Origin: Salegentibacter sp.
GTDB lineage: Bacteria; Bacteroidota; Bacteroidia; Flavobacteriales; Flavobacteriaceae
Length of the DNA stretch: 64,000 nucleotides
Assembly: GCA_024635795.1 (NCBI GenBank)
Contig: JAGXIH010000020.1
Location: forward strand, 1 to 64,000
Direction: 5' to 3'
Shown here: positions 1-64,000 of the stretch, piece after piece
Numbering within the stretch: position 1 is the stretch's first letter
How the letters are laid out: the number at the start of each line of letters is the position of its first letter
Made by a program: the position numbers and the translations under genes
The notes under the pieces: generated by a model
Database searches by the model: none
What the model saw: only the letters and a program-made list of their open reading frames with translations
What the model was told of the DNA's origin: nothing

Positions 1-135
1 TAAAATCCTGGATCGAGAAATATCATCATCGGGATCACCAGGGAATAGGGAGGGTTAAACCTATAGAAAAATACCAGAATGCAGCATGAAAATCAACTAA
101 GAATCAACTAAAAGTGGTCTAAACAAATCGGGGTA

Positions 136-1455
136 TTATATACATCCAAGGAATGCCGTGAAGACTTTTAAATCAAACAATTTCAATCTTTGCGTAAGCT
201 TCATTTCATCGTTGTTGGGTGGAAACGAAGGTGGGGTGAAACCACAGTTATCTTCTGTACAGCGGTCTACATATCTAATCTCAGCTACTTTTTTATAAAT
301 CCATCTACCCAGGTGATAAATTCCAGGAATGCTTATTACAATATATAAAGGAAAAAGAAAAATTATATATTTAAAAGAAGCCCTATAGGTATTAATACCG
401 TGCAGCACTTTATTCGATTTAGTTATTGAATATATATTATCAAGAAGCTCATCTTTAGAATAATCTTTTAAACGATTATCTTCATAACCATAAGTTTGTA
501 CTCCTTTAAACTCTATTGCTCTAAAATAATCAAGATGTCCCAAAACTATTTTAGTCCTATTGCACAAAGGACATTCTTCATCATAATAAAAAGTTAGTTT
601 CGGGCTACTAAAAGTTAGTTTGGTTATACACCAACTCCAAAAACTGACAGGTACCATTAATAAGTATAACGCTATCATTCCTAAACCGAACCTCGGGATA
701 GGAAAAAATAACATTATTCCTACATGCAAACCAATGCCAATAACAAGTAAGGGAACTCTCCAATATTTTCGATAAAAAGTAAGAATGAAAATAGTTTCAA
801 AAATCAGCGTTACATAACCTAAGAAAAGCATCAACCATTTTTGATTCAGAATCCAAGTTAAGTTAACGTGAGTAATTTGTGGTACTGAGGATGGCAACCA
901 GACACCAAGTCCCTGTAGCCAAAGCGGTGAGGAGAACTTATAAAACACTGAATCGAAATAAGTAAAACCTATACCAAGTAGGATAAGTATAAAATAATTT
1001 AAAACTGAGGTTTCACGACTAGGCTCATAATTAAATCTAGTATTAGAGTACTTCAACTTTTCAATTAATCTATCTAGAGAAAATACTTTATTAGTTTTCA
1101 CGAATATTAAAAGAAAATTTATTCCCATATATATATAATACATATGATATTCGTAAGAACTTATTGTTGCAATAAATACTAAGGAAAAAATATAATTAAT
1201 AATTGCAGATTTTCGCGTAAAAAGTCCAAATATCAAGAAAATTACAGTTAACATCCATAAAATTAAAGGAATATCGTAACTTATTTCTGCGGGCTTTAAA
1301 TAAGGTATTTCATCAAAAATTAAATGTCTAAAATAAAACAACTGGACTATATCACACAGCAAAACTATTCCATAAAGAACCCTAAAAACAGCAAGACCAG
1401 AAGCATCAATTTTCTTTTTATAGGCCTTTCGAAAAAAATTGGGGATTTTGGTCAT
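136..1455 (-). CDS. HTTM-domain membrane protein fused to a DCC (DUF393) domain
   Basis: The first 280 or so residues form several membrane segments and resemble the HTTM domain related to vitamin K-dependent gamma-carboxylase. From about residue 287 a soluble domain follows with the DCC signature YDEECPLC (Cys295 and Cys298), the CxxC-type motif of DUF393 thiol-disulfide oxidoreductase-like proteins. HTTM-DCC fusions are known in Bacteroidota but their substrate is not established. The gene is the last one of the minus-strand polysaccharide run in this window, 31 bases after rfbA, so it may be co-transcribed, but nothing in it points to sugar chemistry. A second, free-standing DCC protein lies at 25749-26213. 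The domain call is firm; a catalytic role is not shown. Confidence 0.85.
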   Translation of the reverse strand: MTKIPNFFRKAYKKKIDASGLAVFRVLYGIVLLCDIVQLFYFRHLIFDEIPYLKPAEISYDIPLILWMLTVIFLIFGLFTRKSAIINYIFSLVFIATISSYEYHMYYIYMGINFLLIFVKTNKVFSLDRLIEKLKYSNTRFNYEPSRETSVLNYFILILLGIGFTYFDSVFYKFSSPLWLQGLGVWLPSSVPQITHVNLTWILNQKWLMLFLGYVTLIFETIFILTFYRKYWRVPLLVIGIGLHVGIMLFFPIPRFGLGMIALYLLMVPVSFWSWCITKLTFSSPKLTFYYDEECPLCNRTKIVLGHLDYFRAIEFKGVQTYGYEDNRLKDYSKDELLDNIYSITKSNKVLHGINTYRASFKYIIFLFPLYIVISIPGIYHLGRWIYKKVAEIRYVDRCTEDNCGFTPPSFPPNNDEMKLTQRLKLFDLKVFTAFLGCI

Positions 1456-1486
1456 ATTTAATTGGTTTCAAAGTAAATAATAAATC

Positions 1487-2347
1487 TTAATTAAATATTT
1501 CTCTTAAATAATCTCCGTATTTGCTTTTTCCGTATTTAGTGATTGCGGCCTCCAACTTTTTTTTATCAATAAACTTTCTTTCCCAGGCCACTTCTTCTAT
1601 ACAGCCAATCATGGTACTCTGTCTATTCTGCAACACCCTAATAAATTCTGTGGCATCATCCAGGGATTCTACTGTTCCTGTATCAAACCAACTCATTCCC
1701 CGGGTCATAACACCCACTTCAAGCTTACCGGCGTCCAGGTACATTTGATTAATGGTAGATATTTCCTTTTCTCCCCTGGCAGAGGGATTCACCTTTTTGG
1801 CAAACTCTACCACCCGGTTATCATAAAAATAAAGTCCGGGCACGGCAAATTTTGATTTTGGTTTTTCGGGTTTTTCTTCAATACTTATGGCCCTCTTATC
1901 AGCATCAAACTCTACAACTCCATATCTTTCAGGGTCTTTCACCGGGTACGCAAAAATTGAGGCTCCATCAATATCAATTTTACTCCTCAATAAGCTTCCC
2001 AAACCACTGCCATGAAAAATATTATCCCCTAGCACCAGTGCTACTTTGTCTTCTCCAATAAATTCCTCACCAATAGTGAAAGCTTCAGCCAAACCATTGG
2101 GTTCCTCCTGCACTGCATATTCAAAATTACAACCCAAATGCGAGCCGTCCCCCAGTAATTTCTTAAAAGCCTCCTGATCATGAGGGGTAGTGATAAATAG
2201 AATATCTTTAATCCCCGCAAGCATCAAAACCGATAAAGGATAATAGATCATGGGTTTATCATAAACCGGTAATAATTGTTTACTTACTGCTATTGTAATT
2301 GGAAAAAGTCTTGTTCCACTTCCTCCTGCTAAAATAATTCCTTTCAT
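1487..2347 (-). CDS. rfbA: Glucose-1-phosphate thymidylyltransferase RfbA
   Basis: The protein makes dTDP-glucose from glucose 1-phosphate and dTTP, the first step of dTDP-6-deoxysugar synthesis. It begins with the nucleotidyltransferase signature GGSGTRL (residues 8-14 from the chosen start) followed by [16 protein letters not shown], and has the conserved WFDTGT near residue 222. The reading frame stays open to 2404, but starting at 2347 (MKGIILAGG) gives 286 residues, the usual family length, and removes a 44-base overlap with rfbB. It lies 13 bases after rfbB and is surely co-transcribed with it. rfbC and rfbD, needed for dTDP-rhamnose, are not in the window. Confidence 0.96.
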
Positions 2348-2360
2348 GTTTATACGAATA

Positions 2361-3416
2361 TTAATCTGAATATTGGGTTTTATAATAATCCTTGTAAGCC
2401 CCACTAGTCACATTCTTCAACCATTCCTCATTATCCAGATACCAATCAACGGTTAATTCAAGTCCTTCTTCAAAAGTAACTGAGGGTTTCCATCCAAGAG
2501 ATTTATTTATTTTAGTGGCGTCTATAGCATAACGTTTATCGTGCCCCGGGCGATCCTTGACAAAAGTAATTAACTTAGCTGATTCGCCTTGGGATCTACC
2601 CAGTTTCTTATCCATAATCTCGCAAAGCAGTTGAATTAAATCGATATTTTGCCATTCATTAAATCCACCTATATTGTAAGTCTCTTTAATCTCACCTTTA
2701 TGAAATGCCAGATCAATTGCAATTGCATGATCTATCACATATAACCAATCCCTGGTATACTTACCATCGCCATAAACCGGTAATGCTTTCTTTTCAACTA
2801 TATTATTAATAAATAAAGGAATTAATTTTTCAGGAAACTGATTTGGCCCGTAATTATTTGAACAATTGGAAATAATATAAGGTAACCCGTAAGTTTCCCC
2901 ATAGGCTCTCACAAAATGGTCTGAGCTTGCTTTTGATGCTGAATAGGGGGAGTTGGGATCGTAAGAAGTTTCCTCGGTAAAAAGACCGGTCTTACCCAAA
3001 GTGCCATAAACCTCATCGGTACTGATATGATAGAATAATTTATCCTCCCAATTACCATCCCATATTTTTTTTGCGGCATTTAGTAAATTCATTGTGCCAA
3101 TAACATTAGTTTTCATAAATGCCAAAGGATCTGTAATAGAACGATCTACGTGAGATTCAGCAGCTAAATGAATAACCGAATCAAACCGGTATTTTTCGAA
3201 TAAATTCTCTATCTCTTGGGCATTATTGATATCTGCCTTGAGGAAATTGTAATTAGGCGCATTTTCAACATCCTTAAGATTTTCCAGATTACCGGCATAG
3301 GTTAGCGCATCAAGATTATAAATTTTATAATCCGGATACTTATTTAAAAATAATCTAACTACGTGTGAACCGATAAAGCCAGCTCCTCCTGTTATTAAGA
3401 TTCTTCTGTTTCCCAT
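2361..3416 (-). CDS. rfbB: dTDP-glucose 4,6-dehydratase RfbB
   Basis: This extended short-chain dehydrogenase converts dTDP-glucose to dTDP-4-keto-6-deoxyglucose. The NAD-binding motif TGGAGFIG lies at residues 9-16, the family STDEVYG motif and the catalytic YSASK follow, and the order and length (about 350 residues) fit RfbB. An upstream in-frame ATG at 3446 would add ten mostly Lys/Asn residues; 3416 is preferred because the family usually begins only a few residues before the Rossmann motif and AAAGGA stands just upstream. The product could feed rhamnose or an amino-deoxysugar; the window does not decide which. Confidence 0.95.
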
Positions 3417-3460
3417 TTTATCCTTTATATTCTTCTTCATTTTCATCCTGACTTGTTTAT

Positions 3461-3490
3461 CCGGTGAAATTTGTCAAAATATTTCATCGG
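3461..3490. other. Hairpin between legF and rfbB
   Basis: The arms CCGGTGAAAT and ATTTCATCGG can pair over ten positions (one G-T pair) around a ten-base loop. There is no T-run on the minus strand, so it is not an obvious terminator. It sits in the only sizeable gap (155 bases to the chosen rfbB start) between the nonulosonic acid genes and rfbBA and could mark an mRNA processing or promoter region. This is inference only. Confidence 0.4.
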
Positions 3491-3571
3491 GTGAAATAAG
3501 ATTTGAGGCGATTCCCCAAATACATTTTTCCGTAGTGTGTTTTTTTAAATATTTCTTCCTCTTTAAAACAC

Positions 3572-4252
3572 CTATTTTTTAATTTCCGTAATTAAAATTT
3601 CAGCAACTTTCCAGTCTAACATCGTGTCAATATCATGAGAGGAAAATTCATCCATCACATATTTCTTCACCTTTTTAAATTGATGTAGAGGAGCTGATTT
3701 CAAAGATTCGACATTAATAATATATACAGCACCATTTAGTTCCCACACCTTGGGACAATCCTGTCTCCTTGTGAAATCTCCTTTTTTAGACTTCTCTAAA
3801 TACCCTGAACTGTTTTCTTCTCTTAATGTATAATAGGGATTACCAGAAGCTTCTTTAACTGAAACAACCATATCCAGTTCTTTATTATAAAGTTTCAGTG
3901 CCTCTTTAATATGCGTTGCATTTCGAAAAGGTGAAGTTGGTTGAAGTAAAATAATTTTATCTGGTGTTGAATTCTCCTCTTCATAGAAATCCAGTGCATG
4001 GAGAAGAACCTCATAAGTACCTGAGGAGTCTAATGCAAGTTCCTTAGGTCTCAGAAACGGTACTTGAAGCCCTAAATTTTCAACTACATCTTTAATTTCA
4101 GGACTATCGGTAGAAACGATAATTTGATTATCCGGCACAATTTGTCGGGCTGCCTCAATGGTATATTGAATTAAAGGTTTTCCGCCAAGTTCCTTAATAT
4201 TTTTTCCGGGAACTCCTTTGGAGCCACCTCGTGCTGGGATTATTACTAACAT
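3572..4252 (-). CDS. legF: CMP-nonulosonate cytidylyltransferase (NeuA/LegF family)
   Basis: The protein activates a nine-carbon keto acid by coupling it to CMP. It starts with IPARGGSKGVPGKN (residues 5-18), the CTP-binding signature of acylneuraminate cytidylyltransferases, and is 226 residues long, the usual size of the single-domain bacterial forms. It is the last gene of a seven-gene nonulosonic acid pathway; its ATG overlaps the stop codon of the upstream gene by one base (TAATG), indicating translational coupling. The family alone does not separate CMP-Neu5Ac from CMP-legionaminate synthetases; the neighbours (4,6-dehydratase, aminotransferase, CBS-type nucleotidyltransferase) favour legionaminic acid. 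Confidence 0.88.
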   Translation of the reverse strand: MLVIIPARGGSKGVPGKNIKELGGKPLIQYTIEAARQIVPDNQIIVSTDSPEIKDVVENLGLQVPFLRPKELALDSSGTYEVLLHALDFYEEENSTPDKIILLQPTSPFRNATHIKEALKLYNKELDMVVSVKEASGNPYYTLREENSSGYLEKSKKGDFTRRQDCPKVWELNGAVYIINVESLKSAPLHQFKKVKKYVMDEFSSHDIDTMLDWKVAEILITEIKK

Positions 4253-5298
4253 TACTTAAGGTGTTTCACAAATTCCTGGGCCTGTTTATAATCTACTGGT
4301 TTACCAATATCTATCCAAAAGCCAATAATTGGGCTATGGATTAATTTTATATCCTCCTGTACCAAAGCCTCCATAAGTGTGGTAATGTCGTAAAACTCAT
4401 TCTTTGGAATACGTTCAATAAGGCTTTTCTTTAAAATATAGATACCGGCATTGGAATGATAAACATAAGAAGGCTTTTCTTTAAACGCCGTTACCTGGTT
4501 ATTCTCAGTTTCAAAAACAGCGTAAGGGACGTCTACCTTATATTCGGTAGAAGCTACGGCCATTTGGGCTTCATTACTAATCATATCCAGATAGAGATCT
4601 TCAAAATCTACATTGGTAAAAAGATCACTATTCATTAGTAAGACATTCTCTGTCCCAAAGTTGTTCACTAAAGCTAAAGCCCCGGCGGTGCCAAGTGGCT
4701 CTTCTTCCCAGATGTACTCAATGCTTACACCTTTACTACTTCCATCTCCAAAATAATCCTGAATTTGCTCTCCCAGGTATTTTACGGAAATGTAAATTTT
4801 CTTTATACCGTAGGAAATGAGTCTGTCTATATTATGCTCTATTATAGGTTTCTCTCCCAAAGCTAACATAGGCTTGGGAACATTATCAGTTAATGGACTC
4901 AGTCTTTTACCTCTACCACCCGCCATAATCATACATTCTAAAGGTAATATAGACCTTGTTTTTTCTAAATCGATGATTTTTAAGAGCCTCTTTTCAGAAT
5001 CAAGAATAGGTAAAATCTTTATATCCCTTTTTCGGAAAATTTTTAAATCAAGAAATTCATCTGTTTCATATTCATAAATGAAATTTTTATTACATATTTC
5101 ACCAACTTCTTTTAGTAAATCAGCATCCTTTGCTAATGATCTTCTAATGTCACCATCCGTTAAAGATCCAGTTACAGATTTATTATCATTTTCGACAAAT
5201 AAAATTAACCTGCTAACATCCCTTATAGTATTTAATTTCCTTAGAGCCTCTATTATTGATGCCTTTTTATTTATAAGGATATTTTCAATCTTTAACAT
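4252..5298 (-). CDS. ptmE: CBS-domain sugar nucleotidyltransferase, PtmE type (GlcN-1-P guanylyltransferase)
   Basis: Residues 1 to about 118 form a CBS-domain pair and residues 122-348 a sugar-phosphate nucleotidyltransferase with AGGRGKRL (126-133) and the metal-site region LLMNSDLF. This domain order is that of PtmE of Campylobacter jejuni, which makes GDP-glucosamine for the GDP-linked route to legionaminic acid. Its presence inside the pathway, coupled to legF by a one-base stop/start overlap, suggests that the 4,6-dehydratase and aminotransferase here work on GDP- rather than UDP-linked sugars. That substrate choice follows from family knowledge and context; the sequence itself does not prove the nucleotide. 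Confidence 0.82.
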   Translation of the reverse strand: MLKIENILINKKASIIEALRKLNTIRDVSRLILFVENDNKSVTGSLTDGDIRRSLAKDADLLKEVGEICNKNFIYEYETDEFLDLKIFRKRDIKILPILDSEKRLLKIIDLEKTRSILPLECMIMAGGRGKRLSPLTDNVPKPMLALGEKPIIEHNIDRLISYGIKKIYISVKYLGEQIQDYFGDGSSKGVSIEYIWEEEPLGTAGALALVNNFGTENVLLMNSDLFTNVDFEDLYLDMISNEAQMAVASTEYKVDVPYAVFETENNQVTAFKEKPSYVYHSNAGIYILKKSLIERIPKNEFYDITTLMEALVQEDIKLIHSPIIGFWIDIGKPVDYKQAQEFVKHLK

Positions 5299-5319
5299 TT
5301 TGATGAATTAATTTCTAAA

Positions 5320-6432
5320 TTAAATTTGGGGGCGAATATGTTCTGATAATATTTTACGAATCCTAATCAATGCTTTTCCATCACCATAGATATTATTACA
5401 AGTTAAATTAACATTACTGCTGCTTAATTGTTCTTCCAATAAATTGAGAACTATTGTTTTATCACATGGAACGGTAATTATAGAATCATCTGCCTCCCTT
5501 CCCTCCTGTCTCGTACCAATATTGATGACAGTTTTATTAAAATAAGGAGCTTCTATAATTCCACTACTGCTGTTTCCAATTATCATCATGCAATCTCGTA
5601 ATGCGGCATAATATCCAATTGCACCTAAATGCTCACGGATAAAAACGTTTTTGTTAGACTTCCATTTTTCTATCACATTAAGAATCTCTTTATATCCAGG
5701 GTCATTATTCGGATAAGTCAACAAAACCTGTTTGCCTTTAGATATAATTTTTTGAATAACATCATTCATTATTTCGGCAAGATTCTCCTTTGATTTGGTA
5801 GCCGAATGAAACGTGACCAAGCAAAAATTACCTATCTCTAAACCTGGCACAATTTCCTGAATAGATATAGGATTTTTTTTAAATTCATAAATGGCATCAA
5901 TCGCAAAAGAACCTGTAAAAAATACATTCTCATCTACAGTAGTAGGTAAACCTAACAATTGTTTGTAATTTCCCTTTGAAGTTGCAAAATGATAAGTCGC
6001 TAAATTAGAAATATTATACCTGTAGATATTATCGTAAGCACCCTTCGTGATTGTCCCTCCTCCTGAATGAATAATAGGAACTTCACAAAAATGACAGGCC
6101 AGTGCTGCTGCATAAGTTTCAAATCTGTCACCAAGAAGAAACATAACATCAGGAGCATCTTTTTGAAGATTTTGACATAATAAATTAATGATTTTAGAGA
6201 ATTCTTTATAACCAGGCTCATTTTGTTCATCAAAGGCTTCTATTACTGTAAATTCCCCAAATCCATCATTTTTTATTTCCTCAACAGTATTTCCGAACTT
6301 CTTGAGTAGATGCATGCCTGAAACATAAATTCGCTGATCAAACTCATCATATTCCTTAATATCTTTGATCAGGTTTTTCATAATCCCATAATCAGAACGG
6401 GCACCTGTAAAAAATCCAATTATCTTTTTCAT
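5320..6432 (-). CDS. legG: Hydrolysing NDP-sugar 2-epimerase (NeuC/LegG family)
   Basis: The 370-residue protein belongs to the NeuC-type UDP-GlcNAc 2-epimerases (GT-B fold), with the N-terminal GARSDYG motif (residues 10-16), the LLGDRFE motif and the C-terminal GNSSSGIIEAP segment that binds the nucleotide. In legionaminic acid synthesis this enzyme removes the nucleotide and inverts C2, giving 2,4-diacetamido-2,4,6-trideoxymannose. Its start overlaps the end of the synthase gene by four bases (ATGA). Assignment to LegG rather than sialic NeuC rests on the neighbouring legB and legC. Confidence 0.87.
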   Translation of the reverse strand: MKKIIGFFTGARSDYGIMKNLIKDIKEYDEFDQRIYVSGMHLLKKFGNTVEEIKNDGFGEFTVIEAFDEQNEPGYKEFSKIINLLCQNLQKDAPDVMFLLGDRFETYAAALACHFCEVPIIHSGGGTITKGAYDNIYRYNISNLATYHFATSKGNYKQLLGLPTTVDENVFFTGSFAIDAIYEFKKNPISIQEIVPGLEIGNFCLVTFHSATKSKENLAEIMNDVIQKIISKGKQVLLTYPNNDPGYKEILNVIEKWKSNKNVFIREHLGAIGYYAALRDCMMIIGNSSSGIIEAPYFNKTVINIGTRQEGREADDSIITVPCDKTIVLNLLEEQLSSSNVNLTCNNIYGDGKALIRIRKILSEHIRPQI

Positions 6433-7430
6433 GAAATGTAATCTTTCATAATTACACGATCGGACTCTATATTTTTAGTTAGCGTCTTTCCTATAATTTC
6501 ATCTATCTGCAGTGGACTGAAACCAAAACCAGGTCTTTTAAAGCATATATCCTCTCTCTTTATTTTTTCACCTGCTAAGATTTGCCTGGTAGTAACTATA
6601 CTTTTACGAGCTGCTTTTTTAATCTCCAATTCTTTATCGGAAAAAATCTTTTCTGAAGAACCTAACAATAGGTCAACATTCCTAATAGAACGCACGAGTG
6701 AGGCAAATTCAGGAATAGTGGCAGATGCCTTATGATCTGGACCTTCCGCATCCTTATCGTAGGTAACATGCTTTTCAATGACTTCAGCGCCTAATGCAAC
6801 TGCCGCTATTGCAGCATCATTGCCTAAAGTATGATCTGAAAACCCAACAGATACTCCGAATCGAGCTTTAATTTCAAGCATAACTTTCAAGTTCACATCT
6901 GATGGTGGTGCAGGGTAATTACTGACGCAATGGAATACTGTAATTCGATCTTTTTTTCCTATTATATTAATGGCTGTCTCAATTTCTTGATATGAAGCCA
7001 TTCCAGTGGATAATAAAACTTTTTTATTTCTTTTTCCAATATATTCTAAAAGATCAACACTCAAAATTTCACCAGATGGAATCTTAAAATAAGACATTTC
7101 GATATTATCATCAAGAAATTTTAGACTATCCATATCAAATCCAGTACATAAATAATCTACTTTATTGTTCTTACAAATTTCGGCTAATTTCAAATGGTCT
7201 GAAAATGACAACTGATTTTTTTTAGACATCTCTAAAGGAGAAACTGTCTTGTCATTTTCTTTTTGATAACTAGGCTTAAAAGAATCTTTAGAATAAAGGT
7301 TCTCTGGAATTGCTAATTGAAACTTGACAGCATCTACTCCCACTTTAGCCAACTCTTCGACCATGGAAATTGCTCTATTAAGATTTCCATTGTGATTAGG
7401 GCCTATTTCGGCAATTATATATGTTTTCAT
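6429..7430 (-). CDS. legI: Nonulosonic acid synthase with SAF domain (NeuB/LegI family)
   Basis: The enzyme condenses a six-carbon N-acyl sugar with phosphoenolpyruvate to a nine-carbon acid. The N-terminus has the NeuB barrel start IAEIGPNHNGN, conserved features such as VSNYPAPPSDVN and GFSDHTLG occur in the right order, and the last 60 or so residues form the SAF (antifreeze-like) lid. The length of 333 fits the family. It overlaps both neighbours by four bases, so the block legC-neuD-legI-legG is tightly coupled. Sialic, legionaminic and pseudaminic synthases cannot be separated by eye; context favours legionaminic acid. Confidence 0.9.
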   Translation of the reverse strand: MKTYIIAEIGPNHNGNLNRAISMVEELAKVGVDAVKFQLAIPENLYSKDSFKPSYQKENDKTVSPLEMSKKNQLSFSDHLKLAEICKNNKVDYLCTGFDMDSLKFLDDNIEMSYFKIPSGEILSVDLLEYIGKRNKKVLLSTGMASYQEIETAINIIGKKDRITVFHCVSNYPAPPSDVNLKVMLEIKARFGVSVGFSDHTLGNDAAIAAVALGAEVIEKHVTYDKDAEGPDHKASATIPEFASLVRSIRNVDLLLGSSEKIFSDKELEIKKAARKSIVTTRQILAGEKIKREDICFKRPGFGFSPLQIDEIIGKTLTKNIESDRVIMKDYIS

Positions 7431-8077
7431 TTTATCTTTTTACAAGGATTACCAGCATAAATACCAGGTTCATTTAATGATTTATTAACTAATGACCCAG
7501 ATCCTATAATAATATTTTCATATATTCTCAAATAAGGATTAATAGTAGAATTTAAGCCAACAAAACAATTAGGTCCTATCTTAGTACCTCCACCTATAAC
7601 AGATTTAGGTGAAATAATTGAATTTTCACCAATGGAGGTATCATGACAGATGAGACTATCGATATTTATTACCACATTATTACCCAAAATTACATTGAAA
7701 TCAATATAAGCATTATCAAATACTAAAGCTCCTTCTCCCATTTTAACGCTTGGATCAATATATGCTTTTTCAGAAATAATAGAAGGGAATTTGCAGCCAT
7801 GACTCTTGTAAAAATTTATAAGTTCCTTCTTGCGATGCAGCAATTTAATATTTCCAGCGATGCACATTACAGCATATACATCTTCAATAGTATCCAACAA
7901 TTGAATTAAACCTTTGTCCTCTCCAAGATATTTTGCGCCAAACAGCTCCCCCCGATCCATTATATCAGTATAGCCAAGAATATGATATTGTTTTTGACCA
8001 GAAATAAGGCGAATTACTTTTTTAGTAAAGTCACCCCCTCCTATTAGAATTATATTTTTCTTTTTATCCTTTAACAC
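7427..8077 (-). CDS. neuD: Sugar N/O-acetyltransferase with hexapeptide repeats (NeuD/PglD/LegH type)
   Basis: Residues 8-60 form the small Rossmann-like N-terminal domain (ILIGGGDFTKKV) and residues 95-216 a left-handed beta-helix of hexapeptide repeats, for example IGENSIISPKSVIGGG. This is the NeuD/PglD build. In the legionaminic pathway the LegH step acetylates the 4-amino group made by the aminotransferase, and the position directly behind legC fits that role. It overlaps legC by 14 bases and legI by four. NeuD relatives also acetylate hydroxyl groups of sialic acids, so the exact acceptor remains an inference. Confidence 0.83.
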   Translation of the reverse strand: MLKDKKKNIILIGGGDFTKKVIRLISGQKQYHILGYTDIMDRGELFGAKYLGEDKGLIQLLDTIEDVYAVMCIAGNIKLLHRKKELINFYKSHGCKFPSIISEKAYIDPSVKMGEGALVFDNAYIDFNVILGNNVVINIDSLICHDTSIGENSIISPKSVIGGGTKIGPNCFVGLNSTINPYLRIYENIIIGSGSLVNKSLNEPGIYAGNPCKKIK

Positions 8078-9209
8078 TACTTGGAATATTTACTATTCTA
8101 TCCACCAAAAATTTGGCACTCACCTGTTCATCTTTTAAACAATCCTTATACATTGGTAATTTATACATTAATTCCCAAATAGGCCGGGTCATAACCTTTG
8201 CTTCATTGGTTTCTTTTAAAAAAATATCTCTGGCATTCCTGTTTTCAAGCTCTACACACATCAACCAGTAATTTGCCTTTGTTTCCGGCAATTCAGTCCT
8301 AAATTTAGCATCTGCTCCTTTAAAGAATTCTTCATATTTTTTTGCCAATCCCCTCTTTTTTTCAAGAAACCAGTTAAGTTTTTCAAGCTGTGCACAAGCC
8401 AGGGCCGCGTTGAGATTTGGCATTCTATAATTATATCCCAACTCATCGTGAACATATTCGTATGCATGAGGTTGTTTAGCTGTAGTGGTTAAATATTTAG
8501 CCTTAATTCCCAATGCATCATTATTTGTAACAATTACTCCTCCGCCTCCACTGGTCACTATTTTGTTCCCGTTAAAGGAGAACACCCCTACTTCCCCAAA
8601 ACTTCCCGTTGGTTGGCCTTTATATTCACTGCCCAAAGATTCCGCTGCATCCTCCACTACCGGAATTTTCCAATTATTGCAAATTTTTATCAGTTCATCA
8701 ATTCGAACTGGAAAGCCAAAAGTGTGCATTGGTAAACAAGCTGCTATTTTATTACCGGTTTTTTTATTATAACATCCATTTTCCCGAAGTTCTCCATATT
8801 CTTCCAGGAAACTTTGAACCGCCTTGGAAGATAGTCCCATTGTATCCAAATCAACATCTATAAAAACAGGTTTGGCTCCGTTGTAAGCAATTGCATTGGC
8901 TGTAGCCACAAAGGTAAGCGCCTGGGTTAAAACTTCATCTCCAATCTTAACACCTACCAAACGCAAAGCAACCTGGATCCCGGAAGTTCCGTTAACAACA
9001 GCTACCGCTTTTTTTGTTTGGCTAATCTCCTGCATCATTTCCTCAAACCTATCAACATAAGCCCCCACTGAAGAAACAAAAGTACTGTTGATCGTATCAA
9101 GCACGTACTCTTTTTCCTTTCCTGAAAAATTAGGTTCATGCAGAGGGATGAAGTCTTTTGATTCAAAAGTATCCCGTACAAATGATATGGTATCGTTGAT
9201 ATAACTCAT
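8064..9209 (-). CDS. legC: PLP-dependent sugar aminotransferase (DegT/DnrJ/EryC1/StrS; LegC type)
   Basis: The 381-residue protein has the whole DegT-family frame: NGTSGIQVAL for phosphate binding, VVEDAAESLG around residue 188, and the PLP lysine in SFNGNKIVTSGGGG (Lys216). It would place an amino group at C4 of the 4-keto-6-deoxy sugar made by LegB. Its start codon shares one base with the legB stop, so the dehydratase and aminotransferase are translated together. LegC of the Campylobacter GDP pathway and PglE of the bacillosamine pathway are the closest functional models. Confidence 0.88.
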   Translation of the reverse strand: MSYINDTISFVRDTFESKDFIPLHEPNFSGKEKEYVLDTINSTFVSSVGAYVDRFEEMMQEISQTKKAVAVVNGTSGIQVALRLVGVKIGDEVLTQALTFVATANAIAYNGAKPVFIDVDLDTMGLSSKAVQSFLEEYGELRENGCYNKKTGNKIAACLPMHTFGFPVRIDELIKICNNWKIPVVEDAAESLGSEYKGQPTGSFGEVGVFSFNGNKIVTSGGGGVIVTNNDALGIKAKYLTTTAKQPHAYEYVHDELGYNYRMPNLNAALACAQLEKLNWFLEKKRGLAKKYEEFFKGADAKFRTELPETKANYWLMCVELENRNARDIFLKETNEAKVMTRPIWELMYKLPMYKDCLKDEQVSAKFLVDRIVNIPSSVKG

Positions 9210-10396
9210 TACATTTTAGAGTCTAAATATTTTCCCGTCTCTTTATGTCCGAAATCGGGAATCATTTTAAAAAATAAATCTACAATCCTCTCTTTATCCC
9301 AGGACATGGAATTTCTCATTTCCTTTATCTCCTTTTCAAAGAGTTCCAGTTTTTCTTCCTGGATATTGAGTTTATTCTTTATCACTCCCAGGTTTTGAAA
9401 ACGCTCCAAATCCAGTTCCTCATGCTCAGTAAAGAATTCTTCAAAATCTTTTTCTCCTGTGGTATCACTCCCTGTAAAAAGACAAGGCCATTTCTTTTGT
9501 TCCGGCAAGGTTTTAACCAGTTCCCGGGCTTCATCTTCAGTTTCGCATAAGTATGGTTCATACCCCAGTTGTTGCAGGTATTTTACGGCAACATCTGCAA
9601 ATGAGATCAAGTGGAGTTTTTCACTGAGCTTAGGAAAAAAGATATCCCTGTTCTCACCGAATATACAGGACATAAGACAGAGCTCCCCGCTTTCCTGAGG
9701 AGTAACAAAGTATCTTTTAACATCGTTCGGAGCAACTATAGGTTGTTTTTTCTGAATGCGTTGGTTAAACCCGTGTAACAAGGATCCATCGGAAAAAGCA
9801 ACATTGGCAAAACGTGCTGTTGAAATATTAATATCCTTACTTCGTCGCATCAAAAACATTTCCATAATCCGCTTTGAAGCTCCCATCATATTTACAGGAT
9901 TAGCAGCTTTATCCGTAGAGACACAAAAGTATTTTTCACTTTCTTTATCGATACTTTGCTGGATAGTTTTGTCGGTATTAAAGATATTCACATCAATCAT
10001 CCTCATTAATGTATAAGGATCTTTTTCGCTACGTACATGTTTTAAAGCAGAAAGGTTCAATACATAATCATACTTTCCATCGGCCTTTATAAATGCATCG
10101 TATTCTAAAGAACCAATATCCAGGGCAAAGGTCTGAAAATCACCGTCTATATAGCCAAAAGAGCTGCGAATATCCCTTACAAGCTCCACCATGTTATTTT
10201 CACTGATGTCAACCACGTGAAGCTTTTTAGGCTTTCTTTTAAAGATCTCTTTGGTTACCGCCCGGCCTATAGAACCCGCACCGCCAAGTACCAAAAATGA
10301 AGAATTATTTACTAACTCCAGTAATTTTTCAGCATTTTGAGATACATCTTCATCAAAAAGCGCTCTGTCTCTACCTATTAACTCTAAAATATTCAT
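9209..10396 (-). CDS. legB: NDP-GlcNAc 4,6-dehydratase (Polysacc_synt_2; LegB type)
   Basis: This is a short soluble member of the PglF/FlaA1-like family. The NAD motif GGAGSIG is at residues 38-44, the catalytic region STDKAANP near 160 and MGASKR at 171-176, where the usual Tyr is replaced by Met as in retaining 4,6-dehydratases of this class. The reading frame could begin with a TTG at 10399, but the adjacent ATG at 10396 is preferred. It opens the seven-gene nonulosonic acid block, 11 bases after the uronate epimerase. The C-terminal 100 residues are Glu/Lys rich and extend beyond the core domain, as in LegB. Confidence 0.87.
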   Translation of the reverse strand: MNILELIGRDRALFDEDVSQNAEKLLELVNNSSFLVLGGAGSIGRAVTKEIFKRKPKKLHVVDISENNMVELVRDIRSSFGYIDGDFQTFALDIGSLEYDAFIKADGKYDYVLNLSALKHVRSEKDPYTLMRMIDVNIFNTDKTIQQSIDKESEKYFCVSTDKAANPVNMMGASKRIMEMFLMRRSKDINISTARFANVAFSDGSLLHGFNQRIQKKQPIVAPNDVKRYFVTPQESGELCLMSCIFGENRDIFFPKLSEKLHLISFADVAVKYLQQLGYEPYLCETEDEARELVKTLPEQKKWPCLFTGSDTTGEKDFEEFFTEHEELDLERFQNLGVIKNKLNIQEEKLELFEKEIKEMRNSMSWDKERIVDLFFKMIPDFGHKETGKYLDSKM

Positions 10397-10407
10397 CAAC
10401 TATTCAC

Positions 10408-11433
10408 TTAGTATTTATAGTAATCCTTATACCAATCTATAAAATTTTTAACCCCTTCTTCAATCGTTATACTAGGAGAATAATGAAAATCGGTTTTAAG
10501 ACCTTCTACATCAGCCCAGGTTCTAGAAACATCTCCTGGCTGCTTGGGCAACATATCTTTTTTTGCCTTGAGCTCCAGCTGTTTTTCAATCTCATTAATA
10601 AAACCCATCAATTTAACAGGTTTACTATTGCCAATATTATATAGAGAATACTTTTGCTTTGGTTCCTGATTAATAACTTTTAAAACTCCCTCTATTATAT
10701 CAGTGATATAGGTGAAATCTCTTTCCTGATTACCTCTATTAAAAACCTTAATTGGCCTCCCCTTAATAATGGCATCTGTGAATAAAAACATAGCCATATC
10801 GGGGCGACCCCATGGGCCATAAACGGTAAAAAATCTTAAGCCAGTGGTTTTAAAACCATATAGATGACTATAAGTATAGGCCATCAGCTCATTACTTTTC
10901 TTGGTGGCTGCATATAGACTTATAGGATGGTCTACATTATCTTCCACCGAAAATGGCATTTTTAAGTTTTGCCCATAAACGCTGGAACTACTGGCATAAA
11001 TAAAATGTTTAATTCCATAATTTCTGCAGCACTCCAATAAATTGGCAAAACCAACAATATTACTGTCTATATATGCTTCCGGGTTTTCAATACTATAACG
11101 AACACCCGCCTGAGCTGCTAAATTAACTACCTTATCAAATTGTTGATTTTCAAAAAGTTTTGGCAACTGCTTCCGGTCTTCCAGGTTTAATCGTATAAAT
11201 TGAAAACTATTAAGGTTGCTCTGGCAAATTGAATTATATTTTTGAGCACCCTCCTTTAGAATTCCCAGCTCTTTTATTCGATCAAACTTAAGCTGTGGAT
11301 CATAATAATCATTGATATTATCCAGACCAAAAACGCTCCAGCCTTCAACAATTAATTTTTTGCATAAGTGATATCCGATAAATCCTGCAGCACCGGTAAC
11401 TAGAATATTTTTATTTTCCAAAGAAGTCCTCAT
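10408..11433 (-). CDS. UDP-glucuronate 4-epimerase-like NAD-dependent epimerase (CapI/LspL type)
   Basis: An extended SDR with TGAAGFIG at residues 13-20, YAATKKSNE as catalytic YxxxK and the CapI-type opening LDNINDYYDPQLK. The family interconverts UDP-glucuronate and UDP-galacturonate. With UDP-glucose dehydrogenase at 16251-17645 the locus can therefore supply UDP-GlcA and UDP-GalA. An in-frame TTG at 11445 exists, but the ATG at 11433 gives a family-like start. It lies 11 bases before legB and 140 bases after cysN, from which it is separated by an AATTCGCG repeat. Confidence 0.85.
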   Translation of the reverse strand: MRTSLENKNILVTGAAGFIGYHLCKKLIVEGWSVFGLDNINDYYDPQLKFDRIKELGILKEGAQKYNSICQSNLNSFQFIRLNLEDRKQLPKLFENQQFDKVVNLAAQAGVRYSIENPEAYIDSNIVGFANLLECCRNYGIKHFIYASSSSVYGQNLKMPFSVEDNVDHPISLYAATKKSNELMAYTYSHLYGFKTTGLRFFTVYGPWGRPDMAMFLFTDAIIKGRPIKVFNRGNQERDFTYITDIIEGVLKVINQEPKQKYSLYNIGNSKPVKLMGFINEIEKQLELKAKKDMLPKQPGDVSRTWADVEGLKTDFHYSPSITIEEGVKNFIDWYKDYYKY

Positions 11434-11540
11434 TTTAGATTTCAAAAGTAGGTTTTCTCTACAATTCTAAACCCTAAATTAATCTTAATATAATCCCAAC
11501 AATATTTAAATGTGAGTATAACAGTAAACACTTTAATCCG

Positions 11541-11576
11541 TGCAATTCGCTAAGAATTCGCGACAATTCGCGTTTA
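11541..11576 (-). repeat. AATTCGCG-type repeat abutting the cysN stop codon
   Basis: Three copies of AATTCGC(G) occur with spacings of 10-14 bases. The segment 11555-11576 matches 13323-13344 behind cysD at 21 of 22 positions, in the same orientation, and in both places the repeat runs exactly into the TAA stop codon of the upstream gene. See the copies at 12841-12876 and 13263-13344 around the GxxExxY gene. Confidence 0.85.
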
Positions 11577-12830
11577 CACAATCATCCCCGCCGCAACAGT
11601 TTCGTTGGTGTTTTCGTCGATTAAAATAATGCTTCCGGTATTACGGTTATCTCTGTACGAATCCAGCATTAACCTTCGGGTCGTTCGAATCTTCACTCTG
11701 GCAATATCATTCATCTCTAAATTGGAATCTTCACTATCTCTTTCAAAAGTGTTGATATCCATTTTATACACAACTTCCTTGATTATCGCTCGTTCCTCAT
11801 TTGAAGTATGCATAATGGTATATTTTGCACGTGGTTTTATAGCATCGTTGTTCAACCAGCATAGCATTACGTCAAACTCCTGCTCCTGCTCAGGTTGGTT
11901 ATTCTTCTTTACGATCATATCTCCCCTGCTTACATCGATATCATCTTCTAATGTAATCGATATAGACATAGGTGCATAGGCTTCTTTAACTTCCTGCTCC
12001 CCGGCATTGATCGATCTGATTTTAGAAGTAAATCCAGATGGCAGTACAGCTACTTCATCACCAACCCGGTAAATTCCACTGGCGATTCTTCCGGCATAAC
12101 CTCTGTAATCCCTGAACTCCTCAGTCTGCGGCCGTAATACAGTTTGCACCGCAAAACGAGCATCAATCTTATTGATATCACTGCTAATATGAAGATTCTC
12201 CAAAGTGCTTAGAAGGGTTCCGTTCTGATACCATTCCATATTCTTAGATCGGTTCACCACATTATCTCCTAATAAAGCACTGATTGGAATAAACCGTACA
12301 TCTTTCATCAACAGCTTGGAGGAGAACTCTTCAAATTGAGCAATAATACTATTATAAACTTCCTCCGAATACTCTACCAGATCCATTTTATTGATACAAA
12401 CAATCAGGTGAGGAATATTCAGTAGAGAAGCGATAAAAGAATGACGCTTTGTCTGCTCAATCACCCCGTGACGCGCATCGATCAGGATCACCGCTGCATT
12501 GGCAGTAGAAGCTCCTGTAACCATGTTCCTTGTATACTGTATATGCCCCGGAGTATCTGCTATAATAAATTTACGTTTAGGCGTGGTAAAATAACGGTAG
12601 GCGACATCAATGGTTATCCCCTGTGCTCTTTCATCTTTCAAACCATCGGTAAAAAGCGCCAAATCCACCCCATCGTGACCTTTTTTCGCACTGGTATTAC
12701 TCACCGATTCCAGCTGATCTTCAAATATAGATTTCGAGTCGAATAAAAGCCGACCTATAAGGGTGCTCTTTCCGTCGTCTACGGAGCCTGCGGTGGTGAA
12801 TCTTAATAATTGGTTATTGTCTATCTGCAT
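11574..12830 (-). CDS. cysN: Sulfate adenylyltransferase subunit 1 (CysN GTPase)
   Basis: CysN is the GTP-hydrolysing subunit that drives APS formation by CysD. The P-loop GSVDDGKST lies at residues 15-23, followed by DTPGHIQYTRNM and NKMDLV as the other GTPase motifs, and by EF-Tu-like beta-barrel domains. At 418 residues it is the stand-alone form without a fused APS kinase, which agrees with a separate cysC. It belongs to cysQ-DUF2061-cysC-cysD-cysN, but is separated from cysD by the repeat-flanked GxxExxY gene. The stop codon is part of the flanking repeat. Confidence 0.96.
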   Translation of the reverse strand: MQIDNNQLLRFTTAGSVDDGKSTLIGRLLFDSKSIFEDQLESVSNTSAKKGHDGVDLALFTDGLKDERAQGITIDVAYRYFTTPKRKFIIADTPGHIQYTRNMVTGASTANAAVILIDARHGVIEQTKRHSFIASLLNIPHLIVCINKMDLVEYSEEVYNSIIAQFEEFSSKLLMKDVRFIPISALLGDNVVNRSKNMEWYQNGTLLSTLENLHISSDINKIDARFAVQTVLRPQTEEFRDYRGYAGRIASGIYRVGDEVAVLPSGFTSKIRSINAGEQEVKEAYAPMSISITLEDDIDVSRGDMIVKKNNQPEQEQEFDVMLCWLNNDAIKPRAKYTIMHTSNEERAIIKEVVYKMDINTFERDSEDSNLEMNDIARVKIRTTRRLMLDSYRDNRNTGSIILIDENTNETVAAGMIV

Positions 12831-12840
12831 AATATTACTA

Positions 12841-12876
12841 ATTAACGCGAATTGAAATCAAAATTATCGCGAATTC
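12841..12876 (+). repeat. AATTCGCG-type repeat, inverted copy on the 3' side of the GxxExxY gene
   Basis: The segment contains AACGCGAATT (12844-12853) and AATTATCGCGAATT (12862-12875). These are exact inverted copies of AATTCGCGTT (13333-13342) and AATTCGCGATAATT (13323-13336) on the other side of the GxxExxY gene. The repeat supplies the last four codons and stop of that gene (the residues NSR-stop). Confidence 0.82.
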
Positions 12877-13262
12877 TGTGTATTAATTATTCTTTTATAA
12901 GTTAGAGAAGGCTGACCGAAATTAATCAACATTCCTAATTCCTTTTTTGTCGCTTTTAAGTAATTATTCAATTGTGAATAGAAAGCAACCGGTATATTTT
13001 TTACGGATTTTATTTCTAAAATAATTTTATCAAAACAAATAAAATCGGCTCTATAATATTTGTTCATTTTTTCATTATCGTAATATATTTCTAACTTTTT
13101 CTGACGCTTAAACGGAATGGACGATTTTATGAATTCTTTCTCCAAAGCTTCTTCATAAACTGCTTCAAGAAAACCAGGGCCCAATGCTCGATGAACTTTC
13201 ATACAAGCCCCTATGATTTGGTAGCTTTCTTCTTTAAACAATATCTTTTCTTCCGATCCCAT
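12864..13262 (-). CDS. GxxExxY protein (PD-(D/E)XK nuclease-like)
   Basis: The 132-residue protein has the family motif GFLEAVY (Gly30, Glu33, Tyr36) and a compact PD-(D/E)XK-like pattern: RADF with Asp73, ILEIK with Glu83 and Lys85, then YSQLNNYL with Gln97. Such proteins are frequent, often in several copies, in Bacteroidota and their function is not established. This copy breaks the cysD-cysN pair, which is normally contiguous, and is bracketed by inverted AATTCGCG repeats; its own C-terminal codons are formed by the repeat. Both facts suggest a late arrival as a small cassette. Nuclease activity is a family inference. Confidence 0.85.
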   Translation of the reverse strand: MGSEEKILFKEESYQIIGACMKVHRALGPGFLEAVYEEALEKEFIKSSIPFKRQKKLEIYYDNEKMNKYYRADFICFDKIILEIKSVKNIPVAFYSQLNNYLKATKKELGMLINFGQPSLTYKRIINTQNSR

Positions 13263-13344
13263 TCATGTCAATTCGTATACAATTCGGGTCAATTAGTCCA
13301 AGCTTCGCGTCAATTCGCATAAAATTCGCGATAATTCGCGTTTA
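13263..13344 (-). repeat. AATTCGCG-type repeat array between cysD and the GxxExxY gene
   Basis: About eight degenerate copies of a (N)TCAATTCGCG-like unit with 10-14-base spacing fill the whole gap between the cysD stop (13342-13344) and the GxxExxY start (13262). It contains the direct copy of 11555-11576 and the inverted copy of 12841-12876. Copies are best next to cysD and decay towards the GxxExxY start. Spacing is too short and uneven for a CRISPR array. Confidence 0.85.
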
Positions 13345-14247
13345 AAAATAACCCTGCTTCTTCCTATCCTCCATAGCCGTCTCACTCCTCTTATCATCCG
13401 ATCTATCCCCTCTTTCGGTCTTCCGCATTGCAGAAACTTCCAGTACGATCTTTTCAAGCGTATCGGCATCTGATTCTATTCCCCCGGTGATGGTGATATC
13501 TCCCAGAGTTCTGAAACGAATCTTCTTCTTCTCGACTTTTTCGCCTTCTTCAAGTTTAAGGTATTCCGATATGGGAATCCAGGAATTGCTTCTAAAGACC
13601 ACTTCTCTTTCATGGGCAAAATACAAAGAAGGTATACTGATATTCTCCCGCTTTATATAATTCCACACATCCATTTCGGTCCAGTTACTTATTGGAAAAG
13701 CCCTGAAATGTTCTCCTTCAAAATGTTTTCCGTTTAAAAGGTTCCATAACTCCGGACGTTGATTTTTTGGATCCCACTGGCCGAAATCGTCACGATGACT
13801 AAAAAAGCGTTCTTTAGCCCGTGCTTTCTCTTCATCCCTTCTTCCACCACCAATAGCACAATCGACTTTATTTGTCTCAATAGCATCAAGCAAAGTCGTA
13901 ATTTGTAAAGCATTTCGGGTGGCGTTTTTACCTTTTTCTTCAGCTACACGCCCCTGGTCAATAGATTCCTGAACGGAACCTACAATGAGTTTCACTCCGA
14001 GACTTTCCACAAGATCATCCCTGAACTGTATGGTTTCAGGGAAATTATGGCCGGTATCCACGTGCATTAAAGCAAAGGGAATCTTACTCGGATAAAAAGC
14101 TTTTTTTGCCAGATGGGTAACCAAAATAGAATCTTTCCCACCTGAAAACAGGATAACGGGATTCTCAAATTGGGCCCAAACCTCTCTTAAAATATAGATC
14201 GCTTCCGATTCTAATTCGTCTAAATAATTTAAATAATACTTGCTCAT
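13342..14247 (-). CDS. cysD: Sulfate adenylyltransferase subunit 2 (CysD)
   Basis: CysD adenylates sulfate to APS together with CysN. The PP-loop FSGGKDS is at residues 34-40, the family region GGGRRDEEKARAKER near residue 158 and the C-terminal RFRTLGD are present, and the 301-residue length is typical. Its ATG overlaps the cysC stop by four bases. No APS/PAPS reductase or sulfite reductase is found in the locus, which argues that the APS made here is used for sulfation rather than for cysteine synthesis; that is inference from context. Confidence 0.96.
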   Translation of the reverse strand: MSKYYLNYLDELESEAIYILREVWAQFENPVILFSGGKDSILVTHLAKKAFYPSKIPFALMHVDTGHNFPETIQFRDDLVESLGVKLIVGSVQESIDQGRVAEEKGKNATRNALQITTLLDAIETNKVDCAIGGGRRDEEKARAKERFFSHRDDFGQWDPKNQRPELWNLLNGKHFEGEHFRAFPISNWTEMDVWNYIKRENISIPSLYFAHEREVVFRSNSWIPISEYLKLEEGEKVEKKKIRFRTLGDITITGGIESDADTLEKIVLEVSAMRKTERGDRSDDKRSETAMEDRKKQGYF

Positions 14248-14843
14248 TGTACTGAAATTTTCAGTTTATCTTGAAGGTGTAAAACTATTCTTTTTATTGC
14301 GTCTTCCAAATTCTCCGATTCTGTTTTTATCTCTAAATCAGGGTTTTCCGGGTTTTCATAAGGCGCATCAATTCCTGTAAAATTCTTAATCTCCCCGGCC
14401 CTGGCTTTTTTATAAAGTCCTTTTACGTCACGGCGCTCACATTCTTCCAGGGAAGTATTCACAAAAACCTCTGTAAAATCCTTTTTACCTATGATTTCTT
14501 TTATCAGCTCCCTGTCTTTTTTCAGCGGAGAAATAAAAGAGGCAATCACCACCGCGCCCGATTCAACAAAGAGTTTAGCTACCTCAGCGATTCTTCGGAG
14601 GTTTTCGTGTCGGTCTTCAGCCGTGAATCCCAAATTATTATTCAGGCCTTTCCGGATGTTATCTCCATCCAGAGAAAAAGTTTTAATTCCTTGTTCATAT
14701 AATTCATGTTCCACCTGGTTAGCTATCGTCGATTTTCCGGACCCTGAAAGACCGGTAAACCAGACTACAAAAGAGGTATGGCCATTTTGTTTATTTCTTT
14801 CCGTTTTTGATATATGAAACTCATGAGGAATTATGTTCTCCAT
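14244..14843 (-). CDS. cysC: Adenylylsulfate kinase CysC
   Basis: CysC phosphorylates APS at the 3' position to give PAPS, the sulfate donor of sulfotransferases. The P-loop GLSGSGKST is at residues 31-39, followed by DGDNIRKGLNNNLGF and FISPLKKDRE, all standard for APS kinase. At 199 residues the enzyme is the single-domain form. It ends inside the cysD start by a four-base overlap and starts 19 bases after the DUF2061 gene. Confidence 0.96.
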   Translation of the reverse strand: MENIIPHEFHISKTERNKQNGHTSFVVWFTGLSGSGKSTIANQVEHELYEQGIKTFSLDGDNIRKGLNNNLGFTAEDRHENLRRIAEVAKLFVESGAVVIASFISPLKKDRELIKEIIGKKDFTEVFVNTSLEECERRDVKGLYKKARAGEIKNFTGIDAPYENPENPDLEIKTESENLEDAIKRIVLHLQDKLKISVQ

Positions 14844-14862
14844 TTTTAAATTTTTACATTTA

Positions 14863-15303
14863 CTATGCTTGCTGTTCTTTAATTCTTTTTCTTCTTTGTT
14901 TCAGTCCGAAATCAATTTTATACCAGGCTCTTTCATGCAGGTAATACAGGATCATTTTGGTAACCACCTCTGCACCGCCCACCTTTAACCCTATCATAGG
15001 ATCACCCGAAATCACCCAAGCCAATATCATAGTGTCGATTGTACCAACTACTCTCCAGGTGATAGTTTTGGCAAGATGTCGTTTCTTGCTATCGCCATCT
15101 TTGGTGATACCCGCTCTTATTTTGAACCAAACTCTTTCGTGCAAATAGTAAAGCAGCATTTTAGTAACTACTTCTGCAAAACCAATTTGCAAGCCGGTAT
15201 AAGGATCTCCCGAGATCAACCAAGCCAGTAAAATAGTATCAAGAGTCCCTATAAACCTCCAGGTAATACTTTTGGCGATATGTCTTTTATAGGACTTAGC
15301 CAA
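14863..15303 (-). CDS. Tandem DUF2061 membrane protein
   Basis: Residues 6-62 and 74-130 are two copies of the DUF2061 module, identical at 41 of 57 positions, joined by an 11-residue linker. Each copy has ITWR, the GxxDT turn, a hydrophobic segment, ISGDP and the conserved YYLHER. DUF2061 genes often stand beside sulfate activation genes and are regarded as inner-membrane proteins; their activity is unknown. The only plausible start is a TTG at 15303 lying inside the 3' end of cysQ (8-base overlap), pointing to coupled translation with cysQ. A role in sulfate or PAP(S) handling is inference from context. Confidence 0.85.
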   Translation of the reverse strand: MAKSYKRHIAKSITWRFIGTLDTILLAWLISGDPYTGLQIGFAEVVTKMLLYYLHERVWFKIRAGITKDGDSKKRHLAKTITWRVVGTIDTMILAWVISGDPMIGLKVGGAEVVTKMILYYLHERAWYKIDFGLKQRRKRIKEQQA

Positions 15304-16096
15304 GATTGGACACTAAAAAGTAATTATTCAATAGGTTTCCCCTGTTATATTTCATGGGAGAATCTGTGTTTATATCTATTACTTTTAATCCAACAGCTTC
15401 ACAAATCGCCTGTCCGGCAGCGGTATCCCATTCCATAGTTGGTGCAAACCGGGGATAAACATCAGCCTCCCCTTCCGCAACAAGACAGAATTTCAAAGAG
15501 CTGCCTTTGGAAACAATCTCTACCTCTTTATTGTATTTATTCTTAAGCTCATCTATATAATCCAGAGTATCCTGATTCATATGAGACCGACTCCCCACCA
15601 CTTTCAATTTTTCTCCGATTTTAGATGGCCGGATCTCCTTAAATTTCGAACTATCAGGATCAAAGTCTTCATCGTTTGAAATTGTTCCTTTAAGGCTTTT
15701 CTTTTCAAGGACATCTCCAAAATAGAGTTCGTTTTTAGCAGGCACATAGATAACTCCGAAAACAGGTTGGTTTTCCTTTATCAAAGCTATATTAACCGTG
15801 AATTCCCCGTTCTTTTTGATAAACTCCTTTGTTCCATCTAATGGATCAACGATCCAGCATTCATTCCAGTTTTTTCTTTCTGAAAAATCCAGCTGCTTAT
15901 TCTCCTCGCTAATAATAGGAATGCCGGTTGGAACAAGGTGCTCATTTATAATATCATTGGCTTTTTTATCAGCTATGGTAAGCGGAGAATCATCTTCCTT
16001 ATTCTCGACTTGAAAATCTTCCTGCTCATAGATCTCCATAATCTTTCTACCACCTTTAATAGCTGCTTTTATAGCCGTTTTATAAATCTTCTCCAT
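15296..16096 (-). CDS. cysQ: 3'(2'),5'-bisphosphate nucleotidase CysQ
   Basis: This inositol-monophosphatase-fold enzyme hydrolyses PAP, the by-product of PAPS-dependent sulfotransfer, to AMP. The metal-binding motif DPLDGT is at residues 84-89 with ISEEN upstream, and EWDTAAGQAI, the second signature, occurs near residue 223. The 266-residue length is typical. Together with cysC, cysD and cysN it forms a complete make-and-recycle set for PAPS. It starts 154 bases after the ugd stop; that gap holds a REP-like palindrome. Confidence 0.93.
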   Translation of the reverse strand: MEKIYKTAIKAAIKGGRKIMEIYEQEDFQVENKEDDSPLTIADKKANDIINEHLVPTGIPIISEENKQLDFSERKNWNECWIVDPLDGTKEFIKKNGEFTVNIALIKENQPVFGVIYVPAKNELYFGDVLEKKSLKGTISNDEDFDPDSSKFKEIRPSKIGEKLKVVGSRSHMNQDTLDYIDELKNKYNKEVEIVSKGSSLKFCLVAEGEADVYPRFAPTMEWDTAAGQAICEAVGLKVIDINTDSPMKYNRGNLLNNYFLVSNLG

Positions 16097-16158
16097 TATG
16101 TTCAGTTATTGAATTTCCCCCAAAATGTTTTATTAAACACTCGGAGTGAGTATTTACT

Positions 16159-16190
16159 CGTCATCCCGGACCTGATCCGGGATCTCATCT
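16159..16190. repeat. REP-like palindrome
   Basis: The arms ATCCCGGA (16163-16170) and TCCGGGAT (16176-16183) form a perfect 8-bp stem with a five-base loop, preceded by CGTC and followed by CTCATC. A second element with the same framing (CGTCAT on one side, TCTCATC on the other) lies inverted at 38251-38294, so this is a dispersed family rather than a simple terminator. Confidence 0.75.
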
Positions 16191-16250
16191 TCAACCTCTT
16201 TGGTTTATAACGTATAACAATTAATAGAAATTCAGATCATAATAGCCTTC

Positions 16251-17645
16251 CTAACTCCCAATAGCATAAAACTCAAAGCCAATCTCTTCCTTTGTCTTTC
16301 TTTCCAATAACCTTCTTCCATCGAAAAGAAATGCCGGTTTAAGCATCTCCTCATAGATTTTCTTCCAGTCCAGTGCTATAAACTCATCCCATTCCGTTAA
16401 AACCGCAACGGCATGGGAGTCTTTGGTTGCTTCATAAGGAGTGTTCACCACTTTAACTCTGGCGCGGTTTTCTTCTGAAGACCGGGTGTTTAAATAATCC
16501 AGATCGGCATAGATCTGTTCGGTTTTCACCTTGGGATCGTAAACCATAACCTCTGCCTGTTCGTTCAATAAGTAATCAGCAACATAGATCGCAGCCGATT
16601 CCCGGGTATCGTTAGTATCTTTCTTAAATGCCCAGCCTAATAAAGCGATCTTCTTTCCTGAAACCGTATTGAAAAGGGTCTGCACGATTTTAGCCGCAAA
16701 TCTTCTTTTTTGATGATCATTCATCAGGATTACCTGCTCCCAGTAATCGGCTACCTCGTTTAATCCGAAGGATTTTGAAATATAAACCAGGTTCAGAATA
16801 TCCTTTTGGAAACACGAACCTCCAAAACCAACGGAAGATTTTAGAAATTTAGGCCCTATCCGGGAATCCATCCCTACGGCTTTTGCCACCTCATTGACAT
16901 CGGCACCTGTCTTTTCACATAATTCACTCATCGCGTTTATACTCGAAACTCTTTGGGCCAGGAAAGCATTGGCGGTTAGTTTAGACAATTCCGAAGACCA
17001 TACATTCGTGGTAAGCAATCTTTCCCTGGACACCCAATGTGCATATATATCTACCAAAGCCTCTACAGCTTGCTTTCCTTCTTCGGTATCAATGTCACCG
17101 CCGATCAGCACCCTGTCGGGATTCATCAGGTCATCTACCGCAGTTCCTTCTGCCAGAAACTCCGGATTGGAAAGTATCTGATAGTTCACTCCGTTCCCGG
17201 TATTATCCAGGATATTCTTTAAAGCTTCGGCGGTACGTACCGGCAGAGTAGATTTTTCAACTACTATCTTATCGTTTTTAGCCACTCGTGCAATCTGACG
17301 GGCACAAAGTTCGATAAATTTAAGATCGGCCGCCATTCCTTTCCCTATTCCATAGGTTTTGGTAGGTGTATTCACCGAGATAAAGATCATATCGGCCTTA
17401 TCAATAGCAGCATCAACATCAGTTGAGAAGAAAAGATTTCTACCTCTGGCCTCTTTCACCACAGCCGATAGTCCGGGCTCATAAATCGGAATGTTCTCCA
17501 CATCCTCATCATTCCAGGCATCAATTCTCTCCTTATTAATATCTACAACTGTAACATCAATCTCAGGACATTTCTGAGCGATAACGGCCATAGTAGGACC
17601 ACCTACGTATCCTGCTCCTATGCAGCATATATTTTTTATAATCAT
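16251..17645 (-). CDS. ugd: UDP-glucose 6-dehydrogenase
   Basis: The enzyme oxidises UDP-glucose to UDP-glucuronate. It is the long, animal-like form (464 residues) with the NAD-binding start [12 protein letters not shown] (residues 7-18), the middle-domain [12 protein letters not shown] and the catalytic cysteine in [10 protein letters not shown] (Cys278). The product can go directly into the glycan or to the 4-epimerase at 10408-11433. The upstream gap towards the four-helix-bundle gene is filled with TTAATTGG repeats, so a separate promoter cannot be recognised. Confidence 0.95.
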
Positions 17646-17650
17646 TATTC

Positions 17651-17709
17651 GTTAGTTCGTTAGTTCGTGAATTGGTTAATTGGTTAATTGGTTAAATAGT
17701 TAATTTGAA
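17651..17709 (+). repeat. TTAATTGG repeat array, left side of the four-helix-bundle gene
   Basis: Two GTTAGTTC units are followed by GGTTAATT, GGTTAATT, GGTTAAAT and AGTTAATT units, all 8 bases long. The 21 bases 17683-17703 (starting GTTAATTGGTTAAATAG) recur perfectly at 18145-18165 on the other side of the gene, in the same orientation. Confidence 0.9.
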
Positions 17710-17751
17710 AATTGTTTAAAAATCCGAATTGCTATTTAGAATTAACCTCAA

Positions 17752-18123
17752 TTATTCACTATTTCTATTTCTCAAATATTTGATATATCCATTTATCAGC
17801 CTAAGACATGATTCTACCTGATCCCGAAGAGATTTTAAAACATCCTCAGAGATATAGTTACAATCCTTTGCCTCAATACCATGGTCTAATATTTCGGCTA
17901 CCGATCCTCTCGCATTTAAAAGAAATTTAATATTCTCTTTATAATGGTATCGGCCCCATCCTTCTGCAATGTTGGCAGTACCGGATCTCGAAGCTCTCAA
18001 TAGCTGAGAATACAATTCAAAACGTTCTGTTTTCGGCAAATTAGTTAATATTTCCTTTTTTACATAAAGCTTTAAACTATAGCAAGCCTTCCAACAATCC
18101 AAATCCTCGAAATTTGAAGCCAT
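17752..18123 (-). CDS. Four-helix-bundle protein (S23/23S rRNA intervening-sequence type)
   Basis: The 123-residue protein matches the small four-helix-bundle family first seen as open frames in 23S rRNA intervening sequences: an FEDLxCWKAC-like opening, RASRSGTANIAEGWGR in the middle (SxSxxANIAEG hallmark) and an amphipathic C-terminal helix ending IKYLRNRNSE. The biochemical role is unknown. Here it has no link to sugar metabolism and sits between ugd and the UDP-HexNAc dehydrogenase inside the operon, bracketed by perfect 21-bp direct repeats 462 bases apart. This suggests insertion of a repeat-plus-gene unit. Confidence 0.85.
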   Translation of the reverse strand: MASNFEDLDCWKACYSLKLYVKKEILTNLPKTERFELYSQLLRASRSGTANIAEGWGRYHYKENIKFLLNARGSVAEILDHGIEAKDCNYISEDVLKSLRDQVESCLRLINGYIKYLRNRNSE

Positions 18124-18135
18124 ATCCGTGTCATT

Positions 18136-18181
18136 AGTTAAACAGTTAATTGGTTAAATAGTTAAACGGTTAATTGCTTTG
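18136..18181 (+). repeat. TTAATTGG repeat array, right side of the four-helix-bundle gene
   Basis: GTTAAACA, GTTAATTG, GTTAAATA, GTTAAACG and GTTAATTG units repeat with a period of 8 bases just upstream of the four-helix-bundle gene. Bases 18145-18165 are identical to 17683-17703. Confidence 0.9.
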
Positions 18182-18230
18182 TTTAGTTAGTAGTAAATAA
18201 TTTTAAAAACTCGGGAGAGGAGGGAGTGTT

Positions 18231-18352
18231 CATTAAACTAATCCCTAATTAACTAATCCCCATTCCCGAACTAACCATTCCCCAATTAACTAATTCACCA
18301 TTCCCCAGTCACAAATTAACCAATCCCGAATTCACCATCCCCCAATTAACAG
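18231..18352 (-). repeat. AATTAACTAATCCCC-type repeat array behind the UDP-HexNAc dehydrogenase
   Basis: Irregular alternation of AATTAAC(T/C)AA with CCATTCCCC or CAATCCCGAATTCACC blocks runs to within two bases of the dehydrogenase stop. On the minus strand it reads as the same GTTAATTGG-type motif as the arrays around the four-helix-bundle gene, but in the opposite orientation. A related stretch lies at 24528-24565. No open frame of note is inside. Confidence 0.8.
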
Positions 18353-18353
18353 A

Positions 18354-19703
18354 CTACAATTTTTTATCGCATTTGTCACCAAGCACCCCCTTCACATCAT
18401 AAACCACCGTACTTCCATTCTTCAACTGTTCAAGATCGAGATCTAAAAACTCTTTATGAGCTACGGCTAATACAACGGCATCAAATTTTTCTTTCGGAAG
18501 CTCTTTTGTTGTTTCCAAACCATATTCATGTCTGACTTCATCAGGATTCGCAAGCGGGTCATAGATGGTAACATTTGTCCCGTATTCCTTGAGGTTTTTG
18601 ATCACATCTACAACCTTGGTGTTTCTCACATCCGGACAATTTTCTTTAAAGGTAATTCCCAGTACCAGGATACTGGAGTTTTTAACCTTCTGGTCGTTTT
18701 GAAGCATTAGTTTAACTACCTCAGAAGCCACATATTGCCCCATAGAGTCATTCATTCTTCTACCGGCAAGGATAATCTCCGGGTGGTATCCAATCTCCTG
18801 GGCTTTTTGAGCCAGGTAATATGGATCTACCCCAATACAATGCCCGCCAACCAGCCCGGGTTTAAACGGTAAAAAATTCCATTTGGTGCCGGCCGCTTCC
18901 AGAACATCCTGGGTGTCGATTCCCATCATGTTGAAAATCTTGGCCAGTTCATTTACAAAGGCAATATTAATATCCCGCTGCGAATTTTCTATAACTTTAG
19001 CTGCTTCCGCTACTTTAATAGTGGGCGCCAGGTGCGTGCCTGCAGTGATTACCTCAGCATATAACTCATCCACCTTTTTGCCGATCTCCGGAGTTGAACC
19101 TGCAGTAACTTTCAGGATTTTTTCTACTGTATGCTCCTTATCTCCGGGATTAATCCTTTCAGGAGAATAGCCCACGAAGAAATCTTCATTGAATTTCAAT
19201 CCACTGGCCCTTTCCAGAACCGGCACACATTCATCCTCGGTTACTCCGGGATATACGGTAGATTCATAGATCACGATATCTCCTTTCTTCAATACCTTCC
19301 CAACAGTTTCGCTGGATTTATAAAGCGGAGTAAGATCAGGTCGATTATTCTTATCCACAGGAGTGGGAACAGTGATGATATAGTAATTGCAGTCTTTGAT
19401 ATCATCTAATTCGGCCGTACAGAAAAGTCCGGTCTTTTTACCTTCGTCACTTCGAGTGTTCTGAAGAGCACGGGAGTGATCTTCAGAATGTATCGAGAAG
19501 TCCACTCTCCACTCTCCACTCTCCACTAAAGCCGCCTGCAGCACATTATCTTCCACCTCCAATGTAGAATCATGACCGCTCATTAATTCATTAACCCGGG
19601 CTTCATTGATATCAAATCCAACAACCGGATATTTAGTAGCAAAAAGCCTTGCCAAAGGCAACCCTACATATCCTAAACCGATTACGGCTAATTTTTTATT
19701 CAT
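18354..19703 (-). CDS. tviB: UDP-N-acetylhexosamine 6-dehydrogenase (TviB/WbpO/WecC family) with a 29-residue repeat-derived insert
   Basis: This nucleotide sugar dehydrogenase has the NAD motif GLGYVGLP (residues 9-16), TVPTPVD (111-117), ESTVYPGVTE and the catalytic cysteine in GLVGGHCIGVDPYY (Cys289). Such enzymes make UDP-GlcNAcA or UDP-GalNAcA. Relatives are about 420 residues; this one has 449, and the excess is residues 60-88, an Arg/Ser/Glu-rich stretch unlike the rest. Its DNA (19440-19526) is a repeat element with four 7-base CCACTCT units, inserted in frame between the second and third elements of the Rossmann fold. The motifs on both sides are intact, so activity is plausible. It overlaps the following GNAT gene by eight bases. 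Confidence 0.92.
   Translation of the reverse strand: MNKKLAVIGLGYVGLPLARLFATKYPVVGFDINEARVNELMSGHDSTLEVEDNVLQAALVESGEWRVDFSIHSEDHSRALQNTRSDEGKKTGLFCTAELDDIKDCNYYIITVPTPVDKNNRPDLTPLYKSSETVGKVLKKGDIVIYESTVYPGVTEDECVPVLERASGLKFNEDFFVGYSPERINPGDKEHTVEKILKVTAGSTPEIGKKVDELYAEVITAGTHLAPTIKVAEAAKVIENSQRDINIAFVNELAKIFNMMGIDTQDVLEAAGTKWNFLPFKPGLVGGHCIGVDPYYLAQKAQEIGYHPEIILAGRRMNDSMGQYVASEVVKLMLQNDQKVKNSSILVLGITFKENCPDVRNTKVVDVIKNLKEYGTNVTIYDPLANPDEVRHEYGLETTKELPKEKFDAVVLAVAHKEFLDLDLEQLKNGSTVVYDVKGVLGDKCDKKL
19440..19529. repeat. Repeat element absorbed into the tviB coding sequence
   Basis: On the plus strand this reads CTTCGTCACTTCGAGTG, a central segment, ATCGAGAAGT and then 3.7 tandem copies of CCACTCT (19502-19528). 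TCACTTCGAGTG paired with ATCGAGAAGT is the look of dispersed Bacteroidota palindromic repeats, and CCACTCT runs are typical of intergenic DNA. It adds 29 codons without a stop. Because the tandem unit is 7 bases, gain or loss of one unit would shift the reading frame of the dehydrogenase. Confidence 0.8.
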
Positions 19704-20421
19704 TTATATTATTTTTCCAAAAATGATATACATATTCTATTTGTTCCTTCTCAGACCCATGCCTTTTATAAACCGTAAGAGCTTTCCTGTTTTCAAGAAT
19801 AGTAGCCCCGGAAATTTCAGTAAAACCGAGATCAAAAAAAATTTTTTCCGCAGCTGAAAGCAAGGCAAAGGATATTCCTCTTCCTTCAAAATCAGGATGA
19901 ACCGCCAAAAGCACCACATGGGGTTTTTCCTTGTCGGTTCTTAAACTAACAAAACCCACAATTCGTTCCTCTATTTTATACACTAAGACATGAGAAGACA
20001 TCTCCCCACTTACAGATTTTTCAATCCAGTTGGTGAATAATTTTTTATATAAAAAGGGAGAAAAATGTGGATCAGTATTAAACCTGGTTTGTTGTCCTGA
20101 GATCAAAGCTAATTCAATCAGATCAGAACCTGGAGCAGTCTTTTTATATTCGCTGATATTAGGGTGTATCTTCGAATCTGTATTTAATCCTTTAGTTAAT
20201 ACAATTCTCTTTTCTACCAGATTAATTTGATATAAACTATGAATTTGATCTTCTGGTAAAATTTCATCGGTTACATAATAGCCCAGGTCCACCTCAGCCC
20301 TTTTAAGTGAAGTTAAAATTTCATTTAAAGGTTTTACCGACAAAACATTCCTTTTAATTTGAGCAACCTTGAGTGCAAAGAAATTAGAGTCACGTTCTAA
20401 TATTTGAAAATCCTCAGCCAT
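19696..20421 (-). CDS. GNAT-family acetyltransferase
   Basis: The C-terminal half (about residues 120-235) is a GNAT domain with the acetyl-CoA loop VHPDFEGRGISFALL and the following helix; the N-terminal 110 residues are a less conserved domain as in WecD-like sugar N-acetyltransferases. The start at 20421 shares a base with the stop of the upstream epimerase (TAATG), giving tight coupling; an upstream ATG at 20442 is possible but less likely. Standing between a UDP-HexNAc epimerase and a UDP-HexNAc dehydrogenase, it probably acetylates an amino sugar nucleotide, but the substrate is not visible from sequence. Confidence 0.8.
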   Translation of the reverse strand: MAEDFQILERDSNFFALKVAQIKRNVLSVKPLNEILTSLKRAEVDLGYYVTDEILPEDQIHSLYQINLVEKRIVLTKGLNTDSKIHPNISEYKKTAPGSDLIELALISGQQTRFNTDPHFSPFLYKKLFTNWIEKSVSGEMSSHVLVYKIEERIVGFVSLRTDKEKPHVVLLAVHPDFEGRGISFALLSAAEKIFFDLGFTEISGATILENRKALTVYKRHGSEKEQIEYVYHFWKNNINE

Positions 20422-21422
20422 TAATCTTTTAAGTTCTTCCAATACCAGTTAATCGCTTCCTTTATACCCTCTTCAATTTTATGAGTCGGTTTATACCCCA
20501 TTAGTTTTTCTGCTTTTTCTACTGATGCAAGAGAATGCGGGATATCCCCGGGACGATTAGAGCCATGTTTTACTTCCACATTAGCAATTTCAGGGTCATA
20601 ATCTGAAAGATATTTTTTCAGCAGTTCAGTTAGCTCTACCAGATTGGTTCTGTCTCCAACGGCGGTATTATAGACTTCATTGACAGCCTCAGGATTATCA
20701 GTAATCAGTGCCAGCAGGTTCATTTGAAGCACATTGTCTATATATGTAAAATCCCTGGAAAAGGTTCCATCGCCATTTATCACCGGACTCTCATGCTTCA
20801 TGAATTGCATCACGAATTTCGGGATAACCGCGGCATAAGCCCCGTTTGGATCCTGCTTTCTTCCAAAGACATTGAAATATCTTAGCCCTATAGTATCAAA
20901 ACTATAAGCCTTCTGAAAAATATCCGCATATAATTCATTTACATACTTGGTAATAGCATAAGGAGATAGTGGTTTTCCTATTTCATCTTCCACCTTTGGG
21001 AGCTTTTCAGAATCTCCATAGGTAGAAGAACTGGCTGCATATACAAATCGTTTTACATCGGCATCCCTGGCCGCAACCAGCATATTAAGAAAGCCCGAAA
21101 TATTTATCTCATTAGTTGTTATAGGATCGTTGATAGATCTCGGCACCGAGCCCAGTGCCGCCTGATGGAGAACATAGTCCACCCCTTCACAGGCTTTTTT
21201 ACAGGTTTCAAGGTCCCGGATATCTCCTTCGATCAAGGTGAAATTAGGATTATTTTTAAATGCGTTCAGGTTATATCTATGCCCAGTGGCGAAATTATCG
21301 AGACAAATTACTTTGGCGTCAAGATTAAGAAGTGTTTCGCATAGATTAGATCCAATGAACCCCGCACCTCCGGTGACCAGAATCGTTTTGTCGGCAATTT
21401 TTTCCTTTGGAAAGTCAATCAT
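20421..21422 (-). CDS. tviC: UDP-N-acetylglucosamine 4-epimerase-like SDR (TviC/WbpP/VipB family)
   Basis: An extended SDR with [10 protein letters not shown] (residues 17-26), the catalytic YAITK and the family feature [13 protein letters not shown], which distinguishes the WbpP/TviC group from GalE. Together with the dehydrogenase downstream it makes up the two-step route from UDP-GlcNAc to UDP-GalNAcA known from Vi antigen and Pseudomonas O6 antigen. It is the first gene of the long transcript and has a good promoter at 21448-21474. Confidence 0.88.
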
Positions 21423-21447
21423 GTAGAATTGGAAATTTTAACAGCCG

Positions 21448-21474
21448 CAAAGATAAGACTTCTTAATGAGTCAA
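21448..21474 (-). promoter_or_regulatory. Predicted Bacteroidetes-type promoter for tviC and the downstream operon
   Basis: On the minus strand TTGAC is followed after 16 bases by TATCTTTG, matching the TAnnTTTG -7 element and TTTG/TTG -33 element of Bacteroidetes sigma factors. The predicted transcript would start about 19 bases before the tviC ATG and could run through the sugar, cys and leg genes. Confidence 0.6.
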
Positions 21475-21633
21475 TTACTAAAGATTCCTTAAAGCTTTAA
21501 AACCATGAAATTGATTTTAGAATGAATATATATGATTCCAATCGAAAAAAATATAAACCACGAGGTTTTGGCAATTTAAACTTTTGTTGAAAATAAATAA
21601 ACTCGGTAAAAAGCGAATTGAATAAAATCTTAA

Positions 21634-22596
21634 TTATTTTTTTTTTTGCAGCAAACTTATTTTTTCTTTAAAATTGAATTCAGCCAGTAAAAATTGTCCG
21701 AATTCTATAGTAAACAGATCCCTTCCAAATCTATTAACATGAGTGGCATCAGAAAATAAATTGGGGTCCCATATTTTTGAATTAGAAGATATATAGCTGA
21801 TATTCTTTAGAATATTAACTGTTTCAAAATTAGAAAAGGTATCTAAGGTTGGTGCCATATAACTAATTACCTCTATATTATTTTCTTTAGCCAAATCTAA
21901 TATCTTATTATAATAAAAGATATCTTTACTATCCGGAACTATAAATATTTCATCACCAATTATATTCTGGTCCTTAGGTAAAGTATCGAATATTTTATTT
22001 CCATTGTAACAATCAAACCCTTTAGAGCAGAATTCTCCTTTATTCTTTAACCCCTTATAAATATTATATGGGGAATAATAATTATTATAAATAAAATAAG
22101 ATAATAAGGCAGGATAGAAAGGCCAATCTTTTAACAAAGGAATGTTTTCATGGAGGACATTTTCAATTTCCTTATCAACATCCCAATAAGGTAAATAAGC
22201 GTAAGAATGAAAAGAGTTGGAAAAACTGCTATCCGACATTAATGAATATGGATCGACCTGCAAGAATACGGAATCTACCTTATTTCCATTTTTCAAAAAC
22301 AATTTCAAAGTGATAAAATTCTCTGTAAAACCCGAGCCATTTAAACCTAAGTTAATACCTTTCTTATCAATAATAGAATCTAAGAGAGAAATATCTAAAG
22401 AACCATATGCCCTGCTTGAACCTAAAACCAAATAATCGAACTCTTTATCCTTTTGCGATAATTGCCAGTAGCGCTTGGAGTTACCCAAATAGTAATTATT
22501 ATCTTTAAATAGGTAATCACAGAACAAAGCATAACTAAGTAAAAATACTATTAATGCTCCTAGATAAATAGATGTTTTGAGTAAAAAATTTTTCAT
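21634..22596 (-). CDS. SGNH-like membrane-anchored protein, partner of the MBOAT O-acyltransferase
   Basis: An N-terminal membrane segment (residues 8-26) is followed by an extracytoplasmic domain with a GSSR motif (59-62, candidate nucleophile Ser60), NLGLNGSGF as oxyanion block and DATH (284-287) as the Asp-x-x-His pair, i.e. the pattern of the SGNH/DltD/AlgJ group. The gene follows the MBOAT gene by two bases. Pairs of MBOAT and SGNH-like proteins acylate exported polysaccharides (alginate, cellulose, teichoic acid systems). Overall similarity to any named member is too weak to give a symbol. Confidence 0.75.
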   Translation of the reverse strand: MKNFLLKTSIYLGALIVFLLSYALFCDYLFKDNNYYLGNSKRYWQLSQKDKEFDYLVLGSSRAYGSLDISLLDSIIDKKGINLGLNGSGFTENFITLKLFLKNGNKVDSVFLQVDPYSLMSDSSFSNSFHSYAYLPYWDVDKEIENVLHENIPLLKDWPFYPALLSYFIYNNYYSPYNIYKGLKNKGEFCSKGFDCYNGNKIFDTLPKDQNIIGDEIFIVPDSKDIFYYNKILDLAKENNIEVISYMAPTLDTFSNFETVNILKNISYISSNSKIWDPNLFSDATHVNRFGRDLFTIEFGQFLLAEFNFKEKISLLQKKK

Positions 22597-22598
22597 TA

Positions 22599-24032
22599 TT
22601 AAAACTGAAAATATATAAAACTATTTGGATTCACATATAATCCGTAAAATATTATTAGAAGTATAATTATGGAATAAGCTCCTTTTCTTAGAAAATCATT
22701 TGCTATGATAAAAGGATTTTGGTTATGCCGACTAAGCCATTCAAATATTATAAAAATTGAAATAAGGAATAGCGTCTTCGAATGAGTCAGAATAAAATTT
22801 AAATCGAATGTTTCTAGTTTACTGGCATAAATTATATACAAAGAAGCATCCTTTAAGGTTTCTGATCTAAAAAATACCCAGGCAATTACAGTCAAAAAGA
22901 AAGTCAAACTCATTTGCCCAAACTCTTTAAAAGAAGGCAAATATGAATCCTCAGCTACCACTTCCATATTCTGCCGGTTTTTATTTGTAAGTAATAATGG
23001 AAGGAAATAGACTGCGTTTAAAGCTCCCCAAACTATAAAGGTCCAGTTCGCCCCATGCCAGAAACCACTAACGATAAATATTATAAAAGTGTTTCTCACT
23101 TTCATCCATGTTCCTCCCCGGCTTCCACCCAGAGGTATGTATAAGTAATCCCTGAACCAGGTAGATAAAGAAATATGCCAGCGCCTCCAGAATTCAGCGA
23201 TATCACGGGAGAAATAAGGGAAGGCAAAGTTCTGCATTAGGTTAAACCCAAACAGTCGGGCAGTTCCTATTGCAATATCTGAGTACCCGGAAAAATCCCC
23301 GTAGATCTGAAATGTGAAAAATATAGCTCCTAAAACCAAAGTGCTCCCGGACATATCTGCCGAGTTTTCAAAAATATGATTCGCATAAACCGCACAGTTA
23401 TCTGCGATCACCACTTTTTTAAACAAACCCCATAAGATCTGCCGCATTCCATCCACGCCCTGGCTGTATTCAAATTTTCTTGGCTTAAAAAATTGTGGTA
23501 ATAAGTTGGAAGCCCTTTCAATCGGCCCTGCGACCAACTGGGGAAAGAAACTCACAAAAGCCGCAAAGGAGATAAAATTCTTTGTAGGCTCCAATCGGTT
23601 TTTATAAACATCTATGGTATAGCTCAGAGTTTGAAAAGTATAAAAACTAATCCCCACAGGAAGGATGATATTCAGGGAATTGGCATTCAACTCGTAACCC
23701 GCGATACTAAAAGCAGACTTGAAATTATCAAGGAAAAAATTATAATATTTGAAAAAACCCAGAAAGCCCAGGTTTACCAGGATACTCACCCAAAGCAAAA
23801 TTTTTCGTTTCGTTGGAGCTTCGGTTTTGCCTAAACTTACTCCAACAAAGTAATCTATCAGGGTGCTAAAAAGTATCAGCGATAAAAAACGCCAGTCCCA
23901 CCAACCGTAGAAAACATAACTCGCAGCAGCGACCAGCAGATTTTGGCCTTTTAGACTTTTATTGAATACAAACCAATAAAGGATAAAGACGATCGGTAAA
24001 AAGATCGCAAAGTCCAGGGAGTTGAATAACAT
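22599..24032 (-). CDS. MBOAT-family O-acyltransferase (AlgI/DltB-like)
   Basis: The 477-residue polytopic protein has the family features LPVGISFYTFQTLSYTIDVY, GPIERASNLLPQF, RRWHISLSTWFRDYLYIPLGG (His286) and GFWHGANWT with the invariant His326. It would pass acyl groups across the inner membrane to the SGNH partner encoded next, for acetylation of the locus glycan. It has its own predicted promoter and lies at the upstream end of the polysaccharide locus. Confidence 0.93.
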   Translation of the reverse strand: MLFNSLDFAIFLPIVFILYWFVFNKSLKGQNLLVAAASYVFYGWWDWRFLSLILFSTLIDYFVGVSLGKTEAPTKRKILLWVSILVNLGFLGFFKYYNFFLDNFKSAFSIAGYELNANSLNIILPVGISFYTFQTLSYTIDVYKNRLEPTKNFISFAAFVSFFPQLVAGPIERASNLLPQFFKPRKFEYSQGVDGMRQILWGLFKKVVIADNCAVYANHIFENSADMSGSTLVLGAIFFTFQIYGDFSGYSDIAIGTARLFGFNLMQNFAFPYFSRDIAEFWRRWHISLSTWFRDYLYIPLGGSRGGTWMKVRNTFIIFIVSGFWHGANWTFIVWGALNAVYFLPLLLTNKNRQNMEVVAEDSYLPSFKEFGQMSLTFFLTVIAWVFFRSETLKDASLYIIYASKLETFDLNFILTHSKTLFLISIFIIFEWLSRHNQNPFIIANDFLRKGAYSIIILLIIFYGLYVNPNSFIYFQF

Positions 24033-24062
24033 TTCTTTTAAAGTTTCTTACAAAAGCATCGG

Positions 24063-24095
24063 CAAAAATAGGATTATTATTAGGTCTACATCAAA
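24063..24095 (-). promoter_or_regulatory. Predicted promoter of the MBOAT-SGNH pair
   Basis: On the minus strand TTTG, 21 bases, then TATTTTTG gives a full Bacteroidetes-type promoter, about 30 bases before the MBOAT start codon. Confidence 0.6.
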
Positions 24096-24099
24096 TCTC

Positions 24100-24606
24100 T
24101 ATGCAAAACTTTACTAATCCCAATGTTTGCAAGCCCCTATATCTTTGTCGAGTCAATCTGCCTTATATGTCGTAGATACTCCATACATAGCCTATAAATA
24201 ACCCTTACCAAATCCATACAAGAGTCGTAGCTAACTCGTAACTTCTTCGATATTTCCCCGTAAAAAGTCCCTGTTTACGGGAGAATTACGGACAAACTTC
24301 GAAGAAGCATCGAAGTAGATATAGAGAAAATATGGCTATCCCATAGCTATGACAGCCCTGTTAGTCTATAAAATATTGTGTTTTTTGTTGAAAACCCTGC
24401 AAGGGTTCAGAAGCCTTGCAGGCTTAAAGATACCGGCTCATTCTCCCTCCAGTGCATAGCCAAAGATAACGGACTAACGAATCACAAAAATTAAGCCTCC
24501 GCCGCTCATGTTCCGGCAAACAGGATCAATCCCCAATTAACCAATTAACGAATCACAAATTAACCCACCTAAGCTAAAGCTACGGCGGGCAGGCGAATCA
24601 CGAAAA
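24100..24606. repeat. Gene-free, repeat-rich stretch between the LacI gene and the polysaccharide locus
   Basis: No credible gene is present. It holds an inverted pair CCCGTAAA/TTTACGGG (about 24257-24281), a 9-bp palindrome CCTGCAAGG/CCTTGCAGG (24396-24422), AATTAACCAATTAACGAATC motifs (24528-24565) related to the arrays near 17.7-18.3 kb, and a CGGCGGGCAGG motif (about 24580-24595) that recurs near 26640. The minus strand of 24150-24330 has short open stretches without a start. It looks like accumulated debris of several dispersed repeats and marks the boundary of the operon. Confidence 0.7.
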
Positions 24607-25614
24607 TTAAAACTGCGTCGACTCCAGATCTACCAGGCTGGTTTTAAGGATCCTTTCAGAGTTGGATTTATCTTTATTGTAATTATTAAGTCGGGCCTCG
24701 AGCAGCTGCATGGCGCCTCTCCCCATCTCTTCAGGAAACTGGTCGATATAGCTGATACTCGGAGTTAAAAAGTTGGCGAGTTCCTTGCCGATAAAGCCTA
24801 TTACTTTCAGGTCTTTTGGGATATTAATCTTGTATTCATAAGCAGTTCGGTAGGCCTGCATAGTACTTTCATAATCGGTGCAGATCACGGCGTCTACCTT
24901 GTCCACGGCCAGCATCTTTTCTGTTTTTTCCTTTAAAACTGCCGGCCTGGCTGAGTTGGCGATATAAAAAGTCGCATTTTCAGGTAAAGCTTCCTTATAA
25001 CCCTCAATCCTAAGTTTTCCTACTCCCATATGATGGATGGTAGTCGCGATCCCTATTTTCTTTATTCCTTTGGCCAGTAAGCGTTTGGTGACATCGGCAA
25101 AAGTGCCCACATCATCTATTCCTATCCGGTCGGCGGGAATATCAAAGTTTATCCTGTCGTACAGCACTACCGGAATACCATAATCCACCAGATTATATAA
25201 ATGATCAAATTCTTTTTTTCGCTGGGTTTCTTCCGCAACGGCGATCAAGACCCCGTCTACATAACCAGTTGTTAACATATCACAGATCTGTTTCTCCCGA
25301 TCGAGCTTTTCGTTAGAAATATAAGTGATCACCTGCAATCCTGCACGCTGGGCTTCAGCTTCGATTCCGGAAAGCACCCTGGCAAAAAAGGAATTTGAAA
25401 TATTTGGGATGATAACCCCAATCGTTCCACTCTTGCTGCTTTTTAAATTCACAGCCACCGGATTAGGCCTGTAATTATGCAGCTTTGCAAGTTCCTTTAC
25501 CCTTTCAACGGTTTTGGTACTTATCTCAGGACTGTCATTTAAAGCCTTGGAAACGGTTGAAATTGATACATTTAGCAGTTTTGCTAATTCCTTTAGGGTG
25601 ATCTTATTCTTCAT
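24607..25614 (-). CDS. LacI-family transcriptional regulator
   Basis: Residues 5-26 form the LacI helix-turn-helix (LKELAKLLNVSISTVSKALN), followed by the hinge YRPNPVAVNLKSSKSGTIGV and a periplasmic-binding-like sensor domain with DGVLIAVAEET and the late IDQFPEEMG. The 335-residue length is standard. Members of this clade in Bacteroidota mostly govern carbohydrate uptake genes, but no transporter or hydrolase is adjacent here, so the effector and targets are unknown. It is separated from the polysaccharide genes by a repeat-rich gap of 574 bases. Confidence 0.93.
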   Translation of the reverse strand: MKNKITLKELAKLLNVSISTVSKALNDSPEISTKTVERVKELAKLHNYRPNPVAVNLKSSKSGTIGVIIPNISNSFFARVLSGIEAEAQRAGLQVITYISNEKLDREKQICDMLTTGYVDGVLIAVAEETQRKKEFDHLYNLVDYGIPVVLYDRINFDIPADRIGIDDVGTFADVTKRLLAKGIKKIGIATTIHHMGVGKLRIEGYKEALPENATFYIANSARPAVLKEKTEKMLAVDKVDAVICTDYESTMQAYRTAYEYKINIPKDLKVIGFIGKELANFLTPSISYIDQFPEEMGRGAMQLLEARLNNYNKDKSNSERILKTSLVDLESTQF

Positions 25615-25748
25615 AATCTCTCTGAAAAATTAAATAATTGATAAAAGTATGAATATTTACTGGAAAAAATTATTCACCCCGGTTTGTTTCATCACTTTAT
25701 TAAAGATTTAATAACTTTAAAGGGGCTTAAAAAATTACACTAATTAAG

Positions 25749-26213
25749 ATGTTTACTAAAATAGATAAAACCGAATATCCCCCCAAAGACCCTACAATGG
25801 TCTGGGATGGCACCTGCGGCTTCTGTAAATTCTGGAAGACCCGTTGGCAATTAAAAACGAAAGGTAAAATAAGGTTCGTTACTTACCAGGAGAAGGCTTC
25901 TGAGTTTCCGGATATTCCCCTCAAGGAATTCAAAAAGGCCAGCCGACTCATAGAACCCGATGGTAGGGTTTATAGCGGCCCCGATTCAGCATACAGGAGT
26001 TTGTATTACACCGGTAATGAAAATTGGCATCACTGGTACCGGAAATACCCCTGGTTCGAAAGATTCAGCGATGTGGCTTATAACCATATCGCGAAAAACC
26101 GGGATTTTTACTTTAAGCTTACTAAAGCACTTTTCGGAGAAGATCCTGCAAAGCTCAAATCCTACTGGCTTTTTTATCTTCTCGCTGTTTTAGTAATTTT
26201 GGCCTTACTATGA
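25749..26213 (+). CDS. DCC-family (DUF393) thiol-disulfide oxidoreductase-like protein
   Basis: The motif WDGTCGFC (Cys23, Cys26) marks the DCC family; the family pattern of YRSLYYTGN and the distal tryptophan-rich region follow, and the last 20 residues are one membrane segment ending in AVLVILALL. The protein thus seems anchored by its C-terminus. Substrates of DUF393 proteins are unknown. It is coupled by an ATGA overlap to a tiny membrane protein. Confidence 0.85.
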   Translation: MFTKIDKTEYPPKDPTMVWDGTCGFCKFWKTRWQLKTKGKIRFVTYQEKASEFPDIPLKEFKKASRLIEPDGRVYSGPDSAYRSLYYTGNENWHHWYRKYPWFERFSDVAYNHIAKNRDFYFKLTKALFGEDPAKLKSYWLFYLLAVLVILALL

Positions 26214-26353
26214 ATTTTCTGCGCACCTATTGGTTTTATATCCTTGCAGCCTTGATCACAATAATAGGGATCCTCACCGGCTGGTACCTGTTTATTTTCC
26301 TCGTTTTCCCCCTTAGCTTCTTCCGCAGAAAAAAGAAAGATGAGGATGAGTAA
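26210..26353 (+). CDS. Small membrane protein of 47 residues
   Basis: An ATG overlapping the stop of the DCC gene (ATGA) opens a frame of 47 codons: a very hydrophobic core of about 33 residues that can span the membrane once or as a tight hairpin, and a charged tail RRKKKDEDE. The coupling and the strict positive/negative tail speak for a real gene translated with the DCC protein. No family is recognised. Confidence 0.55.
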   Translation: MNFLRTYWFYILAALITIIGILTGWYLFIFLVFPLSFFRRKKKDEDE

Positions 26354-26550
26354 CAAGGAAGTGACTTTTAAACTTTTCTTTTCTTCGGAAGCAGGTTTTT
26401 CCTGCGAGTTAAACTTATCCTAAACCCCCGGAGTAGTTTGCAAATATTGGGCTTCCGCCGTAATTTAAACCTCTAATCAAGTCAAAATAATTAAAATGAA
26501 ACATCCATGAGAATAAATCTTCCAACACAAGGGGGATATTTATATGGATG

Positions 26551-26701
26551 TTACATATGACCGATAAAAAACAATAAAATAAACATATGAAATGAGCATA
26601 ACGGAAACAAGATACCAGTACCTCTGAACCCGCCTGCCAGCGGGCAGGGATATGCGAATTACATATGACCATTAAAAAACAATAAATATCTACATATGAA
26701 A
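26551..26701 (+). repeat. Duplicated 5' leader of the 106-residue protein gene
   Basis: The 42 bases 26551-26592 (TTACATATGACC, A/T-rich core with AAAAAACAATAAA, ACATATGAAA) recur at 26659-26701 with about 38 matches of 43. The second copy includes the real start codon of the gene at 26696; the first copy ends ATGAAATGA, a two-codon dead frame. Between the copies lies CCTGCCAGCGGGCAGG (about 26633-26648), a 6-bp stem dispersed palindrome. The remainder of the 342-base gap after 26353 shows nothing recognisable. Confidence 0.8.
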
Positions 26702-27016
26702 GATTACGGAACACTATCTCAGGCAATTAATAAACTTAAACTGGAGGAAGGATATGAACACGATTTCAATCTGCTGGATGAGCAAATTGAGATCAAGTCT
26801 ACCAACGAAAGCTATGGCATTGAGGAATTCGACGTGGATAAGGTGCTTCGTTTTGAAGGCATGAGCAACCCCGATGACAACGCCATTCTTTACGCAATAA
26901 CCACTACCAATGGCCGAAAAGGTGTTCTTGTAGACGGATATGGCATCTCCAGCGGACAGGTTTCCGAGGAAATGATGAAAAAGCTGGACCTCAAGGACCA
27001 TCGACCAACCGATTAA
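26696..27016 (+). CDS. Conserved hypothetical protein (106 residues)
   Basis: A small acidic soluble protein common in Bacteroidota, recognised by FEGMSNPDDNAILYAI and KGVLVDGYG. Relatives are often labelled phosphoribosylpyrophosphate synthetase in databases, but nothing here resembles the PRPP-binding or catalytic parts of that enzyme, so that name should not be copied. It stands ahead of dps and mscS, which suggests a stress-related context. The start codon lies in the second copy of a duplicated leader. Confidence 0.75.
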   Translation: MKDYGTLSQAINKLKLEEGYEHDFNLLDEQIEIKSTNESYGIEEFDVDKVLRFEGMSNPDDNAILYAITTTNGRKGVLVDGYGISSGQVSEEMMKKLDLKDHRPTD

Positions 27017-27052
27017 TAACCCGTTAAACTTCTATTAAAGCAATAATCCGGC

Positions 27053-27083
27053 TTGGCAGGCTCACTAAACTATTGTATTTTAG
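27053..27083 (+). promoter_or_regulatory. Possible promoter of dps
   Basis: TTGG (27053-27056) and TATTTTAG (27076-27083) are 19 bases apart. The -7 element deviates from TAnnTTTG at the last bases, so the call is weak. Confidence 0.35.
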
Positions 27084-27115
27084 TATCATAATTTAAAAAT
27101 AAATAAACAAAAACT

Positions 27116-27619
27116 ATGAGTTACTTAGGATTAGATAAAAAGAAAACCGAGAGCACAGTAAAAGAACTTAATGTTCTCCTTGCCGATTATCATCTTTATT
27201 ACCAGAAACTTCGGAATTTTCACTGGAATGTCATAGGAAAGAATTTCTTTGACCTTCACGAAAAATTCGAAGAGTTATATGATGATGCCAAGTTAAAAGT
27301 AGATGAAATAGCCGAAAGGATCTTAACCCTTCGCCATCAGCCAACAAGTAATCTAAGCGAATACCTGAAACTTTCTAACCTTAAAGAAGCAAAGGCCGAT
27401 CTTACCGATTACGAAATGATAGAAGCGCTTCTTGAAGACCACGGAGTTCTGCTTAAGCAGATGCGAAGTGTAATTGAAGTTGCCGACAAGGGCGGCGATG
27501 AAGGTACTATAGATCTTATTGGAGCCTACATTAGGGAACTGGAGAAAACAAGCTGGATGCTTGACGCCTGGAAAATGAAAACCACCGACGGACATGCTCC
27601 GGTAAAAAAGGCTAAATAA
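27116..27619 (+). CDS. dps: Dps-family ferritin-like DNA-protection protein
   Basis: The ferroxidase residues of the Dps dodecamer are all present with canonical spacing: His36 (FHWNV), His48 (LHEKF), Asp63 and Glu67 (VDEIAERI). The length of 167 residues is typical and the C-terminus has a Lys-rich end (APVKKAK) that may contact DNA. The protein stores iron and consumes peroxide. It is followed after 12 bases by the mscS-like gene, so both may be co-expressed under stress. Confidence 0.95.
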   Translation: MSYLGLDKKKTESTVKELNVLLADYHLYYQKLRNFHWNVIGKNFFDLHEKFEELYDDAKLKVDEIAERILTLRHQPTSNLSEYLKLSNLKEAKADLTDYEMIEALLEDHGVLLKQMRSVIEVADKGGDEGTIDLIGAYIRELEKTSWMLDAWKMKTTDGHAPVKKAK

Positions 27620-27631
27620 TCTTCTCTCTTA

Positions 27632-28525
27632 ATGTTCGATGATTATAACTTTTATGATTCCCTAAAAAAAATAGGAATCAAACTTCAGGAATGGCTGGAC
27701 GCAATAATTCTGAATTTACCGAATTTTGTGCTGGCCATTCTTGTTTTTGTTTTATTTCTGATCCTGGCACGTTATCTAAGTCGGGTTTTAGACCGGCTAT
27801 TAAGGATCAGGATTAAACAGGTTTCCATCCGCAGGATGATCATAAAGGTCCTGAAGCTTGTCGTGGTGCTTATTGGCTTTTTCGTTGCCCTGGGATTACT
27901 CAACCTGGATAAGGTACTAACAACCGTTCTTGCAAGTGCCGGGGTGGTCGGTTTGGCTATAGGATTAGCCCTGCAGGGGACTTTAAACAATACCTTCTCC
28001 GGGGTTATCCTTAGTTTTCTCCCCGATATTCAAATTGGCGACTGGATAGAAACTAATTCTTATGCCGGGCAGGTTATAGATATTAATCTGCGAAATATTG
28101 TGATCAAGCAAGCTGATAATAATTATGTGATTATCCCTAACGCAAAAATTTTAGAAGAGCCATTTAAAAACTTTTCCAGTACTCCAAGATCGCGGGTTAT
28201 CCTCGATTGCGGAATCGCTTACAGCTCTAACCTGGAGTTTGTAAGGCTTTTAACTATGGAAACCATTGAGAAGATATTCCCACCGAAGCCAAATGAAGAA
28301 GTTGAATTTATGTATACCGAATTTGGAGATAGTTCTATTAATTTTGTCATCAGGTTCTGGACAGATGCAACCGCTAACCGGGATATTATAAAAGCAAAAA
28401 ACCTGGCTATCATAGCGATGAAAAAGGCTTTTGATGCTAACGATATAACTATTCCATTCCCGATAAGAACTATCGACTTTTCCAACAATCTATCGCTGAA
28501 TAAACCTGAAAGCGACAAAGAATGA
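27632..28525 (+). CDS. mscS: Small-conductance mechanosensitive channel (MscS family)
   Basis: Three membrane segments lie in the first 120 residues; the third, VVGLAIGLALQGTLNNTFSGVIL, is the Gly/Ala-rich pore helix of MscS. The beta domain with DWIETNSYAGQVIDINLRN and the alpha/beta C-terminal domain follow, ending in a short polar tail. At 297 residues this is the basic MscS size. It releases solutes upon hypo-osmotic shock. The stop overlaps the next start by four bases. Confidence 0.94.
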   Translation: MFDDYNFYDSLKKIGIKLQEWLDAIILNLPNFVLAILVFVLFLILARYLSRVLDRLLRIRIKQVSIRRMIIKVLKLVVVLIGFFVALGLLNLDKVLTTVLASAGVVGLAIGLALQGTLNNTFSGVILSFLPDIQIGDWIETNSYAGQVIDINLRNIVIKQADNNYVIIPNAKILEEPFKNFSSTPRSRVILDCGIAYSSNLEFVRLLTMETIEKIFPPKPNEEVEFMYTEFGDSSINFVIRFWTDATANRDIIKAKNLAIIAMKKAFDANDITIPFPIRTIDFSNNLSLNKPESDKE

Positions 28526-29379
28526 ATCATTTTAGAATAGCACCCTTCCTGGCGATATTCCTGCTATGGAGTTGCGAAGACTATGGGCAATTGAAAAAAA
28601 TCCAACACTTACCGGCTACGGTGAAAGAGGTCAGCGGAATGGAGAAATTCCCGAACTCAGACCTGATCTGGATGATCAATGATTCCGGGAACAAAAATAT
28701 TCTCTATGGGCTCAAACCGGGAAATTCTACATTGAAAACTATAGAGATCACCAATGCTGAAAATATAGATTGGGAAGACCTGGCCAGGGATACTTCAGGG
28801 AATTTGTATATAGGAGATTTTGGAAATAACCGCAATAAGCGGGAAAACCTGGTCATTTACAAAGTAAAGAACCCTGAAGCAAATACTTCAGGAAAATCTG
28901 TGGCAACAAAAATATTTTTTGATTTGGAGGACCAAACAAAATTTCCTCCCAAAAAAAAGAAAAGGAATTTTGATATCGAGGCCTTTACGCATTTAAACGG
29001 AAAACTCTATCTCTTCACAAAAAACCGAAGCAGGAAAAGCAATGGAATGTCCAAGATCTATCGGTTACCTGATCAACCCGGGGCACATACGGCTCAATTG
29101 ATAGGTGAATTCCAGACTTGCGCAAAAACCTCCTGCAGGATTACCTCTGCTTCAGTAAGTGAAGATCAGAAAAAGTTAATCCTGCTCACCAACAAATCCA
29201 TCTATGTGATCACAGATTTTAAAAATGATGATTTTGCAGGCGGAAAAATAGAACACCTGGAACTTGGCCATATTTCCCAGAAAGAGAGTGTTTGCTTCAA
29301 AGATAGCACAAGCCTTTACCTCTCCGATGAACAAAGTGCAGCCACCGGCCGGAACCTCTATGAGTTCAGCATAAATTAA
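28522..29379 (+). CDS. Lipoprotein with predicted beta-propeller-like fold, function unknown
   Basis: A signal peptide ends in the lipobox LLWSC (Cys18). The mature part has the repeated pattern of propeller blades, with motifs such as SGMEKFPNSDLIWMINDSGN, NIDWEDLARDTSGNLYIGDFGNN and FDIEAFTHLNGKLYLFTKNR, similar in feeling to SdiA-regulated-type and 6-bladed propeller proteins. No catalytic residues can be named. It is translationally coupled to mscS by ATGA and therefore probably an envelope protein of the same regulon. Confidence 0.7.
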   Translation: MNHFRIAPFLAIFLLWSCEDYGQLKKIQHLPATVKEVSGMEKFPNSDLIWMINDSGNKNILYGLKPGNSTLKTIEITNAENIDWEDLARDTSGNLYIGDFGNNRNKRENLVIYKVKNPEANTSGKSVATKIFFDLEDQTKFPPKKKKRNFDIEAFTHLNGKLYLFTKNRSRKSNGMSKIYRLPDQPGAHTAQLIGEFQTCAKTSCRITSASVSEDQKKLILLTNKSIYVITDFKNDDFAGGKIEHLELGHISQKESVCFKDSTSLYLSDEQSAATGRNLYEFSIN

Positions 29380-29536
29380 AACGTATAAATCAGATCGGTC
29401 TTCGGAAACTGTCTGTCATGAGTGGCTCAGCCAGGAGCTCCATCCTGTTTAAAAAGTCAGTATAATTAAATAAATACTGAAATAAACCTGATATAACAGC
29501 GGCTTCAGCTCAAAATATTATAACAGGCAGCCTGGA

Positions 29537-32500
29537 TTAAAATTCAAAGCCAAGGCCAAAGGAAAATCTCCAGCCCTCCGAGCCTTTAAAGTAACTAAAG
29601 GTTCCGTTTACGGCGCGTGCGCTGGTAACCCAGAAACCACCACCGTAAGAGTCGTGCCATTTATTGCTGTCCTCAAAATCATTCCAAACTCTACCGAGGT
29701 CGTAACCCCCAAAAATTCCTACCTGTAGGGGTAAAAAGCCAGTCTTGAATTCATCAAAACTATAGCGCAGGTCTCCTCCGGTAGCGAAGGCGCTTTTCCC
29801 TATAAACCGGTGTAGCCTGTAACCTCTTAGACCGGTATCCCCGCCCAGTCGCGCAGCCTGATAGAATTCATAACCATCGCCCATATTTAAATGCGCCATC
29901 ACCCTGGATTTCAGGACCAACTTCCGGTTTCGGCTAAGGGCATTAAAAAAGCTCCAGTAAGGTTTAAAATAGCCATAATGCTGATCGGTATCGGAAGTAT
30001 TAAGCTTTCCACCCAGATTAAGTTCAAACTTCATCCCCCGGGTTGGGTTAAGTGAATTATCGTAGCTTTCATAACGATATATTGCATCCAGGCCGGCAAA
30101 ATACTTTCTATTGAAGAAATCTTCGTCGGTGGTATTATAGTCTTCGTGGATAAACCTGTCTTCGGTATCTTCTACTTTATTGCTTTCAAAATTTGCCAGA
30201 TAACTAAAGTAGCTCCCAAAAGGTGTTTTTCTAACAAATCCCGCTTTAGCCCCATACCGGCTTATCTTAACGCGGTTATAATCCATTCCCAGTTGGTCAT
30301 CGAAATTTTGGGTTTCATTTCCGTAGCCAAAGAGGTTGCTGGCAAAATTCGGACTGTTATAACTGGCACCAACTTGCAGATTATATCTCCCAATTATATT
30401 GGCAAATTCTCCCTCATAATAAAGATCATAGCCTTTGGTGGCAAAATAATAACCTCCTCCAAATGTGTGTTTAGAGGTGAAAGGGTTTCTTTTAAAATCA
30501 TTTACAGTATAAACGCTTTCAATCCCTATTTTAAAACCATCGTCGGGGTTATAACCCAGTCCCGGGATAAAAGCTCCACCTTTAAAGTTCTTCTTATCCT
30601 TATCATAAGTATTGATATCATAATGATCCCGGAATCTGAATCTAGCATCTCCGGCCTCAGCTACCGTATTAGGCAGGGATTTATGATCATACACCTTTAA
30701 TTTGCTGCCGTTTTTAATGGTATAGATATCGTTACCCAGGCCACCAATTATTCTTAGATAGATTTCTTCATCTCCTTCTCCTTCTACCCGAATCTTATCT
30801 TCATCATCAAGTCCATAGATCCAGATATCCTTTGTTTCTTCCCTGGAGTAAACTTTTTCGCTGAGGGTTTCGGCCCGTTCCCCACCCTTATTTCGGGTCA
30901 CCGTGACCTTGGTCTTACCTTCAGGCATTCTGACAACATCTATGAAGTCGTCTTTATCGGTTCCCGTTACAATGGCAAGACTCGCCAGGTGGTCATAATA
31001 TCGCATCGAAATATCTACAATATTATCTCTTCTACCTTTTAATTTTGAAATAAGGTCTTCCAGAGTTTCCTCTCTGCTTTCCGGTGGAAGTTTCTCAAAA
31101 GCTTTTTCAATTGCTTCATCGGTCATATTCTCCTGAACAAACCTGGCTTGTTCCAACCAGGTCTCACGTCCCACATTCTGAAGAAGGGAGCGGTCAAGAC
31201 CAACAGCCGCGATATTAAACCATGCCACATCCTTAATATCTTCATCATACACCGCAAACTGATTGGCAAAACCTGCAATTGCCCGTAAAGTTCCAAAAAA
31301 GGCACCATCAAAATTCGAAAAAACCTGGTCCCGGTCTCTCGGGATGGCTTCGAAAGTGCGGTTTCCTTCCTGGTCCTCGATCTCGGCCCAGCGCCATTGA
31401 TCCTGGTGACGATCCCAGTCCCCTATAAGCATATCGAAAATGCGGGATCTTACATATCTTGGCTCATCGAGGGTATATTTCTCATCTCGTCTCAGCCTGT
31501 CAAACATATCGGCGGTACTCACAATATCATGGTTCGGCCTGCCGAAACTTTCCTTTCCCAACCAATTTTCCTCCGGGCGTTCAACGATCATATAAATATC
31601 ATCACCGTGTTCTTCGTTATACCTTCCCAGGATTGGCTGTTTTGGCATATAATACAATTCAGGATTAGTGTGATGAACATCAACGGCAGAAGCAAGTCCC
31701 GGCACAGCCAAAAATGCATAAGGATGGGCGGCGGTGTAAAAATCTGTCATTAATCGCTCTGCAACGGTATTTTCCAGATCATCCTGGATAGGAGTTGTTT
31801 TAAAGGCCACTTTCTGCAAATATTGAACAGATTCCTTTTTAATCCTTCGCATATTATACTCCCGGTTAAGCGTATCTTTCATTCGCACCGATACCGTTTG
31901 GTGTCCTCCCGATTTGATAAGTGGCTCCAAACCGCCATACAAGGTATCGAGATCGGCCACCTTCACTTCGATCTCTTTTCCGTAGAGTTCACGATAGCGC
32001 TTACCCCAAACCGTTCGATGAAAACCACTTTTCTCGGTTTCTTCTTTTGGATACACCGAAGTTGTAATCGTTTCAGGAAATTCTGTAGAGAATTGGCTCA
32101 GGTCATACTCCTGAGGCGTAGAAAAAATTTCCTTCTGAAAAAGTAATTTGGCTTTATTTTTTTCATTTCCGTAGAAACTTACCCAGGAAGAACCATCCTT
32201 AAACACATCCAAGACTGCAAATCCCTGCCCTCCATAGGCAAAACGCCCATCATTGCTAAGGCTCGCAAAAGTTCCCTTTGATCCGGCTCCCGAAACGATC
32301 TGCTTAATATTACCATTATCTATATATTGTAGGGAATGCTCGTGCCCGGAGATAAAAATTACCCGCTCTCTTCTGTGAGCTATGGTTTCCAGCCTTCGGG
32401 CCAGGGATTGATACCTTTCATTCTGAAGGTCCTGAATTGAAACCCCTCCTGTGGTCCTGATCAACATCGCCAGAGAACCTAGTATGGGAATTGGCAGTTT

Positions 32501-33256
32501 CTTTTGAGTAGGATAAATATGGCGGTTGAAATTGTATTGCCCCCCGTGGATCCCGTTAGTCAGCACCGGATGGTGCACCGTAATTAGCACAGTTTTGTTC
32601 TGACTTTTTTTTAATTCTGTTTCAACCTCCAGCAACATTGCTTCGCGGGTTTTGATCTGCCCGCAATCGTTGTTGATCTTAGGATGCTTATCCCAATCTG
32701 TAAGGTACCATTGGGAATCGATAACAATAAGCTGTATATCATCTGATACCTCTATAATCTCCAGACCACAACCTGTATCCGGAGACCAGATGAGATTATT
32801 CTCAAATTTCTCTTTTAAGTAATCCTCCTGGCGATCAAGGCCGGGAATACCTTTATTATACCAGTCATGATTCCCGGGAATCACAAGCACATTGCCATCA
32901 TAATCTTCAATAGCATCAAGCTGGGCATCAAGCATATACTCGGCCTCTTCTCTTTCAGGGTCGCCTTCCGGCGGCATGCCATCCGGATAGATATTATCAC
33001 CAAGAAAGAAGGTATAATTTTCCGGTTTTTTAACTGAGTCAAGGAAATTCTTAAACGCGATTAGGCCCTCAGAAGAACCACCTATAGGCGAATACCCGCC
33101 ATCACCAATTAAGTAAAAAGATTTTTCGATTTCTTTATCTGCGGGAAAGCCAAAGTTCTCTTTAGGCTCATCTTCATGGATTTTCGTTTTTACCGTAGCA
33201 CAGGAGGTTATCATGACCAGAAGGATGAGAAAAAGCAAGAAGATATATTTTTTCAT
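29537..33256 (-). CDS. Outer-membrane lipoprotein: calcineurin-like phosphoesterase, kinase-like middle region and C-terminal beta-barrel
   Basis: The 1239-residue product begins with a lipoprotein signal (MITSC, Cys19). Residues 45-330 are a metallophosphoesterase with GDG (51-53), GDNIY (86-90), GNHD (128-131), VHHP (227-230) and GHEH (304-307). Residues about 440-660 contain SGGHQTVSVRMKD, the Lys-rich RRIKKES, GDWDRH (612-617) and PRDRDQVF (639-646), an arrangement like the N-lobe lysine, catalytic loop and metal aspartate of FAM20/HipA-like kinases; this is my inference. From about 900 the repeated aromatic strands and the final GLGFEF indicate an Omp85/surface-antigen type barrel. It is transcribed divergently from the HD-PycTM gene. 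Confidence 0.8.
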   Translation of the reverse strand: MKKYIFLLFLILLVMITSCATVKTKIHEDEPKENFGFPADKEIEKSFYLIGDGGYSPIGGSSEGLIAFKNFLDSVKKPENYTFFLGDNIYPDGMPPEGDPEREEAEYMLDAQLDAIEDYDGNVLVIPGNHDWYNKGIPGLDRQEDYLKEKFENNLIWSPDTGCGLEIIEVSDDIQLIVIDSQWYLTDWDKHPKINNDCGQIKTREAMLLEVETELKKSQNKTVLITVHHPVLTNGIHGGQYNFNRHIYPTQKKLPIPILGSLAMLIRTTGGVSIQDLQNERYQSLARRLETIAHRRERVIFISGHEHSLQYIDNGNIKQIVSGAGSKGTFASLSNDGRFAYGGQGFAVLDVFKDGSSWVSFYGNEKNKAKLLFQKEIFSTPQEYDLSQFSTEFPETITTSVYPKEETEKSGFHRTVWGKRYRELYGKEIEVKVADLDTLYGGLEPLIKSGGHQTVSVRMKDTLNREYNMRRIKKESVQYLQKVAFKTTPIQDDLENTVAERLMTDFYTAAHPYAFLAVPGLASAVDVHHTNPELYYMPKQPILGRYNEEHGDDIYMIVERPEENWLGKESFGRPNHDIVSTADMFDRLRRDEKYTLDEPRYVRSRIFDMLIGDWDRHQDQWRWAEIEDQEGNRTFEAIPRDRDQVFSNFDGAFFGTLRAIAGFANQFAVYDEDIKDVAWFNIAAVGLDRSLLQNVGRETWLEQARFVQENMTDEAIEKAFEKLPPESREETLEDLISKLKGRRDNIVDISMRYYDHLASLAIVTGTDKDDFIDVVRMPEGKTKVTVTRNKGGERAETLSEKVYSREETKDIWIYGLDDEDKIRVEGEGDEEIYLRIIGGLGNDIYTIKNGSKLKVYDHKSLPNTVAEAGDARFRFRDHYDINTYDKDKKNFKGGAFIPGLGYNPDDGFKIGIESVYTVNDFKRNPFTSKHTFGGGYYFATKGYDLYYEGEFANIIGRYNLQVGASYNSPNFASNLFGYGNETQNFDDQLGMDYNRVKISRYGAKAGFVRKTPFGSYFSYLANFESNKVEDTEDRFIHEDYNTTDEDFFNRKYFAGLDAIYRYESYDNSLNPTRGMKFELNLGGKLNTSDTDQHYGYFKPYWSFFNALSRNRKLVLKSRVMAHLNMGDGYEFYQAARLGGDTGLRGYRLHRFIGKSAFATGGDLRYSFDEFKTGFLPLQVGIFGGYDLGRVWNDFEDSNKWHDSYGGGFWVTSARAVNGTFSYFKGSEGWRFSFGLGFEF

Positions 33257-33306
33257 ATATGAGTTTGATCTTTTTTGTAATTTGGCTTGGACAAAAAAAA
33301 GTGCAC

Positions 33307-34491
33307 ATGGACCAACTAATTGAGAAAGCCGATAAATTTGTGCTGAATCTTTTTAAGGAAAAATTACCCAATACCTTTATATATCATAACTACAAGCATA
33401 CGCAGCGAGTGGTTAAAAGTACTAAAGAATTAATTGATAATTCCGAAATTAATGTTAAAGACAAAGAGGCGCTATTACTGGCTGCATGGCTTCATGACAC
33501 CGGTTACACACGTACTTTTAGGGGGCATGAAAAAGAGAGTGTAGACATTGCAACTTCCTTTTTAAAAGAGCAAAATGCCACCCCTGAACTCATCGAAAAA
33601 GTTCAGCAATACATAAAAGCTACCTGCTTTGATACTGAACCGAAAACCCTTCCTGAAAAGATTATTAGAGATGCCGATTCCTCCCACTTTTCTAAAGATT
33701 ATTTCGAGGAAACCAGTGAATTGCTCAGGCAGGAATTAGAATTGCAGAACATTAAAAATTTCACCGCCCCGGAATGGGTACAGGAAAATATTGAAATGCT
33801 CACCGAAAAGCATCAGTTCTATACCACTTATGCCCTTACCAACTGGCAGCAAGGCAAAGAAAAAAACCTACTTGACCTCATAGAATCGCAGAAAAAACAG
33901 GAAAAAAAGTATAAAAAAGAAGAGGCTAAAGCCCGCATGAAAGCAAAGTTCAAGAATGATAATCCCGAGCGTAGCATCCAAACGCTCTTCAGGGTCACTT
34001 TGCGAAACCATATAAAATTAAGTGATATTGCCGATACCAAGGCAAACATCCTGCTTTCAGTAAATGCAATTATTATTTCCCTGGCATTTGCCAACTTATT
34101 GCCTAAACTGGACGCCGAAATGCATAAACATCTTCTTATACCCAGCCTTGTTTTAATGCTATTTAGTGTGGCCTCTATTATTCTTTCAATAATGTCTACC
34201 AGGCCCAATGTCACCAGCGGCGAATTCACCAAAGATCAGGTTAAGAATAGAGAAGTTAATTTACTCTTCTTCGGAAATTTCCATAAAATGCCTTTCGAGC
34301 AGTTTCGTTGGGGTATGCAAGAGATCATTAAAGACAAAGATTATGTATATGAATCTTTAATGCTGGATTTACATTCATTGGGGAAGGTATTACACAGAAA
34401 ATATATGCTATTAAGGCTAACCTATTTAGTCTTTATGGTAGGAATTATACTTTCGGTAATAAGTTTTGTTATCGCTTTTTATTTAGTTTAA
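33307..34491 (+). CDS. HD phosphohydrolase fused to a PycTM (Pycsar effector-type) membrane domain
   Basis: Residues 20-200 are an HD domain: HNYKHTQRV (His31), WLHDTGY (His63-Asp64) and RDADSSHF (Asp122/124). A charged linker (about 195-220) leads to LRNHIKLSDIADTKANILLSVNAIIIS, the hallmark of the PycTM/DUF5706 domain with membrane segments around 247-262, 277-297 and 368-393. PycTM proteins are effectors of Pycsar anti-phage defence, where cCMP or cUMP triggers membrane damage. No pyrimidine cyclase is nearby, and this HD-fused form is widespread in Bacteroidota, so a housekeeping or regulatory role is as likely as defence. The frame opens at 33259, but 33307 fits the family start and leaves 50 bases for divergent promoters. 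Confidence 0.88.
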   Translation: MDQLIEKADKFVLNLFKEKLPNTFIYHNYKHTQRVVKSTKELIDNSEINVKDKEALLLAAWLHDTGYTRTFRGHEKESVDIATSFLKEQNATPELIEKVQQYIKATCFDTEPKTLPEKIIRDADSSHFSKDYFEETSELLRQELELQNIKNFTAPEWVQENIEMLTEKHQFYTTYALTNWQQGKEKNLLDLIESQKKQEKKYKKEEAKARMKAKFKNDNPERSIQTLFRVTLRNHIKLSDIADTKANILLSVNAIIISLAFANLLPKLDAEMHKHLLIPSLVLMLFSVASIILSIMSTRPNVTSGEFTKDQVKNREVNLLFFGNFHKMPFEQFRWGMQEIIKDKDYVYESLMLDLHSLGKVLHRKYMLLRLTYLVFMVGIILSVISFVIAFYLV

Positions 34492-36852
34492 TTCCTGCAT
34501 AAGATCCTCGTAGGTGATCGTTTTCTCAGGGTCTGCCTCGTTTGGAGTATAGAGAATGGTCACCCTTATGGCTTTCAGGCCAACCACTCCCTGCACATCT
34601 TCCAATTCAAGGATTTCTACCTCCTCGCCTAAGTATTTCTTGGCCTGGAGGTATTTTATATAGCGCAGATATTCCCGCTCATCAGCACGTTGAGAATAGA
34701 TTATTGCGATCTTACCTTTTTTAGTAATTCGCTCTTCAGTGTTTTTGATGAAAGCCTTATCAATACGTTTTTTAATGATCTCATACCGGGCATTATAAGT
34801 GCCATCCACATCAAATTTCTTCTCATCCATGCGGTACCTTATCGATAAGGTAGTGTTATAAACAAGAATTAAAGAAGCTGCCTCCAGCTTTATGGGCGTA
34901 TTTTCCTGCACATGGTAGAAACGGTTTTCCATTTCGCACATAGTACTCAACTGCCACAATCTCATATTATATAAATAGACTTTATTAAAGGCTTTATTCC
35001 GCGCAATGGAAGCCCCAATGTAGATATTGTGGTCTACGCCATCTGTTTTATAACGTTCAAAATAATGCGGGTAGATCTCCTGTGCCTGTATCTGCTTCCG
35101 GTCTATATAACGGGACATGGTGCGGTTGATCTGCTGCACGGTTTCATCGTATTTCTTGCGATGATTATACACAATTCCGGTGATAGGATTAAGCTCCTTT
35201 TGATAATCCTCTACCATTTTCTTCAGTTCAGCAGATTGCTTTTTGAGATGAGACATTATAGGGTTCACCTCTTTCTGTAAAAGATCGAAGACCTTCTGTT
35301 CACTGGAGGCATTCAGGCTTTCCTTTAATTCCTTTCTGAAATCGGCAATTCTGAATTTCACCTGTTCATAGATAGGAAGTTCTTCTTTCTCGTAGGCCTT
35401 ATCTATAATCTTTACAATTACCCTCAACTGATGCAGCAAATCCTTTTGAATAGCTTCGTTTCTGGCTTCAGAAGAGGCTACCACATCTATTTGGCCATAA
35501 AGGGGAAATATATTCTTGAAAACTATATCCTTAAAAGAGGCCAGTCCATCTTCATCAAAATCTTTAATAAATTTTTTGGCTTCCTTTTCGAAGACCCAAA
35601 GCACGCTGGGGTGAATGGAAGTACATTCACTTTGAATAACCGCTTTTATTCTGTTCTCGAATTCGGTGCGGTTTCGGTCTACGGCTGTAGCGATATAAGG
35701 AAGTATCTCGTCAAGCTTAATGGTATTAATACTGTTAAGTTCATTTTTTCGGGTAGAAACCAGCTCAAGAATTCCCAATAGCCTGTTGTTCTTGACCACA
35801 GGAGCCAGGATACAACTTTTAATATCATTTGAAAGCAGTTGCTGGGACAGAAAATTATCATTGTTTTTTCTGGCATAAGCCTTCACGTTAGGAATGCTGA
35901 AGAAATTACGTTCTTCAAACAACTTCCTGAAGCCTTTTTCACATAAACCAGACTTACAATCACTCTCATGCCTGGTACTTAAAATAAAACTTCTGGCATC
36001 TTTACTCTCCATTCGTTCAAAAACGCTATCCTGAGAATTATACACCGTGAAACCAACTTTTAGATCTGGTATCTTATAAATAGATCTAAAGATTTTCTGC
36101 AGTTTCAGCAATTCGTCTTTTTGTGAAGCCTTTTCAAATAACAATGTGGTTTTCAGTTCTGAAATTGCTTCATCTATGGTTACGTCGGTAAGGTTTAGGA
36201 TTATAAAACCCTTGAACGACCAGCTTTGCGGTGGAAACATTTCTTTCCAGACAGAAATATTCTCAAAATTCTGAATAAGTTTATCTACATCTTCCTGACT
36301 TATTTTCTTTGCTTTCCCGGTAGGTTCCAGATCAACAAAATCCCCGTTTATGGCTATACGATAATGACGCATAATCCCTTTTTCATCAGGAATATCAAAA
36401 TACATTGGCCTGGAAAAATCTATATCGTAATCATAGTAATGGTTCAAAATATTGATACACGCGTGGATGTAATGCATATTTTCATCCATATTTCGCATTT
36501 GAATATTAAAATCCTCTCCCGCATTATTCATTATCCGCTTTAATCTTTTGGAACGATTAAAGAATATATTATGATGGGGCACAGAAGCTGTTTTAATCTC
36601 GTTATCGCTTAAAATACTGGGGAAGATATCATCCAGCAGGATTTTAATGGGTTCTTTAAGCTCAGTCAGTTCAGCGGGATCTTCGATACCTTCGGTCAAC
36701 TGCGGAAAAGAATCTACATATTCCAGGAACTTCTCAACATATTCACGGGAAATCCCACCAATTCCATTCTGAAGTTGTTCTTTATAAACATCGATTACCT
36801 TGTGGAAACTAATCTTGATCTTAAATGGAAAATCTTCAATTTGTTCTTTCAT
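34483..36852 (-). CDS. Large GAF-domain protein of unknown function
   Basis: From the ATG at 36852 the protein has 789 residues (the frame stays open to 36921, but MKEQIEDFPFKIKISF is the likely start). A GAF domain is visible around residues 300-415, with SCILAPVVKNNRLLGILELVS as its core strand. The first 280 residues and the last 350, which contain coiled-coil stretches (LKKQSAELKKMVEDYQKEL) and a C-terminal alpha/beta part with AIIYSQRADEREYLRYIKYL, are not assigned. It has no membrane segments or HTH and may act as a soluble signal integrator. It converges with the HD-PycTM gene and overlaps it by nine bases. Confidence 0.7.
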   Translation of the reverse strand: MKEQIEDFPFKIKISFHKVIDVYKEQLQNGIGGISREYVEKFLEYVDSFPQLTEGIEDPAELTELKEPIKILLDDIFPSILSDNEIKTASVPHHNIFFNRSKRLKRIMNNAGEDFNIQMRNMDENMHYIHACINILNHYYDYDIDFSRPMYFDIPDEKGIMRHYRIAINGDFVDLEPTGKAKKISQEDVDKLIQNFENISVWKEMFPPQSWSFKGFIILNLTDVTIDEAISELKTTLLFEKASQKDELLKLQKIFRSIYKIPDLKVGFTVYNSQDSVFERMESKDARSFILSTRHESDCKSGLCEKGFRKLFEERNFFSIPNVKAYARKNNDNFLSQQLLSNDIKSCILAPVVKNNRLLGILELVSTRKNELNSINTIKLDEILPYIATAVDRNRTEFENRIKAVIQSECTSIHPSVLWVFEKEAKKFIKDFDEDGLASFKDIVFKNIFPLYGQIDVVASSEARNEAIQKDLLHQLRVIVKIIDKAYEKEELPIYEQVKFRIADFRKELKESLNASSEQKVFDLLQKEVNPIMSHLKKQSAELKKMVEDYQKELNPITGIVYNHRKKYDETVQQINRTMSRYIDRKQIQAQEIYPHYFERYKTDGVDHNIYIGASIARNKAFNKVYLYNMRLWQLSTMCEMENRFYHVQENTPIKLEAASLILVYNTTLSIRYRMDEKKFDVDGTYNARYEIIKKRIDKAFIKNTEERITKKGKIAIIYSQRADEREYLRYIKYLQAKKYLGEEVEILELEDVQGVVGLKAIRVTILYTPNEADPEKTITYEDLMQELN

Positions 36853-36961
36853 TACCTGATAATATGGGGTAAAATTACATTTTCTGTAAGCCCGGCCTAT
36901 GGTCAAGCTCCAAATTAACAATATTTTATAAAAATGAAAGACACTTCTAATAGCAGTTGTT

Positions 36962-36969
36962 TATTTTTG
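36962..36969 (+). promoter_or_regulatory. -7 promoter element of the TlpA-like gene
   Basis: TATTTTTG matches TAnnTTTG 20 bases before the start codon; a convincing -33 element is not seen. Confidence 0.4.
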
Positions 36970-36989
36970 CTGAAATTAAAAATGATATT

Positions 36990-38114
36990 ATGAGAAAATT
37001 ATTAGCAATAGCCGGTCTGGCCTTAATAACGATATCCTGCCAGAACGATAAAGGTTATTCTATAGAAGGTACCGCAGAAGGTATTGAAGATGGCAAAATG
37101 GTCTATATTTCTGAGATCCAGAATCCAAATTCCCGTCCCGAAAGAATTGATTCCACCCAGATTAAAGATGGGAAATTTGAACTCGACCTCCCGGAGGTTG
37201 AAAACTCTAATTTAAGCTTCGTAGAAATTGAAGGTCTGGACGGAAATGTGATCTTTATTTCTGAAAATCAACCCATCAGCTTCGAGATTTATAAAGATAG
37301 TCTAAGAGCCTCCCAGATAAAGGGTGGAAAAGAAAACCAGACTTTGGTATCTTACCTTGAACATCTTAAAGAAACCAATAAAAAAGTTGGGGAAGGACGT
37401 CAGGAAATGCAACAGGCCTTTCAGCAAAGAGATTCTACTCAACTAAGAGTCCTGCAGGAAGCCGAAGCAGAATTGATGGATAACGACAAGGTTTTCAAAA
37501 AGAAAATGGTTAAAGAAAACCCTGATTCATTTGTATCGGTAATGATTCTTTTGGATATGATGAATATGAAAGCATTCCCTGTTAATGAGATCAAAGAATT
37601 ATATGAAGGGCTGGATGATGACGTAAAACAAAGCACCATCGCAAAATCCCTGGAACAAAAACTTAAAAGTGAAAGTGCCGTAGCCATAGGCAGCAAAGCT
37701 CCTAATTTTACAGCTCCAACCCCAGAAGGGGAAGATCTTTCTCTGGAAGACATACGTGGAGAAGTAACCCTGATCGATTTTTGGGCTGCCTGGTGTAAAC
37801 CTTGCAGAGTAGAAAACCCCAACATAGTTAAGATCTATGAAAAATATCATGATAAAGGTCTTGAAATTATAGGTGTTTCCCTGGATCGCCCAAATCAGAG
37901 AGATAAATGGCTTAAGGCAATTGAAGATGACAAACTGCCCTGGCACCAGGTTTCCAATCTGGAATTCTGGAATGAACCGGTGGCACAGCTATACGGAATT
38001 CGCGCAATTCCTGCTGCATTTATCCTTGATAAGGATGGCGTAATAGTAGCGCGAGACCTGAGAGGCCAAGATCTTGAAAACAAGATCGCAGAACTTTTAA
38101 ATGAAAAAGAATAA
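36990..38114 (+). CDS. TlpA-like thioredoxin lipoprotein with N-terminal DUF4369 domain
   Basis: Starting at 36990 the protein opens with a lipoprotein signal ending ITISC (Cys17); a longer start at 36957 would spoil this signal. Residues 22-115 form a DUF4369-type beta domain, 120-225 a helical linker, and 232-374 an AhpC/TSA-thioredoxin domain with the redox motif WAAWCKPCR (Cys269, Cys272) and the cis-proline region RAIPAAFILDKDG. Such proteins are extracytoplasmic disulfide reductases. A strong terminator follows 20 bases after the stop, so it is monocistronic. Confidence 0.92.
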   Translation: MRKLLAIAGLALITISCQNDKGYSIEGTAEGIEDGKMVYISEIQNPNSRPERIDSTQIKDGKFELDLPEVENSNLSFVEIEGLDGNVIFISENQPISFEIYKDSLRASQIKGGKENQTLVSYLEHLKETNKKVGEGRQEMQQAFQQRDSTQLRVLQEAEAELMDNDKVFKKKMVKENPDSFVSVMILLDMMNMKAFPVNEIKELYEGLDDDVKQSTIAKSLEQKLKSESAVAIGSKAPNFTAPTPEGEDLSLEDIRGEVTLIDFWAAWCKPCRVENPNIVKIYEKYHDKGLEIIGVSLDRPNQRDKWLKAIEDDKLPWHQVSNLEFWNEPVAQLYGIRAIPAAFILDKDGVIVARDLRGQDLENKIAELLNEKE

Positions 38115-38134
38115 ACCTGATAATTTATCACATT

Positions 38135-38160
38135 AAAAAAGCGCCTCAGGGCGCTTTTTT
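38135..38160 (+). terminator. Rho-independent terminator
   Basis: The inverted repeat AAAAAAGCGCC / GGCGCTTTTTT surrounds the loop TCAG, 20 bases after the TlpA-like gene. The A- and T-runs allow function on both strands. Confidence 0.92.
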
Positions 38161-38250
38161 GCTTCTGTATCTATATTAGTGTCACTCAAAAGAGTATAAG
38201 AAGGCACCTTAAACTTGATCCCATTTCTTACGGAAAATTGATTAGCTGGA

Positions 38251-38294
38251 TGAGATTCTGAATTAATCCCGAAAGTCTTCGGGATGGAATGACG
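38251..38294. repeat. REP-like palindrome, second copy
   Basis: ATCCCGAA (38266-38273) and TTCGGGAT (38278-38285) form a perfect 8-bp stem with loop AGTC. Read on the minus strand it is framed by CGTCATTCC and GAATCTCATCC, like the element at 16159-16190. Confidence 0.7.
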
Positions 38295-38332
38295 TTTTAA
38301 CTACTTTTCAAACAGCCTTTAGGTTTATTTCT

Positions 38333-39016
38333 TTAATGCAATTGAAAGCCGACATTCACTGTCACACTAATTTCCATCTCTCCTGGAGAAAGGGTTTCCT
38401 GCGATCCCGATTCTTCACTCATTTTCATATCTGCCATTCGATATACCGGCTGAAAATTATTTCCGGAAGACTCACTGATCGTAATCGCTTTTCCAACCTC
38501 CTGATTCAGGGGTCCGGCGAATTCTTCGGCTTTCTTTTTAGCAGCGAGGACCGCTCTTTTCCGGGCTTCGGTTTTATGTTTTTCCACTTCGGAAGATTTA
38601 AACTGGATTCCATTAATCCCATTTAACCCATTTTCAAGCAATCCGCTGATTATTTCTTCATATTTATCAAGATCTTCCAAAGTAATTGTAATAGCCTGTC
38701 TCGCTACATAAGTATAGGATTTATCGTTATAATTATATCTTTTGTTCAGGTTTACATAATCGGTTTGAATGTTCTTTTCAGGAATATCCTGGCCTTTTAA
38801 ATACCTCAGAATAGCATCAGCAGTTTGATCGTTTTCTTTCTTTACCGTGCTCGCGTTTACACCTTCATGTTCAATCTGGGATTTTATTATAACCTGGTCC
38901 GGAACCACTTTTACGATCCCCTCCCCGGAAACAAAAATTCCATGATTCATCTTGTCTTCCTGGGCCATCGCACCCACACTTAACAATATAGCAGTAAGCA
39001 AAAGTAGTTTTTTCAT
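38333..39016 (-). CDS. SIMPL-domain (DUF541) periplasmic protein
   Basis: A signal peptide (cleavage after AMA, about residue 19) precedes a DUF541/SIMPL domain with the typical VSGEGIVKVVPDQVIIKSQ opening, and the AxxxAxxxKA segment ARKRAVLAAKKKAEEFAG near residue 155. The family includes E. coli YggE and BP26 of Brucella, oligomeric channel-like proteins associated with oxidative stress tolerance. Its molecular role is still unclear. The 227-residue length is normal. Confidence 0.9.
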   Translation of the reverse strand: MKKLLLLTAILLSVGAMAQEDKMNHGIFVSGEGIVKVVPDQVIIKSQIEHEGVNASTVKKENDQTADAILRYLKGQDIPEKNIQTDYVNLNKRYNYNDKSYTYVARQAITITLEDLDKYEEIISGLLENGLNGINGIQFKSSEVEKHKTEARKRAVLAAKKKAEEFAGPLNQEVGKAITISESSGNNFQPVYRMADMKMSEESGSQETLSPGEMEISVTVNVGFQLH

Positions 39017-39080
39017 AAGTAGTTTTTTTAGTCTTATGTAAGATTATAATTATACGTTCAGAATCAAGAAAAGTACCAAA

Positions 39081-39728
39081 TTACAATTTTCCCATTTTTT
39101 GCAGCACAAATAAGACTACAATAGGGATTGCCAACAGGATAACCATAAGTAAATGATTCTCAAAAACCCAGGGCGCCAGGGCCAGGGTTAACACATATCC
39201 CCCCACGGCTCCCCCAAAATGAGCATCGTGACCAATATTACCAAGCCTTTTTTTCATTCCGTAAATAGTGTATAAAAGATAACCTATTCCGAAGATATAG
39301 GCCGGCACAGGAATAATAAAAAACAAACCAAGCATCATATCGGGTTGCAGTAGTATCGCTGAATAGAGCACTCCCATCACAGCGCCACTGGCACCAACAG
39401 CAGTGTAATGCGGCTCGTCTTTATGAAAGAAATAGGAAAGCAAATTACCGAGTATTAAACTCACCAGGTAAACAATTATAAACCCGACGGAACCGATCCC
39501 ATAAATTACAACATTTGCAAAAAAATAGAGCGTAAGCATATTTACTAACAAATGTGTGGTATCGACATGCAGGAAACCGGAGGTAAAGACCTGAAACTTC
39601 GCGCCCCTTTTTAGATCGGCTATATTAAATTTAAATTTTTGAAAGAATGAATCATCATTAAAACCTTTAAAGGAGATAAGAACATTAGCGGCAATAATGA
39701 TAATGGTAACAAGATTTATTTCCCCCAT
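39081..39728 (-). CDS. Rhomboid intramembrane serine protease
   Basis: Six membrane segments are predicted. The catalytic serine lies in GASGAVMG (Ser114) and the catalytic histidine in HDAHFGGA (His170); HLLVNM (His60, Asn63) supplies the oxyanion-hole residues. The 215-residue size is that of the minimal bacterial rhomboid. Its substrates cannot be predicted. It is divergently transcribed from the acyltransferase gene, with 53 bases between the starts. Confidence 0.95.
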   Translation of the reverse strand: MGEINLVTIIIIAANVLISFKGFNDDSFFQKFKFNIADLKRGAKFQVFTSGFLHVDTTHLLVNMLTLYFFANVVIYGIGSVGFIIVYLVSLILGNLLSYFFHKDEPHYTAVGASGAVMGVLYSAILLQPDMMLGLFFIIPVPAYIFGIGYLLYTIYGMKKRLGNIGHDAHFGGAVGGYVLTLALAPWVFENHLLMVILLAIPIVVLFVLQKMGKL

Positions 39729-39759
39729 AATTGGATTTAATTTAATGTCAAATATACCA

Positions 39760-39767
39760 TATATTTG
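39760..39767 (+). promoter_or_regulatory. -7 promoter element of the acyltransferase gene
   Basis: TATATTTG matches TAnnTTTG 14 bases ahead of the ATG at 39782. No good -33 partner is visible. Confidence 0.4.
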
Positions 39768-39781
39768 CTGAAAGTTGTCTT

Positions 39782-40687
39782 ATGCATCGCCTGGTTTTCT
39801 GGTTAACTTATCCCTTTCTCTGGTTTATTTCTATACTTCCTTTCCGGTTGTTCTATCTGGTTTCTGATATAATATTTGTATTGGTGTATCACATAATTGG
39901 ATACCGAAGAAAAACTGTAAAGGAAAATCTCGACCTGGTATTTCCTGAAAAATCTACCGAAGAAAAGAAATCTATTCAGAAAAATTTCTACCGCCATATG
40001 TGCGATATTTTTCTTGAGATGATAAAGACTCTTTCCATTTCTGAAGAAGAATTAAAAAAACGATTTGTTTTTACCAATCCTGAAGAATTTGAAAGGCTAA
40101 AAAAGCTTGATAAAAGCATTGTGGCTATGTGTGGACATTATGCTAGCTATGAATGGATGATAGCACTTCAACTTCACGGAATAGACTATAAAGCATTGGG
40201 AATATACAAAAAGGTAAAAAACCCGTATTTCGATAAATTGGCAAGAGACATTCGGGGTAAATTTAATGGGGAACTAATCCCAACAGTTGAAGCAACTTCA
40301 AAAATCACTGCCCTGGAAAAATCAGGTCAACGTGGCATTTATGCAATGATTGCGGACCAATCTCCAAAACGTTTTAAAAAAACCCATTGGATAGATTTTA
40401 TGGGGATTAAGGTGCCCGTTTTCATAGGTTCTGAGGTACTCGCCAGAAAACTGGATATGGCCGTGGTATATTTAAATATTGAAAAAGTGAAACGAGGCCA
40501 TTATGCGGCCACATTGATCAATATTTCTGATAACCCACGACAGGAACCTGAGTTTGCCATTACTAAAGAATACATCAAATTACTGGAGCGCCAGATAAAA
40601 AATGACCCTCAATATTATTTATGGACCCATAAACGGTGGAAACACCGCAACAGGCCCATAACTGATGATTCTATTGTAATAGACTAG
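39782..40687 (+). CDS. LpxL/HtrB-like lysophospholipid or lipid A acyltransferase
   Basis: The 301-residue protein has an N-terminal membrane anchor (residues 5-40) and the HxxxxE dyad of this acyltransferase family in GHYASYEW (His119, Glu124), followed by the DQSPKRFKKTHWIDFMG block. LpxL-type enzymes add a secondary acyl chain to lipid A in the inner membrane; Bacteroidota also use relatives for amino lipids. The exact acceptor is open. It ends in a four-base overlap with the convergent glmM. Confidence 0.85.
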   Translation: MHRLVFWLTYPFLWFISILPFRLFYLVSDIIFVLVYHIIGYRRKTVKENLDLVFPEKSTEEKKSIQKNFYRHMCDIFLEMIKTLSISEEELKKRFVFTNPEEFERLKKLDKSIVAMCGHYASYEWMIALQLHGIDYKALGIYKKVKNPYFDKLARDIRGKFNGELIPTVEATSKITALEKSGQRGIYAMIADQSPKRFKKTHWIDFMGIKVPVFIGSEVLARKLDMAVVYLNIEKVKRGHYAATLINISDNPRQEPEFAITKEYIKLLERQIKNDPQYYLWTHKRWKHRNRPITDDSIVID

Positions 40688-42069
40688 GCTATAATGGTTT
40701 TGATCTCTGCTATCATCTTCTGGGCAAGATCATCGGCTTCCTGCTGAGATTTTGCCTCGGTGTAAATCCTGATAATAGGTTCGGTATTAGATTTCCTAAG
40801 GTGGACCCAATTTTCGGGAAAATCTATTTTTACACCATCTACAGTAGAAACCTGTTCATCCCGGTGTCTTTGCTCTACCGCTTTCAGGATTCCATCCACA
40901 TCAAGATCGGGTGTTAACTGGATCTTATTTTTACTCATAAAATAAGCCGGATATTCATTTCTTAATTCTGAAACCTTCTGCTTTCTTTCAGCAAGCAGAC
41001 TTAAGAATAAGGCCACCCCAACAAGACTATCCCTTCCGTAGTGAGATTCAGGATAAATAATTCCGCCATTACCTTCACCACCAATAACCGCATTGCTGTC
41101 TTTCATTAACTTAACAACATTCACTTCACCTACGGCACTAGCCCTGTATTTCCCATTATGTTTTTCGGTAACATCACTAAGAGCACGGGAAGACGAAAGA
41201 TTGCTCACAGTATCGCCCGAAGTTTTGGAAAGCACATAATCGGCACAGGCAACAAGGGTATATTCTTCGCCAAACATTTGGCCATTTTCATCAATTATTG
41301 CCAGCCTGTCCACATCGGGATCTACGACGAATCCCATATCGGCCTTTTCTTTAACCACAAGATCAGAGATGTCCTGAAGATGCTCCTTTAAAGGTTCGGG
41401 ATTATGCGGGAAATGCCCGTTTGGTTCACAGTACAACTCCACTACTTCCACGCCGAGCTTTCTTAGCAAAGCCGGGATGACAATTCCTCCGGTAGAATTC
41501 ACTCCGTCTACCACCACTTTAAAACCAGCGTTTTTGATTTTGTCGGCTTCTACCAGTTTTAATTTGAGGACCTCATTTATATGAATATCCATATAATTCT
41601 CCCTAAGGCTAATTTCACCAAGGTCATCAACCTCAGTAAAATTAAAATCTTCATCCTCTGCAATACTAAGGATTTTCGCCCCCTCTTCTCCATCCAGAAA
41701 CTCTCCTTTGGAATTCAGCAATTTAAGAGCGTTCCACTCCTTGGGATTGTGGCTGGCGGTTAAGATGATACCACCGTCGGCTTTCTCCAGAGGAACAGCG
41801 ATCTCCACAGTAGGTGTTGTGGACAGGCCAAGGTCTATTACATCAATACCAAGGCCGGTAAGGGTGTTCATCGTTAATTCCTGGATCATTTTACCTGAAA
41901 TACGGGCGTCCCTTCCAACCACGACTTTCAAATTTTCTTTACCTAAGGATTTTTTCAACCAGGTTCCGTAAGCGGCGGCAAATTTCACGGCATCTAATGG
42001 GGTAAGATTCTCACCGGTTTTGCCCCCAATTGTACCCCGAATTCCGGAAATAGATTTTATTAAGCTCAT
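40684..42069 (-). CDS. glmM: Phosphoglucosamine mutase
   Basis: The protein interconverts glucosamine 6- and 1-phosphate for UDP-GlcNAc synthesis, the precursor of peptidoglycan and of the amino sugars made by the polysaccharide locus. The active-site serine loop is TASHNP (Ser106), the metal loop DPDVDRLA, the sugar loop GEGNGGI, and the C-terminal phosphate loop RKSNTEPIIRIY. It has the 461-residue length of the Bacteroidota GlmM/phosphomannomutase group; minor phosphomannomutase activity cannot be excluded. Confidence 0.9.
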   Translation of the reverse strand: MSLIKSISGIRGTIGGKTGENLTPLDAVKFAAAYGTWLKKSLGKENLKVVVGRDARISGKMIQELTMNTLTGLGIDVIDLGLSTTPTVEIAVPLEKADGGIILTASHNPKEWNALKLLNSKGEFLDGEEGAKILSIAEDEDFNFTEVDDLGEISLRENYMDIHINEVLKLKLVEADKIKNAGFKVVVDGVNSTGGIVIPALLRKLGVEVVELYCEPNGHFPHNPEPLKEHLQDISDLVVKEKADMGFVVDPDVDRLAIIDENGQMFGEEYTLVACADYVLSKTSGDTVSNLSSSRALSDVTEKHNGKYRASAVGEVNVVKLMKDSNAVIGGEGNGGIIYPESHYGRDSLVGVALFLSLLAERKQKVSELRNEYPAYFMSKNKIQLTPDLDVDGILKAVEQRHRDEQVSTVDGVKIDFPENWVHLRKSNTEPIIRIYTEAKSQQEADDLAQKMIAEIKTIIA

Positions 42070-42186
42070 AAATTTATATTGATTTTGTAAAACACAATTT
42101 TAACAAATATACAAGTCGTAGGAAGTATCAGACAAAACTTAACACAAAATAAACAGGAAAAGGCCAGAATTCACTAACTTTCTTCA

Positions 42187-42777
42187 ATGAACTACCTGGC
42201 CCATATATATCTTTCCGGAACGGATAATGAATTGAAAATCGGCAACTTCATAGCAGATTCTGTGAAAGGGAAGGATTTCCTAAAATATCCAGCTAGGATA
42301 CAACAGGGAATTATTCTACATAGAGCTATTGATACCTATACAGATGTACATCCGGTTTTCGGAAAAAGCAGGAAAAGACTTTTTCCTCAATATCGACATT
42401 ACAGCGGGGTAATTGTGGACATGTTCTATGATCATTTTCTCGCTGCCAACTGGAATAAGTATTCCAAAGAACCCTTGGAAGAGTACACAAATAATTTTTA
42501 TACCCTACTCGAGAAAAACTGGGAGTTCCTTCCTTCTCGCGTTCAGAATTTCTATCCATATATGGTACAGGATGATTGGTTTCTGCGGTATGCCACAGTA
42601 GATGGGATAGAAAAAATACTGGCTCAGATGAGCCGGAGAACCAGTTTTATTTCAAAATTGCATCATTCTGTTAAAGAGCTTGAGGAAGATTACGATAACT
42701 TTAAAAATGAGTTCCTGGAGTTTTTTCCAGACCTAATAGATTTTACTGCAAAAGAAATTGACCAATTAAAAAACTAA
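42187..42777 (+). CDS. acpH: ACP phosphodiesterase (AcpH, DUF479)
   Basis: AcpH removes the phosphopantetheine arm of acyl carrier protein. The family signature MNYLAHIYLSG, IGNFIADSVKG, GIILHRAIDTYTD and VDMFYDHFLAANW are all seen, with conserved His and Asp residues that recall an HD-like metal site. The length of 196 residues is standard. It stands alone between glmM and the metalloprotease. Confidence 0.92.
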   Translation: MNYLAHIYLSGTDNELKIGNFIADSVKGKDFLKYPARIQQGIILHRAIDTYTDVHPVFGKSRKRLFPQYRHYSGVIVDMFYDHFLAANWNKYSKEPLEEYTNNFYTLLEKNWEFLPSRVQNFYPYMVQDDWFLRYATVDGIEKILAQMSRRTSFISKLHHSVKELEEDYDNFKNEFLEFFPDLIDFTAKEIDQLKN

Positions 42778-42841
42778 GGAAATTCCCGTATTTTTTACAT
42801 TTTTTTCAGCTAATTTCTAATGCTAATTTTTTATCGTTTTT

Positions 42842-42885
42842 TTGGGGAATATTAACACAACTTTGTGTGGAACGGGATTCCCCAA
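42842..42885. other. Nested hairpin between two convergent genes
   Basis: The outer arms TTGGGGAAT (42842-42850) and ATTCCCCAA (42877-42885) enclose a second perfect hairpin ACACAA-CT-TTGTGT (42855-42868). A seven-T run precedes rather than follows it on the plus strand. It may help terminate acpH or form a cruciform; no repeat family is recognised. Confidence 0.6.
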
Positions 42886-42912
42886 CTTCAAAACCAAAAA
42901 ATGTTAACACAT

Positions 42913-42949
42913 AAAAAAGCCCCCAAGAAGTCTCTGACTTTTTGAGGGC
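42913..42949 (-). terminator. Terminator of the astacin-like protease gene
   Basis: On the minus strand a 13-bp stem (GCCCTCAAAAAGT with ACTTCTTGGGGGC, one mismatch and one G-T pair) with loop CAGAG is followed by six T, about 20 bases after the stop codon. Confidence 0.88.
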
Positions 42950-42969
42950 AATCTTATAAAAACCTATTT

Positions 42970-44001
42970 TTAGGCGTAATACCAATAACTATCTTCAAAA
43001 ATCACTTCTAGCCAGCCGTATTGCGTATTATACAACCAGGCATCATACATCCGTAAAACTGTTAACCCATTAATGGTATAATATTCACCGTTAATGTAGG
43101 TGGGTTCAGTACCTCCACCGGGATACATTGCATTTATTCCCTGCTTGTCCCCACTGGACAATTGCGAACGTTGTACATTATAGGTACTCCCATTGGTCTT
43201 TGTTATTGTAGGTTCTCCGTTCTTGGAAAAAGAATACGAGCCATACATCATTATTGATCCGAGGTCCAGGCTGGAAGTATATTCATCACCATCAAATCCA
43301 CCTTCATCGTAAGTATGGAAATTGTGTTCTGTTCCACTTTTTATATTATCGTAATGAACGGTGATATAGTTACTCCTGTCTACCCGACTTTGCTCGTGCC
43401 ATAGGCCAACGGCATGACCAATCTCGTGAATAGTGTTACCGGTGGAGCAACTACTGGAAAGAGTTATGTTTTGTCTCCCTCCAATCATTCCAACATAAGA
43501 AGAACATCCGGAACCAGAAGTGAAGTATACATAATTCGACTGTCCCGATCTTTCAATGAATTGAATGTTGGTATTGGCTTCCCAATGCTTCAAGGCATCA
43601 TACACCCTATCTTTACTGGGTAAACTTCCATCAATAGAATAATAGACCTTATTATCTGGCCATAAACCGTTGGTACGGCCTACACTTTTTTGATCAACTT
43701 CTTCGCCTTTTTCATAAACCAGTTTCTGAGGCTTTGAACTGGTTAAATGTGCGGGAATCATAATATCCCCCTGATAGACGTAATCCTTACCCTGTTTCTC
43801 AACCGGAATCTTTTGCCCGGTATAATAAACTTCTGATACGGGTCCAACATTGTCGGGATAGGCTATCTCTGTAAGTGATTCCCCAAGCTCGTTGGTCTCT
43901 GTTTGTGTTTGTGTTTGTGTTTCTTCTGTTTCATTAATTGGATCTTTACTACAGGCCATAATTGTTAGAACCGATAGTAACATAAATTTGCTTTTTCTCA
44001 T
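42970..44001 (-). CDS. Astacin-like (M12A) zinc metalloprotease lipoprotein
   Basis: A lipoprotein signal ends at Cys17 (TIMAC). A Thr/Gln/Glu-rich linker follows (QTQTQTET, coded by 3.7 GTTTGT hexamers at 43901-43922), then a propeptide with YQGDIMIPAHL and the catalytic domain with HEIGHAVGLWHE (His192, Glu193, His196, His202) and the Met-turn SIMMYGSYSF, as in flavastacin and astacin. After residue 295 comes a small C-terminal module of about 45 residues with an aromatic end. The enzyme should be anchored in the outer membrane, probably at the surface, and would degrade external protein. Confidence 0.93.
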   Translation of the reverse strand: MRKSKFMLLSVLTIMACSKDPINETEETQTQTQTETNELGESLTEIAYPDNVGPVSEVYYTGQKIPVEKQGKDYVYQGDIMIPAHLTSSKPQKLVYEKGEEVDQKSVGRTNGLWPDNKVYYSIDGSLPSKDRVYDALKHWEANTNIQFIERSGQSNYVYFTSGSGCSSYVGMIGGRQNITLSSSCSTGNTIHEIGHAVGLWHEQSRVDRSNYITVHYDNIKSGTEHNFHTYDEGGFDGDEYTSSLDLGSIMMYGSYSFSKNGEPTITKTNGSTYNVQRSQLSSGDKQGINAMYPGGGTEPTYINGEYYTINGLTVLRMYDAWLYNTQYGWLEVIFEDSYWYYA

Positions 44002-44441
44002 AAGTAGGGTTTTTCCTAAATTTTGTTAATAATGATTTTAATTAAATTTACTGACTCAGGTTTTACAAAGGTTATTCCAAAAATTTTTATCAATTAAGCT
44101 TCTAATTAATTAATAGTCAGTTTCCTACAAAAAAAATAAGAATCCAGATAATTAACTATCCCGGGGCTGGGTAGTTCCATATCTTTCTTCTTGAATAGTG
44201 TAATGAAACTCACTGAAAATGAATTACTTAAAGGCAAAGATTAATTATTAACCCTGGCAACACTCTGAGTTAGATAATACTAACATAGTAAACTCCATAT
44301 TTTAATATAATTTTTTGATAAATTTAACAAAAAATAAAGCTGTCCGAAATAATTCGGACAGCTTCTTATTCCTACCACGGAGGTAGAGAATAATATCCAG
44401 TTAATTAGTCACCCCCCGGTTAATTAATATAACTGGATTTA
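44002..44441. other. 440-base intergenic stretch
   Basis: It carries the terminator of the lipoprotein genes (44337-44364), directly followed by a second hairpin TTATTCCTACC/GGTAGAGAATAA (44366-44393). The rest (44002-44330) must contain the promoter of the protease gene, but no TAnnTTTG box is convincing, and no coding sequence is seen. Confidence 0.6.
44337..44364 (-). terminator. Terminator behind the three-lipoprotein cluster
   Basis: A perfect 12-bp stem AAGCTGTCCGAA / TTCGGACAGCTT with a four-base loop is followed on the minus strand by TATTTTTTG. It lies 78 bases after the stop codon of the last paralogue. Confidence 0.88.
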
Positions 44442-45989
44442 TTAATCACATACATTCGCAACGATAGAAACATAGAATGTTGAACCAGAATCGAAATTTT
44501 GGACGAGTTCATTAACTGCTGCTGTTCCTGTAGCTCCCAGGTCTGATGCTGCAATACAAACTGAATCATCAGTAAAGGATGCTGTTGGTGAAAACATAAT
44601 TCTATAATCTTCTAACGTATAGCCATCCTCAACACCGAAGATATACCTGAAATCATCACCTTCTTCCGGGAATGAAACAATAGCGACTCTTGACTCAAAT
44701 GTTTCCCCTAAGAAATAAGGTTGTCCAATGGTCACTTCGAACCATCCGTTGGTATCATTAAGATAATAATCAGGACAATCAGCTGTTTCCACAAAATCAC
44801 ATGGTTCAGGCTCTGTACCTCCATTAATTTCACAGCCTACCTCGTCAACCGTAACACCAGAAGGGGTGTTTGCACATTCATCAATTCCATCACGAACTCC
44901 ATCACCATCGCTGTCAGGACAACCTTGTGTTGCCACTGTACCATCTACCTCAGGACAAAGATCATCACCATTTAAAACTCCATCGCCATCACAATCGGCC
45001 GCCGGGTCAGTGAGATCACATTCATCACCACCACCATTATCATCATCATCACAGCCAAATCTTGCGTGGAAGTATTCAACGGTTTCTCCATCATCATTAA
45101 GGTTAGCCCAAATATCATTTCGGCTTAAAGAACCTTCAATTGGATCCATCATTTCAGGAGCATCATATACCCCTTCGAAATCGAGTAAGGTTAAACTATA
45201 ATGGATGTATTTTTCATCATCATCATAGGAAGAAAGATCTGGTAAAGCAAAACAGATAGGTGAAGCTGATGGATCTTCTCCGTTTAGATCAACATTATTG
45301 ACCATACCTGAATATAGTTCAGTACCGTCTTCTAACCAGATATCTACAGAGAAACGTGCAGGATAGTGACGACCATCATCATCACAGTAGTTTGCAAAGA
45401 AACAGTATTCAAAAGCTTCTTTTTCTATAATGTCGAAGAATAAATATCCATATTCGTTGACCATACGGTCATCAAAACATAGAACCTCTACGTCTACATA
45501 TTTCTTCACTCCGGCTCCAAGACTTATATCAATTGGAAGAGGATTATCAACGAAATCAGCCAGGTCACCACCTAATTTTGGTGCAATCCAGATCATTTCG
45601 TCATCTGAGTTGTAAACCGCAAAATAGGTTAAAACATAATCACCCGGTGTCAGTTCAAGATCGGCTGATTCCTGGGTAAACCATACATCCTCTCCATTTT
45701 CCTCGATAGGAGTTGGATGAACATTGACCACTAAGGGAGTTTCCATAGTGCCCACGTTTTCATCACCAGTTAGGACAACATGCACATAGGCAGGTTCATC
45801 ATCACCACAAGCAGGAATACCGAGATCGGCCTGTTGCCTGCTGTTGTTCACAAGATCATTTAAGACAGTTTCAAAGGACAGGGTAGCCGTAGCATCATCC
45901 TGTAAAACATCAGTTTCTTCTTTACTACACGAAGTAAATAACATTGCTATTATAGCAATGGCCCCCATGTATTTATTAAAATTTTTCAT
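44442..45989 (-). CDS. Paralogous lipoprotein C: shared N-terminal module, TSP3-like Asp repeats and unique C-terminal domain
   Basis: A lipoprotein signal ends in FTSC (Cys21). Residues about 35-310 are the module shared with the next two genes: [54 protein letters not shown] and [10 protein letters not shown], with conserved cysteines. Residues about 325-395 have thrombospondin type 3-like calcium repeats (DCDGDGVLNGDDLCPEVDG, DSDGDGVRDGIDECA). The last 120 residues, with WFEVTIGQPYFLGETFES, are unlike the paralogues. No enzyme motif is visible; a surface or adhesive role is inferred from the TSP3 repeats. Confidence 0.8.
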   Translation of the reverse strand: MKNFNKYMGAIAIIAMLFTSCSKEETDVLQDDATATLSFETVLNDLVNNSRQQADLGIPACGDDEPAYVHVVLTGDENVGTMETPLVVNVHPTPIEENGEDVWFTQESADLELTPGDYVLTYFAVYNSDDEMIWIAPKLGGDLADFVDNPLPIDISLGAGVKKYVDVEVLCFDDRMVNEYGYLFFDIIEKEAFEYCFFANYCDDDGRHYPARFSVDIWLEDGTELYSGMVNNVDLNGEDPSASPICFALPDLSSYDDDEKYIHYSLTLLDFEGVYDAPEMMDPIEGSLSRNDIWANLNDDGETVEYFHARFGCDDDDNGGGDECDLTDPAADCDGDGVLNGDDLCPEVDGTVATQGCPDSDGDGVRDGIDECANTPSGVTVDEVGCEINGGTEPEPCDFVETADCPDYYLNDTNGWFEVTIGQPYFLGETFESRVAIVSFPEEGDDFRYIFGVEDGYTLEDYRIMFSPTASFTDDSVCIAASDLGATGTAAVNELVQNFDSGSTFYVSIVANVCD

Positions 45990-46004
45990 AATTAAATTAT
46001 TTAA

Positions 46005-46018
46005 GAATGGTTATTAAA
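46005..46018 (-). promoter_or_regulatory. Conserved leader motif, copy of paralogue C
   Basis: GAATGGTTATTAAA on the plus strand, 16 bases upstream of the start codon, corresponds to GAATGGTTAATAAA ahead of the two other paralogues. Confidence 0.45.
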
Positions 46019-46034
46019 GTGTTTTGTAATAAGA

Positions 46035-46071
46035 AATAAAGGGAAAGGCATAATTCACCTTTCCCTTTATT
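46035..46071 (-). terminator. Terminator between paralogues B and C
   Basis: A perfect 14-bp stem AATAAAGGGAAAGG / CCTTTCCCTTTATT with a nine-base loop begins four bases after the stop of paralogue B. There is only a short T-run (TTTCTTATT on the minus strand), so partial read-through to paralogue C is possible. Confidence 0.75.
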
Positions 46072-46075
46072 AATT

Positions 46076-47464
46076 TTAAAAATCATGTAAATCAATTGCT
46101 CCACAGGCTACAGCAAGACCGGGAACATATGTCCCGTCTACCGTCATCCCATGAATGTTGATAGTTCTATCCTGTAATTGCCCCAATGCTGTAAGCTCGG
46201 CACCGGTTAGGGTAAATTCCCTGTTGTAATTAAGCGATCCCCAACTAGAGAATGCATTTGGCCATTCTCCGCTTTGTTCTCTAAGATCAAAGATTGGTGC
46301 TCCGGAATCATCACAGCTTTCACCTTCATGAATATGCTGTGGATGTCTGCGGTTATTACCTCTTTCAAGGTTAGTTGCCATTACTGTTGCTCTCAACATA
46401 TTGTCTTCAAGCTTAAAATATGCGAACCCAAATACCTCAGATCCATTTTCAGGATATAGACAGGCTTTATAGTGTTTAGCATCATCTCGTGGATCCTGGA
46501 ATATTGGAGGTTCATCGCCGGTTTCACAACCTTCTCTGAAGTGCCAGTAATCTAGGTTATCTTCTCCATCAAAGAAGCTTTTTACTTCAGTATCGGTGAT
46601 AGTACCAATTCTAATTATTTCTTCAGTAACATCTCCGTAGGCATCAGAACTTATAAGAGTGATCTCAAAATAATATTCATCATCTGCGCTGGTGTCTGGT
46701 AAGGCCATACATAATGGTGTTCCTGCCCAGTCTCCATCGTCATTTAACTCTACGGTATTGCTAAGATCATCATAAAGCTGAGTGCCTTTTTCATCATCTT
46801 CCCACACCCATACATCTACGCTAAAGGCAGCAGGATAGTGTCTTCCACTAGGAGGACAGAAGTTTCCGAAAATACAGAACTCAATAGCCTGTTTTCCAAT
46901 AATATCGAAGAACAGGTATCCGTATTCGTTAACCATACGGTCATCAAAACATAAAACCTCTACGTCTACATATTTTTTAACTCCGGCTCCAAGGTTAATG
47001 TCAAGTGGGAGTGGATTGTCTACGAAATCGGCCAGGTCACCACCGGTGGTAGGTGCAAGCCAGATCATGTCTCCTCCTGCATTAAATACAGCAAAATATG
47101 TTAAAGTATAGGATCCCGGTGTTAATTCAAGATCTCCGGACTCCTGGGTGAACCATACTTCCTGTTCACCTTCCATTATAGGAGTAGGATTAACATCGAT
47201 CACCAAAGGATCTTCTTCGGTTCCAATATTCTCGTCTCCGGTTAGAATTACTTCTACATAGGCCGGTGCATCATCTCCACAGGCAGGAATACCAAGATCG
47301 GCCTGTTGTCTGCTGGTGGTAACCAGGTCATTCAGCAGTGTTCCAAAGGAAAGGGTTGCTTTCTCGCCTCCGTTGTCGATCATCGGAGTTTCTTCCTTAC
47401 TACAGGAGGTAAAAAGCATCGCGAAAACCGCAATACCTCCCAGGAATAGTTTAAAGTTTTTCAT
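46076..47464 (-). CDS. Paralogous lipoprotein B: shared N-terminal module and CHRD-like C-terminal domain
   Basis: The signal and lipobox (FTSC, Cys21) and the module to about residue 310 match the neighbours ([49 protein letters not shown]). There are no TSP3 repeats. Instead residues 330-462 form a CHRD-like domain: ACLYPENGSEVFGFAYF, MLRATVMATNLERG, HPQHIHEG and DRTINIHGM. CHRD domains are found in chordin and in many secreted bacterial proteins and are thought to bind protein or metal. The change of C-terminal part behind a conserved module suggests modular exchange. Confidence 0.8.
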   Translation of the reverse strand: MKNFKLFLGGIAVFAMLFTSCSKEETPMIDNGGEKATLSFGTLLNDLVTTSRQQADLGIPACGDDAPAYVEVILTGDENIGTEEDPLVIDVNPTPIMEGEQEVWFTQESGDLELTPGSYTLTYFAVFNAGGDMIWLAPTTGGDLADFVDNPLPLDINLGAGVKKYVDVEVLCFDDRMVNEYGYLFFDIIGKQAIEFCIFGNFCPPSGRHYPAAFSVDVWVWEDDEKGTQLYDDLSNTVELNDDGDWAGTPLCMALPDTSADDEYYFEITLISSDAYGDVTEEIIRIGTITDTEVKSFFDGEDNLDYWHFREGCETGDEPPIFQDPRDDAKHYKACLYPENGSEVFGFAYFKLEDNMLRATVMATNLERGNNRRHPQHIHEGESCDDSGAPIFDLREQSGEWPNAFSSWGSLNYNREFTLTGAELTALGQLQDRTINIHGMTVDGTYVPGLAVACGAIDLHDF

Positions 47465-47494
47465 AATTAAAAAATTTAAGGTTAATAAATAAGT

Positions 47495-47508
47495 GAATGG
47501 TTAATAAA
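47495..47508 (-). promoter_or_regulatory. Conserved leader motif, copy of paralogue B
   Basis: GAATGGTTAATAAA on the plus strand, 31 bases upstream of the start codon. A perfect 12-bp palindrome GGCCAATTGGCC (47520-47531) lies just beyond it. Confidence 0.45.
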
Positions 47509-47566
47509 ATTATTGAGATGGCCAATTGGCCGTAACTTTTCATGATTTCAGTGAAATATGCAGCTA

Positions 47567-47609
47567 ATTAATCTCCGGCTCTCCATATAAGGAGAAGCCG
47601 GATATTAAT
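47567..47609 (-). terminator. Hairpin behind paralogue A
   Basis: ATTAAT-TCCGGCT-CTCC pairs with GGAG-AGCCGGA-ATTAAT around loop ATATAA, with one mismatch and one bulge, 21 bases after the stop codon. The minus-strand T-run is poor, so it may be an attenuator or stabiliser rather than a full terminator. Confidence 0.6.
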
Positions 47610-47629
47610 TTTACAACATTTAAAATTAC

Positions 47630-49294
47630 CTAGTCCATATCATCATCATCTGGACAAACATCCAGGTGGACAACAAGCCAGAAGTCTCCGTCACCGGAAT
47701 ATTCAGTATCCCATGAATAATCATCATCAAATGCAGGAAGATCATTTCCGAATTGTCCTGGAGCAGTAGTGGTTGGCATATCCTCATCATCGAAGTATAG
47801 ATGACCACCGTCAGCTTCCGCACCATCGCAAAGATCGATATCAACTGTTACCTCATCTCCTTCTACAGTTAGATGAACTACACCTACTAAGTAGCCTTTA
47901 TCAGTATCATTTTTACCGGCTGCGGCATAGATATTATACTCATAAGTACCATCTAAATCGTCGAAATTAAGTGCCCATCCCCATCGGTTGTTTCCTAATT
48001 CAAGGTCCTGAAGAGTGTAATCACCAACCATAAAGGCTGTTTCACAGCTACCAAGATCGGTTTCACAGTCGTCTCCGTTTCCGTTATCATCTTCTAGACA
48101 GTCTGGAATACCGTTTTCATCTTCATCAATGGTATCGTCATCATCTGGACATACATCACATGCATCACCTACACCATCTTCATCGGTATCAGCTTGATCT
48201 TCATTATCTACGAAAGGACAGTTGTCACAAACATCGCCATGACTATCGTCATCAGAATTTTCCTGATTTGGATTGTAAACATTTGGACAGTTGTCATCGT
48301 CGTTTGGAACATCATCGTCATCATCATCATTTGGTGGAGGTGGTGTGTCGCCACAATTGAAACGGATGTGTTCGTAATATACATTATCAGCTCCGTCAAA
48401 ATTAGCTTCGATCTCATTTCTGCTTAGAGAACCTGATTCTACATAAGTTCCAACAGTTCCATATACATCGCCCCAGTCAAGTAAAGTGATCTCATAATGG
48501 ATGTATTCAACATCATCTCCGTAAGAAGCGATATTTGGAAGTGCAAAGCATAATGGATCTGCAGATGGTTCTCCTGTAGCATCAACACTATTGATTTCAC
48601 CTGAGTAAAGTAGTTCGGTTTCACCTTCCAACCAGATGTCTACAGAGAAACGAGCAGGATAGTGTCGTCCGTTGTCATCACAGTAATTGGCAAAGAAGCA
48701 ATATTCGAAGGCTTCTTTTCCAATAATATCAAAGAATAAGTAACCGTATTCATTGACCAGACGATCATCAAAGCACAACACCTCTACGTCTACATACTTC
48801 TTAACTCCGGCACCAAGCGAAATATCAATTGGTAAAGGAGTATCAACGAAGTCTGCAAGGTCACCTCCTGTTGTTGGTGCCATCCAGATCAATACGTCGT
48901 CCTCATTATAAACTGAGAAATAAGTAAGCTGGTAGTCTCCGGGAGTTAGTTCAAGATCGGCAGATTCCTCAGTGAAATAAACCATTTCTCCATCTTCTTC
49001 GATAGGAGTTTCATTTACCGGAATCATAAGAGGATCGGTCATAGTACCAACATTTTCCTCTCCGGTAAGTACTACGTGTACATACGCCGGTGCATCATCA
49101 CTACATAGGGGAATTAAATCACCTATTGCCTGTTTATTGGCACTGTCCATCAGGTCATTCAAAGCAGAAGCGAAAGAAAGCGTCGCCTTTTCCTGATTTT
49201 CGATAACCGATGGGTTGTCCTCCGTACTACAGGAGGAAAATAGCATTGCAAAAATTGCAATTGCTGAAAAATAATACCTAAAGTTTTTCATCAT
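47630..49294 (-). CDS. Paralogous lipoprotein A: shared N-terminal module, long Asp-rich TSP3 repeats and unique C-terminal domain
   Basis: A lipoprotein signal ends in FSSC. The shared module ([45 protein letters not shown]) reaches to about residue 315. Then follow thrombospondin type 3 repeats, [51 protein letters not shown], which should bind calcium in linear order. The last 140 residues ([20 protein letters not shown] and a Cys-ending tail [10 protein letters not shown]) are not found in the two neighbours. It is the first gene of the set, downstream of a LuxR-type regulator. Confidence 0.8.
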
Positions 49295-49322
49295 TAAAGA
49301 TTTTTAGTTAATAATTATTTTA

Positions 49323-49336
49323 GAATGGTTAATAAA
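49323..49336 (-). promoter_or_regulatory. Conserved leader motif, copy of paralogue A
   Basis: GAATGGTTAATAAA on the plus strand, 29 bases upstream of the start codon, identical over 14 bases to the copy of paralogue B. Confidence 0.45.
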
Positions 49337-49409
49337 TATATAGGTACCCAAAATGGGTGATCTATCAAAAATGCATTGAACACAATTGTTGGGGAAAAGT
49401 TCACGTAAC

Positions 49410-49443
49410 AGATAAGATGCGAAGTGGGGTGACTATCTTATCT
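49410..49443. promoter_or_regulatory. Inverted repeat between the LuxR-type gene and the lipoprotein cluster
   Basis: AGATAAGAT (49410-49418) and ATCTTATCT (49435-49443) are perfect 9-bp inverted arms separated by 16 bases. No T-run follows, so an operator is at least as likely as a terminator of the regulator gene. Confidence 0.45.
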
Positions 49444-49523
49444 TTAATTCTATTATAAATGTAGTTTAATTAATGCAGGAACACCATGGGGGGAAACCCG
49501 TAATATTGATTTAAATGTGAGGA

Positions 49524-50540
49524 TTACGCCTTCTGGGAATCTATCAAATTATGGTTAATGGCATAGATAATACTTTCCAGTATCGTTTCAGAATTGGTCC
49601 TTTTAATAATATTAGATCGATGCTTCTCTATGGTTTTAGGGGAAATAAATAAGGTTGAAGAAATATCCTTTGTTTTATAACCCTTGATCAATAACTGGAT
49701 GATCTCTTTCTCCCTTTTAGTGAAGCTAAATTCAGGGATATTACTGTTTTCCTTAAAACAAGCCTCTACCAGCTCTGAACTTGTCCCGAGCTTAGGATTT
49801 ACTATGACCTCATCTCCATTGAAATCTATTATCATAATAAAATGATTCCCGTAATTCTTATTCAGTTTTGAGAAACTTATTTTCGCATCGCGAATCTTAT
49901 TGGACCTGAGGAGAAGAGCGGTTTTTGTAGAGGCTTTCATATGTTTGCCTCTGCCAAAATTCCGAAGGGCATTTTTCACCTTAGCTTTATTTTCACATTG
50001 TACCAGGTCGGTAAGTTTTAATCCCTGGATTTTCTCTATTCTGAAGTGCTGTTTGAACGAATCATTCATTGCGACAATTTCATCCTGCTGAAGTAAAACT
50101 ACAGGCTTAGCCATAAGATTAAACAATCCCATAAAAGAATCTTTCCAAAAATTAGAAAGCGAATTATTTGCAAAAACGAGTTTTATGATCTTTCCGCACA
50201 AGGCCTGGACAGAGGGGGAATAAATAAATTCGTCTACTACCTTTCTAAAACGACTCTCTACTTCCATCTTCAAACTTTCATCGGCATAAACGATAAGCCA
50301 GGCTTTATTAAGAAAGTGAGTAGATTTAAAATTAGAAATATTTTTAAAGTTTCTTCCGGATCTGTAGGAAGCATAATCAATTAATATGATATCCGGCAAT
50401 AAATTCAATGCGCAATTGAATCCTGTGTGCAAGGAACTGGCTGTATGAACTTCAAAATGCATACTAAGCCCCTCTTTAATGCCCCTTTGGAGTTCACTCC
50501 TGCTGGTAATCAACAACAGTTGTTTCTTATCTGTAATCAT
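49524..50540 (-). CDS. Receiver-PAS-LuxR type transcriptional regulator
   Basis: From the ATG at 50540 the protein has 338 residues (the frame extends to a TTG at 50582). Residues 5-120 resemble a divergent response-regulator receiver, with IILIDYASY giving a possible phosphoacceptor Asp55; acidic pocket residues near the N-terminus are missing, so phosphorylation is doubtful. Residues about 135-250 look PAS-like (VVLLQQDEIVAMNDSF). Residues 272-318 are a LuxR/GerE helix-turn-helix (TKREKEIIQLLIKGYKTKDI, SPKTIEKHRSNI). It lies upstream of and parallel to the three lipoprotein genes and is the best candidate for their regulator. Confidence 0.85.
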   Translation of the reverse strand: MITDKKQLLLITSRSELQRGIKEGLSMHFEVHTASSLHTGFNCALNLLPDIILIDYASYRSGRNFKNISNFKSTHFLNKAWLIVYADESLKMEVESRFRKVVDEFIYSPSVQALCGKIIKLVFANNSLSNFWKDSFMGLFNLMAKPVVLLQQDEIVAMNDSFKQHFRIEKIQGLKLTDLVQCENKAKVKNALRNFGRGKHMKASTKTALLLRSNKIRDAKISFSKLNKNYGNHFIMIIDFNGDEVIVNPKLGTSSELVEACFKENSNIPEFSFTKREKEIIQLLIKGYKTKDISSTLFISPKTIEKHRSNIIKRTNSETILESIIYAINHNLIDSQKA

Positions 50541-50556
50541 TCCACTATATTTTAGT

Positions 50557-50568
50557 GTGCCTAGGCAC
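50557..50568. promoter_or_regulatory. Perfect palindrome upstream of the LuxR-type gene
   Basis: GTGCCTAGGCAC is a perfect 12-bp palindrome ending 17 bases before the start codon, in the place expected for an autoregulatory operator. Confidence 0.5.
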
Positions 50569-50582
50569 TGGTTAATAAGCAA

Positions 50583-50966
50583 TACTAACTGTTCGGGGCA
50601 GTAGTTTACAAACCCACAATAAATTGGAGTTTGGCTTCCGGGGGGGAATAATTAAAGATTTGGGTAAGAATTTACTATCTCAAATATAGGTGAAATTACC
50701 CATTCTTCGGAAATTTTTTATGTAATATTATACTGACATCCAATAAGTTAAATGACTGTTTTATTACCGTTTTTTACAGTCTAAATTTGAATTTTATGGA
50801 ACCCTAAAGTTTTATTTAACAAACCATTTACATTTATGGATTCCCGGAAAATTCCTAAAACCATCCAATACCACTCAAAACATTACGTCTTAATTAACAG
50901 GCATCAGATTAAGCTTTCTTTTTAGTTAGCAACACTTTAAGTACCTTTGCCACCTTGTTTAAAAAT
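50583..50966. other. Divergent intergenic region between the LuxR-type gene and uvrA
   Basis: About 384 A/T-rich bases with no coding sequence. It holds the palindrome side of the regulator promoter on the left and the uvrA promoter (TACCTTTG, 50942-50949) on the right. Nothing else is recognised. Confidence 0.6.
50942..50949 (+). promoter_or_regulatory. -7 promoter element of uvrA
   Basis: TACCTTTG matches TAnnTTTG; a T-rich -33 candidate (TTTTTAG) lies about 18 bases upstream. The predicted leader is very short, about 10-15 bases. Confidence 0.5.
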
Positions 50967-53807
50967 ATGGCAAAATTCGAAGAATATATAGAAGTTTTAG
51001 GAGCCCGTGTACACAACCTTAAAAACATAGATGTAAGAATTCCACGTGAAAAACTGGTGGTAATTACCGGACTTTCGGGTTCCGGGAAATCATCTCTGGC
51101 TTTCGATACGATTTATGCTGAAGGTCAGCGCCGGTACATAGAAACATTTTCGGCATATGCCAGGCAATTCCTGGGAGGTTTAGAGCGCCCCGATGTTGAT
51201 AAAATTGACGGACTTTCCCCTGTTATCGCCATTGAACAAAAAACCACCAGCAAGAATCCCCGGAGTACCGTGGGTACTATTACTGAAATTTATGACTTTC
51301 TGCGACTATTATATGCCCGCGCCGGGGAAGCATATAGCTATAATACCGGTGCGAAAATGGTTAGCTATTCCGATAGCCAGATTAAAGACCTGATCCTGCA
51401 GGATTTTAAAGGTAAAAGGGTGAATGTTCTGGCGCCCGCAGTGAGATCAAGAAAAGGACATTATCGTGAGCTCTTCGAGCAGATCGCAAAACAGGGTTTC
51501 GTAAAAGTACGCACCGATGGTGAGATAAGAGATATCGTAAAAGGCATGAAGCTGGACCGTTACGTAACCCACGATATCGAAATTGTAGTAGACCGCCTGA
51601 AAATAGATGATAAGACCGAAGCCGATAAACGCCTGGACGAAAGCATAAAAACTGCCATGTATCATGGCGACGATGTGCTTATGATCATGGAGCAGGAAAC
51701 CGGAGAACTCCGTTTCTTTAGCCGAACACTTATGTGTCCCACAACCGGAATATCTTATCCAAATCCAGAGCCTAATACATTTTCCTTTAATTCTCCCAAA
51801 GGCGCCTGCGATTCCTGTAATGGGATAGGCACATTATTCAAGGTAAATATCGATAAGATCATCCCGGATCCTAAAAAGAGCATTCAAAACGGTGGTCTGG
51901 CTCCTCACGGCCCTCAAAAGAAGAACTGGATCTTCTCGCAGTTGGAACTAATTGCAGAGAAATATGATTTTAAACTATCAGAGCCTATTAGTAAAATTCC
52001 CAAAGAAGCCATGGACCTTATACTTTTTGGGGGTAAGGAAAAATTCTCCAAAGAATCCAAAACTCTTGGAATTACCCGCGATTTTAAAATCGATTTTGAA
52101 GGAGTCGCTACTTTTATTGAAAATACCTATTATAATAACGATTCTACCTCCCTTAGGCGTTGGGCTAAGGAATATATGGAAAAGATAGAATGCCCCGATT
52201 GTCAGGGAACTCGTTTGAAGAAAGAGTCTCTTTACTTTAAAATTCACGATAAAAATATCGCCGAGCTCGCTCAGCTGGATATCAGCGATCTGGCGAAATG
52301 GTTCAAGGGTTTGGAGAAACACCTCAGCAATAAACAGAATCAGATCGCTTCAGAAGTAATTAAGGAAATACGAACCAGAATTCAATTCCTGGTAGATGTT
52401 GGTCTAACCTACCTGGCTCTCAACCGGGGCTCAAAATCCCTATCGGGAGGAGAAGCGCAGCGTATCAGGCTGGCTACTCAAATAGGATCCCAGCTGGTAG
52501 GAGTGCTCTATATTTTAGATGAGCCCAGCATTGGATTGCATCAACGGGATAATGAAAAACTCATCAATTCCCTGGTTTCACTACGTGACCTGGGAAATTC
52601 GGTTATTGTGGTGGAGCACGATAAGGATATGATAGAGCGTGCAGACCATGTGATAGATATTGGCCCAGAAGCCGGAAAACACGGTGGAGAAATAATTAGT
52701 GAAGGAACACCTTCAGAATTAAAAAAACACGACACCCTTACCGCTGCTTACCTTAATGGGACTAAGGAAATAAAGGTTCCCGAAAAAAGAAGAAAAGGCA
52801 ATGGAAAGTTTGTAGAATTAAAAGGGGCTACCGGAAATAACCTGAAGAAAGTTTCAGTAAAAATTCCTCTGGGAAAAATGGTAGCTGTAACCGGAGTTTC
52901 TGGTAGCGGGAAATCTACCCTGATCAATGAAACACTTTACCCCATTATGAATGCCTATTATTTTAATGGCGTAAAAGTTCCTATGCCATATACTTCCATA
53001 AAAGGTTTGGATAATATCGATAAAGTTATAGATATCAACCAGACCCCCATTGGAAGAACACCTCGTTCAAACCCAGCAACCTATACCGGTGTGTTTTCTG
53101 AAATCAGGAATCTTTTCGCCAAAACCCCTGAATCCCTAATTCGGGGTTACAAGCCGGGCCGATTTAGTTTCAACGTAAAAGGCGGACGTTGTGAGACCTG
53201 TAAAGGTGGCGGCCTAAGGGTAATAGAGATGAATTTCCTTCCCGATGTTTATGTGGAATGTGAAACCTGCCAGGGAAAACGCTTTAATCGTGAAACCCTG
53301 GAAATTCGGTATAAGGGCAAATCGATCTCTGATGTCCTGGAAATGACCATCAACGATGCTACACCTTTTTTTGAAGCCATTCCAAAAATTTACCGCAAAT
53401 TGAAGACTATTCAGGATGTTGGGTTGGGATATATTACGCTGGGACAACAAAGCACGACTCTTTCAGGCGGGGAAGCCCAACGTATAAAACTGGCTACTGA
53501 ACTTTCTAAAAGAGATACCGGAAATACCTTTTATATCTTAGACGAACCCACAACGGGATTGCATTTTGAAGACATCAGAGTGCTAATGGATGTATTGAAT
53601 AAATTAACCGATAAAGGGAATACCGTTTTAATTATTGAACATAATATGGACGTGATTAAAATGGCAGATTATATCATAGATATTGGTCCCGAAGGCGGTA
53701 AAAATGGCGGAAAACTCATCGCCAAAGGTACGCCTGAGGAAGTTGCGAAATCTGGAAAAGGCTATACTGCACCATACCTCAAAAAAGAATTACACTTAAA
53801 AAACTAA
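50967..53807 (+). CDS. uvrA: Excinuclease ABC subunit UvrA
   Basis: UvrA is the damage-sensing ATPase of nucleotide excision repair. Both ABC modules are complete: Walker [10 protein letters not shown] near residue 35 and GVSGSGKST near 648, signatures [12 protein letters not shown] and [12 protein letters not shown], and two Walker B segments [10 protein letters not shown] and [10 protein letters not shown]. Zinc modules are visible at CPTTG...CDSCNG and CETCKGGG...CETCQG. Start at ATG 50967 gives 946 residues; a TTG four codons upstream is also open. Ten bases separate it from the LOG gene. Confidence 0.97.
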
Positions 53808-53816
53808 AAACCTAAT

Positions 53817-54506
53817 ATGAGAACGAATTTAAAAAATAAAGCCTGGAACGAAATTAAAACAAACGACTCCTGGGCTATTTTTAAAATAATGGGCGAATTT
53901 GTCCACGGTTATGAAAAACTGAGTCAGATTGGTCCCTGTGTTACTATTTTCGGATCAGCCAGAACTAAACCCGATCAGAAATATTATAAACTGGCAGAGA
54001 AAATATCCAAAAAAATAGTTGAAAACGGTTATGGTGTAATTACCGGTGGTGGTCCCGGGATTATGGAAGCCGGGAATAAAGGAGCCCACCTTGGCGGCGG
54101 GACTTCAGTAGGCCTTAATATCGACCTCCCTTTTGAACAACACGACAATCCTTATATTGATAATGATAAAAGTCTTGATTTTGATTACTTCTTTGTTAGA
54201 AAAGTAATGTTCGTAAAATATTCTCAGGGCTTTGTTGTAATGCCAGGTGGCTTTGGAACTCTGGACGAGCTTTTTGAAGCGATTACCCTCATCCAGACCC
54301 ATAAGGTCGATAAATTTCCAATTATTCTGGTAGGTACCGAATTCTGGGGCGGTCTGGTAGACTGGGTGCGGAAAACCCTTCTGGATGACTTTCAAAATAT
54401 TAGTGAGCCCGATATGGATCTTGTTCAGTTAGTGGATACGGAAGATGAGGTTATTGAAATCCTTAACCAGTTCTACGATGAATATAACTTAAGCCCTAAC
54501 TTCTAA
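53817..54506 (+). CDS. LOG-family protein (lysine decarboxylase-like Rossmann fold, TIGR00730)
   Basis: The nucleotide-binding motifs GGGPGIMEAGNKGA (77-90) and PGGFGTLDE (143-151) define the LOG family; GSAR (46-49) starts the fold. LOG proteins act as cytokinin-activating phosphoribohydrolases or as nucleotide 5'-monophosphate nucleosidases such as PpnN. The 229-residue length fits. It follows uvrA by nine bases, so the two are likely co-transcribed, but a shared function is not evident. Confidence 0.9.
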   Translation: MRTNLKNKAWNEIKTNDSWAIFKIMGEFVHGYEKLSQIGPCVTIFGSARTKPDQKYYKLAEKISKKIVENGYGVITGGGPGIMEAGNKGAHLGGGTSVGLNIDLPFEQHDNPYIDNDKSLDFDYFFVRKVMFVKYSQGFVVMPGGFGTLDELFEAITLIQTHKVDKFPIILVGTEFWGGLVDWVRKTLLDDFQNISEPDMDLVQLVDTEDEVIEILNQFYDEYNLSPNF

Positions 54507-54583
54507 TCATAATCGGTTATGAATAATAAACTTTGATTATATTTAACCAAATTCTTTTACACGCTTAAATAGCCTTGTTTCCC

Positions 54584-57394
54584 TTGAAGTATTTTATATT
54601 TTACCTGCTGCTCATTACAGGAATAGGTTTGGGTTTTTCCCAGAACTCTATCACTATAAACGCGCAGTTAAACGACTCCCTGAGGACATTTGATATTCAG
54701 CAGGAGATCATTTATAAGAACGAAAATAAAGATACTTTAAAGGAAATTTATTTAAATGACTGGGCTAACGCCTACAGCAGTAAATCCACTCCCCTGGCCC
54801 AAAGGTTTGCTGAAGAATTCTCCCGGCGCTTTCATTTTTCAAAAGAAATTGAAAGAGGAGGTACTTCCATTAATTCCCTTTCTCAAAGATCTGGGGATTC
54901 CCTTAGCTGGAGCAGGCCGGAATTACACCCCGATATTATTAAAGTTGAATTACCCCAGGCTTTACCACCGGGAGAAGATTTTGAAATTCATCTTGACTAT
55001 AAACTAAAAATCCCCTCTGATAAATTTACCCGATATGGGGTAGACAATGTTGGAAATTACAAATTAAGATACTGGTATATCAATCTGGCGGTATACCGGG
55101 ATGGATGGCAAATTTTTAGTCACCGCAACCTTGACAATCAATTCACAAGCCCGGCTAGACTTAATATTACCCTAAGCATTCCACAAAACCTTTATGTTGC
55201 AAGTGCTCTGGCCAAAAGAACTTCCCATACCTCAAAGGGTTTGAAAACCGTTCAGCTTGTAGGATTGAACAGAACAGAATCTAAACTCTACCTTACAAAA
55301 AGTTATCTTTTTGAATCTGAATATGCCCAATCCCACGAAATTCTAACCGATATAGAAGACGATGGACTCCAGCCGGCAGTTAAACGTGCTATTCTGGACA
55401 GAATAATAAAATTCATTTATCAGCGTCTGGGAACTTATCCACATAGTACTTTATTTGTTACCCAGGAAGATTACTTAGATAGCCCAATCTATGGTCTCAA
55501 CCAGCTCCCGAGTTTTATAAGGCCGTTCCCAGATGGTTTTCAGTATGATATCAAGCAGTTCAAGACCATAACCAACAATCTGTTGAAGAATTCTATTCAT
55601 ATTAATCCCAGGGAAGAACAATGGGTTAAAGATGCCATTCTCGTTTCTCTTATGATGGATTATGTAGACACGTATTACCCCAGGATGAAGTTAATTGGTA
55701 ACCTGAGCGATATTATAGGAATTAGATGGTTTCACGCCGCCGATTTGGAATTTAATGACCAGTACCAGTTTCTCCATATGAATACGGCAAGACTGAATCT
55801 GGATCAGCCACTGGCTACCTCTCAGGATTCCCTCATAAAATTCAATATAAATATTGCAAACCCTTACAAAGCCGGGGTAGGTATAAAATACCTGGAGGAT
55901 TACGTTGAAAGTGACGCTGTAAAAAGTTCGATCCAGAAGTTCTATAAAGAAAAAAGCATGGAGCCGGTTTCAGAAAAAGATTTTGAATCCTATCTGGAAA
56001 AGGGTACTGATAAAGATATCTCGTGGTTTTTTGAGGAATATGTAGCTAAAAATGAAAAAATTGATTTCAGGATAAGTGATCTGGTAAAAACCAAAGATTC
56101 CATAAAAGTGACCGTCCTGAATAAACGCAGAAACGGTTTTCCGGTTTCACTTTATGGCCTTAAGGACGGGCAAATTGTCTATAAAACCTGGGTGGATGAT
56201 TTTAATAAAGAAAAGACCGTAAGTATTCCCCGAAAAGATATAGAGAGGCTCGCCCTAAATTATGAAGGAATAATCCCCGAGATTAACCAAAGGGATAATT
56301 ATAAGGGGGTAACAACACTTCTTGATAAACCACTCCAATTCCGCCTCTTGCAGGATATTGAAGACCCTCGCTATACCCAGGTTTTCTTTATGCCAGAATT
56401 TGATTATAACCTCTATGATGGCATTTCCATTGGGCCCAAGATGTATAACAAAACTTTCCTGAATAAAAATTTCGATTATAATCTATCTCCAAAATACGGT
56501 TTTAACAGTAAAACAATTGTGGGCTCTGCATCAATGGGCTATAACCAGCAATTTGAAAATAAAGAACTTCATTCCATACGTTACGGTATTAGTGGTTCCC
56601 GTTTTTCCTATGCTTATGATCTCTTTTACGAAAAATACACCCCTTATTTAGCCTTTTATTTTAGGAATAAATACCTTAGAAACAATGAACGGCAACGCTT
56701 GCTAATTAGAAATGTAAACGTTAGACGGGATATAAATCCGGCTGTGCCCCTGGACAGGCCTAATTATAATGTCTTCAACATAAATTACCAGTACAGCAAA
56801 CCTCATTTGGCAGATTTTAACGGGGCATCCTTCGATTTTCAGCTGGCAGAAAAATTCAGCAAAGTCTCCATGAGTCTTGAATACCGTAAGCTCTTTAAAA
56901 ATAACCGGCAGATTAACCTGAGGTTCTTCGCAGGGGCATTCTTATACAACGATAGTCAGAAAACCGATTATTTCAGCTTTGCTCTGGATCGCCCTACTGA
57001 TTATTTGTTCGACTATAATTACTACGGAAGAAGCCAGGGCAGCGGACTCTTCAGCCAGCAAATTATTGTTGCTGAAGGTGGCTTCAAATCTCAATTGCAG
57101 CCAGAATATGCCAACCAATGGCTTACCACGGCTAACGGCAGTACAAATTTGTGGAAATTCATCTTTGTATATGCTGATGTAGGTCTGGTAAAAAACCAGT
57201 TCGAAAGTGCTAAATTCCTCTACGATTCAGGTTTACGTCTTAGTCTTGTAGACGATTATTTTGAAGTATTTTTCCCCGTCTATTCCAACTTAGGTTGGGA
57301 AATTGGCCAGGATAATTATGATCAAAAAATACGCTTCATCGTCTCCCTGGATATAAATACCCTCATTAAACTCTTCACCCGCCGGTGGTATTAA
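54584..57394 (+). CDS. M1-peptidase-like protein without zinc motif, fused to an outer-membrane barrel
   Basis: A signal peptide (MKYFIFYLLLITGIGLGFSQ) opens the protein; the start must be a TTG (54584, or 54575 upstream) because no ATG exists before it. Residues about 25-480 follow the plan of M1 gluzincins: beta-saddle with a LxEIYLNDWANAYS opening, NSPIYGLNQLPSF-like region in the place of GAMEN. But HExxH is missing: the corresponding segment reads FKTITNNLLKNSI, and the distal Glu helix is replaced by EEQWVKDAILVSLMMDY. From about residue 590 to the end (INTLIKLFTRRWY) amphipathic strands suggest a beta-barrel. It is best read as a non-catalytic scaffold in the outer membrane. Confidence 0.75.
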   Translation: MKYFIFYLLLITGIGLGFSQNSITINAQLNDSLRTFDIQQEIIYKNENKDTLKEIYLNDWANAYSSKSTPLAQRFAEEFSRRFHFSKEIERGGTSINSLSQRSGDSLSWSRPELHPDIIKVELPQALPPGEDFEIHLDYKLKIPSDKFTRYGVDNVGNYKLRYWYINLAVYRDGWQIFSHRNLDNQFTSPARLNITLSIPQNLYVASALAKRTSHTSKGLKTVQLVGLNRTESKLYLTKSYLFESEYAQSHEILTDIEDDGLQPAVKRAILDRIIKFIYQRLGTYPHSTLFVTQEDYLDSPIYGLNQLPSFIRPFPDGFQYDIKQFKTITNNLLKNSIHINPREEQWVKDAILVSLMMDYVDTYYPRMKLIGNLSDIIGIRWFHAADLEFNDQYQFLHMNTARLNLDQPLATSQDSLIKFNINIANPYKAGVGIKYLEDYVESDAVKSSIQKFYKEKSMEPVSEKDFESYLEKGTDKDISWFFEEYVAKNEKIDFRISDLVKTKDSIKVTVLNKRRNGFPVSLYGLKDGQIVYKTWVDDFNKEKTVSIPRKDIERLALNYEGIIPEINQRDNYKGVTTLLDKPLQFRLLQDIEDPRYTQVFFMPEFDYNLYDGISIGPKMYNKTFLNKNFDYNLSPKYGFNSKTIVGSASMGYNQQFENKELHSIRYGISGSRFSYAYDLFYEKYTPYLAFYFRNKYLRNNERQRLLIRNVNVRRDINPAVPLDRPNYNVFNINYQYSKPHLADFNGASFDFQLAEKFSKVSMSLEYRKLFKNNRQINLRFFAGAFLYNDSQKTDYFSFALDRPTDYLFDYNYYGRSQGSGLFSQQIIVAEGGFKSQLQPEYANQWLTTANGSTNLWKFIFVYADVGLVKNQFESAKFLYDSGLRLSLVDDYFEVFFPVYSNLGWEIGQDNYDQKIRFIVSLDINTLIKLFTRRWY

Positions 57395-57545
57395 CAAATA
57401 TTTAAAGCATGCGCATATTTGTGTTTATAAGGAATCCAATTATGTGAAATTCACTTAAATAGTTAAACACTTCCGTTTTATTTCGTAAATAACAATTTAT
57501 TTCTGAAAATTTAATTATTTCGTAAAATATTCAGCTTTTAATGAA

Positions 57546-57576
57546 TTGTGTATAATTATAGTTTTCGTTACATTTG
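57546..57576 (+). promoter_or_regulatory. Promoter of the E1 dehydrogenase gene
   Basis: TTG (57546-57548), 20 bases, TACATTTG (57569-57576) is a good Bacteroidetes-type promoter about 17 bases before the start codon. Confidence 0.6.
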
Positions 57577-57592
57577 TTATTCAATAAAATGA

Positions 57593-60001
57593 ATGTTCAT
57601 GCAAAGCGAAACACAGACTAAAGATTCAATTTCATTTGAAGATTTCAAGGCACAAGTGATGGAAGATTACCGCATAGCGGTTACCAGCCGCGAATGCAGC
57701 TTACTGGGAAGAAGGGAGGTGCTCACCGGAAAAGCTAAATTCGGAATTTTTGGTGATGGAAAGGAAGTGCCGCAACTCGCTATGGCTAAAGCCTTTAAGA
57801 ATGGCGATTTCAGGTCTGGGTATTACCGTGATCAAACCTTTATGATGGCGATCAATCAGCTTAGCATTGAACAGTTCTTCGCAGGACTTTACGCCGATAA
57901 TAAAATAGAAAATGAGCCCATGTCTGCCGGAAGGCAAATGGGTGGTCATTTCTCCACTCACAGTTTAAATGAAGACGGAAGTTGGAAAAACCTGATGCAG
58001 CAAAAGAATTCCAGCGCCGATATCTCTCCTACAGCAGGCCAGATGCCGCGACTTTTGGGCCTTGCCCAGGCATCAAAGATCTATCGCAATGTTGAAGGAA
58101 TTGATGCTGAAAAATTTTCAGAGAACGGAAACGAGGTAGCCTGGGGAACCATCGGTAATGCCAGCACTAGTGAAGGTCATTTCTGGGAAACCCTAAATGC
58201 TGCCGGAGTACTGCAGGTGCCTATGGTTTTAAGCGTATGGGATGATGAATACGGGATTTCGGTTCACGCCCGGCATCAAACTACCAAAGAAGATATTTCG
58301 GAGATCGTAAAGGGTTTCCAACGCGATAAAGACAACAAAGGTTACGAGATAATTATTGTGAACGGCTGGGATTATGTTGCTTTGGTTGAGGCTTATGAGA
58401 AAGCATCAACAATAGCCCGAAACGAACATTCCCCGGTCCTGATTCACGTAAAAGAATTAACCCAACCGCAAGGCCATTCTACCTCTGGATCTCATGAACG
58501 CTATAAAAACGAACAAAGACTTAGCTGGGAGCGAGAGTATGACTGTAATGTGAAGTTCAGGGAATGGATAATCAGCAATGATTTCGCTACAGACGAAGAT
58601 CTTGAAAACCTCGAAAAAGAAATAAAAAAAGAGGTACGGGAAGGCAAAAGAACAGCCTGGGATAACTATTCCAACCCGATGAAAGAGAAGCAAAAAGAGT
58701 TGATCAAACTTCTCGCGGAAATTTCAAAATCTTCTAAAAAAAAGGATGAAATAGTAAGCCTGGCAAAAGAACTTAAAGCAATAAAAGACCCACTTAAAAA
58801 GGATGTGTTTTCCGCAGCCAGAAAAAGTTTGCGCTTCCTGGTTCAGGATAAGCCGGCATTGAAGCAGGAACTTCTGGATTGGATGAAAACATATGAAGAC
58901 CTGGCAAAAGATGACTATAGCAGCCATTTATATATAGAGAATCAATCTCCTATTGAAGAGGTGAAACCTCAATATGCCGCAGATGCACAGGAAGTGGACG
59001 GCCGTATTATCCTTCGTGATAATTTCGACCAGATCTTTGGCAGCAAACCGGAAACCTTGATCTTCGGAGAAGATTCAGGAGAGATTGGTGATGTTAACCA
59101 GGGGCTGGAAGGGCTTCAGAAAAAATACGGAAAACTTAGGGTAGCCGATGTTGGAATTCGTGAAGCAACAATTTTAGGTCAGGGAATTGGGATGTCGATG
59201 CGAGGTCTGCGCCCAATTGCAGAAATCCAGTATTTAGATTATTTAATGTACGCCCTGCAGGGAATAAGTGACGATCTTTCTACCTTGCAATACCGTACCA
59301 AAGGAAAACAAAAAGCTCCGCTTATTATAAGAACCCGTGGTCACAGGCTGGAAGGGATCTGGCATAGTGGTTCTCAAATGGGAGGTATTTTAAACCTGGT
59401 ACGTGGAATTTATGTTCTCGTTCCAAGAAATATGACTAAAGCCGCTGGTTTCTATAATACCCTCCTGGAGCAGGACACTCCTGCACTTCTTGTAGAATGC
59501 CTTAACGGGTACAGGCTAAAAGAAAAAATGCCTGAAAACTTAGCTGAAATTCGCACTCCCATCGGGAAAGTGGAAACGGTAAAAGAAGGAAATGACATTA
59601 CTCTGGTATCTTACGGTTCTACCCTAAGAATTGTAGAGCAAACCGCCCACGAACTGGAAGAATTTGGAATCAACGCTGAAGTTATTGATGTACAAACCCT
59701 GCTTCCATTCGATTTAGACCACGATATTGTAAAAAGCGTAGAAAAGACCAATCGCCTTTTGGTAATAGATGAAGATGTTCCAGGAGGAGCTTCAGCTTTT
59801 ATTCTTGATAAGGTATTGAATGAACAAAATGCATACAGGTTCCTCGATAGTAAACCGGATACTTTGACGGCAAAAGAACACCGACCTGCCTACGGTACTG
59901 ATGGTGACTATTTCTCAAAACCATCATCTGATGATATCTTTGAAAAGGTTTATAGCATTTTTCACGAAGTAAATCCTGAAAAATATCCGAAACTCAGATA
60001 A
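57593..60001 (+). CDS. Branched-chain 2-oxoacid dehydrogenase E1, fused alpha and beta subunits
   Basis: Residues about 25-420 are the thiamine-diphosphate E1 alpha part (RDQTFMMAI, GRQMGGHFS, GNASTSEGHFWETLNAAG), residues 470-800 the E1 beta part (FGEDSGEIGDVNQGLEGLQKKYG in two steps, GIGMSMRGLRPIAEIQYLDYL, DEDVPGGASAFI). Such single-chain E1 proteins of about 800 residues are standard in Bacteroidota and serve in 2-oxoisovalerate oxidation, supplying starters for branched fatty acids. A strong terminator follows, so E2 and E3 are encoded elsewhere. A second in-frame ATG is two codons downstream. Confidence 0.93.
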   Translation: MFMQSETQTKDSISFEDFKAQVMEDYRIAVTSRECSLLGRREVLTGKAKFGIFGDGKEVPQLAMAKAFKNGDFRSGYYRDQTFMMAINQLSIEQFFAGLYADNKIENEPMSAGRQMGGHFSTHSLNEDGSWKNLMQQKNSSADISPTAGQMPRLLGLAQASKIYRNVEGIDAEKFSENGNEVAWGTIGNASTSEGHFWETLNAAGVLQVPMVLSVWDDEYGISVHARHQTTKEDISEIVKGFQRDKDNKGYEIIIVNGWDYVALVEAYEKASTIARNEHSPVLIHVKELTQPQGHSTSGSHERYKNEQRLSWEREYDCNVKFREWIISNDFATDEDLENLEKEIKKEVREGKRTAWDNYSNPMKEKQKELIKLLAEISKSSKKKDEIVSLAKELKAIKDPLKKDVFSAARKSLRFLVQDKPALKQELLDWMKTYEDLAKDDYSSHLYIENQSPIEEVKPQYAADAQEVDGRIILRDNFDQIFGSKPETLIFGEDSGEIGDVNQGLEGLQKKYGKLRVADVGIREATILGQGIGMSMRGLRPIAEIQYLDYLMYALQGISDDLSTLQYRTKGKQKAPLIIRTRGHRLEGIWHSGSQMGGILNLVRGIYVLVPRNMTKAAGFYNTLLEQDTPALLVECLNGYRLKEKMPENLAEIRTPIGKVETVKEGNDITLVSYGSTLRIVEQTAHELEEFGINAEVIDVQTLLPFDLDHDIVKSVEKTNRLLVIDEDVPGGASAFILDKVLNEQNAYRFLDSKPDTLTAKEHRPAYGTDGDYFSKPSSDDIFEKVYSIFHEVNPEKYPKLR

Positions 60002-60025
60002 AGAAAAATTAATTATTTAAAGGGG

Positions 60026-60058
60026 AAAAGCCACGGGTTTCATAATCCGTGGCTTTTT
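60026..60058 (+). terminator. Rho-independent terminator of the E1 gene
   Basis: AAAAGCCACGG pairs with CCGTGGCTTTT around a ten-base loop and ends in a six-T run, 25 bases after the stop. Confidence 0.92.
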
Positions 60059-60090
60059 TATTCGAATTTTTTAAGTATCGCCTAACTTTC

Positions 60091-61617
60091 TTACATCCAG
60101 TTCTTGGAGGTAACTTCTGCTTTATACAATACATAATTTACGTAAGGCAAAATTTCCTTAGTAACCGCATAAAATCTTAGATCACCTCCGGCAGTATGGA
60201 ATACAACATTTACCAGATTTCTGCGGCGATACCAGATTGGTTGTTTTACACTTACAGATTGTATTTTGAACAGTTCCAGAGTTTCTTCAGTCTTATTCCA
60301 GAAACCCGTTTTCTTCTGTAAGAATTCCTCGGTAACTATCAGTTTTCGGGCTTTAAATGCTAGTATTTGTAAACTTAAAGCCGTAATAATATATAAGCCA
60401 GCCAGAACCAGTACCGCCCAGAATTGCAATTTTATAAAATCTGTGAAATACCATAAAGCCAGGAATACCAAAACAGGCAACATTACCAGTGAAATTTTTC
60501 GGAATAGTAATAATTTATTTGGCCTAAAAGTGATGCTAAAGCTGGATTTAGAAGATGCAGGATAAAGAAAATACTTTATCTTCTTTACGATATCTTTTCC
60601 CAATCCCGGGATCTTTATTTTATTTTTCTGAAGTTCATTTTCACTACTTGATAAGGAAATCTGGGCTTCATATAGATTTAAACGCTTCTGAACGGGATTG
60701 GTTTTGATTCTCATTAACTGAAGCCTTCTGGGTTGCAGGGAAACTTTGGTATTGGTCTTCAAACCCATTTCTACCTCCATTTTATCCTTATTCTGCTGAA
60801 TCTTTAAACCGTAATATTTTATAAAAACTTCAATAATTGTAATGCTGATACTCAAAAGCAAAAGCAGTACAAAAAGCATCGCTAGGAACCCGATGGATTG
60901 CAATACCCCTGAAAACTGAGATACATAGACTTCAACATCCTCCATCCGGTCTTTAAAATAAGTATTTATCCTGTTGTAAATAGTCATCGCAAAAGCGAAG
61001 ATCAGAGACAGACCTCTTAAATAATTGGTACTTATGCCAATCTTGAGAAGGGTAAGAATTCCAACCTTATGGGTCCACAAACCCTCGCCACTTCCCTCAG
61101 GTTTTGTAGATTCTCCTTCCGGTTGTAGTAATTGGGTTTTTTCAGCTTTCGCTTTTAAAAGAATCTCAGAAAGCCTGTTGGCATCCTCTCCGGAAATAGC
61201 CTTTATTTCTACTTCCTTTTGATTGCTACCGGCGGTATCTACTACCAGGCTATAAACCTTTATCAGTCGTTGCAGAATAGATCGCTTAAAATAAACCTGC
61301 TGTATTTTGTCAAAGGGAATCGCGGTATTTTCCGTAGAGAAAATCCCTTTTTCCAAAACAAATTCTTTCCGGTCATAATCTATATAAAAAATAAACTTGC
61401 GGTAATACAGGTAGCTATAGATTAAGGTTAATATACCTAATACCAGCAACCCCATACCACTATAAATTAAAGTAGTTCTACTTGGACTACTTATTAACAA
61501 ATAGGCACCCAGAGCCCAAAACATTCTAAATAATTTATAAAGACTGGAAAGGTAAATTAGAAGAATCCCGGCTATAGATTGGCGCTGGGCGGTGCTATAG
61601 GCTTCAGGATTCATCAT
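60091..61617 (-). CDS. PH-domain membrane protein (YdbT-like, bPH2 repeats)
   Basis: Several membrane helices alternate with bPH2-type bacterial pleckstrin-homology segments: FVLEKGIFSTENTAIPFDKIQQVYFKRS (two halves near residues 103-130), a second one around TKVSLQPRRLQLMRI, and a third near ETLELFKIQSVSVKQPIWYRR. This is the YdbT arrangement known from Bacillus, where YdbS/YdbT affect sensitivity to antimicrobial peptides. The start overlaps the YdbS-like gene by 14 bases. Molecular function is unknown. Confidence 0.88.
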   Translation of the reverse strand: MMNPEAYSTAQRQSIAGILLIYLSSLYKLFRMFWALGAYLLISSPSRTTLIYSGMGLLVLGILTLIYSYLYYRKFIFYIDYDRKEFVLEKGIFSTENTAIPFDKIQQVYFKRSILQRLIKVYSLVVDTAGSNQKEVEIKAISGEDANRLSEILLKAKAEKTQLLQPEGESTKPEGSGEGLWTHKVGILTLLKIGISTNYLRGLSLIFAFAMTIYNRINTYFKDRMEDVEVYVSQFSGVLQSIGFLAMLFVLLLLLSISITIIEVFIKYYGLKIQQNKDKMEVEMGLKTNTKVSLQPRRLQLMRIKTNPVQKRLNLYEAQISLSSSENELQKNKIKIPGLGKDIVKKIKYFLYPASSKSSFSITFRPNKLLLFRKISLVMLPVLVFLALWYFTDFIKLQFWAVLVLAGLYIITALSLQILAFKARKLIVTEEFLQKKTGFWNKTEETLELFKIQSVSVKQPIWYRRRNLVNVVFHTAGGDLRFYAVTKEILPYVNYVLYKAEVTSKNWM

Positions 61618-62131
61618 TGGAGATCTTTACCGCAATGGCTTCTTTTAATTGGATCGCCATTTCAGGTTCTAATCCGGGAATCGTGATATCGCTCCCACTT
61701 CCCCCGGCGGTAAAAACATTAAGGCTGGAAATACCTAAAACTTTATCCCAAACGCCTCGTGAAATTGAAGCGTGCTGCACCCTATTAAATGGGATTACCG
61801 TTGTTTTATTGAAAATAAAACCTCTCCTGTAAATAATGTCTTTCCCTCTTATGGCATAACCCAAACTTTGAAGTAGTTTATAATTATTCCAAAACCTGAA
61901 TATAAAAGCTATTAAAAGAACCGAAAAAATAAGCCCTGACTGAAATGGGTTTAGCTGAAAAAACCAGAAAACACCAAGTGCGATAAACAAGACGAGCATA
62001 AAAATGCCCGTCTGAATATTCATTTTTATAAGATACTTAGATGAAACTGAAGAAAAAGCTACCGACTCATATTTGGGTAAAGAAGCTAAATCTATCTGTT
62101 CGTTGTTAAAATCTTTGGCTATGGGATCCAT
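61604..62131 (-). CDS. PH-domain membrane protein (YdbS-like)
   Basis: Two membrane segments (residues about 37-58 and 64-82) precede one bPH2 domain with IYRRGFIFNKTTVIPFNRVQ and GSGSDITIPGL. The 175-residue size and the position before the larger PH protein match YdbS-YdbT pairs. It overlaps menB by 13 bases, so menB and both PH genes form one transcript on the minus strand. Confidence 0.88.
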   Translation of the reverse strand: MDPIAKDFNNEQIDLASLPKYESVAFSSVSSKYLIKMNIQTGIFMLVLFIALGVFWFFQLNPFQSGLIFSVLLIAFIFRFWNNYKLLQSLGYAIRGKDIIYRRGFIFNKTTVIPFNRVQHASISRGVWDKVLGISSLNVFTAGGSGSDITIPGLEPEMAIQLKEAIAVKISNDES

Positions 62132-62958
62132 TTTTTATCAAAATTAGGTTTTCTTTTTTCAAGAAAAGCATCACGACCTTCTTTGGCTTCATCGGTCATA
62201 TAGGCAAGACGTGTAACTTCTCCAGCAAAAACCTGCTGGCCGACCATTCCGTCATCGGTCATATTCATGGCGAATTTCAGCATTTTTATCGAAGTTGGTG
62301 ATTTTTCCATAATTTCCTGCGCCCATTCATAAGCAGTATCTTCCAGCTCATCGTGCGGAATTACCGCATTTACCATCCCCATTTCGTAAGCTTCCTGGGC
62401 TGAGTAATTTCTTCCGAGGAAAAAGATCTCGCGGGCCTTCTTCTGGCCTACCATTTTCGCTAAATAAGCCGACCCATAGCCGGCATCGAAACTCGTCACA
62501 TCGGCATCGGTTTGTTTAAAAATAGCATGTTCCTTACTGGCAAGCGTTAGGTCACAAACCACGTGTAAACTATGCCCACCTCCTACGGCCCAACCCGGAA
62601 CCACGCAAATTACAGCTTTCGGCATAAACCGAATTAATCGTTGTACTTCCAGAATATTCAAACGATGATACCCATCTTCCCCAATATAACCCTGATGACC
62701 CCGGGCTTTTTGATCGCCCCCGCTACAAAATGCCCATTTTCCATCTTTAGCTGAAGGCCCTTCTGCTGAAAGCAAAACAACCCCAATAGAAGTATCTTCA
62801 TGGGCATTGTGAAAGGCGTCCAGTAACTCGCTGGTAGTCTTAGGCCTGAAAGCATTCCTAACCTCCGGGCGGTTAAAAGCGATACGGGCTACCCCATTAG
62901 CTTTCTTATAGGTTATATCCTCATACTCCTTAACTGTTTTCCAGTCTATCTTGCTCAT
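62119..62958 (-). CDS. menB: 1,4-dihydroxy-2-naphthoyl-CoA synthase
   Basis: MenB closes the second ring of menaquinone by Dieckmann condensation of succinylbenzoyl-CoA. This crotonase-fold protein has WAFCSGGDQKARG (oxyanion Gly), VPGWAVGGGHSLH and QTDADVTSFDAGYGS, the combination typical of MenB rather than of enoyl-CoA hydratases, and the usual 279 residues. Menaquinone is the respiratory quinone of Bacteroidota. Other men genes are not in the window; instead menB is followed by the PH-domain pair. Confidence 0.95.
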   Translation of the reverse strand: MSKIDWKTVKEYEDITYKKANGVARIAFNRPEVRNAFRPKTTSELLDAFHNAHEDTSIGVVLLSAEGPSAKDGKWAFCSGGDQKARGHQGYIGEDGYHRLNILEVQRLIRFMPKAVICVVPGWAVGGGHSLHVVCDLTLASKEHAIFKQTDADVTSFDAGYGSAYLAKMVGQKKAREIFFLGRNYSAQEAYEMGMVNAVIPHDELEDTAYEWAQEIMEKSPTSIKMLKFAMNMTDDGMVGQQVFAGEVTRLAYMTDEAKEGRDAFLEKRKPNFDKKWIP

Positions 62959-63030
62959 AATTTAAATTTTAATGTAAAAATAAGATTTTTTGATGCTTCG
63001 GAAGAATTTAAAAATTTAAACAAAAGTATT

Positions 63031-63038
63031 TAGATTTG
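63031..63038 (+). promoter_or_regulatory. -7 promoter element of the small secreted protein gene
   Basis: TAGATTTG matches TAnnTTTG 35 bases before the ATG at 63073. No clear -33 element is present. Confidence 0.4.
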
Positions 63039-63072
63039 CATTGTTTTTGATATCATTACGTAAAACTCCAAG

Positions 63073-63555
63073 ATGAAATTCCGCTTACTATTCCTTTTTT
63101 TCTTCTTCTCTGGTATTTCAGGCCTTGTAGCTCAGGAATTTGAAGCCTGGAATGCCGCCGATTTTGATTTGAACCGAAAGGAACTTAACCGAAGCCTGGA
63201 TGATTTTGATTTCGGCTTTGAGAAATCTAATTTTAATTTACCCAACGGAAAATTCCTGAATGTAGATAAAAATAAAAGAAACGGAATAGACATCGTTGCA
63301 CTGATCGATGAAAAGAATAACTACCGGCAGCGCACTGTAGATATTGGTTCACCCATCCCTAAAAAGGAAAGAAAGGATTTTGAATTTTCAAATCAAACCG
63401 GTTTGTACAATCGTGCTCAAGTAGAAAACGACGCCCTTAATTCAAATCCATATTACCGAAACCAGCGAATTTATCAGAATGCTCTACACAACTCAGCAGT
63501 GAGAAGCATGTATGGGCGCAGGCCATATTATTCTCCTTACGGCAGGTATTATTGA
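63073..63555 (+). CDS. Secreted hypothetical protein (160 residues)
   Basis: A clear signal peptide (cleavage after GLVAQ, about residue 22) is followed by an acidic, Asn/Asp/Phe-rich region with a repeated NL/DFDF pattern and a C-terminus rich in Tyr, Arg and Asn (GRRPYYSPYGRYY). No family, lipobox or enzyme motif is recognised. It is divergent from menB and overlaps the CvfB-like gene by seven bases at the 3' ends. Confidence 0.7.
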   Translation: MKFRLLFLFFFFSGISGLVAQEFEAWNAADFDLNRKELNRSLDDFDFGFEKSNFNLPNGKFLNVDKNKRNGIDIVALIDEKNNYRQRTVDIGSPIPKKERKDFEFSNQTGLYNRAQVENDALNSNPYYRNQRIYQNALHNSAVRSMYGRRPYYSPYGRYY

Positions 63556-64000
63556 TTTTCTCTTAGGTAGATCCCGTCTTCGGTGATGTCGATCTTACGT
63601 TGCTTATAAAGATTCCCTGCAGCGCGTTTAAAACTCTTTTTACTCATCTCCAGCATATTTTGTATCTGGGCAGGATCAGACTTATCAGTGAGCTTAAGAT
63701 GGCCGTGGTTTGCCGCAAGTTCATCTAAAATGCGTTGAGCATTGGGTTCAATACTTCTGTAACCCGGCCGCTGAAGCATAACATCTATCTTCCCATCTGG
63801 CCTGGTTTTTTTTATAAAGCCTTTTACATGATCCCCAACATTAATTGGTTGGAAGATTTCATCGTTATATAGCAGACCCTGGTGAATTTCATTGATAATC
63901 ACATTATATCCGAGATCAGACTTATTGCTGATGATAAGGTCAACTTCTTCAAAAGGTTCTACCGTTAATTCAGAATTATCGAGAAATGCGTGAACCTTAC
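63549..64000 (-). CDS. CvfB/YitL-like S1 RNA-binding protein, 5' part cut by the window end
   Basis: The frame is open from the window edge (upstream in-frame residues read KVHAFLDNSELTVEPFEEV and further) to the stop at 63549. Visible are the end of one S1-like domain (YNVIINEIHQGLLYNDEIF), the linker VGDHVKGFIKKTRPDGKIDV and the C-terminal winged-helix part with LTDKSDPAQIQNMLEMSKKSFKRA. This is the C-terminal half of CvfB, an RNA-binding regulator first linked to virulence in Staphylococcus. A GTG at 63902 is internal and not the real start. Confidence 0.88.
   Translation of the reverse strand, partial: KVHAFLDNSELTVEPFEEVDLIISNKSDLGYNVIINEIHQGLLYNDEIFQPINVGDHVKGFIKKTRPDGKIDVMLQRPGYRSIEPNAQRILDELAANHGHLKLTDKSDPAQIQNMLEMSKKSFKRAAGNLYKQRKIDITEDGIYLRENQ

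Follow-up and report, generated by a model that had tools for sequence, protein, structure and literature searches.

The cysD-cysN locus

The window, that is, the whole stretch of 64,000 nucleotides that was analysed, contains a small gene of the GxxExxY family (12864..13262, minus strand; 132 amino acids) between its upstream neighbour cysD (13342..14247, minus strand; PF01507) and its downstream neighbour cysN (11574..12830, minus strand; PF00009 and PF22594). All three genes lie on one strand. On the 5' side of the GxxExxY gene, an array of about eight degenerate GCGAATT units (13262..13341, minus strand; units counted by eye) spans the distance from the cysD stop codon to the GxxExxY start codon. 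In the coding direction, and directly after the cysD stop codon TAA, this array reads ACGCGAATT-ATCGCGAATT-TTATGCGAATT-GACGCGAAGC-TTGGACTAATT-GACCCGAATT-GTATACGAATT-GACATGAATG. By eye, the unit spacing alternates between 10 and 11 bp, and a search for direct repeats returned the corresponding 21-bp double period (spacing 21 and 21). The array on the 3' side (12840..12875, plus strand) consists of two inverted units. Since the gene ends with ...CAG AAT TCG CGA TAA, one inverted unit provides its last codons and its stop codon, and the second unit follows next to it.

The initial annotation had described inverted repeats on both sides of the gene, of which the left one forms the last codons and the stop and the right one runs into the cysD stop codon. 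The coordinates bear this out: AATTCGCGATAATT at 13323-13336 is the exact inverse of AATTATCGCGAATT at 12862-12875, and AATTCGCGTT at 13333-13342 is the inverse of AACGCGAATT at 12844-12853. The observation is real but understated; the array of about eight units, a further array behind cysN and the occurrence of closely spaced word pairs above chance had been overlooked. The further array also has GCGAATT units and starts directly 3' of the cysN stop codon (11535..11573, minus strand). The array start TAA-ACGCGAATT-GTCGCGAATT recurs there, and no gene is present. Two AATTCGYG words at most 30 bp apart occur at three places in the genome, which comprises 1.98 Mb and is 61.6% complete, and at none in the reversed control. 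All three places are at the ends of two genes, the window cysN and its GxxExxY neighbour. The single word AATTCGYG is mildly enriched in the window (9 occurrences versus 4.0 expected; 3 of 100 shuffles were as high). Beyond the one array after cysN, no dispersal of the window repeat was detected in this incomplete genome.

The GxxExxY protein

The window protein matches PF13366 (E 2e-39; 135 bits versus a cut-off of 22) and TIGR04256 (E 1e-42; 145.2 versus a cut-off of 35). For comparison, a scan of named genomes supplied 80 GxxExxY loci, which are the best 80 of the matches listed; 7 of them were left out of the protein alignment due to stops or frame breaks. Five residues (E33, Y36, D73, E83 and K85) do not vary among the 74 aligned proteins, and Q97 and Y101 are each conserved in 72. 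Cas4/RecB-like nucleases are characterised by a catalytic D...ExK motif plus QxxxY, and the GxxExxY protein has the same arrangement with D73, E83, K85, Q97 and Y101. An AlphaFold model of the window protein (pLDDT 92.6, pTM 0.85) was compared with known structures. Foldseek returned 4ic1 (E 2.6e-4), which we take to be the Cas4 protein SSO0001, and lambda exonuclease (3slp, 5.3e-4). A second aligner also placed 4ic1_G first (rmsd 3.7, 100 aligned) with a Z-score of 8.8, which is only just above the range that this aligner calls common, and restriction-endonuclease-like folds followed. Motif and model together identify the protein as a predicted Cas4/lambda-exonuclease-like nuclease of the PD-(D/E)XK type, and the invariant residues suggest that it would be catalytically active. 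It resembles SSO0001 and lambda exonuclease in its fold and in the positions of the catalytic D, ExK and QxxxY residues, but it is encoded by a 132-aa gene that stands between cysD and cysN and has its own inverted arrays.

Moreover, the protein is maintained by selection. The dN and dS values for the three pairs among the genus copies in G000, G001 and G006 were 0.055/0.649, 0.154/1.385 and 0.144/1.870, and the low ratios of 0.08-0.11 indicate purifying selection. These values were obtained with NG86 because YN00 returned codon distances for one pair only (dN 0.064, dS 0.575).

Bracketing of GxxExxY genes in different phyla

The GxxExxY loci belong to the Bacteroidota (50 of 74 aligned rows), Spirochaetota, Planctomycetota, Calditrichota, Pseudomonadota and others, and many of the records are metagenome bins whose assignment may be wrong (for instance, L133, which is titled Klebsiella pneumoniae MAG). 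For each locus, the inverted match between the 150 nt upstream and the 150 nt downstream of the gene was compared with all pairs of windows displaced along the same locus. Five of the best 80 loci listed had short flanks or too few controls and were left out. In the remaining 75 loci, the median arm match was 32 versus 16 for 4121 displaced pairs. The own arms exceeded every displaced pair in 59 of these 75 loci and the pooled 99% point in 56; 16 loci failed to beat all displaced controls. In the set from the genus, 7 of 10 loci were above every control. Bracketing by inverted arms is general in the loci tested. The initial annotation had proposed a search for AATTCG(C/T)G-type flanks at all GxxExxY genes of this genome, and had named the lack of such an association elsewhere as evidence against its reading. 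This did not come about, as GxxExxY genes elsewhere do carry inverted arrays in locus-specific form, but the AATTCG(C/T)G word is not general.

A weaker control, in which arms were swapped between loci, placed 51 of 77 loci above 95% and 26 above 99% of the swaps (L118, L132 and L140 were left out due to short flanks); 5 of 11 loci from the genus were above the 95% point. This modest result is partly explained by the similarity of the words between loci and by the recurrence of related loci. When the arms were matched in direct orientation, 23 and 20 of the 77 loci scored as well. In the cases inspected, the high direct-orientation scores came from palindromic hairpins that flank the gene on both sides. 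Weak or no arms were present at L042, L093, L103, L137 and others; at L042, a locus of the genus, the gene adjoins an oppositely oriented gene and the arm is weak and distant. As a pattern seen without a baseline, the cassette often lies close behind a stop codon between co-oriented genes, and raw counts without a baseline give 54 of 66 upstream and 50 of 65 downstream neighbour ORFs on the same strand.

Period and word of the arms

Self-matching of the arms of 87 GxxExxY loci revealed peaks at lags 9 and 10, with lags 19 and 20 behind. The z-scores for lags 9 and 10 were 11.9 and 8.2 upstream and 13.9 and 6.9 downstream, and the spacing of 10 and 11 in the window is just above this general period. 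In summary, the words share a CRCNRAD-like form. After 2 of the 73 aligned loci had been left out, the oriented word was found at least three times in 61 of 71 loci, as compared to 15 of 64 distal flanks and 20 of 71 loci for the opposite orientation; the other ten loci do not have a word three times. The frame of one GxxExxY gene (L121, 205-555 and downstream) continues through several array units and thereby acquires a long C-terminal repeat tail.

There is also a link between word and protein. For 64 loci (9 of the 73 aligned loci were left out due to short flanks or control flanks), a Mantel test of word against protein gave r 0.219 (p 0.0005), versus 0.073 (p 0.03) for the distal flanks. 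A correlation also exists between arm words and distal flanks (r 0.158), and the partial word-protein correlation is 0.21 (p 0.001). The link extends across phyla, which were labelled by hand on the basis of the tree; two rows lacking a named phylum were each labelled separately. Between phyla, the protein difference was 0.431 in 89 same-word pairs and 0.512 in the 820 others, a difference reached in none of 5000 label shuffles, which ignore shared ancestry. For the nearest relative from a different phylum, the word is the same in 22 of 47 cases, versus 9% expected, and is not shared in 25. The seven loci with a GAAA word are all non-Bacteroidota and come from six phyla. The initial annotation had proposed to test whether repeat type and protein clade co-vary, and in these loci the words do co-vary with the protein. 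As judged from this link, gene and arms appear to be inherited, and are probably also transferred, as one unit.

Variable sites in the genus

A cysD gene was found in 47 of 60 relatives, and 30 cysD-cysN junctions were read, one per genome. The same-genus comparison comprises 15 genomes with one cysD copy each. A GxxExxY gene occupies the spacer in four of them, flanked by GCGAATT units in G000, G001 and G006 and by ACGGATT units in G013. Three others (G003, G005 and G012) have a gene for an S23 four-helix-bundle protein with GGCTTTATGC-type inverted arms. The remaining eight spacers, with about 60-170 nt to the cysN start, are too short for either gene, and three of these contain a GGGG/CCCC inverted pair. 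Outside the genus, 1 of 15 junctions has an S23 gene (G026) and 14 are short. The initial annotation had named the presence of the gene at this site in all related genomes as evidence against its reading; the GxxExxY gene is in fact absent from it in 11 of 15 same-genus genomes. Empty sites had been proposed as a further point of comparison; gene-free junctions do exist in these 11 genomes, but the spacers are too diverged and differ wholesale, and no clean empty site was found at cysD-cysN or SUA5-CCA in the genomes compared. Likewise, no target-site duplication was visible by eye at cysD-cysN, SUA5-CCA and gmd-fcl, where whole spacers differ between genomes.

Two minor observations concern the cysD region. 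The cysD-cysN spacers of G009, G010 and G011 (L015, L017 and L018) carry a gene-less CCCCTAACCCCC / GGGGAGGTTGGGAGGGG-type inverted pair. Moreover, more than one similar cysD copy is present in G001, G004, G005, G009 and G014, and in the last four of these genomes, two of the copies share a contig at a distance of about 9-10 kb.

Altogether, 11 GxxExxY genes were found in 6 of the 15 genus genomes. Besides cysD-cysN, they are located at SUA5-CCA (three genomes), gmd-fcl, rmlB-rmlA and between fic- and hsdR-like genes, these names being a reading of the ORFs. The SUA5 site carries a cassette in 3 of 14 genomes. By eye, the 11 genomes without it have a GTCA-type REP-like pair in eight cases, a degenerate one in G007 and none in G001 and G003. 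In G006 (L260), the 3' end of SUA5 is duplicated: a further copy, together with the start of the left array, lies 3' of the cassette.

Arrays without a gene

Arrays are also present without a GxxExxY gene. Among 11 gmd-fcl copies read by eye, one copy of G013 contains a cassette whose words are of the form ACAGAG. Gene-less ACGGATT-type arrays occur in five others (the second copy of G013 and those of G001, G002, G003 and G007), and the remaining five have neither. Of 16 genomes read at the 3' side of cysN, two (G000 and G003) have a gene-less GCGAATT array. The array of G003 is nearly identical to that of the window, and no GxxExxY match was found in G003. In G001, a longer gene-less GCGAATT array follows a second cysN copy. 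A wider search of the 15 genus genomes for GCGAATT occurring twice 2-5 nt apart yielded 10 matches in five genomes versus 2 in the reversed control. Two matches were not taken as arrays, as one (the single match of G002) falls within a reading frame and the other (G011) is tied to no gene.

Among 14 further genomes that were reached through their loci, five contain the combination CCACGAAT-N0-4-CACGAAT (G062, 37 matches; G060, 12; G065, 9; G066, 13; G063, 55), and its reversed control gave one match across all 14 genomes. In G062, the matches form 13 clusters, of which one lies beside a GxxExxY gene and nine are no more than about 200 bases away from the end of a contig. Nine gene-less stretches of this genome were fetched; seven have both arms within about 170 bases, which is too close for a gene, and two have one orientation. 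Two stretches of G066 (L247 and L248) also have both arms and no gene, and five gene-less stretches of G065 and one of G060 are mainly of single orientation. L231, L239 and L240 from G062 are hairpins of about 60 bp; DNA folding z-scores were -10.7 and -9.9 for two of them and -8.6 for L247. These gene-less arrays and hairpins would be non-autonomous copies or remnants of decay.

S23 genes as a parallel case

A second small gene in the window shows a similar arrangement. The S23 gene (PF05635; 17752-18123, minus strand) is flanked on either side by arrays of the AACCAATT/AACTAATT type (about 17645-17700 and 18133-18350), and the upstream array is direct next to the gene and inverted further out. 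From the S23 matches listed, 30 loci each were fetched for the genus (L045-L074) and the phylum (L296-L325). L057 was left out by hand because it is near a contig start, and L317 and L324 because of contig ends. Among these listed matches, 26 of 29 genus loci and 20 of 28 phylum loci were above every control in the displaced-window test, and 12 of 29 genus loci were above the 95% point of the swapped-arm test. The S23 arms peak at lags 7, 14 and 21, with a lag 7 z-score of about 15 in the genus and of 10.1 and 8.6 in the phylum sample. Within the same listed matches, the array words differ between sites and most loci are bracketed by inverted arms. According to a passage in PMC4990558, GACAGAT heptamer repeats precede the ORF in the S23-encoding intervening sequence (IVS) of the Coxiella 23S rRNA. 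These heptamers match the 7-nt period around S23 genes outside rRNA.

Possible explanations for the cassettes

The S23 genes also raise the question of whether the arms act in RNA. They could pair in the operon mRNA such that RNase III removes the ORF, as in the 23S rRNA IVS elements that encode S23. These elements likewise carry a small ORF within terminal inverted repeats and, in the case of Coxiella, the heptamers described in a passage in PMC4990558. The S23 genes studied here are bracketed in a like style, and the neighbour ORFs of GxxExxY genes mostly lie on the same strand, as judged from the raw counts without a baseline. If the arms were kept for RNA pairing, G.U-type differences between them should exceed A.C-type differences. 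However, 119 G.U-type versus 165 A.C-type differences were counted in the GxxExxY arms (81 loci) and 27 versus 42 in the S23 arms (28 loci); loci under the score limit were left out (6 of 87 and 1 of 29, respectively), and L037, which is the same locus as L075, was counted once. The lack of a G.U excess favours recognition or copying at the DNA level, and from the sequence differences the arm match looks like a DNA-level one. Furthermore, arm pairs without a gene exist, and the GxxExxY units are spaced by 9-11 nt, near the B-DNA turn, rather than by 7 nt. The cassette also differs from the IVS in that it lies between the protein genes cysD and cysN and its ORF belongs to PF13366 and not to S23. 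An RNA stem was therefore demoted as the main mechanism and is, in our opinion, quite unlikely.

It is unlikely, too, that REP-like arrays were spread by other machinery and that the GxxExxY gene is a passenger that landed between them. This would fit the arrays and hairpins without a gene and the other REP-like pairs in the same spacers, such as the GTCA-type pair at the SUA5 site, but not the inverted arms around the gene in 59 of the 75 loci tested from the best 80 listed, a word that is tied to the protein even between phyla, or a spacing that follows the protein family (9-10 nt for GxxExxY versus 7 nt for S23). The variety at a single site may reflect an exchange hotspot, at which spacers of polysaccharide-type operons are swapped by homologous recombination with any small gene inside. 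The entire spacer indeed differs between genomes, cysD is present in multiple copies in several of them, and, from a reading of the ORFs, the neighbouring genes of the window resemble polysaccharide genes. However, a hotspot does not account for the arms around GxxExxY genes in unrelated contexts and phyla, and we consider it hardly probable as a full explanation. Least probable of all appears to be a purely regulatory role, in which the protein binds the arrays to control itself or the operon and nothing is mobile. Phased units would suit a DNA-binding protein, the upstream array fills the leader, and the arrays of the genus abut stop and start codons; yet an inverted downstream array is superfluous for regulation, the catalytic residues are invariant, the gene is patchily distributed and the words follow the protein between phyla.

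The best reading is a selfish cassette resembling the RAYT/REPIN systems, with a Cas4-like nuclease in place of the HUH transposase. RAYT/TnpA-REP elements consist of a single Y1 HUH transposase gene that is flanked by inverted REP-type repeats in an intergenic position, and gene-less REPINs are dispersed in the genome. RAYTs are thought to act on these REPINs. The GxxExxY cassettes share with them the intergenic location, the single gene in inverted repeats and, in some genomes, the gene-less arm pairs. However, PF13366 is the sole Pfam match of the window gene, with none to the HUH transposase family PF01797. The cassettes further differ by arms that are multi-unit phased arrays with words varying by clade, and the genome of the window has hardly any dispersed copies. 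By analogy, the cassette may work like RAYT/REPIN without being one. Stand-alone Cas4- or exonuclease-like transposases are not known. The logic of REP-associated transposases, to which the initial annotation had compared the locus, is supported by the gene-less arm pairs of other genomes but not by the 61.6%-complete window genome, in which no dispersal beyond the array after cysN was detected.

We give about an even chance to a gene-plus-ends cassette that consists of a Cas4/lambda-exonuclease-like nuclease gene within inverted, clade-specific arrays spaced by approximately a helical turn, and that acts in a RAYT-like manner. Most likely, the protein would recognise the arrays, either in double-stranded form or, during replication, as single-strand hairpins. 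Its nuclease activity would initiate a copying or repair process by which the cassette enters new sites. Such an action on the arrays would resemble the supposed action of RAYTs on REPINs. This reading is supported by the arms as compared to their controls, the word-protein link, the lack of a G.U excess, the invariant residues and the dN/dS ratios, as well as by the patchiness at cysD-cysN (4 of 15) and SUA5 (3 of 14) and the gene-less arm pairs and arrays. It is weakened by the lack of a duplication or empty site at the sites compared, the confinement of the word to the locus in the window genome, the 16 of 75 loci failing the controls, the swapped-arm result, the loci with weak or no arms, the distal-flank correlation, the shuffles that ignore ancestry and the 25 of 47 relatives without a shared word. 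As regards the mobility proposed at the outset, the patchy presence and the gene-less arm pairs speak for a cassette that may move, and the missing target-site duplication and clean empty site speak against it.

A broader proposal, which we put forward tentatively and with somewhat less confidence, is that the GxxExxY cassettes constitute a new, cross-phylum class of selfish DNA, in which a Cas4-like nuclease would read inverted arrays with clade-specific words in helical phase and would spread copies with and without the gene. The S23 genes would form a parallel class with a 7-nt period; the protein family would set the spacing and leave the word free. From the findings, there seems to be a class of gene-plus-repeat cassettes that has been little described and whose members may move from operon to operon. 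Among the matches listed in the open-access PMC literature, there was no description of such GxxExxY cassettes. The family is named in PMC8934634, in a passage that concerns the classification of reverse transcriptases. The entries of the profile libraries name GxxExxY by its motif and S23 by its fold, neither with a biological role. The consistent DNA context, the family-specific period and the clade-specific words make both families testable because the cognate word can be predicted for each protein. Moreover, the cassettes could be the origin of a part of the short intergenic repeats in environmental genomes for which there is no explanation, and they could extend the REPIN idea to nuclease-driven elements.

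A final observation relates to G063, the genome with 55 matches to the searched combination. Many of these matches have a fixed form and may belong to another family. In G063, CCACGAATTTACACGAAT also recurs dozens of times, often in overlap with CCACGAATTCCACGAAT and in many cases on contigs without a listed GxxExxY match, and perhaps represents a separate repeat or operator family.
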